From a virus, in IMG/VR virus record IMGVR_UViG_3300008954_000236, positions 1-26,491 of that record: a stretch of DNA of 26,491 nucleotides; one strand, written 5' to 3'. Positions 1 to 26,491 of this stretch are shown here, one piece after another. The translations under genes and the position numbers were made by a program. The notes under the pieces are model-generated. The model ran no database searches. It saw nothing but the letters and a program-made list of their open reading frames with translations, and had not been told where the DNA came from. The first letter of the stretch is position 1, and each line of letters starts with the position of its first letter.

Positions 1-49
1 CTAAAGCTATTAATAGTCCAACTAATAATGTCATTAATTTATCTGCCAT
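1..49 (-). CDS. Partial small membrane protein, N-terminus only
   Basis: Only the first 16 codons lie in the window. They read MADKLMTLLVGLLIAL, a short polar start followed by a hydrophobic run that looks like a membrane segment or signal anchor. The ATG overlaps the TAA of the gene before it (TAATG at 47-51), the same coupling used by many genes here. It follows a minor tail gene, so it could be another tail-operon gene, but the visible part gives no function. The gene runs off the left edge of the window. Confidence 0.6.
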   Translation of the reverse strand, partial: MADKLMTLLVGLLIAL

Positions 50-672
50 TAAAACGCCTCGCAAACATCAAATTCATAATTATATAAATCATTAGTTGAT
101 GATAAGTTAGACGCAGAAATGCCTAAACTGTATTGTTGAACATTGCTTGTTAAATAAACTGTAAAAGGAACATCATCATACGTTACAGCTTCATCATTTG
201 CTAATGCTTCAATAATTGGTGGTTCAATAGTTACAGTAGCCGCATTAGAACTTGGAGTAACATCAGAAACCACCATATAAACTTTTGTATGGTTCGCAAA
301 TTTTATAAAATCTCCTGCCTTTAGTGAACCTGCTGAATCAGCGTTAAATCCATCAATCGCTATTGTACTATCTCCTGCTGTGTGAGAACCATTAACTGCT
401 ATTGATGTTGTTTCTGATCCTAGTGCATCTTTAATTTTAGGTGGTATAATCGTAAATGTTTCTTTTTGTCCTTTTTGTTTAGTTATGAAAGCAAGTATAG
501 GTGCAAATTCTTCTCTAGTTAAATATGTATATCTACAAGTAAATTTCCAACGCTGATTATCAATTTGTCTAGCAAATCTACGACCACTATCAGAAATACT
601 TAATAAAGTATTTACTTCACTACTAAAATTCATAGCATTAAAAACTGGTGATGTTGGTAATTGTCCACTCAT
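49..672 (-). CDS. Minor tail protein (distal tail / tail-tip candidate)
   Basis: A 207-residue protein made directly after the tape measure, the position of distal tail and tail-tip proteins in siphoviruses. Residues 1-75 have an aromatic pattern (RWKFTCRYTYLTREEF) typical of tail proteins that pack against the tube. Residues about 90-150 contain a beta-rich insert with the motif AGDFIKFANHTKVYMV, often seen in phage structural proteins. The C-terminus returns to beta strands with several tyrosines. Its start overlaps the tape-measure stop by one base, so translation is probably coupled. I assign it from position and composition. A distal tail protein (Dit-like or lambda gpM/L-like) is the best guess, not a certain one. 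Confidence 0.6.
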   Translation of the reverse strand: MSGQLPTSPVFNAMNFSSEVNTLLSISDSGRRFARQIDNQRWKFTCRYTYLTREEFAPILAFITKQKGQKETFTIIPPKIKDALGSETTSIAVNGSHTAGDSTIAIDGFNADSAGSLKAGDFIKFANHTKVYMVVSDVTPSSNAATVTIEPPIIEALANDEAVTYDDVPFTVYLTSNVQQYSLGISASNLSSTNDLYNYEFDVCEAF

Positions 673-2387
673 TATATTAAATTACTTTGTCCTTTATCAT
701 TTACAGCACTATTAATCATTCCGATTATCATACCTCTTTCATTAGCTAGTAACTGCTGAAAACCTGCTGTGTCAACCGCATTAATAGTAAAATTAACATT
801 AACATTTTTTCCACCTACTCCTGGTGCAATATATCCTGCACTATTAGGTATAAAGGTTTCTGGCCCACCTTCTCCAACCATATAAGGTTTATTTTCTGAA
901 ACTGCTCCACCTTGTCTTCTAGCTGTAAATTTCTGTGAACGTATTTGTGATACTTGTGCCATACCAAAAGCTAATGCAGAACCAGCCGCAAGATAATTAT
1001 AAGGTGAAGAATATTGTTCAAAAGCATTTGTAACTGCCGCATAAGTTTTCATAATTGCTTTAGAAATATGATATGCCTGTAACATTTTAAATGCTTTTGC
1101 ACTATGTCCTGACATAATAGTTAATGTTCCCTCTAAATTAGAATCAATATCTGCTTTAGCTTTATCTCTCATATCTTGTTCTTTCTTTTGCATAAGAAGT
1201 TCAAACTCTATATGATTTTTAAGAGCAGTTTGTTTTCTACCTATCCATTGATCATATTGTTCTTCTCGTTTTTTTAATTCACTCTTTTCAGCCGCACCTA
1301 AAAGCATAATTTTATCTATATATTCTTCGTCAAAACCAGTTGTTAATTTATTTATCGTGCCTCTCATTTTAGCAATTTCTGCTTCCATTTCTGCACTATG
1401 AGTTTTTACAACATCTATTGTTTTTTTAAATCCTCTTTCTAATGCTTTATTCATATTTTGAATCATTAACATAGCAGTTCCTAAATTATAGAATATAGCT
1501 TCTAAATTACTTAAATGACTTCCAAAATTTATCAAAACATATTTGGCTCTTATAAATGTTTCTAAAACATTACCTACAATTTTAATAAACTCTTGACCTA
1601 AAAATTGACCAAATTTATCTATACCTTTATGCGTATCTGCCCATTCTAATAAGTTATTTCTTAAAACATCTGAAACTTTTTCTATTGCTGGTGCTAACGC
1701 AACAGTAAAATGATTTGAAACGCCTGTGAATAACGATTTAGTTCGAGTTATTGAATCGTTAGCATCTTCAACTGCTGTAACCATTTCAGTTGTTAAAATT
1801 AAACCAAATCTTCTAGCTTCTTCTGCAACTTCTTTTATTCCTTGTTTTCCTCTTTCGATCGCAGTTAAGAGTTCAATATTTCTACCACCAAATAATTTAT
1901 AAGCGGCCGCAGTTTTATCTGTGCCATCTTTCATTAATCTTAATTTGTCAGCAACTAATTCAAACTGAAGCATTAAATCTCCGTTTGTTTCTCTTAAATC
2001 TTCTTGGGTAATTCCTAATTGAATAAATGCGTCTTGTGCAATACCAGTTCCTTTAACGAGCCAATCGTTAATACCAACTGCCATTGTTCTTGCACCTTTA
2101 GCAAACGCTTCTAAAGATGTTCCACCTAAATTAGCGGCTAATCTAAATGCACTTAATTCTTCTGTTGAAATGAAAATTTGTCGAGATAACTTTCCTATTT
2201 TATCAATGCTATTTAATGAATTTCTAACTAATAAACCTAAACCAGCTACACCAGCAACAGCCGCTAGTCCTGTTTTCATATTAAAGATAGCTTTACTAAC
2301 GCCATTTAATCCACGTTTTAATGTACTAAATGCACGTTTCGTTCTATCTTTAGCGTTTATATCAAATTGTAATCTATTTCTTGCCAT
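672..2387 (-). CDS. Tail tape measure protein
   Basis: A 571-residue protein that sets tail length and is extruded during DNA entry. The N-terminal 100 residues (FDINAKDRTKRAFSTLKRGL, then a Gly/Ala-rich hydrophobic stretch near 40-55) and the TSTEELSAF-like segment around residue 95 are typical of the TP901/lambda tape-measure superfamily. The middle is long and helical, with hydrophobic patches at about 280-320 and 440-480. The C-terminal region holds the motif YMVGEGGPETFIPNSAGYI, very common in tape measures. Its ATG overlaps the TAA of the frameshifted chaperone extension (TAATG at 2385-2389), as expected for lambda H after G-T. At 571 residues it predicts a fairly short tail. Confidence 0.92.
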   Translation of the reverse strand: MARNRLQFDINAKDRTKRAFSTLKRGLNGVSKAIFNMKTGLAAVAGVAGLGLLVRNSLNSIDKIGKLSRQIFISTEELSAFRLAANLGGTSLEAFAKGARTMAVGINDWLVKGTGIAQDAFIQLGITQEDLRETNGDLMLQFELVADKLRLMKDGTDKTAAAYKLFGGRNIELLTAIERGKQGIKEVAEEARRFGLILTTEMVTAVEDANDSITRTKSLFTGVSNHFTVALAPAIEKVSDVLRNNLLEWADTHKGIDKFGQFLGQEFIKIVGNVLETFIRAKYVLINFGSHLSNLEAIFYNLGTAMLMIQNMNKALERGFKKTIDVVKTHSAEMEAEIAKMRGTINKLTTGFDEEYIDKIMLLGAAEKSELKKREEQYDQWIGRKQTALKNHIEFELLMQKKEQDMRDKAKADIDSNLEGTLTIMSGHSAKAFKMLQAYHISKAIMKTYAAVTNAFEQYSSPYNYLAAGSALAFGMAQVSQIRSQKFTARRQGGAVSENKPYMVGEGGPETFIPNSAGYIAPGVGGKNVNVNFTINAVDTAGFQQLLANERGMIIGMINSAVNDKGQSNLI

Positions 2388-2861
2388 TATCGTTTTAACT
2401 TACTATCTCGATTTAATTTATCATAAAAAGCACACCATAAATTAAACTCATTTACACTCATATTCATTATTTGAGATAGTTGCAAGTTAAGGTCTTTGGC
2501 TAGATGTAGGATATTGACGAGTTCTTTATCAGTCCTGATTTTTTTTTAGCCAGTCTTCAACTGGCACAACTTTTAAAATGTCTTGGGCCACTCTGGCCAC
2601 TACTTCAGGATCAACTGATCTCATTAAAGTTTGTTTATCTTCTAATGAATAAAGTTTTTTTCCCTCTTTGTCTTCAGCTTTAAGAATTAAAACGTCAGCA
2701 AATAAAGTGACATCGTCAGGTTTAGTATTTCTCGTCAAGATTCTTTTATCGGCTAAAGTTAAAGGTTTAGCATAGACAGTAATTCCCCATTCAGGAACAT
2801 CAATAATCTTCCTGTCAATAGCTTTAAAATGTTCTTTAGCTTTATCGAGAATATCACTCAT
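2387..2861 (-). CDS. Tail assembly chaperone G-T, programmed frameshift product
   Basis: This is the long form of the tail chaperone, equal to lambda gpGT. It reads the 110-residue G frame up to the nine-A run (2539-2547), then shifts into a frame starting at ATC (2537-2539). That frame encodes 50 further residues beginning IRTDKELVNILHLAKDL and including NEFNLWCAFYDKL, and ends in TAA at 2387-2389, overlapping the tape-measure ATG. The extension frame is closed just upstream by a TAA at the start of the A-run and has no start codon near the run, so it is reached only by shifting. The change is +1, or equally -2; a -1 shift reaches a stop after about 12 codons. Known analogues recruit the tape measure to tail assembly. 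Confidence 0.8.
2529..2861 (-). CDS. Tail assembly chaperone G (short form)
   Basis: A 110-residue cytoplasmic protein between the tail tube and tape measure, the standard place of the lambda gpG-type chaperone, which is needed for tail assembly but absent from the virion. The sequence is mostly helical with a short beta start (IDVPEWGITVYAKPLTLADK), a pattern common in this family, followed by TLFADVLILKAEDKEGKKLYS. It ends WLKKNQD with a TGA ten bases after a run of nine A residues, where part of the ribosomes should shift into the T frame. No strong ribosome site is visible before the ATG; CTCTTTTAATG precedes it. Confidence 0.85.
   Translation of the reverse strand: MSDILDKAKEHFKAIDRKIIDVPEWGITVYAKPLTLADKRILTRNTKPDDVTLFADVLILKAEDKEGKKLYSLEDKQTLMRSVDPEVVARVAQDILKVVPVEDWLKKNQD
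2537..2548 (-). promoter_or_regulatory. Programmed ribosomal frameshift site in G-T
   Basis: On the coding strand the site reads CTAAAAAAAAATCAGGACTGA: codons CTA AAA AAA AAT in the G frame, with the G-frame stop TGA close by. The T frame is bounded upstream by a TAA at the first A residues, so the shift must take place in a window of about 20 bases. A run of nine A gives repeated AAA codons on which tRNA-Lys can re-pair. The productive frame is +1/-2, as in phage Mu, not the -1 of lambda. Confidence 0.75.
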
Positions 2862-2899
2862 TAAAAGAGTAAGTATCGAATTATATACTAAATGTCAAA

Positions 2900-3289
2900 T
2901 TAAACTGTTCCTCTAGTCAATGCACCAGTCAAAGTCGCTGAAAAAGTAGCTTCAATCATTCCATCAGTAGGAATTGAAACAGAATTAGCAGTTATAATCC
3001 AAGTACCACCATAATAATAATCAGAAGAATCTGCTCCTTCTGGATATAATGTCATAGTAACTTGTTGTCCTTCCGCTATTGCGATCTGTCCGTTAGTGTC
3101 TGTTTCGTCCCAGAAACACTCGACAGATGCAGTTGCACCTTTTTTGCCAACTTGGAAAGTCTTGGCAGTATCAGTTAATGTAGTATCTTCTAATATTTCT
3201 GCTGTTGTATCTAAAGTAAAACTTCTTACTTCAGCAACAGTATTAGTTCCAACTTTAATTAAACCTGAACTACCTGTATGTGTTGCCAT
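2900..3289 (-). CDS. Major tail tube protein
   Basis: A 129-residue, beta-rich, lysine-poor protein of the size of small siphovirus tail-tube subunits (gpV / TP901-1 MTP fold), which stack as hexamer rings around the tape measure. Features that fit are the start MATHTGSSGLIKVGTNTVAEVRSF, the middle ATASVECFWDETDTNGQ, and the end GMIEATFSATLTGALTRGT, which resembles the last strands of tail-tube proteins. It lies between the terminator-like U gene and chaperone G, where V is found in lambda. There is no extra C-terminal Ig domain as in lambda gpV. The ATG follows a double stop TAATAATG from the 58-residue gene. Confidence 0.85.
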   Translation of the reverse strand: MATHTGSSGLIKVGTNTVAEVRSFTLDTTAEILEDTTLTDTAKTFQVGKKGATASVECFWDETDTNGQIAIAEGQQVTMTLYPEGADSSDYYYGGTWIITANSVSIPTDGMIEATFSATLTGALTRGTV

Positions 3290-3291
3290 TA

Positions 3292-3468
3292 TTATTTGTC
3301 CTCTTTATTAATTTTGTATTTAGCTTTATTACTAAATACTTTAGGTTTAATAACAGTCGCCTCAACCTTTGTGTACCCTAATTTCAAAAAATATTCTTCC
3401 ATATCTTTTGAAGTTTCAATAACACTTTCACCATTTGGTGCTTTAAGACTTATTCTATTTGTTGCCAT
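3292..3468 (-). CDS. Small tail-operon protein, 58 aa
   Basis: A short gene between the gpU-like and tail-tube genes. It encodes MATNRISLKAPNGESVIETS and continues to KINKEDK, with one acidic helix (KDMEEYFLKLGYTKVE) between a short beta start and a basic tail. An excellent ribosome site (AGGAGT) lies 8 bases before the ATG, inside the last codons of the upstream gene. Its stop is followed at once by the tail-tube ATG. Small proteins of the form 'KAPNG...VE....YYL..GY.KVE' are common among phage structural genes. The role is unknown; it could bind the tail tube or the head-tail joint. Confidence 0.8.
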   Translation of the reverse strand: MATNRISLKAPNGESVIETSKDMEEYFLKLGYTKVEATVIKPKVFSNKAKYKINKEDK

Positions 3469-3470
3469 AA

Positions 3471-3914
3471 TTATACTCCTGCTTGTACTGCATTTTCGAC
3501 AGTATTGTAATTAATTAAATACGTCAACCTCATCAAACCTGTTTTTTGACTAGCAGTATCAAATTCAATTTCAGTAGATACTAATTTTGTATCTTTTGCG
3601 TTTCCACCACGACTGACATCAGTCACCATAGCTTCTTCAACTTCTTCGGCAATCGTATCAAGCGTGTCATCTATATTAGCTGTACCTCTACAATGTGCTT
3701 CTATAATTAAATTTAACGATCTTTGTTGAGTTCGAGTATTTCTTCCTAATGTATAATCTTCGATTGATTCATCTAAAGTATAAACGATTAAAGCTGGAAG
3801 ATTCCCAGTCTGTAAAGGAAAATATCGAGTTTCATATACATTGGAACCAGTTGTTGATAAACTTGTAACTGTTGTAACTACGTGTTCTCTAATTGTTTTT
3901 CTAATATGAGCCAT
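3471..3914 (-). CDS. Tail terminator / minor tail protein U-like
   Basis: A 147-residue protein matching the tail-terminator pattern: a helical start (RKTIREHVVTTVTSL), a central strand with LPALIVYTLDE, then LNLIIEAHCRGTANIDDTLD and an acidic helix IAEEVEEAM. The string 'l.l.iea.crg....D.lD.ia..VE.am' is characteristic of the gpU family, whose hexamer caps the tail tube and joins it to the head. The place between the FII-like gene and the tail tube also matches lambda U. Its final codons (GCA GGA GTA TAA) double as the ribosome site of the next gene. I did not run a profile search. Confidence 0.8.
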   Translation of the reverse strand: MAHIRKTIREHVVTTVTSLSTTGSNVYETRYFPLQTGNLPALIVYTLDESIEDYTLGRNTRTQQRSLNLIIEAHCRGTANIDDTLDTIAEEVEEAMVTDVSRGGNAKDTKLVSTEIEFDTASQKTGLMRLTYLINYNTVENAVQAGV

Positions 3915-3915
3915 A

Positions 3916-4224
3916 TTATCCTGATAAAGTTATTCTTGTTACTCCAGTTCCATCAGGTAGTAATTCTTTAATGTAATAAGTCGTGCTATTGATAACTAAA
4001 GTATCATTAAAAGTAGCACTAGATACATCACTAGCTTTACAAGTAAAGACAGGTACTTCCTCTATAAGACCAGCTTCACCTACTGCTTGTTCAACTGATT
4101 CTTTATCAAAAATACCTTTAATTGTTGATGATGTTCCAGCAGAAACATCAGTAAATGTTGCTGATGAAGCGAAATCATCTGTATCAAAAAATATTGCTCG
4201 TTCTGTATCTGTTTCTACTGCCAT
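3916..4224 (-). CDS. Head-tail connector / stopper, gpFII-like
   Basis: A 102-residue protein with a short N-terminal helix (TERAIFFDTDDFASSATF) and a beta-rich C-terminal half (VPVFTCKASDVSSATFNDTLV, then TTYYIKELLPDGTGVTRITLS). This is the layout of gpFII-like head-completion proteins, where 'ff....dFa' and 'g....Y.I......G.G...i.L' are recurrent. These proteins close the portal and make the site to which the tail binds. The adjacent gpU-like gene downstream agrees. There is one cysteine (in VFTCKASDV). The call rests on pattern and gene order. Confidence 0.7.
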   Translation of the reverse strand: MAVETDTERAIFFDTDDFASSATFTDVSAGTSSTIKGIFDKESVEQAVGEAGLIEEVPVFTCKASDVSSATFNDTLVINSTTYYIKELLPDGTGVTRITLSG

Positions 4225-4225
4225 T

Positions 4226-4537
4226 TTACTTTGCTTTTTTTAAACATTGTGTTAAAAACTTAAATAGGTATGAATTGGCCTTGAATATCTTTTCGTAACC
4301 ATCACCAACAGCTTTTGCGATTGGCTCTTCTCCTTTAGTATTAACATCAATATCTTCCATATTCATAATAATATGAAATAACTCGTGAAAGATAGTATTA
4401 AATAATATTAAACCTTTCAACCGCTTATCTATTTCTAAAATTTGAGTGTTTGGATCATATAGACCAAAACAATCTTTTAAAATGACATATTCAATACGAA
4501 TCTTCCTTTTACCATACTTGATAAAAGTAGGTTTCAT
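4226..4537 (-). CDS. Small HExxH metalloprotease-like protein in the head-tail operon
   Basis: A 103-residue protein with HELFH at residues 51-55, inside the hydrophobic frame NTIFHELFHIIMNM that marks a zincin active-site helix. The preceding GLYDPNTQILEID looks like the strand and turn that come before the helix in SprT- or IrrE-like proteins. A glutamate near 71-72 (GEEP) may be the third zinc ligand. It is near the lower size limit of the fold, so it could be a minimal protease or an inactive structural relative. It lies between a membrane microprotein and the FII-like gene, inside a purely structural operon. The substrate is unknown. Confidence 0.65.
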   Translation of the reverse strand: MKPTFIKYGKRKIRIEYVILKDCFGLYDPNTQILEIDKRLKGLILFNTIFHELFHIIMNMEDIDVNTKGEEPIAKAVGDGYEKIFKANSYLFKFLTQCLKKAK

Positions 4538-4642
4538 TTAGAATATAATTGATAATAAAATAATAATAGCAATAGCAATACCAATAGATACTTTAGGATT
4601 TGCTTTTGCAAGTTTATACCAATCTTTATAGTTGGTAATCAT
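4538..4642 (-). CDS. Single-TM microprotein, 34 aa
   Basis: A 34-codon gene with a clear ribosome site (AGGAG, 6-8 bases before the ATG) and a TAA directly followed by the next ATG. The protein is MITNYKDWYKLAKANPK followed by VSIGIAIAIIIL and LSIIF, so a short amphipathic start leads into one transmembrane helix of about 17 residues that ends the protein. It is expected in the inner membrane with the N-terminus in the cytoplasm. A role in lysis timing or exclusion is possible, but nothing shows it. Confidence 0.7.
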   Translation of the reverse strand: MITNYKDWYKLAKANPKVSIGIAIAIIILLSIIF

Positions 4643-4651
4643 AACAAGCTC

Positions 4652-4861
4652 CTATTTTTTTTTTCTTGAAAATATACTTTTCTTTTTAACAGCTTTATTT
4701 TCAGGTTTCTTAACATCTTCTGCTGAAATGCTTTTTGTAGAAGCTATTGCTTTACGCATACCAATTAATAAATTAGCATCTTCTTCACTTGCATTTATTA
4801 CATCGCCAGATTTAGCTAATTGACCTTTAACAAATGTCTGTTTTAATATTTTTATCTTCAT
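4652..4861 (-). CDS. Small head-operon protein, 69 aa, lysine-rich tail
   Basis: Follows the capsid gene, separated from it by a terminator-like hairpin. It starts after GAGGTAATT and encodes MKIKILKQTFVKGQLAKSGD, then a short acidic helix (EEDANLLIGMRKAI) and a tail rich in lysine (VKKKSIFSRKKK). The pattern 'VKGQ..K.GDVI..SE.DAN.LI..GKA' is typical of small phage proteins placed after the major capsid gene. Their role is unclear; lambda has FI at this place, but this protein is half its size and I see no direct likeness. Confidence 0.75.
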   Translation of the reverse strand: MKIKILKQTFVKGQLAKSGDVINASEEDANLLIGMRKAIASTKSISAEDVKKPENKAVKKKSIFSRKKK

Positions 4862-4877
4862 AATTACCTCTTTTACA

Positions 4878-4908
4878 TAAAAGAAAAGGCGTGGTCAATG
4901 CCACGCCT
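4878..4908 (-). terminator. Rho-independent terminator after the capsid gene
   Basis: Perfect 8-bp GC-rich inverted repeat AGGCGTGG / CCACGCCT (4887-4894 and 4901-4908) with a 6-base loop. Read on the minus strand the stem is followed by TTTCTTTTA. It starts about 30 bases after the capsid stop and before the 69-aa gene. It is probably a partial terminator or 3'-end stabiliser that raises capsid mRNA over downstream genes. Confidence 0.75.
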
Positions 4909-4937
4909 AATCTTATAAACTGCTATAATCTTAATGA

Positions 4938-7037
4938 TTATGCAATTAAGTCTTTAATTGCCGCAAAACTTTCTGCGTGTCTAACAGCAACATCTACATC
5001 GTATAATCCGATTATTCTAGTACCACCTTTAGCGGCATTAGTGTAAGGATCAACCGATATGTCCAAAGAACCCCATTCTCCAATGATCAAATCATTGAAA
5101 TTTCCAAAAGTAAGAGCAGAACAAGTTCCACTTGCTGTACCTTTAGTTAAATTATCTGGAGAGTTTGTTGTTGAAAAGACTTTATATCCCATCAAGTTGT
5201 TTTGATCGTTCATAATCATAACAGAGTCAGATGAACTAACTTTTGCTATTGCCATAAGACGAGAAATTTGAAGTGGAGAAGTAACCCAGCCCAATGCACC
5301 TATATTCGCATTGTCAGTAGCAACTTCTTTCCAAGTTTCAACAACTTTAGCCCAAGTAGCTTGATCGCCATTCGTACCCATAGCAACTGATCCAATTCCA
5401 GAAGTATTTAAAATACCTGTTGGAGTGTTGGAAGTACCATCGCCTTGAATAGCTTTTTTATCAACTTCGTTAGATAATGTCTGTATTATGTCATTTCTAA
5501 CAATAGTTTCGATAGCTGGAGTAGATTGGTGCATTAAGTGTCTTGATATGTCAGTAAATGTTCCTAATGTTTTAGGAGCCATTGTTACTTGTCTGTAAGT
5601 TGGATTAACTTCCGTTACTGCCGCATTTTCTGCAACCCAAGACGCTGAATTAACTGCGTTTTGTGCTGGTATTGCAACATCACCAACTAGACCACTCAAA
5701 ACTAAAGCACCTGCTTGTTTCACAACCATTCTTGCTCTTAACGCTTCAATAAATGAACCTGCTAAAAGGTTAGTTGCTACTAAAGCACCACCATCGCCAC
5801 TTACTCCTGAAATTAAATCTCTTTGCCATCTAATGTCAGATGGAATGAAGATTCCTCTAGGAGATTTGCCTGTTTTACGAGAGATTTCATCAGACGCTTC
5901 TTTTTCAAGTTCAGCACCAGACCAATTTCCAGTTGTCATCGCTTTAATAGCTTTGACAATAGAATAGTCTTGTGTTTCTCTATTAGAAAGTCCAACTGCA
6001 TCTTTTTTATCCAAAGGTTTCGCATCGCCAAGTTTGTCTAAAACAATTCCTCTAAATTGAGCAAGAGAAACGCCATCATTAACTGCTTTACTCGCTAGGT
6101 CAGAACAATTATGTCTTGCACCTAATGAACTAATTTCTTTAATTCTAGCTGTTTCTTCTTTTCTCGCTTTAGCGATTTGTTCTTCAACATTAACTGGAGA
6201 TTGTTCCACTTTTGGAGTTTCTTTTGCTTTTTCCATTGTGTTTTCTCTAGTTATGACCTCAATAACTTCTTTACGATTATCTTGGTCGGTTAAATTATCA
6301 TATCTATTTCTTCCTACGCCAACAGTTGTGTCTGCTGGTATGGAAACAATAGACGCTTCCAATGGTTTCCAATTAACACGATAACTTGGCTTTTCCTTAT
6401 CCTCATCATCATTTTTAATTTTCTCCATCTTCATTATTTCATAGCCCACACTCACATTACTGCGAATGCCATCTATGACATCACGAAAAACCTCATCAGC
6501 TAGTTTTGATTTTCCAAATCTCACGACTGCACGACCTACCTTGTCAGCATCGCTGATATTTGCTTTTTCTATGACTCCTATTTGCTTTTCTAAATCGTGG
6601 TTAAGCAATAATGGTGCTTTACCACTAGCAATAAATGAAAAATCCACATCTTGCGGATTATGACTTAAAATTTCTGTTCCAAAACTTCTATCGTATGGTT
6701 CTTCTGATGAAAATGCTAAATTAACAGTTCTCTTATCTTCGTTAATTGCTTTTTGATCTAATCCAAAAAGACGATATAATTTTTCTTTAGTAGATTCTTG
6801 ATTAGTTACTTTTTGTTGAATTTCCTTTTTAGTTTCCATACTCTTTTCGTTTTCTTTTTGTTCTTGTTTCTCAACAGGTTTCTTTTCTTCTTTAGAAAGT
6901 GATGGTACATTATTTTTTGCACCAGATTGCTCCCTGTCCCCTTCTTTGTTATCGCCATCTGATTTTCCAAATGTTATTGTGACTGAATCGTTTGATTCAC
7001 TTATATCTTGTATGTGCTTTTTATTCATATTATTCAT
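4938..7037 (-). CDS. Fused prohead protease - HK97-fold major capsid protein
   Basis: One 699-residue reading frame carries both functions. Residues 1-100 are charged and low in complexity. Residues about 105-245 are an HK97-type (S78) prohead protease, with the likely catalytic His147 in LLLNHDLEKQIG and Ser196 in VSVGYE. Residues 268-400 are helical and charged, like a delta/scaffold domain. Residues about 405-699 are the capsid protein, with GGALVATNLLAGSFIEALR, the SASWVAENAAVTEVNPTY segment and the C-terminal strand VDVAVRHAESFAAIKDL. In HK97 and lambda relatives the protease cleaves the delta domain during maturation. An ATG at codon 268 (6236) could start a capsid-only product, though its ribosome site is weak. 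The gene lies right after the portal. Confidence 0.92.
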   Translation of the reverse strand: MNNMNKKHIQDISESNDSVTITFGKSDGDNKEGDREQSGAKNNVPSLSKEEKKPVEKQEQKENEKSMETKKEIQQKVTNQESTKEKLYRLFGLDQKAINEDKRTVNLAFSSEEPYDRSFGTEILSHNPQDVDFSFIASGKAPLLLNHDLEKQIGVIEKANISDADKVGRAVVRFGKSKLADEVFRDVIDGIRSNVSVGYEIMKMEKIKNDDEDKEKPSYRVNWKPLEASIVSIPADTTVGVGRNRYDNLTDQDNRKEVIEVITRENTMEKAKETPKVEQSPVNVEEQIAKARKEETARIKEISSLGARHNCSDLASKAVNDGVSLAQFRGIVLDKLGDAKPLDKKDAVGLSNRETQDYSIVKAIKAMTTGNWSGAELEKEASDEISRKTGKSPRGIFIPSDIRWQRDLISGVSGDGGALVATNLLAGSFIEALRARMVVKQAGALVLSGLVGDVAIPAQNAVNSASWVAENAAVTEVNPTYRQVTMAPKTLGTFTDISRHLMHQSTPAIETIVRNDIIQTLSNEVDKKAIQGDGTSNTPTGILNTSGIGSVAMGTNGDQATWAKVVETWKEVATDNANIGALGWVTSPLQISRLMAIAKVSSSDSVMIMNDQNNLMGYKVFSTTNSPDNLTKGTASGTCSALTFGNFNDLIIGEWGSLDISVDPYTNAAKGGTRIIGLYDVDVAVRHAESFAAIKDLIA

Positions 7038-7042
7038 ATCTA

Positions 7043-8521
7043 TTATTTTTCTTGTTCTTCTTCAACCTCTTTTGGTTGATTATCTTGTATTTGTTTTTGT
7101 CCAAATGGTTCAAACGCTAATTGTATTCCAAATTTATCAGCTAATTCTTTATCTGACTGAATCTGACTAAATACATCTTCTACATCACGACCATAACCAG
7201 ATTGAACGTCTTGAAATGATAAAAAACCATTCTCTACTCCTACTTTTAACGCTTCTACTTCTTTTTTAGGATCAATCCATTGCCAACCTCTTGCTCTCCA
7301 AATTGGATTATTAAATTTAGGAAATTTAGAAGGTGGTAAACCATTTAATTTATCTGTTAATAATACCATTTCTAACCAATGAGCATAAATAACATCGTGA
7401 AAGTTTCGAATCATACGATATTGTTCACATTGAAAAAAATTACGTTCTTCTAATGCACCTTGTCTGATACTAGAATAATTTACACTCTCTAAATCATTTG
7501 CAAGTGTATTATAACTAACATTTAAACTACTAGCGACAGTTCTGATAACTGCTTTAGTAAAATCTTTAAATGCAGTTGTTGGGTGTTGTGGATCAAAAGA
7601 CTGAAAATCTGTTCCAGTTGGTAATTGTTCAAAAGTACCTGCTTCTGCATACATAACTGGATTGTTTGTGTCTATTTTATCTTCTCCAGTATAACCATCT
7701 GCATCATTTGATTTAAAGAAACCCATTTTACTTGCACCTACTCTAGCGGCTACCAATTCTGCTTCCATATAACCATCAAGCATTTTTAAATCTCTTAAAC
7801 AAGAAGCTAAAGGTGGAATACCACGAGTTTGATGTGGTCTTTCTTGATGATAGTAGTGTATTATTTCACTAGCAGGAACAACATTATATTTTTCACCAAT
7901 ATAAGGACTAACAACTAAATCATCGTTTGGGTGTAATTTAAGTAAATGATAATTAACAGGTTTTCCAAACTTATTAACTTCGACTCCCATTCTAATTTGA
8001 TTACCATTACTTAATTGTTGATTTAAGTCGTGATCTAAAAAATCAGATTCAATAAATTCTATTGCAAACTTATGTGGATTATCAAAATTTTTAATTAATC
8101 TAATTAATACTTCACCATCTCTTGCATAAGTTTCAGCAAATAATCTTTGACATTCTATCCAACCTAATTTCTCATCAGCAGTACATCTAACTCCCCATTC
8201 TTTAAATCTACGTTCAATAGTATTATTAGCAAAGCTATCTAATGCTCCATTTGGATCACGACTTCTAACTTGTAAATGAACTCCTTTGGCTCCAACAATA
8301 TTATCAACATAAACACTAATATATCGTCTAGCATAAGCATTATTTCTTGATAAATCTCTTGCTCTACTTCTTAAAACTCTTAAACTTTGTTTAATTTCAC
8401 TATCAGCAGATTTAGAAGTTAAAACAAAATTATTTAATAATCTATTTTGTGATGCACCAGCATAAAAGCTACGTCTTTTTCTTTTTCTAAATATATTTTT
8501 TAATCTATCAACCAACGTCAT
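7043..8521 (-). CDS. Portal protein, lambda family
   Basis: A 492-residue portal subunit; twelve form the DNA gate at one capsid vertex. The start is basic (RLKNIFRKRKRR). The segment LRSRARDLSRNNAYARRYIS at about 50-70, followed by VDNIVGAKGVHLQVRSRDPN, is the hallmark of the lambda-type portal family (NN..a...i.....n.VG..G). Later come DGEVLIRL, EIIHYYHQERPHQTRGIPPL and SYNTLANDLESVNYSSIRQG, all conserved in this family. Lambda B has a protease-cleaved N-terminus; I cannot tell if that applies here. It overlaps the gpW-like gene by 14 bases, which suggests coupled translation. Confidence 0.95.
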   Translation of the reverse strand: MTLVDRLKNIFRKRKRRSFYAGASQNRLLNNFVLTSKSADSEIKQSLRVLRSRARDLSRNNAYARRYISVYVDNIVGAKGVHLQVRSRDPNGALDSFANNTIERRFKEWGVRCTADEKLGWIECQRLFAETYARDGEVLIRLIKNFDNPHKFAIEFIESDFLDHDLNQQLSNGNQIRMGVEVNKFGKPVNYHLLKLHPNDDLVVSPYIGEKYNVVPASEIIHYYHQERPHQTRGIPPLASCLRDLKMLDGYMEAELVAARVGASKMGFFKSNDADGYTGEDKIDTNNPVMYAEAGTFEQLPTGTDFQSFDPQHPTTAFKDFTKAVIRTVASSLNVSYNTLANDLESVNYSSIRQGALEERNFFQCEQYRMIRNFHDVIYAHWLEMVLLTDKLNGLPPSKFPKFNNPIWRARGWQWIDPKKEVEALKVGVENGFLSFQDVQSGYGRDVEDVFSQIQSDKELADKFGIQLAFEPFGQKQIQDNQPKEVEEEQEK

Positions 8522-9098
8522 TAAATTGTACCTTTACTACTCTACCTGATCCTTCTTTATTACCAGTTCTAAATTCAGCAACTTCTTTTTGATATTCTGC
8601 TTTATAATAATCTCTCCATTGTAATAATTCAGCTATACCAATTTTACTTAATGATCTTCCTTGAATTGAATAACTTGAAACATCTGCATCTGCTCTACCT
8701 TCTAAAATGCTTTCAATTTTTTCAAGCATTTTTTTGGCGTGACTTCTAGTATCTCCAGTAGTTGCAAAATAATTATCTTTTACTGTTAATTTTCCAGAAT
8801 CTATAATTATTGTTTCACTATCACTTGTTTGAAGAACTTTTAAAAACCATTGATAATCTCCAGCAGTATAACTAGATGTAGCAGAATTATCTAAAGTAAA
8901 AGTATAATCTGTTCCTGACTCTGTAACTGTTGCTGAAAATCTTATTGAGCCATCGGTTTCTCTTGATGCTTCCCAAACCATAGAGTGACTTGATGGATCA
9001 TAGTCAGAACCAATATCTGTTCTTTTCCATACAACAGTTTCGCCTTTGTATATTACTATTGGTTCTTTTTCAGGTATATCTGTAAATAAATTTGCCAT
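8508..9098 (-). CDS. gpW-like head-tail joining protein with N-terminal beta domain
   Basis: The 196-residue product lies between the large terminase and portal, exactly where lambda W lies. The C-terminal part (about 115-180) is helical and has SYSIQGRSLSKIGIAELLQW followed by RDYYKAEYQKE, the signature of gpW-like joining proteins that close the packaged head. Residues 1-110 are a separate beta-rich domain (EPIVIYKGETVVWKRTDI ... TAGDYQWFLKVLQT ... IIDSGKLTV), similar in pattern to Ig-like modules at the start of phage baseplate or decoration proteins. Lambda gpW is only 68 residues and lacks such a domain, so this looks like a fusion. The joining function is inferred from the C-terminus and gene order. 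Confidence 0.7.
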   Translation of the reverse strand: MANLFTDIPEKEPIVIYKGETVVWKRTDIGSDYDPSSHSMVWEASRETDGSIRFSATVTESGTDYTFTLDNSATSSYTAGDYQWFLKVLQTSDSETIIIDSGKLTVKDNYFATTGDTRSHAKKMLEKIESILEGRADADVSSYSIQGRSLSKIGIAELLQWRDYYKAEYQKEVAEFRTGNKEGSGRVVKVQFNDVG

Positions 9099-9104
9099 AT
9101 TATT

Positions 9105-10919
9105 TTAATTATTCCACGATTTAGCAAAATTAGTATGTTTTTTATAATGTTTCAACCTACTTTGGTTGACTTTATGATTCATTTGTGTTTGCCCACTTTT
9201 TTGTTTTTCGGATATTCTATTCAAGTCTGCGTTTAACAATGTAAAAGCTGATAGTGCATAAACTCTACAATCTAACGCTTCATTTCTTGGTCGCATTAAT
9301 ACCCATTCACGTTTTTTAAAACCTCGTCTATATTTTGTTACAATTTTTTCTGCTGTTAATTGTCTAAAATACTCCTCGCTATATTTAGTAGGAAAATGAC
9401 AATATCCAGCACCTAAATTCTTAACCCTTAATCTCGAATATATTAATTCTTTAGCAGTATCAACGCCAATAGGAAATAAAGTTACTCTGGCTATGTTATT
9501 ACGACTTGGCCTTCCTACAATCGGTTTCCCTTCTCCACCTATACCTTTAATCGCAAAGACTCGTCTTGCATATCGAGTCTTACAGAACTGATAAACAGTA
9601 TTTGTATGGTGTCCACTATCTATACAAGTTGATATTATCTTTAATTTAGAGCCATCTGACTTATCATACGTTTTTGTTAATAACATTTCTAACTCTTGCC
9701 ATATTGCTGGTGCTGATGGATCGCCATAAAGTATATGATAATCAATACTCCACGTTTCTTCTTCTAAACCCCAACCTACTACTTCACATTCTATTCTATC
9801 ATCTTGAATATCTACTCCTGCTGTTAATAAGATAATTTCATCAGGAAACTTATAATCTTCTCGTCTATCATATAGACCTAAATCATCAATACGTTCTCCT
9901 TCATCTTCCCAAGTTTCTCCTAAATAAGTATTAACAAAGACTCTTAATGTTTCAGGAAGTTTTTTTGCTCGTAAGAACTCACCTACTGCTTCTTCCATTG
10001 TTACCCATACTGAATATAGTCCATTTAATCTAAAACCTGCTCGTCCATTAAATAATTGTGTTGCTTTCCATTTACCTTTACTAATATTGGCTACTCTTTC
10101 AACATCACTCCATTTTTTTTCACAATGCTCACAAATATATTTAGCTGTTGCTGGTTTATTCTTTTCCCATTGTACTTGCGACCATTTTAAAGTTTGTTTT
10201 TTATTACATTTATGACAAGGAACATAAAATAGTCTTTGGTCGCTCTCTTCATAAGCAGATTCAATAGCACTCGCACCTTTAACTGTTGGAGTTGATGTTA
10301 ATACTAACTTACTATCCCAAAATGTAGCACTTCTTCTTTTCGCTAACATAACTGGATCGCCTTCACTTCCTGCTGTTGGTGGGTATCTATCAATCTCGTC
10401 ACATAAAACTATTTTAATAGGTCTTGATGCTAAAGACGCAGGACTATTTGCACCACAAGCTGTTATATGACCACCTTCAAATACTTTATGCAATACAGTA
10501 TTGCCTGAATCTTTACTTTTAACATCAGCAACTTTAGCTTTAAGTATATTACTATCTCGAATCATTGGTGCTAATCTATCTTGCGACCAAGCACGAGCCA
10601 TTTCCAATGTTGGTTGAACAATTAATATAGGAGCAGGTGCATAAGCAATATAATAACCAATTGCATTAAGTAAGACTTCTGTTTTACCTATTTGAGAACA
10701 AGACATTACAACAACTTCATTAATCGCTGGATCATTTATACTATCCATTATTTCTTTTTGAAATATGGCTCTTGCAGTTTCAAATTTACCAGCTTCACTA
10801 CTGCTTTCAGTAGATAAGTGTCTAAATTTATCTGCCCATTGACTTATTTTTAGGTGTGGCGGTGGTTTTATTAGACTCATTGTTTTTTGCCACACTTCTG
10901 TCATCGCTGGAGATTTCAT
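9105..10919 (-). CDS. Terminase large subunit, gpA family
   Basis: The DNA-packaging motor and nuclease, about 604 residues. Counting from the ATG at 10919: Walker A-like MSCSQIGKT at 72-80, Walker B VLCDEID with D174/E175, a four-cysteine zinc knuckle (C235, C238, C263, C266) typical of the gpA family, and nuclease acidic residues D370 (AGVDIQDD), D434 (CIDSGHH) and D550 (NEALDCRVYAL). I prefer this start because GAGG lies 6 bases before it; an in-frame ATG at 10931 has no ribosome site. The start lies within the small-terminase gene. gpA-type terminases usually cut at cos sites, so this phage may have cohesive ends; I did not identify cos. Confidence 0.93.
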   Translation of the reverse strand: MKSPAMTEVWQKTMSLIKPPPHLKISQWADKFRHLSTESSSEAGKFETARAIFQKEIMDSINDPAINEVVVMSCSQIGKTEVLLNAIGYYIAYAPAPILIVQPTLEMARAWSQDRLAPMIRDSNILKAKVADVKSKDSGNTVLHKVFEGGHITACGANSPASLASRPIKIVLCDEIDRYPPTAGSEGDPVMLAKRRSATFWDSKLVLTSTPTVKGASAIESAYEESDQRLFYVPCHKCNKKQTLKWSQVQWEKNKPATAKYICEHCEKKWSDVERVANISKGKWKATQLFNGRAGFRLNGLYSVWVTMEEAVGEFLRAKKLPETLRVFVNTYLGETWEDEGERIDDLGLYDRREDYKFPDEIILLTAGVDIQDDRIECEVVGWGLEEETWSIDYHILYGDPSAPAIWQELEMLLTKTYDKSDGSKLKIISTCIDSGHHTNTVYQFCKTRYARRVFAIKGIGGEGKPIVGRPSRNNIARVTLFPIGVDTAKELIYSRLRVKNLGAGYCHFPTKYSEEYFRQLTAEKIVTKYRRGFKKREWVLMRPRNEALDCRVYALSAFTLLNADLNRISEKQKSGQTQMNHKVNQSRLKHYKKHTNFAKSWNN

Positions 10920-11349
10920 AGAGTGCCTCATATATTTTATCTTGTAATATTAGTTTAATTTCGTTTATACTCTTAACTGTAACAACAACAGGAGCAACCT
11001 TATTTGGTATTGACAATAATTTTTGTTTTACTTTCTGTACTAATTCTAGCCAAGTGCGTTTTACTTCTTCTTTCGGTATTAATTCGCCTGTTGCCTTCAT
11101 TTTTTCTATTTCTGCTAGTTCTGCTTTCGCTTTAAGTAATTTATTTTTATTCTTTAATACTTCTTCTGCTGTAAAATCACCACCTACTTTAGCTTTTAGA
11201 TAATCAATATAACCTTGAACGCTTCCTATTAAATCATACTTACCTCTTTCAGCTTTAGGTATAATTTCTTCTTTAGCTAATTGTTGTATTCTTCTTTCAG
11301 ATAACTTTAGTAGTTTTGCAATAGCTTGAATATTAAATGATGTAGCCAT
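10828..11349 (-). CDS. Terminase small subunit, Nu1-like
   Basis: A 173-residue DNA-recognition subunit. The N-terminus is a winged-helix/MerR-like domain (FNIQAIAKLLKLSERRIQQL then EEIIPKAERGKYDL) followed by VQGYIDYLKAK. Next is a long coiled helix rich in K, A and E (LLKAKAELAEIEKMKATGEL) and IPKEEVKRTW, the hallmark of Nu1-like and phage TerS proteins. The C-terminal part should hold the contact with TerL. The gene begins directly after a TAA and ends about 90 bases inside the TerL gene, so the pair is strongly coupled. Confidence 0.9.
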   Translation of the reverse strand: MATSFNIQAIAKLLKLSERRIQQLAKEEIIPKAERGKYDLIGSVQGYIDYLKAKVGGDFTAEEVLKNKNKLLKAKAELAEIEKMKATGELIPKEEVKRTWLELVQKVKQKLLSIPNKVAPVVVTVKSINEIKLILQDKIYEALYEISSDDRSVAKNNESNKTTATPKNKSMGR

Positions 11350-11595
11350 TTATCGTACAAAGTTGTCATTTATATCTTTGCACCAATGAACAAAAACATT
11401 TTTACCTTTATATTTAATTAAAGTCGTTGATTGATTAGTATGTGGTTTATAATTTGGATTTTTAACAAATGTAACAGTATTATTAAATGCTTTTTCACAA
11501 GTTATTTTTTTAACACTATAACTGATAGGTATTTTTACTAATTCATAACTAGCTTCTGCTTGTAATAATCCTAAAAATAAAAATAATATATTCAT
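11350..11595 (-). CDS. Small secreted protein with two cysteines, 81 aa
   Basis: The start MNILFLFLGLLQAEASYELV is a signal peptide with a probable cut after A15 or S16. The mature part of about 65 residues has two cysteines (ITCEKAF and VHWCKDI) that could form one disulfide in the periplasm, plus a polar middle (KNPNYKPHTNQSTTLIKYKG). It stands between a tiny basic gene and TerS, joined to both without gaps. I do not recognise the family. A periplasmic role such as a superinfection block would fit, but this is only a guess. Confidence 0.75.
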   Translation of the reverse strand: MNILFLFLGLLQAEASYELVKIPISYSVKKITCEKAFNNTVTFVKNPNYKPHTNQSTTLIKYKGKNVFVHWCKDINDNFVR

Positions 11596-11724
11596 TTACC
11601 TACCTTGTCCTCTATAACGCTTTTTGTGACTGCCCTTGTTAGGTCTTTTAGTGTGTCTGCCTTTACGTTTTTTTGTTGTGCGTTTAACATAATTATTAAC
11701 GCCCCACTTTGGTTTCTTTGCCAT
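11596..11724 (-). CDS. Very basic microprotein, 42 aa
   Basis: A 42-codon gene starting 29 bases inside the end of the upstream gene and stopping directly before the next ATG. The product starts MAKKPKWGVNNYVKRTTKKR and ends SHKKRYRGQGR; about 40% of residues are Lys or Arg, with no acidic residues. It probably binds nucleic acid, either DNA or RNA. Small proteins of this kind near the terminase look familiar from marine phages, but I cannot name a family. The open frame, the gapless fit and the amino-acid bias support it as real. Confidence 0.7.
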   Translation of the reverse strand: MAKKPKWGVNNYVKRTTKKRKGRHTKRPNKGSHKKRYRGQGR

Positions 11725-12256
11725 TACGACTCTCTAACTCATTAATCTTTTTATACAAACGACCTAGTTCTTTGTCTTTTGCGTTTAAATCTCTATCTTT
11801 TGTTAATATATCTATTTGTGCTTGTTCTCTTACTAATGCAATCTCTTTCTCATAATAATCTATCTTCTTTATCATAAGTTCATCAGCTTCTTTTTTAACT
11901 TCTTCTATTTGAGCAAGACAATCAACCTTATGAAGTCTTTTTTTTAAAACAACTAAATAGCAAATTGCATCAATCAGTTCTTCAATTATATCTTCTGTCC
12001 AATCATCAATAGTTTTAGGATTCTCGTCCATAGTTTGTTTAAATTTTTTCATACCTTGTTGATGTCTAACAAATATTCTATCAATAACATCATTAGTTAC
12101 TGGATCAGAAGTTTTCACTTTATATCTTTTCATTAAATCATAATTTAATTGAGTTAATTGAGCATTGTCTTGTTTTAAAGCTGAAATATAAATACCATTA
12201 TTTTCTACACGAATTTTAAAAGCTGATTCAGGTTTATTTATTTTTTTTCTACTCAT
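11696..12256 (-). CDS. Helical protein with weak MazG-like motif and coiled coil
   Basis: A 186-residue, mostly helical protein. The segment DDWTEDIIEELIDAICYLVV (about 84-103) recalls the EExxD metal-binding helix of MazG-like nucleotide pyrophosphohydrolases, which are common in marine phages. The second half (about 115-178) is a lysine- and glutamate-rich coiled coil (EVKKEADELMIKKIDYYEKE and on) ending in a polar tail. The second acidic helix expected for MazG activity is not clear to me, so this may be a structural or regulatory relative. It follows the 25-aa membrane gene and overlaps the 42-aa basic gene. Confidence 0.5.
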   Translation of the reverse strand: MSRKKINKPESAFKIRVENNGIYISALKQDNAQLTQLNYDLMKRYKVKTSDPVTNDVIDRIFVRHQQGMKKFKQTMDENPKTIDDWTEDIIEELIDAICYLVVLKKRLHKVDCLAQIEEVKKEADELMIKKIDYYEKEIALVREQAQIDILTKDRDLNAKDKELGRLYKKINELESRNGKETKVGR

Positions 12257-12334
12257 TTATGGATATAACCATATTATTATCATACCTATAAAACCCATCA
12301 TAATCGTAAACCAAATACTATCTATAAATTCCAT
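12257..12334 (-). CDS. Single-TM microprotein, 25 aa
   Basis: A 25-codon gene exactly filling the space between the ParB-like gene (shared TAATG at 12332-12336) and the next ATG (TAAATG). It encodes MEFIDSIWFTIMMGF and IGMIIIWLYP, one transmembrane helix with an acidic N-terminus. The perfect fit of start and stop to both neighbours is the main support. Function unknown; it is shorter than known holins. Confidence 0.55.
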   Translation of the reverse strand: MEFIDSIWFTIMMGFIGMIIIWLYP

Positions 12335-12840
12335 TACCAAGTATGCCCGCAACTAGGACATTCATTTTTTTTACTTATTGTTTCTTCATTGTCTTGCATA
12401 GTTCCAGCTAATGCTTTGGCTATTTCTTCTTGACTAAAGCCAATGTTATTAAACCATTCTGCATCTAACTTACTGTTTAATTCTAATTCTGCTAATTCAG
12501 TTCTTAATAAATTCTTATCCCATTCTGATTCATCTGCAACTCTATTATCTGCTAGTCTATATTTTCTAATATCTAAATCTGATAAATGATTTAATTCAAT
12601 ATAAGGAACTTGTTCCATTCCTAATTTCTTTGCCGCTTCATATCTTGTATGACCACTAACTATAATCTTATCAATCATATTATTAATAGTAATAGGAACA
12701 TTAAATCCAAACGACTTAATAGATTCAGCAACTAAAGGAATTGCTTTAGTAATTTTTCTAGGATTTTTTGCGTATGGTACCAGATGATCTATTGGTATCT
12801 GTTTTAAATTAGGATTGATCTTTATGTTTAGTTTTGGCAT
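12334..12840 (-). CDS. ParB/Srx-fold protein with C-terminal zinc-ribbon-like tail
   Basis: A 168-residue protein with the ParB N-terminal fold: QIPIDHLVPYAKNPRKI (about 14-30), IKSFGFNVPITINN and the GHTR motif in KIIVSGHTRYEAAKKLG (60-74), then YIELNHLSDLDIRKYRLADN. In many phages and plasmids this domain is joined to a DNA methylase or works alone as a CTP/ATP-binding or nuclease domain. Here there is no methylase. Instead the protein ends ECPSCGHTW, a half zinc ribbon that could pair with a second copy or partner. It sits ahead of the terminase genes, so a role in packaging or DNA marking is possible. It overlaps the 2OG gene by 32 bases. Confidence 0.85.
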   Translation of the reverse strand: MPKLNIKINPNLKQIPIDHLVPYAKNPRKITKAIPLVAESIKSFGFNVPITINNMIDKIIVSGHTRYEAAKKLGMEQVPYIELNHLSDLDIRKYRLADNRVADESEWDKNLLRTELAELELNSKLDAEWFNNIGFSQEEIAKALAGTMQDNEETISKKNECPSCGHTW

Positions 12841-13495
12841 TTGAAAAAATTAGATTTAAGCTAAAAGTTCTTCGTTCTCCTTTTATATCTGGAAATTTAT
12901 ATTTGCTTTTAAAAGGATAAACTTGATGATCTAACCAATGTGGAAACATATAGAACTCTCCAACAACTGGTTTAACTTTCATATTGTTAGGACAATTCAA
13001 ACCAATCGTTCCATATCTAAAGTCTGTATAACCACCAAAAGGATTATGATCTTTATCTTCTTCTGCCCAATATTCATTTATATCATCAGGAAGTTTTAAA
13101 TAACCTAAACAGCTTATTTGACAACCAGTATGATAGTGAGCAGGATTAAAATCGCCAGCATATTGTCTAACATACCAACCACTAGCTATCCCAACTTTGA
13201 AATTATCTTTTTGTTCTTTGTAATCTTTATCGCTTGGAAACAAATATCGAGAAGTAACAGCATTAAACCAATGAGCGTGTTTAAGTAATATATCTTGACT
13301 AATATGATATTCTTCTTCAACTCGACCTGCTAATTGATCTGACCAATCTCGTTTTTCTTTTTTCTTATTAGATATATCTAAACAGTCTTGATTTAAGTCT
13401 TTTACAATATCTTCTGGCATCTTACATTTTAAAATGCTTGGCCCAAAAGGTCTTATAATATCAATAAGTGTTTTGTTTTTTGGTTCATCGCCCAT
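12809..13495 (-). CDS. 2-oxoglutarate/Fe(II) oxygenase
   Basis: A 228-residue protein resembling the TIGR02466-type oxygenases found in marine phages. The iron site looks to be in NPAHYHTGCQISCLGYLKLP (H120, H122) with the distal histidine H190 in GEFYMFPHWLDHQVYPF and the 2OG-binding arginine in KGERRTFSLNLIF. The product could hydroxylate a protein or a nucleic-acid base; the substrate is unknown. The gene is first in the block read from the promoter at 13503-13530, and its ATG comes 7 bases after the -10 box with no ribosome site, so its mRNA may be leaderless. Confidence 0.82.
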   Translation of the reverse strand: MGDEPKNKTLIDIIRPFGPSILKCKMPEDIVKDLNQDCLDISNKKKEKRDWSDQLAGRVEEEYHISQDILLKHAHWFNAVTSRYLFPSDKDYKEQKDNFKVGIASGWYVRQYAGDFNPAHYHTGCQISCLGYLKLPDDINEYWAEEDKDHNPFGGYTDFRYGTIGLNCPNNMKVKPVVGEFYMFPHWLDHQVYPFKSKYKFPDIKGERRTFSLNLIFSNAKTKHKDQS

Positions 13496-13502
13496 TAATT
13501 TT

Positions 13503-13530
13503 CTTATACTGAAAACGAAACGAAATGCAA
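13503..13530 (-). promoter_or_regulatory. Sigma70-type promoter for the structural operon
   Basis: On the minus strand: -35 TTGCAT (13525-13530), 16-base spacer, -10 TATAAG (13503-13508). It lies in a 124-base gap between the gpZ-like gene and the 2OG gene and points at the late structural block. Expected start of transcription is about 13496, right at the 2OG ATG (13495). The -35 matches 4 of 6 and the -10 matches 5 of 6 consensus bases. Confidence 0.55.
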
Positions 13531-13619
13531 ACCAAACTACGCTATCTACAAAACATTTTGCGTCGAGCGAAACCTACGTTAATATGGCTAGAAAGTACCT
13601 ATTTATGCGGTTTATTTAA

Positions 13620-14270
13620 CTACCTATACTTGCTTGTTCTTAATGCTCGATTTAGTTGTGTTGTCCAGATATATCTTATCTTCTTTTGAACAGTTCGTTC
13701 TGCATTTTCTTCAAAGAATAATCTTTTAGGAATCGGAACGCTTTTAACCAAAGAATAGTATCTATCTTTACCTTTAACGATAGCTTGTTCTGCTTTACCT
13801 GCTACAAACTTACCACGTTTAACTGTTCTAACTCCAGACATATCTCTTACTGCTGTTGGTCGCCATTGTGGATTACGTCTAACTCCTAATTTCTTTTTTA
13901 TAAAGTCACTAGGTACAGCTATAAAGTTACCACTCTTTGCAGTTTTCATACCACCTGTTTGATGCTTTAATAAATACTCTAAAGGATTAGAAGATTTATC
14001 TAAAACTTTTGCTGATAACATTCCTCTTTCATAGTCACGCTTCTGTGCCTTCATCACTCTTAATCGTCCTTTAGCCATACGACTTGCATTGGTGCTATTC
14101 TTAAATGCTTGTGGAAATGATTTATTAATAGCGTTCTCTCTTACTTTAAACGCTACATCTGTTAGTGTTCGTGCCGCTACAAATGGCACTTGTGATCTTT
14201 GAAATCTATTGAGTCCTTTAGTAAATTCTTTGATGTTATTCTTTACGTTTATCTTTAGATACTTTGACAT
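13620..14270 (-). CDS. gpZ-like minor tail / tail completion protein
   Basis: A 216-residue basic protein from the ATG at 14270, which has AAGGGA before it; an in-frame ATG at 14360 would add 30 poorly fitting residues and overlap the cysteine-rich gene. The start has IKEFTKGLNRFQRSQVPFVA then ARTLTDVAFKVRENA, as in gpZ-like proteins, where a helix 'l.r.q.P.a.a.alN..A...r' opens the protein. The end (YYSLVKSVPIPKRLFFEENA then RTVQKKIRYIWTTQLNRALR) matches the style of lambda Z. gpZ acts at the tail end that meets the head. In lambda Z lies between FII and U; here it is about 9 kb away, upstream of the terminase. Confidence 0.7.
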   Translation of the reverse strand: MSKYLKINVKNNIKEFTKGLNRFQRSQVPFVAARTLTDVAFKVRENAINKSFPQAFKNSTNASRMAKGRLRVMKAQKRDYERGMLSAKVLDKSSNPLEYLLKHQTGGMKTAKSGNFIAVPSDFIKKKLGVRRNPQWRPTAVRDMSGVRTVKRGKFVAGKAEQAIVKGKDRYYSLVKSVPIPKRLFFEENAERTVQKKIRYIWTTQLNRALRTSKYR

Positions 14271-14385
14271 TCTTTTTCCCTTTATGTTCGCATACTTGGC
14301 AAGTGCATAAGTCACCATCATAATGATGTGCGTGTAGTCCAGACTCACAATGACATTCACAATGACAATTCTTACAATCAGGCAT
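14236..14385 (-). CDS. Cysteine-rich microprotein, 49 aa, likely metal-binding
   Basis: The product starts MPDCKNCHCECHCESGLHAH and continues HYDGDLCTCQVCEHKGKKN with a lysine-rich tail. It has eight cysteines and several histidines in the first 35 residues (C4, C7, C9, C11, C13, C27, C29, C32), arranged CxxCxCxCxC and CxCxxC. This is unusual for a phage protein and points to zinc or other metal binding, as in metallothioneins or compact zinc clusters. The ATG overlaps the TAA of the upstream gene (TAATG at 14383-14387) and the end overlaps the gpZ-like gene by 35 bases. Function unknown. Confidence 0.7.
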   Translation of the reverse strand: MPDCKNCHCECHCESGLHAHHYDGDLCTCQVCEHKGKKNVKVSKDKRKE

Positions 14386-14513
14386 TATTTTTTCTTACCT
14401 CTGCCAAAATAATGTTTAGATGGCTCATAATTCCAACGCATACCTTTATGTCCCATTATATCTGCGTACCATAATCTCAATCTAACAATAACTTTTCTAA
14501 CAGGTCTGGGCAT
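14385..14513 (-). CDS. Basic microprotein, 42 aa
   Basis: Forty-two residues: MPRPVRKVIVRLRLWYADIM, then a polar, aromatic end (GHKGMRWNYEPSKHYFGRG) and a lysine tail. Both ends share TAATG with their neighbours (14383-14387 and 14511-14515), which is the main evidence that this short frame is a gene. High Arg/Lys content suggests binding to nucleic acid or to an acidic partner. I do not recognise a family. Confidence 0.65.
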   Translation of the reverse strand: MPRPVRKVIVRLRLWYADIMGHKGMRWNYEPSKHYFGRGKKK

Positions 14514-14764
14514 TAGTGTAGTGTTCTTGTATTAAAGTCTTTAATGAGATCGTCTGTTTCTTTAGCTTTAAGCCATATTTCTGTTTGAGTCTTTGCCCAT
14601 AATAACGCTTCAAATTCATTTATAAATCCATCTATTGATATTACAACTTTAGTGCCTTTAGTAGATATGTCAGCTTTAAGAAAACTATCTTTAATACTGC
14701 CTACTTTTAATTCCTTTGTATCAGTTGTTTTATTTTGTTTTATGTGTTTCTTTAAATTCTTCAT
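14513..14764 (-). CDS. Unknown small protein, 83 aa
   Basis: I place the start at the ATG at 14764, which has AGGG 6 bases before it; an upstream in-frame start at 14815 lacks one. The protein has a basic start (MKNLKKHIKQNKTTD), a beta segment (TKVVISIDGFINEFEALLWA) and a helical end (TQTEIWLKAKETDDLIKDF). No known motif. It overlaps the upstream 74-aa gene by 35 bases and is coupled to the next gene by TAATG. Confidence 0.65.
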   Translation of the reverse strand: MKNLKKHIKQNKTTDTKELKVGSIKDSFLKADISTKGTKVVISIDGFINEFEALLWAKTQTEIWLKAKETDDLIKDFNTRTLH

Positions 14765-14954
14765 ACGTTGCCCTATAACCTTTAGCCACACTAATATTTT
14801 TAATATCTTTATCATAACATTTTATAATCTTTTCTTGTGCCAGTTCAAACCCATCTGATGTATTGTCTATAATTTTACCTTTATTTCCTAATGGAATTTT
14901 ACCCTTTTTAGGTAATTGCCAGACTCTAATTAAATAAGAATTTTTACTTGCCAT
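14730..14954 (-). CDS. Unknown small protein, 74 aa, with hairpin leader
   Basis: The product begins MASKNSYLIRVWQLPKKGKI and has a helical end (FELAQEKIIKCYDKD ... YEEFKETHKTK). I recognise no family. It starts 8 bases after a strong hairpin (14963-14994), so its translation may be controlled by that structure. No good ribosome site is visible next to the ATG, only a purine run GAAAAAG. It is the first gene after the replication protein. Confidence 0.65.
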   Translation of the reverse strand: MASKNSYLIRVWQLPKKGKIPLGNKGKIIDNTSDGFELAQEKIIKCYDKDIKNISVAKGYRATYEEFKETHKTK

Positions 14955-14962
14955 ACTTTTTC

Positions 14963-14994
14963 GGACAGGTTTCCACTCTCGCTTCCACCTGTCC
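14963..14994 (-). promoter_or_regulatory. GC-rich RNA hairpin in the leader of the 74-aa gene
   Basis: Perfect 8-bp inverted repeat GGACAGGT / ACCTGTCC with a 16-base loop, in the 131-base gap (14955-15085) between the replication gene and the 74-aa gene. On the minus strand the loop is purine-rich (GGAAGCGAGAGTGGAA) and the stem is followed by GAAAAAGT and the ATG, not by a T-run, so it is not a usual terminator in that direction. It could be a protein-binding translational operator. The rest of the gap holds nothing I can name. Confidence 0.5.
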
Positions 14995-15085
14995 TCTTTA
15001 GAAAGGAAAGATGACTAAATTAAAAGGGAGTCCTTTAAAAATTCAGTCAGTAAATACTCTTACTAATATTTTTGATAAAATCAAC

Positions 15086-15874
15086 CTAATCTGATTCTAT
15101 AACTGCATCAGCTTTATATTTATGATGTTTATAATTCTTACCATCTTTCATAAACTGTTCGTAATCACCTTCACTACCTCTATGCGTATATCCTAGCTTT
15201 TTCATACGATCTATCAAATTAGGTTTATTAGTTGTATTTTGTACTTCATCATCTAACCAACATTCCTGATTAAGCCAAGTAGCAGGGTGTTTGGTATAGT
15301 CCTTATTAATGCGATGATGTTGATGATAACGCTGGGCTAATTCTTCTTCTGTTAGCGTTGTTTTAATACCTTTATAAGCCTTTAATGCCTTACCTTTGCC
15401 TTTCCTCATCTTGCTAGGTATTAACTCCCAAAACTTATTAAACTTGGACGTATATATACTTCTTATATTTACTTCTTTACTTATATTTGTTCCGCTTTTA
15501 GGAGTCGTGGTGTACTCAACGCTGTGTCGTTGCTGGACGAAAAATTGATATTCGTCATAGTTTTCAATGGTTATAAACGTAATGCCCTGTTCCACTCTTG
15601 TGTTCAACATTAGACCACTCTTGAATCGTTCAATAACTCTTTTTACCCTACTAATTGGCCATTTAAACTTTGTGGCTAAAAAACGATAACTTGCCATATA
15701 CTCACCACGTTTTATTTTGGTAACAATATTAGTATTTGGAATCCTAATTGTGTCATCTTTGTAACTTGCACCACAAATTAGCCATATCCACGCTTCCCTT
15801 TCAGTAAATGGCTCATCTTTAAACATATTATGCTTAAAAATACCTCTAGCTATTTTAACATAGCCACCATTCAT
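15086..15874 (-). CDS. Replication initiation / replisome organiser protein, O-like
   Basis: A 262-residue protein. The N-terminal half has the pattern of phage replication proteins: YVKIARGIFKHNMFKDEPFT, EREAWIWLICGASYKD, then RGEYMASYRFLATKFKWPIS and a recognition helix RVKRVIERFKSGLML (winged helix at about 56-90). This domain probably binds the origin. A polar linker (about 115-140) leads to a C-terminal part with WELIPSKMRKGKGKALKAYK and HPATWLNQECWLDDE, seen in O/DnaD-like proteins that load helicase. There is no helicase next to it in the window. Lambda O carries the origin inside its gene; I saw no iteron array here. Confidence 0.8.
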   Translation of the reverse strand: MNGGYVKIARGIFKHNMFKDEPFTEREAWIWLICGASYKDDTIRIPNTNIVTKIKRGEYMASYRFLATKFKWPISRVKRVIERFKSGLMLNTRVEQGITFITIENYDEYQFFVQQRHSVEYTTTPKSGTNISKEVNIRSIYTSKFNKFWELIPSKMRKGKGKALKAYKGIKTTLTEEELAQRYHQHHRINKDYTKHPATWLNQECWLDDEVQNTTNKPNLIDRMKKLGYTHRGSEGDYEQFMKDGKNYKHHKYKADAVIESD

Positions 15875-15886
15875 ATTTTATTAGAC

Positions 15887-16165
15887 CTATAAGATATCGT
15901 ACCCATTCAGCTTCTCCCTTGTTTTTTTTAATAATTCTTCCTCTGTTCCATATCTTTTTTCAAACATTAATTTATTGTTATGTATTGAAAATGCTCCTAA
16001 ATGATGATTGTAGCATAAGGGAATCGTATCAAAATGTGAACTCCTACGACCAATTCCTGTACCTATTGGTCTGATATGATGCACTTGTACTTGTGGACTA
16101 TCACAAATAATGCAGTTTAAAGAAGCTACTCTTTTAAGATGTGCTATTTCCTTCTGCGTTTTCAT
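15887..16165 (-). CDS. HNH nuclease of Ref / DUF968 type
   Basis: A 92-residue nuclease with C18-x2-C21 (CIICDSPQ), HH at 29-30 (VQVHHIRP), the glycine- and arginine-rich turn GTGIGRRSSHFDTIPLC and H54/H55 (CYNHHLGA), followed by a helix KRYGTEEELLKKTREKL. This is the arrangement of the RecA-dependent Ref nuclease of phage P1 and related DUF968 proteins, which cut DNA at D-loops. It lies in the replication/recombination block, consistent with a role in recombination. It starts after AAGGA and overlaps the XRE gene by 32 bases. Confidence 0.8.
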   Translation of the reverse strand: MKTQKEIAHLKRVASLNCIICDSPQVQVHHIRPIGTGIGRRSSHFDTIPLCYNHHLGAFSIHNNKLMFEKRYGTEEELLKKTREKLNGYDIL

Positions 16166-16457
16166 CTTTTCTTTCCTTACGATTATACTTATTAATTAAG
16201 AAACCAATTTTACATTCAGGAATTTTTAAAGCTAATCTTAATGGCTCTAATCTAAATGTACTAATAGAATTAACTCCTTTTTCATACTTCTGAACTTGTT
16301 GAAATGTGACGTTCATCACATTAGCAATATCAGTTTGAGTTAGTTTAATTTGCCTTCTTCTTCTTTTCATTTTTTTACCTAAAAAGATTCTACGTTTTAT
16401 ATCTTCTTCTAGGTAAACATTTCTTGTGCCTTTAGGTCGTCCTAGTTGCTTAAACAT
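16134..16457 (-). CDS. XRE-family transcription regulator
   Basis: A 107-residue DNA-binding protein. The helix-turn-helix covers about residues 28-80 with the core LTQTDIANVMNVTFQQVQKY then EKGVNSIS, a clear Cro/CI-type pattern. The N-terminus has QLGRPKGTRN, resembling an AT-hook core, and a basic run KKMKRRRRQIK. There is no protease-linked C-terminal domain, so it is a small repressor or activator, not a full CI. It is in the middle of the early operon, preceded by a strong ribosome site (AAAGGAGATAAGTAATG), so it may time the switch from early to late expression. Confidence 0.85.
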   Translation of the reverse strand: MFKQLGRPKGTRNVYLEEDIKRRIFLGKKMKRRRRQIKLTQTDIANVMNVTFQQVQKYEKGVNSISTFRLEPLRLALKIPECKIGFLINKYNRKERKDENAEGNSTS

Positions 16458-16669
16458 TACTTATCTCCTTTCTGTGATTGATAAAAAGCAAAAGTCTTTT
16501 TTACTTTTTCTGGTAATAGTTTAAATAAGCGTTTCCAACACTCCTTACAATAAGCGTGGTCGTCCCAAGCAGAACTACCACTACTAAACCATATGAGTTT
16601 AGATTGTTCTTTTAAACATCTGCTACAATTCATAGCTAGATATTTATTTTTTGTTACTTTTTTAACCAT
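16457..16669 (-). CDS. Four-cysteine zinc-ribbon protein, 70 aa
   Basis: Seventy residues from the ATG at 16669. It contains CSRC near residues 15-18 and CKEC near 41-44, spaced to form a zinc ribbon, with the polar turn WFSSGSSAWDDHAYCKECW between. The tail KLLPEKVKKTFAFYQSQKGDK is helical and basic. A longer frame runs upstream but covers the well-supported 107-aa gene in another frame, so I use this start. Its last codons (CAG AAA GGA GAT AAG TAA) form the ribosome site of the XRE gene. Probably a nucleic-acid or protein adaptor. Confidence 0.65.
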   Translation of the reverse strand: MVKKVTKNKYLAMNCSRCLKEQSKLIWFSSGSSAWDDHAYCKECWKRLFKLLPEKVKKTFAFYQSQKGDK

Positions 16670-16985
16670 AATAACGACTGAATACTCTATCAAGTAAAGC
16701 AGATAACAATGTTGATCGTTCTCCAGATGAATCTTTGAAATATTTTTTGGCGTTTTCTTTAATTTCAACAACATTATCAACTTGCATATTTGCATAAGAG
16801 CATACAGATTTAATTTCATCTTGATTATTAAACCAGCTTTCAGCTTCGTAAATGATTCTGTGCCGAGTTGCCAAGCGGTTGTTAAATTTACTGTCCTCAA
16901 AAATACCACAGCAATCGAGTATGGCTCGTTTAATAACTGCTCTCCATAATTTAAGTTCTGGCGATAATTCTGTATTTGATAACAA
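16662..16985 (-). CDS. Conserved phage protein of unknown role, 107 aa
   Basis: The product begins LSNTELSPELKLWRAVIKRA and has ESWFNNQDEIKSVCSYANMQ VDNVVEIKE in its middle. This follows the widespread phage pattern 'ELrlW.avl..AI.D....' plus 'A..Wf.s.d...vC..A.ld...v', found in many phage replication and late-control blocks without a known function. The likely start is TTG at 16985, 6 bases after GGA of the previous stop region; no in-frame ATG is near the N-terminus. It contains a CC pair (LDCCGIF). It overlaps the zinc-ribbon gene by 8 bases. Confidence 0.7.
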   Translation of the reverse strand: MLSNTELSPELKLWRAVIKRAILDCCGIFEDSKFNNRLATRHRIIYEAESWFNNQDEIKSVCSYANMQVDNVVEIKENAKKYFKDSSGERSTLLSALLDRVFSRYYG

Positions 16986-16988
16986 CCT

Positions 16989-17261
16989 TTATCCATTTTC
17001 TGCCCCCTTAAATAAATTACCTTGCTTTCTATCTTCTGGTGTCCACAAAAAATCGTGAAGTCCATAAGTACCACCATATTTACTCTTAATATATAAACTA
17101 GGTTTAGTTTGCAAAAGTTTTTTTAGTACATCAGTAGATAATCGCATAGAATCGCTTTTATACTTAACTAATAGACCACCTCTATCTATACCAATCTTTA
17201 TCCAATTACTTCTTAAACTAGCGTGTCCATTCCATAGTTTTTTAATTGTTACATCAATCAT
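16989..17261 (-). CDS. Unknown protein, 90 aa
   Basis: Starts at the ATG at 17261, which overlaps the TAA of the exonuclease gene (TAATG). The protein begins MIDVTIKKLWNGHASLRSNW, a beta-rich pattern, and continues IKIGIDRGGLLVKYKSDSM, then a helix (LSTDVLKKLLQ) and the end YGLHDFLWTPEDRKQGNLF. No known motif. A partner role for the exonuclease is possible because the two are translationally coupled. Confidence 0.7.
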   Translation of the reverse strand: MIDVTIKKLWNGHASLRSNWIKIGIDRGGLLVKYKSDSMRLSTDVLKKLLQTKPSLYIKSKYGGTYGLHDFLWTPEDRKQGNLFKGAENG

Positions 17262-18025
17262 TAAAAACCCCATATATCCTTTCTAGCTTTTAATTTAGTT
17301 TCATCGTTCCATTTCCAATCATCTGGATTAGGCGTGATGAGTCTTTTAAAATCATCTTTAGAGTTAGCTAAACTACAAAGATAATTCATATTCTCAATCG
17401 CTTGATGAATCAGTAAAGGAATCTTAACATTATCTTCATCTGTTAATTCATATTCCTGTACTTCTTCTTTTGTTTTGAGAACTTTAACATAGAACAGCTT
17501 GTTAGGTTTGTTAGTAGCTGTCTTATAAATGTGTTGTGCTATCTTATGACCTGTTGATACGTTGATTTTTTTTGTTGTTTTTAAATCTAATATCAATGGA
17601 GAGCCATCAGGTAATTCAAAATCAAAATCAGTATAACCTATAATGTCAATACCTTTATAGTTATAACCTATCTTATTTTGATAACCTGTAATCTTACCAA
17701 ATTTAGATAAATGTTTAGGTAGTATCTTAATTGCTTTTTCAACAAACTCTTTTTCTTTTAAATATTCTTCTTCAGGTACTTTCATTTCTTTACAAGTTTC
17801 AGCAAAGAAATATGTTTGTTCTTCTAGTGCTTTTTCTACTGATACTCCATTTCCTAGAATATGAAATAATGCTTTTTCAATATACTTACCTCTTTCTGCG
17901 GCCGCACTACTAGGAAAAGGTAATTTATAAATATAATTAATAACCCATTCTGCTGAATTGGTTATAAATGTATTAATGTTACTTGCTGAAATATGTTTGA
18001 TTTTATGTTTTCTAAATGCTTCCAT
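17261..18025 (-). CDS. PD-(D/E)XK exonuclease, RecB/Cas4-like
   Basis: A 254-residue nuclease. Key parts are ISASNINTFI at 12-21, the helix AAERGKYIEKALF with E50, the metal site D133 in IIGYTDFDFELPDGS, D147-x-K149 in LILDLKTT, and the QxxxY-like AQHIYKTA helix at about 163-170. There is no cysteine cluster, so it is not a standard iron-sulfur Cas4. It would process DNA ends during phage replication and recombination. An annealase-like gene lies two genes upstream, so the two could act like lambda Exo and Beta. It is coupled by TAATG to the genes on both sides. Confidence 0.85.
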   Translation of the reverse strand: MEAFRKHKIKHISASNINTFITNSAEWVINYIYKLPFPSSAAAERGKYIEKALFHILGNGVSVEKALEEQTYFFAETCKEMKVPEEEYLKEKEFVEKAIKILPKHLSKFGKITGYQNKIGYNYKGIDIIGYTDFDFELPDGSPLILDLKTTKKINVSTGHKIAQHIYKTATNKPNKLFYVKVLKTKEEVQEYELTDEDNVKIPLLIHQAIENMNYLCSLANSKDDFKRLITPNPDDWKWNDETKLKARKDIWGF

Positions 18026-18189
18026 TATAATTCCCCCTTTTCTCTTGCGTCTTTAATAAATTTCTTCATCATCTGTTCCTCTACTTTCTTTTTTGTTTCT
18101 AAAGATAAACCCATTCTATCTGTTTTAATTCTAGGCAGTTTTTTACGACCGCCTAGAATCTTCTTCTTTTTTTTAAGATAAAATATCAT
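18025..18189 (-). CDS. Basic small protein, 54 aa
   Basis: This frame fills the space between the 100-aa gene and the exonuclease. From the ATG at 18189 it reads MIFYLKKKKKILGGRKKLPR and then a helix ETKKKVEEQMMKKFIKDARE, ending in TAA that overlaps the exonuclease ATG. It overlaps the upstream gene by 17 bases. An ATG at the GLSLETKKK segment would give a 30-residue form. The ribosome site is weak (AAAAAGATAA). The shared stop/start with the exonuclease supports it. It includes a 9-bp inverted repeat (18128-18159). Function unknown. Confidence 0.55.
   Translation of the reverse strand: MIFYLKKKKKILGGRKKLPRIKTDRMGLSLETKKKVEEQMMKKFIKDAREKGEL
18128..18159. repeat. Perfect 9-bp inverted repeat inside a small gene
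   Basis: ATTCTAGGC (18128-18136) and GCCTAGAAT (18151-18159) with a 14-base spacer. On the plus strand it is followed by CTTCTTCTTTTTTTT (18160-18174), the shape of a terminator for plus-strand transcripts, although I find no plus-strand gene upstream. On the minus strand no T-run follows. Confidence 0.5.
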
Positions 18190-18475
18190 CTAAATTATCT
18201 TTTTGCTCTGGCACTTTTTTAGGCATATCAACTACATTTTGCTTTACGCCTAACGCTTCTTTATTACCAGAGAAAATGACTTTTCCTTTTTTTGTCTTAT
18301 TCTTCCACAGACTTACGCTAGACAACATCATATCTTTATCAGTAGCATAACCATATAAAGATGGTTTATTGTCCCCAGATGTTTTATTTTCATTAACATA
18401 TAAAACAATCTTATTAGGCCCTTTTGGGCCATAAGACTGGGCAGCAGCTATAACATCAGCTTTATTAAACGCCAT
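18173..18475 (-). CDS. Unknown protein, 100 aa, acidic C-terminal tail
   Basis: The N-terminal 70 residues are beta-rich (NKIVLYVNENKTSGDNKPSL, then YATDKDMMLSSVSLWKNKTK and KGKVIFSGNKEALG). A flexible linker rich in K, V and P follows, with an acidic and hydrophobic end DNLDDILS. This layout of a compact domain plus acidic tip is like that of single-stranded DNA-binding proteins, and it lies between annealase-like and exonuclease genes, but I do not see a clear OB-fold. So I give no name. The ATG overlaps the upstream TAA (TAATG) after AAGGAGATAAAC. Confidence 0.7.
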   Translation of the reverse strand: MAFNKADVIAAAQSYGPKGPNKIVLYVNENKTSGDNKPSLYGYATDKDMMLSSVSLWKNKTKKGKVIFSGNKEALGVKQNVVDMPKKVPEQKDNLDDILS

Positions 18476-18978
18476 TAGTTTATCTCCTTGTCTATTTGCT
18501 CGTTCATATCTAAATGTCCAACTTCTGGAGTTATTTCATCTGCTGTTGCAACAACATTTCCAACTGCAAATAAACTTTTTAAACAACGTCCCCAAGCGGC
18601 AGTTTGACAACATTCAACTGCTCTAGCTAATTGAACATTTCTTGAAGTATGGTCTTTTCTTCGTTCAGCTAATCCTGAAGAAACGAAGAATCCAGACTTG
18701 TGATATAAAGACGCTTCAATTACGACTCGATGTTCGCAATCGTGTTTTATATCTGTTTTAAGCACAAGAGAGTGAGCAAATTTATCTCTCAATACTTTCA
18801 TTAAAGTTGCGACAGTTAAATATCGCTTACCTTTAATATTTACCCAAGACATACCTTCTTCTTTATCATCAGCTAATATATCTAGGAGTTCCTTTCTTCC
18901 TTGATTGATAAACTCACGAATCAAATCATCACGCATACGATCCGCAGTTACATCAATTACTTTTACACTATCAGTCAT
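18475..18978 (-). CDS. Single-strand annealing protein candidate (Erf/Sak-like)
   Basis: A 167-residue protein. The C-terminal half has LARAVECCQTAAWGRCLKSL then FAVGNVVATADEITPE, which follows the pattern 'a.a.e.AqT.A.gRaL...G.....iAsadE' of phage annealases such as Erf and Sak relatives. The N-terminal half is beta-rich (YLTVATLMKVLRDKF, VLKTDIKHDCEHRVVIEASL) with a positively charged loop (GLAERRKDHTSRN) suited to DNA binding. The nearby PD-(D/E)XK exonuclease supports a recombination role. I did not test the fold; a general ssDNA-binding accessory protein is also possible. Confidence 0.55.
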   Translation of the reverse strand: MTDSVKVIDVTADRMRDDLIREFINQGRKELLDILADDKEEGMSWVNIKGKRYLTVATLMKVLRDKFAHSLVLKTDIKHDCEHRVVIEASLYHKSGFFVSSGLAERRKDHTSRNVQLARAVECCQTAAWGRCLKSLFAVGNVVATADEITPEVGHLDMNEQIDKEIN

Positions 18979-18979
18979 A

Positions 18980-19225
18980 TTAATTACCCATCGTGTAAGT
19001 GTTTAAGACATTATGACCACGACCATTTAAGCAACGTGATAATAATTCTCTATCATACCAAGCGGCATAGAACGCATTAAATTCCTCTTTAATAAGTAAT
19101 CTACAATGCTGTCTATCTTCTTGGAATGAGTTAGCATCTTTACTTGCTTTTAAATCAGCGATTGGATCATAACTTGCACAGCTAACTAAAAACAAAGTAG
19201 AGAATAAAAGTATTATTTTATTCAT
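18980..19225 (-). CDS. Small lipoprotein, 81 aa
   Basis: The start MNKIILLFSTLFLVSCASYD is a lipoprotein signal with lipobox LVSC and Cys16 as the acylated residue. The mature part of about 66 residues is helical and polar, with two more cysteines (QHCRLLI and LSRCLNGRGHN), which may form a disulfide in the periplasm. Encoded in the early/recombination block, it may act at the cell envelope soon after infection, for example in superinfection exclusion; this is inference from place and signal. Good ribosome site AAAGGA before the ATG. Confidence 0.75.
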   Translation of the reverse strand: MNKIILLFSTLFLVSCASYDPIADLKASKDANSFQEDRQHCRLLIKEEFNAFYAAWYDRELLSRCLNGRGHNVLNTYTMGN

Positions 19226-19350
19226 AACACTATCCTTTCTAGGTGCTGTACTAAATTAAAATGTAAGTGTGGAACTTTAATACAGCACCATTTTATGTTT
19301 AAAAAATGTTCCATTTTCACTATCCTTGAGTAACGCAACAAGAATTTCAT
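19222..19350 (-). CDS. Small protein, 42 aa
   Basis: Starts at the ATG at 19350 with an excellent ribosome site (AAGGAG, 5 bases before it). It overlaps the previous TGA and its own TGA overlaps the lipoprotein ATG, so it is coupled on both sides. The product begins MKFLLRYSRIVKMEHFLNIK and has a CC pair (WCCIKVPHL). An internal ATG at 19314 also has a good ribosome site (AAGGATAGTG). The 3' part contains the 9-bp inverted repeat at 19242-19289. Possibly a leader peptide for the lipoprotein instead of a functional protein. Confidence 0.55.
   Translation of the reverse strand: MKFLLRYSRIVKMEHFLNIKWCCIKVPHLHFNLVQHLERIVL
19242..19289. repeat. 9-bp inverted repeat ahead of the lipoprotein gene
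   Basis: GGTGCTGTA (19242-19250) and TACAGCACC (19281-19289) are perfect complements around a 30-base spacer that has a second partial stem TTAAA / TTTAA. The structure ends 16 bases before the lipoprotein start (19225), just ahead of its ribosome site. It could control translation or mRNA stability. Confidence 0.5.
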
Positions 19351-19640
19351 TTAATCTCCTTATTATTTTCAAAATAATGTTTAGTATTAATATTAGCAAC
19401 ATTATTAATAAAGGGTGCAAAACACATTTTCCTATTAGTGCTATCAAATCTAGTGTAATTAGTTCCTGAAAAACGAGTAAAAAAATATCTTTTTACTATT
19501 ATTCCATTTTCTTCTTCATCTTCCCAAATTATAATAGCTGTTCCAAATTTTGCTTTAGAGAATCTTGTTTTTTTAACTATTCCATCTACTTTAATAATGT
19601 ATTTTTGTTTTTCTCCTGTTAAATATTCTCCCTTTTTCAT
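19347..19640 (-). CDS. Unknown early protein, 97 aa
   Basis: The product starts MKKGEYLTGEKQKYIIKVDG and is beta-rich, basic and aromatic (AIIIWEDEEENGIIVKRYFF, then TRFDSTNRKMCFAPFINN). No motif I know. Its ATG is in copy 1 of the repeated 17-base junction, so it is one of the cassette-like early genes. Its last codons (AAT AAG GAG ATT AAA TGA) provide the ribosome site for the 42-aa gene. Confidence 0.7.
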   Translation of the reverse strand: MKKGEYLTGEKQKYIIKVDGIVKKTRFSKAKFGTAIIIWEDEEENGIIVKRYFFTRFSGTNYTRFDSTNRKMCFAPFINNVANINTKHYFENNKEIK

Positions 19641-19654
19641 TACTGATTCTCCTT
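19638..19654 (-). repeat. Junction repeat, copy 1 (AAGGAGAATCAGTAATG)
   Basis: First of four identical 17-base copies on the minus strand. It carries the ribosome site AAGGAG, the stop TAA of the papain-like gene and the ATG of the 97-aa gene, and encodes the upstream C-terminus KENQ. Confidence 0.9.
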
Positions 19655-20245
19655 AATGTAATATCCATAAACACATCTAGTTCCACTTCTTGAACAATTA
19701 TAAGTGTCATTAATAACTCCATCTATTACTGATGTTATATGTTTTGAAACTCTTACAATTAATTTTCCTTGTGGTAATTCATTTTTTCTTAAATGAACTT
19801 TACAACCTTGACCAATTTTCATTGTAGGAATCCATTTAAAACCAAGTTTTTTAATATATGAATCATACACATCTTTATAAACTCCATTTCTAGGAGAATC
19901 GTCTTTAGGTTTAGCAATTTTAGAATGTTTGGAATTGCTATTTAATCTCCAATTTGTAGTAAGTGTGTAAAGATCATTATAAACTTTTTGATATGGTAAT
20001 CCTGACGCAATACTTATTGATCTAGTAACGCAATCTCCAGTAGTTCCTTTATAACCTGCTTTTTCTCGACCACCATCGTTATTTAAAAAATCTAAATCAA
20101 ACCAAGATTCAACACAAAAATCTCCGCCCTTTAATAGTTTTTGTTTTTCTAATTCAAAGTATTTTTTATAAGATAATCTTCTTCCATAATTTCCACCTTT
20201 ACAATGTAAAGTCGAACATCTTTTACCTTTAATTATTTTTTCCAT
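19640..20245 (-). CDS. Papain-like cysteine protease candidate
   Basis: A 201-residue protein with the likely catalytic Cys72 at the start of a helix (TTGDCVTRSISIASGLPYQ), His169 in LIVRVSKHITSVIDG and a following Asp180 in VINDTYN, then CVYGYYI. This 'GDC..RA..IA.G..Y..vy' plus 'kH...v.dG...Dt' pattern is common in phage proteins with a papain-like fold and mostly no known substrate. An extra N-terminal segment has CSTLHCKGG, possibly a metal or disulfide site. As an early gene it may cut a host protein or work as an isopeptidase; this is inference. It ends in the shared KENQ tail. Confidence 0.65.
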   Translation of the reverse strand: MEKIIKGKRCSTLHCKGGNYGRRLSYKKYFELEKQKLLKGGDFCVESWFDLDFLNNDGGREKAGYKGTTGDCVTRSISIASGLPYQKVYNDLYTLTTNWRLNSNSKHSKIAKPKDDSPRNGVYKDVYDSYIKKLGFKWIPTMKIGQGCKVHLRKNELPQGKLIVRVSKHITSVIDGVINDTYNCSRSGTRCVYGYYIKENQ

Positions 20246-20259
20246 TACTGATTCTCCTT
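20243..20259 (-). repeat. Junction repeat, copy 2 (AAGGAGAATCAGTAATG)
   Basis: Identical to copy 1. It joins the stop of the 220-aa gene and the start of the papain-like gene and again encodes the upstream KENQ tail. Confidence 0.9.
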
Positions 20260-20907
20260 TATTTTTGGTCTTGCTATTACAGTTACAGGCATACCAATAT
20301 TAGTTTTACAATCTACATCTTTAATATCTGTAGTGTGTTGTTTAATTGTAGCTTTAACAGTAATTTTATCTCCAACTTTATAGATTTCTCTATCTCTTAT
20401 TGAATCATTTTCGGTTTTATATTTTTCTACAAATGCTTTAGATGCACCAAAATAAATAAGTTTATTATTATTTTTATCAGTAAATTTATGGCAATAACCA
20501 CATATAGCACGATCAGAAAATTCAGTATAAATTGGGTAAGTAAATATTTCTGTAATAGTAAGTTCTAAATCTAATTTATCTCCAACATTACCAATATGAG
20601 AAAATTTAGAGTATTTATCTTGAATAGTTTTTTTGTGTTTTTCATATTCTAATTTTGCTAAATAATCTTGATGATTTATAATATGTTGATCTTGTTGTTT
20701 TGGTATTGAAGTGTATCTTTCCCAAGAATTTCTATACCAAATATTTATAGGAACATCAAAACCAACATAATTTTTAGCTTTAATTTTTGCTTCTTTTAAA
20801 TCAGTTGATAATTTTGAAATATAAGTTTTACCATCATTTAAAATATAAAAGATTCCTTCTGCACCTTTTGAGATATGATAGCCAGATGGTATATTATCTA
20901 TAAACAT
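20245..20907 (-). CDS. Unknown early protein, 220 aa, possible OB-fold half
   Basis: Residues 1-95 are a mixed domain (MFIDNIPSGYHISKGAEGIF, then IWYRNSWERYTSIPKQQDQ). The second half looks like a beta barrel: HIGNVGDKLDLELTITEIF, then ICGYCHKFTDKNNNKLIYFG, VGDKITVKATIKQHTTDI. The pattern 'G....l.l.v.....f....D..gn.l.yF......Gd.i.v.atik.H' resembles phage proteins with an OB-like nucleic-acid-binding fold. CGYCH could bind a metal. The family has no name I can give. Shared KENQ tail. Confidence 0.65.
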   Translation of the reverse strand: MFIDNIPSGYHISKGAEGIFYILNDGKTYISKLSTDLKEAKIKAKNYVGFDVPINIWYRNSWERYTSIPKQQDQHIINHQDYLAKLEYEKHKKTIQDKYSKFSHIGNVGDKLDLELTITEIFTYPIYTEFSDRAICGYCHKFTDKNNNKLIYFGASKAFVEKYKTENDSIRDREIYKVGDKITVKATIKQHTTDIKDVDCKTNIGMPVTVIARPKIKENQ

Positions 20908-20921
20908 TACTGATTCTCCTT
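20905..20921 (-). repeat. Junction repeat, copy 3 (AAGGAGAATCAGTAATG)
   Basis: Identical to the other copies. It joins the stop of the 121-aa gene and the start of the 220-aa gene, with ATTAAGG directly upstream as in copy 1. Confidence 0.9.
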
Positions 20922-21272
20922 AATATGATTAATATTCCATTCTGCTGGAGAAGAAGCTGTTTTAACAGCATCAGTCTTAACACATATTTGTTTGAATTTA
21001 TTTTTTCTTAATATTTTATTAATGTATTCTTCAACTTTAGAAAAATCAGCACTATCTTTTCTTCTTAATGTTTTAGTAATATTGCTGTGTGGCATTTCAA
21101 TACTAATCCACCATATAGCTTGAACACCATAACCACAGTATCTTAAATCATTAGCTTGTTCACATATTCTAATATCTGTATGTTTTTGCTCATATTCCCA
21201 TTTTGAAGTTTTAGAATTAAATAAAAAACCACGAGTGCTTTTTTTCATATCGTATGTAACTATTCTTTCCAT
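20907..21272 (-). CDS. Unknown early protein, 121 aa
   Basis: The product begins MERIVTYDMKKSTRGFLFNS and is beta-rich at first (SKWEYEQKHTDIRICEQAND then GVQAIWWISIEMP) with a basic helix later (VEEYINKILRKNKFKQICV). There are three cysteines. I recognise no motif. It starts at a TAATG overlap with the 373-codon gene, with a ribosome site AAAGGTTAGG different from the 17-base repeat, and ends in KENQ. Confidence 0.65.
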   Translation of the reverse strand: MERIVTYDMKKSTRGFLFNSKTSKWEYEQKHTDIRICEQANDLRYCGYGVQAIWWISIEMPHSNITKTLRRKDSADFSKVEEYINKILRKNKFKQICVKTDAVKTASSPAEWNINHIKENQ

Positions 21273-22390
21273 TACTTACCTAACCTTTCTCTTGGTGTTG
21301 GTTGTAGTTTCCAATTCTTAATAGCTGTTTCGAATCTTGCTATTTCATTTTCTAAATGAGTTTTATAATCAGACCAAAATTTAGTTAAATATTCTAAAGT
21401 TACTTCTTCAGCTTTTAATGTAATTGGAGTCGCAACTTGTTGACCAGTAAAAAGTATTGCTGGTCTAGTATATCTTTCATAAATTGAATGAACTTTTTTA
21501 ACATTTTCAGAATAATTTTTAGTATCAATTTTTGAAGTTGGATTAAAAAAATCACCCATTTCTTTTTTTTTGTTTCTGTATTCGTATGTTAGTTCATTAG
21601 GTAAATTGTTATATTCTTCTTTTGCTACAAAATAATCTTTAATTCTGTTTTTATAAGCATCAACAGTTACTTGCGTTGGTTGTTCTTTAATTACTTCTTT
21701 TAAAATTGGTTTTAAAACTTGCTTAACATATTCTATTTTTACTTTAGGAGATTTTTCCCAACAATGAAATCTTGCACCAAAACAAACTCCATTTCTTCCA
21801 TTACCAAATTTAATAGTAAATCCATGATCTGCAATTACATTTTTAGTTAAATCAAATTTTTGACGTTCGCCCTCCATATCTACTAATTCCCAATGTTGAT
21901 TACAAATTCCACAAGTTGCTTTATTTTCTTCTGCCGCTTTTTTTAATCTTTCAGCTTCATAATCTTTTTCTAAATCTTTAGGTCTTCTGCCTGATCTTAC
22001 ATTTGGTTTTAAAGATAATAGTTTTTCTTGATCTGCTTTAAGATTTGGAAAATCTATGTAAAGTTGGTTAATATCTAAATCAACAACATACTCTTTAGTT
22101 AAAGTAATATATTTTCCAATTCCTTTACTATCTTCATAAGTGTTAAAAGTTGGATAGTGATAAACAAATTTATTATTCCAAATTGAATTTTCTTTTATAT
22201 GTTTAGGAAGATTATTAGAATAATAAGGATTTTTAGTTTTAGTTGTTTTCTTTAACAAACCTTTAAAGAATTTTCTGTACTTATTAAATTCAGAATTAAA
22301 GATATGTTTGCTTTCAATAATGAAATTATAATTAACTAATTCTTCATTAATTAAATCTTTAAGTTCAGCGTATGTGTAAGTTCTATTCAT
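21272..22390 (-). CDS. Zinc-binding early protein, 372 aa
   Basis: I place the start at the ATG at 22390, preceded by AAAGGAAAG. The central part has CGIC (ATCGICNQHWELVDMEG), then VIADHGFTIKFGNGRNGVCF and GARFHCWEKSP. A CxxC pair followed by DHG(F/Y) and GxC.G is a pattern found in many phage and plasmid proteins and probably binds zinc. The N-terminal 130 residues are helical and basic; after the zinc site come long helical segments (EYVKQVLKPILKEVIKEQP and later a helix near the end). The role is unknown. It is the largest early gene here. Confidence 0.65.
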   Translation of the reverse strand: MNRTYTYAELKDLINEELVNYNFIIESKHIFNSEFNKYRKFFKGLLKKTTKTKNPYYSNNLPKHIKENSIWNNKFVYHYPTFNTYEDSKGIGKYITLTKEYVVDLDINQLYIDFPNLKADQEKLLSLKPNVRSGRRPKDLEKDYEAERLKKAAEENKATCGICNQHWELVDMEGERQKFDLTKNVIADHGFTIKFGNGRNGVCFGARFHCWEKSPKVKIEYVKQVLKPILKEVIKEQPTQVTVDAYKNRIKDYFVAKEEYNNLPNELTYEYRNKKKEMGDFFNPTSKIDTKNYSENVKKVHSIYERYTRPAILFTGQQVATPITLKAEEVTLEYLTKFWSDYKTHLENEIARFETAIKNWKLQPTPRERLGK

Positions 22391-22562
22391 CAAATTTACT
22401 TTCCTTTGCTCTTTTTAATTCTTCTTTTAAAATTGTAGATGGAACATATTTAAGCAAAATATTAAAAATTATATCAATACCTTCATGACTTTCGTTACAA
22501 GCACTTTGAATTTTTGTAGCTAGTATTCTTCTGTTTTTAGTTTCTGGTATTTCTTTAATCAT
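22383..22562 (-). CDS. Helical small protein, 59 aa
   Basis: Short gene between the zincin and the zinc-binding gene. It starts in copy 4 of the 17-base junction and overlaps the next gene by 8 bases. The protein is MIKEIPETKNRRILATKIQS, then CNESHEGIDIIFNILLKYVP and a lysine-rich helix to the end. It is probably all-helical. Clear ribosome site and coding density support it; function unknown. Confidence 0.75.
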   Translation of the reverse strand: MIKEIPETKNRRILATKIQSACNESHEGIDIIFNILLKYVPSTILKEELKRAKESKFDE

Positions 22563-22576
22563 TACTGATTCTCCTT
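22560..22576 (-). repeat. Junction repeat, copy 4 (AAGGAGAATCAGTAATG)
   Basis: Identical to copies 1-3. It joins the stop of the zincin gene and the start of the 59-aa gene, again giving the upstream protein a KENQ C-terminus. Confidence 0.9.
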
Positions 22577-23110
22577 TTTATCTAATTCTTTTAATTTTGG
22601 TCTTAAAAGTTTTGCCGAGTTTGGTATTAAAAACATATCAGCTAATATTCCTTCTTTTGAAAATGCCTCAACTTCCCAAGGTCTTTCTTTATATGGAATT
22701 TGTGATGATTCACCTAAATTTTTTCCTTCCCAATTAACAAGAAGTTTATTTACATCTTTATCAAATTTATAAACTAATCTATTTGAAACAGTTTGTTCAA
22801 CGTGAACTAACTCGTGAGCAAGTGTACTAATCATTTCAGATGTAGATTGATTACTATTTAATTCGATTTTAAATTCTTTTGGAGCATATAATTTTTCATC
22901 GTTTTCAACTTGACCTAAAGTCTTTGTTCCTAAAGTTGTTCTTCTAACATTAATTTTTAATTTTAATCTGCTTAACTTTTTAAATGACATTAATTCTTTA
23001 GAAATAAATTTAGTTGCTGATATTAGTTTTTCAGCTAATACATTGTCATAAGACAATCTTGGTAAGCTGACTGCGATTTTCATTTTTTCGTTCTTTTTAT
23101 TTTTAAACAT
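22562..23110 (-). CDS. HExxH zinc protease-like early protein
   Basis: About 182 residues from the ATG at 23110. The active-site helix is STLAHELVHVEQTVSNRLV, a classic HExxH with following Gln, and PWEVEAF later gives the probable third zinc ligand, as in phage proteins with HExxH...PWE.EA. The first 80 residues are basic (LSRLKLKINVRRTTLGTK). It is first in the early operon, 6 bases after the -10 box of the strong promoter, so the mRNA may be leaderless; an in-frame TTG at 23131 lies within the promoter and is unlikely. A second in-frame ATG is at 23083. Substrate unknown; a host target is possible. Ends in KENQ. Confidence 0.75.
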   Translation of the reverse strand: MFKNKKNEKMKIAVSLPRLSYDNVLAEKLISATKFISKELMSFKKLSRLKLKINVRRTTLGTKTLGQVENDEKLYAPKEFKIELNSNQSTSEMISTLAHELVHVEQTVSNRLVYKFDKDVNKLLVNWEGKNLGESSQIPYKERPWEVEAFSKEGILADMFLIPNSAKLLRPKLKELDKKENQ

Positions 23111-23116
23111 AGCTAA

Positions 23117-23144
23117 ATAATACTTTTTCAACCAGAAAAGTCAA
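23117..23144 (-). promoter_or_regulatory. Strong sigma70-type early promoter
   Basis: On the minus strand: -35 TTGACT (23139-23144), 16-base spacer, -10 TATTAT (23117-23122). Each hexamer matches 5 of 6 consensus bases, the best promoter I found. It drives the early operon that begins with the zincin gene. The expected transcription start falls at the ATG at 23110. Confidence 0.75.
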
Positions 23145-23188
23145 TATATTAATAGTTGTATTATTAGCTATATTTTATGCTGTTTTTA

Positions 23189-23255
23189 GGGGGGTGTGGT
23201 ATGTGTCGAAATAGAACAAAACGCTAACGTACGTGCTTCTATGACGTTCCTACGT
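23189..23255. promoter_or_regulatory. Control region with G-run and four ACGT sites
   Basis: The early control region contains a GGGGGG run (23189-23194), rare in this AT-rich genome. Four ACGT tetramers (23227, 23231, 23244, 23252) lie within 29 bases, including the palindromes ACGTACGT and GACG-TTCCTA-CGTC. These could be operator sites for a regulator; they overlap the stop of the coiled-coil gene. No direct proof of function. Confidence 0.35.
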
Positions 23256-23489
23256 CAATATTTTGCTTGGTTTACCTTTAAGTATCTTTATCTTTTCTTG
23301 TAGTGTTTTAATCTCACTATTAGCTTTATCTAAATCTTCTACTGCATATTCGTATTTCTGTGATGTACGTTTTAATGCACTATCTTTCTCTTTGAGTTTA
23401 GACTGCATTTCATCAACCTCGTCTTTTAATATACGAATTTGATCTTTATATTCAGTAATGATTTCTTTGTAATCGGCTTTTTCTGCCAT
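23250..23489 (-). CDS. Coiled-coil protein at the end of the lysis block, 79 aa
   Basis: Seventy-nine residues, nearly all one heptad-rich coiled coil (YKEIITEYKDQIRILKDEVD, EMQSKLKEKDSALKRTSQK, EIKTLQEKIKILKG). No signal peptide or membrane segment, so it is not a complete spanin. It follows the holin candidate at once. It might form a complex with the holin or regulate it, or be unrelated to lysis. The stop lies in the early control region. Confidence 0.7.
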   Translation of the reverse strand: MAEKADYKEIITEYKDQIRILKDEVDEMQSKLKEKDSALKRTSQKYEYAVEDLDKANSEIKTLQEKIKILKGKPSKILT

Positions 23490-23492
23490 AGA

Positions 23493-23876
23493 TTATTTTT
23501 TATTGTTGCGAAAAATTTGAGTACCTTTGATACCAAAAATTGAAGCACATACTAAAATCCAGAGATTCGTGAACCAACTGGGTAGTGCTTGAAAATGCTC
23601 GAAAAATAAATTGATCTTTTCCATAGCTTCTGGATCGTCTGACCAAACTCCATACGCCAACACTAAAATAGGAAGCGTAAGAATCAAAAGGACAATTTCG
23701 TCCTTATAGTCGTTCTGTCTAGCTTCTAATAATTTGCCTTGATATTGTTCTTCTCCACGAGCCATTTTTTCTGCGTGAAGATATTGAGCATCGGCCATAC
23801 GCATTTTAGTTTCTTGTCTTTTTTTGTAGATATGACTACCTGCACTTACAGCCATTTTGATTGCACTAAACCACAT
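23493..23876 (-). CDS. Holin candidate, two membrane segments, 127 aa
   Basis: The N-terminal half is amphipathic and charged (KKRQETKMRMADAQYLHAEK, MARGEEQYQGKLLEARQND). TM1 is at about 61-78 (IVLLILTLPILVLAYGVW) and TM2 at about 102-116 (FTNLWILVCASIFGI), linked by an acidic loop ending in a Phe-rich helix. It comes directly after the amidase. Proteins with 'AQ.lHAEkmarGe.eyqG' and two C-terminal TM helices are frequent next to endolysins in marine phages and are thought to be holins. Role inferred from topology and place. Confidence 0.7.
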   Translation of the reverse strand: MWFSAIKMAVSAGSHIYKKRQETKMRMADAQYLHAEKMARGEEQYQGKLLEARQNDYKDEIVLLILTLPILVLAYGVWSDDPEAMEKINLFFEHFQALPSWFTNLWILVCASIFGIKGTQIFRNNKK

Positions 23877-23879
23877 AAT

Positions 23880-24329
23880 TTATCCTATATATATATATTC
23901 TTGTAAATTGTTTTCTTCTAAATATTCTGGAACTTTAAAACTTGGACATTCTTTTTTATCATCTACTTGATAATGACCTATAATTTTTTTAATTTCATAT
24001 TTCTTAATTAGATTCAGTAATAATGCTTTTAACGATACCCATTGTTCATCTGTAAAATTATTAGACCAACCACCATTAGTATCAGAACCCCCAATCATAC
24101 AAATTGCTATTGATCTATCATTAACTCTAGGTGCGTGTGCACCTTGCATATCTTCAGGTCTTGCTGGTTCAAGGGTACCATTACGAGTTATAATATGATG
24201 ATAACCTACATCGTCCCAATGATTCTCGCCTACGTGCCATTCTCTTATTTTTTCTACACCTATATCCATTGTTTCTGGAGTAGCTGAACAATGAATAACA
24301 ATCGTGTCAGTTAATTCTCTTTTAATCAT
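23880..24329 (-). CDS. Endolysin, N-acetylmuramoyl-L-alanine amidase, T7-lysozyme type
   Basis: A 149-residue lytic enzyme that cuts the bond between muramic acid and L-alanine in peptidoglycan. The zinc ligands of the T7-lysozyme family are all visible: H13 (VIHCSATPETMDIG), H119 (IIGHYQVDD) and C128 (KECPSF), with the catalytic Tyr43 (DDVGYHHIITRNG) and Lys126 also in place. GAHAPRVNDRSIAICMIGG is the conserved core strand region. No signal peptide, so it needs a holin to reach the wall; the two-TM gene downstream fits that job. T7 lysozyme also inhibits RNA polymerase; nothing here suggests that. Confidence 0.93.
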   Translation of the reverse strand: MIKRELTDTIVIHCSATPETMDIGVEKIREWHVGENHWDDVGYHHIITRNGTLEPARPEDMQGAHAPRVNDRSIAICMIGGSDTNGGWSNNFTDEQWVSLKALLLNLIKKYEIKKIIGHYQVDDKKECPSFKVPEYLEENNLQEYIYIG

Positions 24330-24332
24330 TTT

Positions 24333-24491
24333 TTAATTACAGTTGTTTTTATCTAAATCAATTGGTTTATCTTTATAAAACCATACATAACTAGATAGCT
24401 TTGTACCATCTTGTGTATAAGTGCATTTCTTTCCTACTGAACAAGCACTTACAAAAAATAGTAAAGCTATTAATATAAATAATTTATTCAT
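24333..24491 (-). CDS. Tiny lipoprotein, 52 aa, possible outer spanin
   Basis: Reads MNKLFILIALLFFVSACSVG: a lipoprotein signal with lipobox VSAC (Cys17). The mature part is only 36 residues with two more cysteines (KKCTYTQDG and KNNCN). A clear ribosome site (GAGG, 5 bases before the ATG) supports it. Being next to the endolysin it could be an Rz1-like outer spanin, but it lacks the usual proline-rich region and no inner spanin with a TM-anchored coiled coil in the right order is evident. It may also be an envelope immunity protein. Confidence 0.7.
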   Translation of the reverse strand: MNKLFILIALLFFVSACSVGKKCTYTQDGTKLSSYVWFYKDKPIDLDKNNCN

Positions 24492-24499
24492 CAATACCT

Positions 24500-25264
24500 C
24501 TATTTACCATACGTTAATTCTAATGTGTCCATTGTTGTACTTCTAACTTCTTGGATTTTACTATTATATATAGATAAATCAACCACACCCCAAAACCAAC
24601 CTGTTGTTGAGAGTTTTGCATAACTTTCAACGTGATTCATAGGTAAAGCACAACCTACATTGACAACTCTAACATAATTTGAATCGCCTATTTTGGGACA
24701 TCGAACATCATTAAATTTATGAGTATGGCCGAACACCACATCAAACAAACTATTCTGTCCAATATTTCTTTCAACATTAACACCACCAAATTCCCTACCC
24801 ATAATGTTAAAAGGTACGTGAGTGAACCCTACGCCATCAATAAAATGAAACTCCCCATATTCACTCGTTGTCCAACCATACTTTTTTAACGTCCTGAATA
24901 ATTCTCTTTTACCCATTTGATAATATTCAGGATTATTATTTTCCCACTTCCAAAGTCTGTTTTCGTGGTTTCCCAACGTACAATGTTTAGTAACCTTATA
25001 AGTACCTATTCCTTTATTTAATTCAGCTAAAGCAATATTAAAAGAATCTATATCTTTTATAAAAGTACCTTTGTTTTTTCTAGCTTCCATTGTTGCATTA
25101 TCAATATGCCAACAACAACTATCTAAACTTAAAAAATCTCCAATTTGGACAACGTGATTTGGTTTTGTTTTTTTAATATGTTTTCCTATCCACCGAAAAC
25201 GATCTTTAGGAATATCAGGTGCATCGTGAGCATCAGGAATAACGCAGACTTTAGTTATTTTCAT
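24500..25264 (-). CDS. Calcineurin-like metallophosphoesterase
   Basis: A 254-residue enzyme with all five metal motifs: D11-A-H13 (VIPDAHDAP), GD at 42-43 (VVQIGDFLSLDS), GNHE at 98-101 (CTLGNHENRLW), H149 (VGFTHVP) and GHTH at 179-182 (VVFGHTHKF). Members cut phosphoester bonds of proteins, nucleotides or nucleic acids; phages carry them as protein phosphatases, nucleases or 2',3'-cyclic phosphodiesterases. The substrate here cannot be read from sequence. It is inside the lysis block, between the XhlA-like and lipoprotein genes, with an ATGA overlap with the gene before it. Confidence 0.88.
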   Translation of the reverse strand: MKITKVCVIPDAHDAPDIPKDRFRWIGKHIKKTKPNHVVQIGDFLSLDSCCWHIDNATMEARKNKGTFIKDIDSFNIALAELNKGIGTYKVTKHCTLGNHENRLWKWENNNPEYYQMGKRELFRTLKKYGWTTSEYGEFHFIDGVGFTHVPFNIMGREFGGVNVERNIGQNSLFDVVFGHTHKFNDVRCPKIGDSNYVRVVNVGCALPMNHVESYAKLSTTGWFWGVVDLSIYNSKIQEVRSTTMDTLELTYGK

Positions 25265-25476
25265 AATTTATTGCCTACAAAATAGCCAATAGTTACAGCT
25301 ATAATATATCCTATCCATATTACAACCCTTAAACCACCTTTACCCATATTAGCGTATGCAGACAATTTTTTTTGTTCATCTTTAATAGATGTTAATTCTT
25401 TTTTAATATGCGTTAATTCAGTCTTAATTTTCGCTATTTCTATACCATTAATTCTACTTTGATTCGTTTTAGACAT
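25261..25476 (-). CDS. XhlA-like coiled-coil membrane protein, 71 aa
   Basis: An N-terminal charged coiled coil (GIEIAKIKTELTHIKKELTS, IKDEQKKLSAYANM) followed by one C-terminal membrane helix (LRVVIWIGYIIAVTIGYFVG). This is the shape of XhlA/hemolysin-type phage proteins that help holins and of other phage accessory membrane proteins. It lies at the start of the lysis block and is coupled to its neighbours by 8-base and 4-base overlaps. I name it by shape, not by strong identity; a spanin-like function would need the opposite order of helix and coil. Confidence 0.6.
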   Translation of the reverse strand: MSKTNQSRINGIEIAKIKTELTHIKKELTSIKDEQKKLSAYANMGKGGLRVVIWIGYIIAVTIGYFVGNKL

Positions 25477-25714
25477 CTGATTCCTTCTTTTTTATATATG
25501 TTTCAGGAACACAAACAAATTTAGTAAATAAATTATATTGATTAATTTGATCTCTACCTAAATCTCTTATTACTTTTAAAGAGTGAGAATAACCATATAC
25601 AGTACAGCTATATTGATCTGGAAACTTAACTCTTTCAGTTTTAAGTTGTTTGCAATTTAAAGGAGTTGAAGTTGTTACAGTACAAAGCCACATCATAATA
25701 ATAAATTTTTCCAT
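25469..25714 (-). CDS. Small secreted protein with several cysteines, 81 aa
   Basis: The start MEKFIIMMWLCTVTTSTPLN looks like a signal peptide. The mature part has cysteines in NCKQLKTERV, YSCTVYGYSH and KFVCVPETY, so disulfides in the periplasm are possible. The middle (GYSHSLKVIRDLGRDQINQY) is helical. I have the impression of similar short proteins before lysis genes in marine phages but cannot name a family. No clear ribosome site; a possible -10 (TATAAA at 25721-25726) lies 6 bases before the ATG. Confidence 0.65.
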   Translation of the reverse strand: MEKFIIMMWLCTVTTSTPLNCKQLKTERVKFPDQYSCTVYGYSHSLKVIRDLGRDQINQYNLFTKFVCVPETYIKKKESDV

Positions 25715-25761
25715 AATGATTTTATATATAAACCATTATTAAGATTAAACCTTTTTAGAAA

Positions 25762-26491
25762 TTATCTTGCGTTACAAGGTACTCCTTCTGAATTTACTAA
25801 AGGTGCTTCAGCCCATGCCGCATAAATGTATGAATCTCCAGAATTATTAATATCTGTATTTGTACTGCGTATCTTAAATCCATTAGACAAAAGATCCATA
25901 TAATCAGAAGTTCCTTCTGCATCGGTACGATTTGGATATAATTCATTATTATCTACGTTATACCCAAGTCTTTTATTATCATTTATATTCCAGTTTCCAG
26001 TAGAATTAGTTTTTCTGGTAATTACACAGGCTGGTCGAAACCCTGTATAAATAAATGGGCCAGCAGTAGAACTTCCATTGCCTGTGTAGCCACCGAAGGA
26101 TGAGTATCCCTGTATGCTAGTATGAAGGTAAGCAATCATATCTTCTCCATTTGCATTAACCGATGTAGAATTATCATGTCTAAAATAAACTGATGTAGGT
26201 GGAGTATCTTTCCATATTCCAGCATCACCTCTAGCATCAGAGGCGTTAAGTATTAGATAATAATCTTCGGGATCTGCATGACTTTTATGATGGTAAACTG
26301 CCCAATAATTTGCATTTTCTAATCGTTTGATTATCATCATGTGAGGAACAGCTCCTAAAGCATGAGCAGTATTAGTTCCATCAGTTCCATTTCCCTCATA
26401 CTTAATAATCGAAAAACCTGAAGTTGCATTAAAAGAATAAGCTGATGGAGTTATATTTGCACCTGTTGTAGTAATTCCTGATGTCGTTCCA
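25762..26491 (-). CDS. Host-recognition tail fibre / appendage, C-terminal part
   Basis: The frame is open from the window edge to the stop at 25762, so the start is missing. About 242 residues are visible. The sequence has the repeat-like pattern of DUF7483-type marine phage fibre proteins: SAYSFNATSGFSIIKYEGNG, HALGAVPHMMIIKRL, ANYWAVYHHKSHADPEDYY, IQGYSSFGGYTGNGSS, FIYTGFRPACVITRKTN, FLSNGFKIRS-like and SYIYAAWAEAPL. Rich in Gly, Asn, Thr and Tyr, it is probably a beta-sandwich that binds the host surface. The lysis block follows directly. An internal ATG at 26340 is not a real start because the conserved pattern runs on upstream. Confidence 0.82.
   Translation of the reverse strand, partial: GTTSGITTTGANITPSAYSFNATSGFSIIKYEGNGTDGTNTAHALGAVPHMMIIKRLENANYWAVYHHKSHADPEDYYLILNASDARGDAGIWKDTPPTSVYFRHDNSTSVNANGEDMIAYLHTSIQGYSSFGGYTGNGSSTAGPFIYTGFRPACVITRKTNSTGNWNINDNKRLGYNVDNNELYPNRTDAEGTSDYMDLLSNGFKIRSTNTDINNSGDSYIYAAWAEAPLVNSEGVPCNAR

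Follow-up and report, generated by a model that had tools for sequence, protein, structure and literature searches.

The window analysed here, meaning the whole stretch of DNA under study, is a complete IMG/VR record of 26,491 bases. Its late genes resemble those of the Roseobacter phages CRP-811 and CRP-821 (terminase 55–58%, capsid 37–43%) and genes corresponding to its early ones are found in the cultured SAR11 phages HTVC112P and HTVC202P; the host is presumably SAR11. The features considered below, among them four copies of a short junction sequence termed the seam, are as follows, with seam coordinates given as plus-strand positions and the motif itself lying on the minus strand.

23117..23144, minus strand: promoter-like TTGACT-16-TATTAT, a few bases 5' of the zincin ATG (10 of 12 consensus matches)
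22562..23110, minus strand: zincin-like cassette gene (phrog_10499; DUF6782/M78-like), product ending KENQ
22560..22576, minus strand: seam copy 1, AAGGAGAATCAGTAATG; zincin stop, SD and start of the 59-aa gene
22383..22562, minus strand: 59-aa cassette gene, no family match
21272..22390, minus strand: 373-aa gene
21270..21286, minus strand: non-seam junction AGGTTAGGTAAGTAATG; stop of the 373-aa gene and start of the 121-aa gene, with AGTAATG in common with the seam
20907..21272, minus strand: 121-aa cassette gene, product ending KENQ
20905..20921, minus strand: seam copy 2; 121-aa stop, SD and start of the 220-aa gene
20245..20907, minus strand: 220-aa cassette gene (weak phrog_3628), product ending KENQ
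20243..20259, minus strand: seam copy 3; 220-aa stop, SD and start of the papain-like gene
19640..20245, minus strand: 201-aa papain-like cassette gene (phrog_3754), product ending KENQ
19638..19654, minus strand: seam copy 4; papain-like stop, SD and start of the 97-aa gene
19347..19640, minus strand: 97-aa cassette gene
18475..18978, minus strand: candidate Rad52/Erf/RecT-type single-strand annealing protein, 167 aa, from its predicted fold and viral fold matches
17261..18025, minus strand: PD-(D/E)XK exonuclease (PF12705, E 5e-9; phrog_69 exonuclease, 1.5e-8)

The most likely start of the zincin gene is the ATG at 23110, not the TTG at 23131. The TTGACT-16-TATTAT site is predicted to be a near-leaderless operon start, in a region not enriched in promoter-like sites relative to shuffles.

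Within each exact copy of AAGGAGAATCAGTAATG, AAGGAG is accompanied by the TAA that ends the upstream gene in frame and by the ATG that opens the following gene, stop and start overlapping as TAATG. The four upstream proteins (zincin, 121 aa, 220 aa and the 201-aa papain-like protein) all carry a KENQ C-terminus, and the genes downstream of the copies encode proteins of 59, 220, 201 and 97 aa. Four identical 17-base junctions, each with a ribosome site, a stop and an ATG and each preceded by a protein ending in KENQ, had been described in an earlier note; exact matches at all four positions and the gene frames confirm that description. The expected number of copies in the window is 0 as judged from dinucleotide shuffles, and no fifth site resembling AAGGAGAATCAGTAATG was found there when up to three mismatches were allowed. 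On the assumption that the SD and TAATG are both necessary, the probability that the four free hexamers would be identical is ~1e-9 at the base composition of the window. Other AAGGAG junctions of the window have different sequences (AAGGAGATTAAATG, AAGGAGATAAACTAATG and AAGGAGATAAGTAATG), in agreement with the statement that other junctions vary around the SD, and the seam is absent from some junctions of the same operon, namely that between the 373- and 121-aa genes and those of the genes after the 97-aa gene. The claim that the joined proteins have no visible likeness also holds, the best comparison reaching only E 0.022 (373-aa versus 97-aa protein). A duplicated gene family is ruled out as the source of the repeats because the proteins are without convincing similarity.

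Within this group of phages, the KENQ seam was found in only three lineages, consisting of the window, a pair of contigs (L005/L106) and a further contig (L057). L005/L106 are 99% identical to the window downstream from seam copy 1 and unrelated to it upstream; they lack the zincin gene and retain the seam before the 59-aa gene, whose product shows 98% protein identity to that of the window and likewise follows the seam directly. The 121-aa gene is also absent from these contigs, in which the 373-aa gene, ending in AAGTAATG, runs directly into a relative of the 220-aa gene. In the comparison of the window with L106, AGTAATG stands on both sides of the 121-aa gene but occurs once in the contig without the gene; gain or loss of the gene apparently involved a crossover at this element, at AGGTTAGGTAAGTAATG, which amounts to only 7 bp of common sequence. 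L057 carries two copies of the seam, one before a novel 66-aa gene, whose product ends QKENQ, and one before the 373-aa gene, which in the window starts without a seam; the latter gene was not found in any phage record of the annotated collection, cultured phages included. In these relatives, and in the switches and mosaics at a sister seam described below, the motif is kept while the neighbouring genes differ, as the earlier note had expected of recombination seams between exchangeable cassettes; neither loss of the motif at an unchanged gene order nor a lack of gene exchange was observed. Because the KENQ seam was found in so few lineages, the argument for exchange at copies 3 and 4 is drawn from the sister seam. 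Across IMG/VR, the KENQ 17-mer occurs in 80 stretches, mostly as single copies in unrelated phages, so that the bare 17-mer alone is no marker of the group.

Many wider relatives share the sister seam, AAGGAGAGAGCATAATG, which specifies the tail KERA in place of KENQ. A scan of IMG/VR for this sequence returned 108 stretches, and in 88 of the 106 scanned KERA loci, one or more of the encoded proteins are homologous to proteins of the window. The 118 copies of AAGGAGAGAGCATAATG form 90 pairings between 45 protein families on the upstream side and 69 on the downstream side, 11 families being seen on both. Homologues of the window zincin, the 373-, 121-, 220- and 97-aa genes and the papain-like gene all adjoin KERA seams. 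The zincin relative of L089 (76% identical, ending KERA) has AAGGAGAGAGCATAATG on both sides; a relative of the 373-aa gene ends in the KERA seam in L098, with the same junction in L100; relatives of the 121- and 97-aa genes follow the seam in L153 and L163, as do distant papain-like relatives in L181 and L191. Relatives of the 220-aa gene, which were obtained through the seam scan after a protein search of viral contigs had returned none, begin or finish at KERA seams in L192, L215, L228 and L168. The sister seam is also present in L086, and gp11 of the cultured SAR11 phage HTVC202P ends DKERA at AAGGAGAGAGCATGA. The same gene families are found with KENQ, KERA or neither, and where both tails occur, as in the zincin and 220-aa families, the tail matches the dialect of the phage that carries the gene. 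Among the loci from protein searches together with the window, AATCAG or AGAGCA occupies 10 of 15 AAGGAG-N6-TAATG sites, versus ~0.03 expected; AAAGGAGAAAGAAATG in L141/L198 is perhaps a third dialect. A host motif was considered and rejected, the KERA 17-mer occurring in 112 stretches of 84,980 bacterial and archaeal genomes, with no SAR11 among the matches listed.

Conservation ends with the 17-mer, outside of which no base is conserved beyond a preference for A (63 distinct contexts compared on the upstream side, 65 on the downstream side). In 36 of 115 cases, the KERA frame lacks a long gene leading into the seam. Many of these cases are operon leaders that translate the seam out of the KERA frame, in phase with the gene that follows, to give KGESI or KGESV; in some leaders it is untranslated. 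The conserved entity is therefore the DNA or RNA and not the peptide, which rules out a conserved C-terminal peptide tag. The seam RNA has no common structure, and no inverted repeats or terminator-like stems were found at or next to the seams of the window.

Evidence for exchange came from pairs of contigs anchored at the seam, which exhibit 97–99% identity on one side and ~30%, the chance level, on the other. Direct alignments, which were used in place of an automatic histogram of breakpoint extent that proved too noisy, place the switch on the edge of the 17-mer. That the neighbouring genes of near-identical relatives switch exactly at the seam edge indicates that the seam marks a point at which genes are plugged in. 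Dozens of such one-sided switches occur at the sister seam in wider relatives, and 25 mosaic triples over 10 contigs have flanks that match different relatives, those two being mutually unrelated; L146, for example, corresponds to L154/L200 upstream and to L172/L089 downstream. Such triples imply that both parental sides used the seam independently.

The distribution of breakpoints places the seam among a wider class of exchange points. A first count of HSP ends gave only a two-fold excess at the seam, most ends reflecting gradual divergence, and abrupt ends were used instead. Nearly half of the distinct abrupt breakpoints (104 of 210) fall no more than 25 nt from an SD-ATG junction, versus 5.8% of random positions (p 3e-70), and the commonest 10-mers at breakpoints derive from the seam. 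Broken junctions accounted for 29 of 56 testable KERA junctions, 123 of 337 other SD junctions and 130 of 859 starts without an SD. The contrast between KERA and other SD junctions is weak (Fisher p 0.04) and is inflated, because selecting KERA loci by their seam makes breakpoints at the seam more likely to be seen; that between starts with and without an SD is strong, though many of the latter frames may not be genes. These rates indicate that SD junctions are generally favoured exchange points, of which the seam is the commonest in this collection. An assembly artefact was rejected, since independent samples yielded identical junctions (L098-L102; L170/L204/L214; L136/L218) and a cultured phage, HTVC202P, has gp11 ending DKERA at AAGGAGAGAGCATGA; in addition, 17 bp is shorter than the usual assembly k-mers.

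Conserved short sequences at gene borders, the boundary sequences, have been proposed to guide module exchange in lambdoid phages. A closer parallel is provided by the start-associated sequences (SAS) known from mycobacteriophages of Cluster K and Microbacterium phages of Cluster EF, the Cluster K authors having suggested SAS as a possible recombination target (PMC3203893, PMC7302621). Like SAS, the seam is short, occupies the position of the ribosome site in front of genes from many different families and is conserved beyond the needs of translation. In contrast, SAS is 13 bp long (GGGATAGGAGCCC), does not include the upstream stop as a fixed part and often has an inverted-repeat extension; moreover, natural exchange is documented at the seam, whereas in the available text of those reports exchange at SAS sites is not demonstrated (PMC3203893, PMC7302621). 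The comparison with SAS drawn in the earlier note is thus apt as an analogy, although the consensus GGGATAGGAGCCC itself has no match in the window with up to three mismatches, and the 17-bp inverted repeats found upstream in the extended form were not detected next to the seams. In Cluster O, gene 14 of Corndog is flanked by a 17-bp direct repeat that is single in relatives and lies at a stop/start junction, and recombination at the repeat has been invoked (PMC4351075). This is a single case, while here a large pool of unrelated genes makes use of one junction sequence; in terms of gain or loss of this type, the zincin gene is absent from L005 with the seam kept, and in the window it has no seam in front. 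The PeSLs of T4-type phages (Arbiol 2010 and Comeau 2014, as cited in PMC4503421) are units of a promoter and a stem-loop terminator; they too recur as short regulatory elements between early genes and shuffle modules, but the seams consist of SD, stop and start without a terminator, and the one promoter-like site lies at the operon start. Integron-like features were also sought, and neither inverted-repeat sites at the seams nor an integrase was found in a non-exhaustive search of the scanned window proteins.

The 17-mer is best explained as a translational junction that also acts as an exchange seam, with a probability of about 0.7. Evidence is strong that exchange takes place at the seam, and moderate that the seam sequence itself guides it. 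By packing the gene end, the ribosome-binding site and the next start into one fixed frame, the seam would allow any gene ending in it and any gene starting at it to be joined and translated in series. The junction is common to many unrelated early genes, so that a crossover within it during co-infection could trade single genes or small blocks between two phages; as read from the genomes, the seam appears to mark where these viruses swap single genes in and out. Pairing of the common seam would guide the crossover, which would probably be carried out by two proteins that the phage itself encodes, the exonuclease and the candidate Rad52/Erf-like annealing protein.

The protein at 18475–18978 has a predicted b-b-a-b-b-b-a fold (pLDDT 73), and its model matches phage proteins annotated ERF, RecT and Rad52 among predicted viral structures. 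No PDB match was obtained at E≤0.001 and no significant Pfam match, and on the strength of this medium-confidence model the protein is a candidate Rad52/Erf-like annealing protein. It shares an operon with the exonuclease, which lies two short genes further downstream. KERA phages encode a different exonuclease, in common with HTVC202P, whose neighbour ends DDEIPF, an ending that we take to be reminiscent of SSB tails. Phage Rad52-like recombinases outperform RecA on diverged sequence, and the minimum pairing lengths reported for Red-beta (23–27 bp) and RecA (31–34 bp) both exceed the 17 bp of the seam (PMC3945230).

As to why the sequence is maintained, a tentative proposal is that it is kept for exchangeability, as the assembly standard of a shared SAR11-phage gene pool, with at least two dialects, spreading by compatibility and recombined by phage annealing proteins. 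A rather unlikely account holds that the 17-mer is nothing more than a good ribosome site, with exchange random and illegitimate, only gene-boundary crossovers surviving and the junction travelling with the genes without guiding recombination. Selection yields gene-boundary breakpoints in textbook phage mosaicism, which counts for this account. Breakpoints are also frequent at SD junctions of other sequence, and 17 bp is below the published pairing minima (PMC3945230). However, mosaic triples whose upstream and downstream partners each use the same seam elsewhere would not arise from random junctions, identity ends at both outer edges of the 17-mer, and the hexamer between SD and TAATG is dispensable for translation, yet two versions of it fill most of the sites.

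It is very improbable that the seam serves as a regulatory site, at which an RNA-binding protein or antisense RNA would control the early gene set, as proposed for SAS. Although conservation beyond the needs of an SD, the constant position at the start codon and the early operon are in keeping with such a site, junctions of one operon partly lack the seam, the same families occur with either tail or neither, the seams have no inverted repeat or terminator, and an RNA regulator accounts for nothing that exchange does not. Recognition of the 17-mer by a site-specific recombinase or a nicking/HNH endonuclease of the phage is scarcely credible, for despite the exact sequence, sharp edges, single-gene units and an HNH-like gene (15887-16165) conserved in many relatives, at least two different sequences serve alike, other SD junctions break too, and scans of the window proteins revealed no recombinase gene adjoining the seams.

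Translational junctions that double as exchange seams would bear on the old question of how mosaicism at gene borders of phage genomes originates. In the available text on mycobacteriophages, conserved junctions as exchange points were previously a suggestion or a single case (PMC3203893, PMC4351075); new here is a natural population with many switches at one defined 17-bp sequence. The setting is phages of SAR11, which is among the most abundant bacteria of the ocean, and the existence of two dialects predicts that exchange among them would be commoner within than between dialects.

At gene starts in relatives, AGGAGAAAGAAATG occurs in four copies (L141, a locus of a related viral contig, 7331-9667, plus strand; also L198, another such locus), and the genes that begin at it include homologues of the zincin-like gene and the 373-aa gene (L141, L198). 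It is possibly a third dialect of the seam, the 17-base stop/SD/start junction. A short leader (MLNK.., MFKK..) often comes first in the early operon of relatives; this peptide reads into the seam and either terminates there or lies in frame with the next gene.

Leader peptides with a seam in loci of related contigs
L144, 5307-5323, minus strand
L151, 5476-5492, minus strand
L192, 3542-3558, plus strand
L005, 4169-4185, minus strand

In the window, a promoter-like TTGACT-16-TATTAT lies only a few bases upstream of the zincin ATG (the two together at 23110-23144, minus strand), and this first gene of the operon may therefore be translated from a near-leaderless mRNA. Elsewhere on the minus strand are a 2OG-Fe(II) oxygenase gene (12809-13495; phrog_81, E 3e-23) and, within 16457-17273, 206-aa and 94-aa frames overlapping at 16989-17273. 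Because the L132 homologue of the 206-aa frame is split in two, there may be a frameshift, or the start may be wrongly assigned.

The window genome is a large-scale mosaic, in which the capsid, portal and terminase (4938-10931, minus strand) resemble Roseobacter phages CRP-811 and CRP-821, whereas the early region resembles SAR11 phages HTVC112P and HTVC202P.
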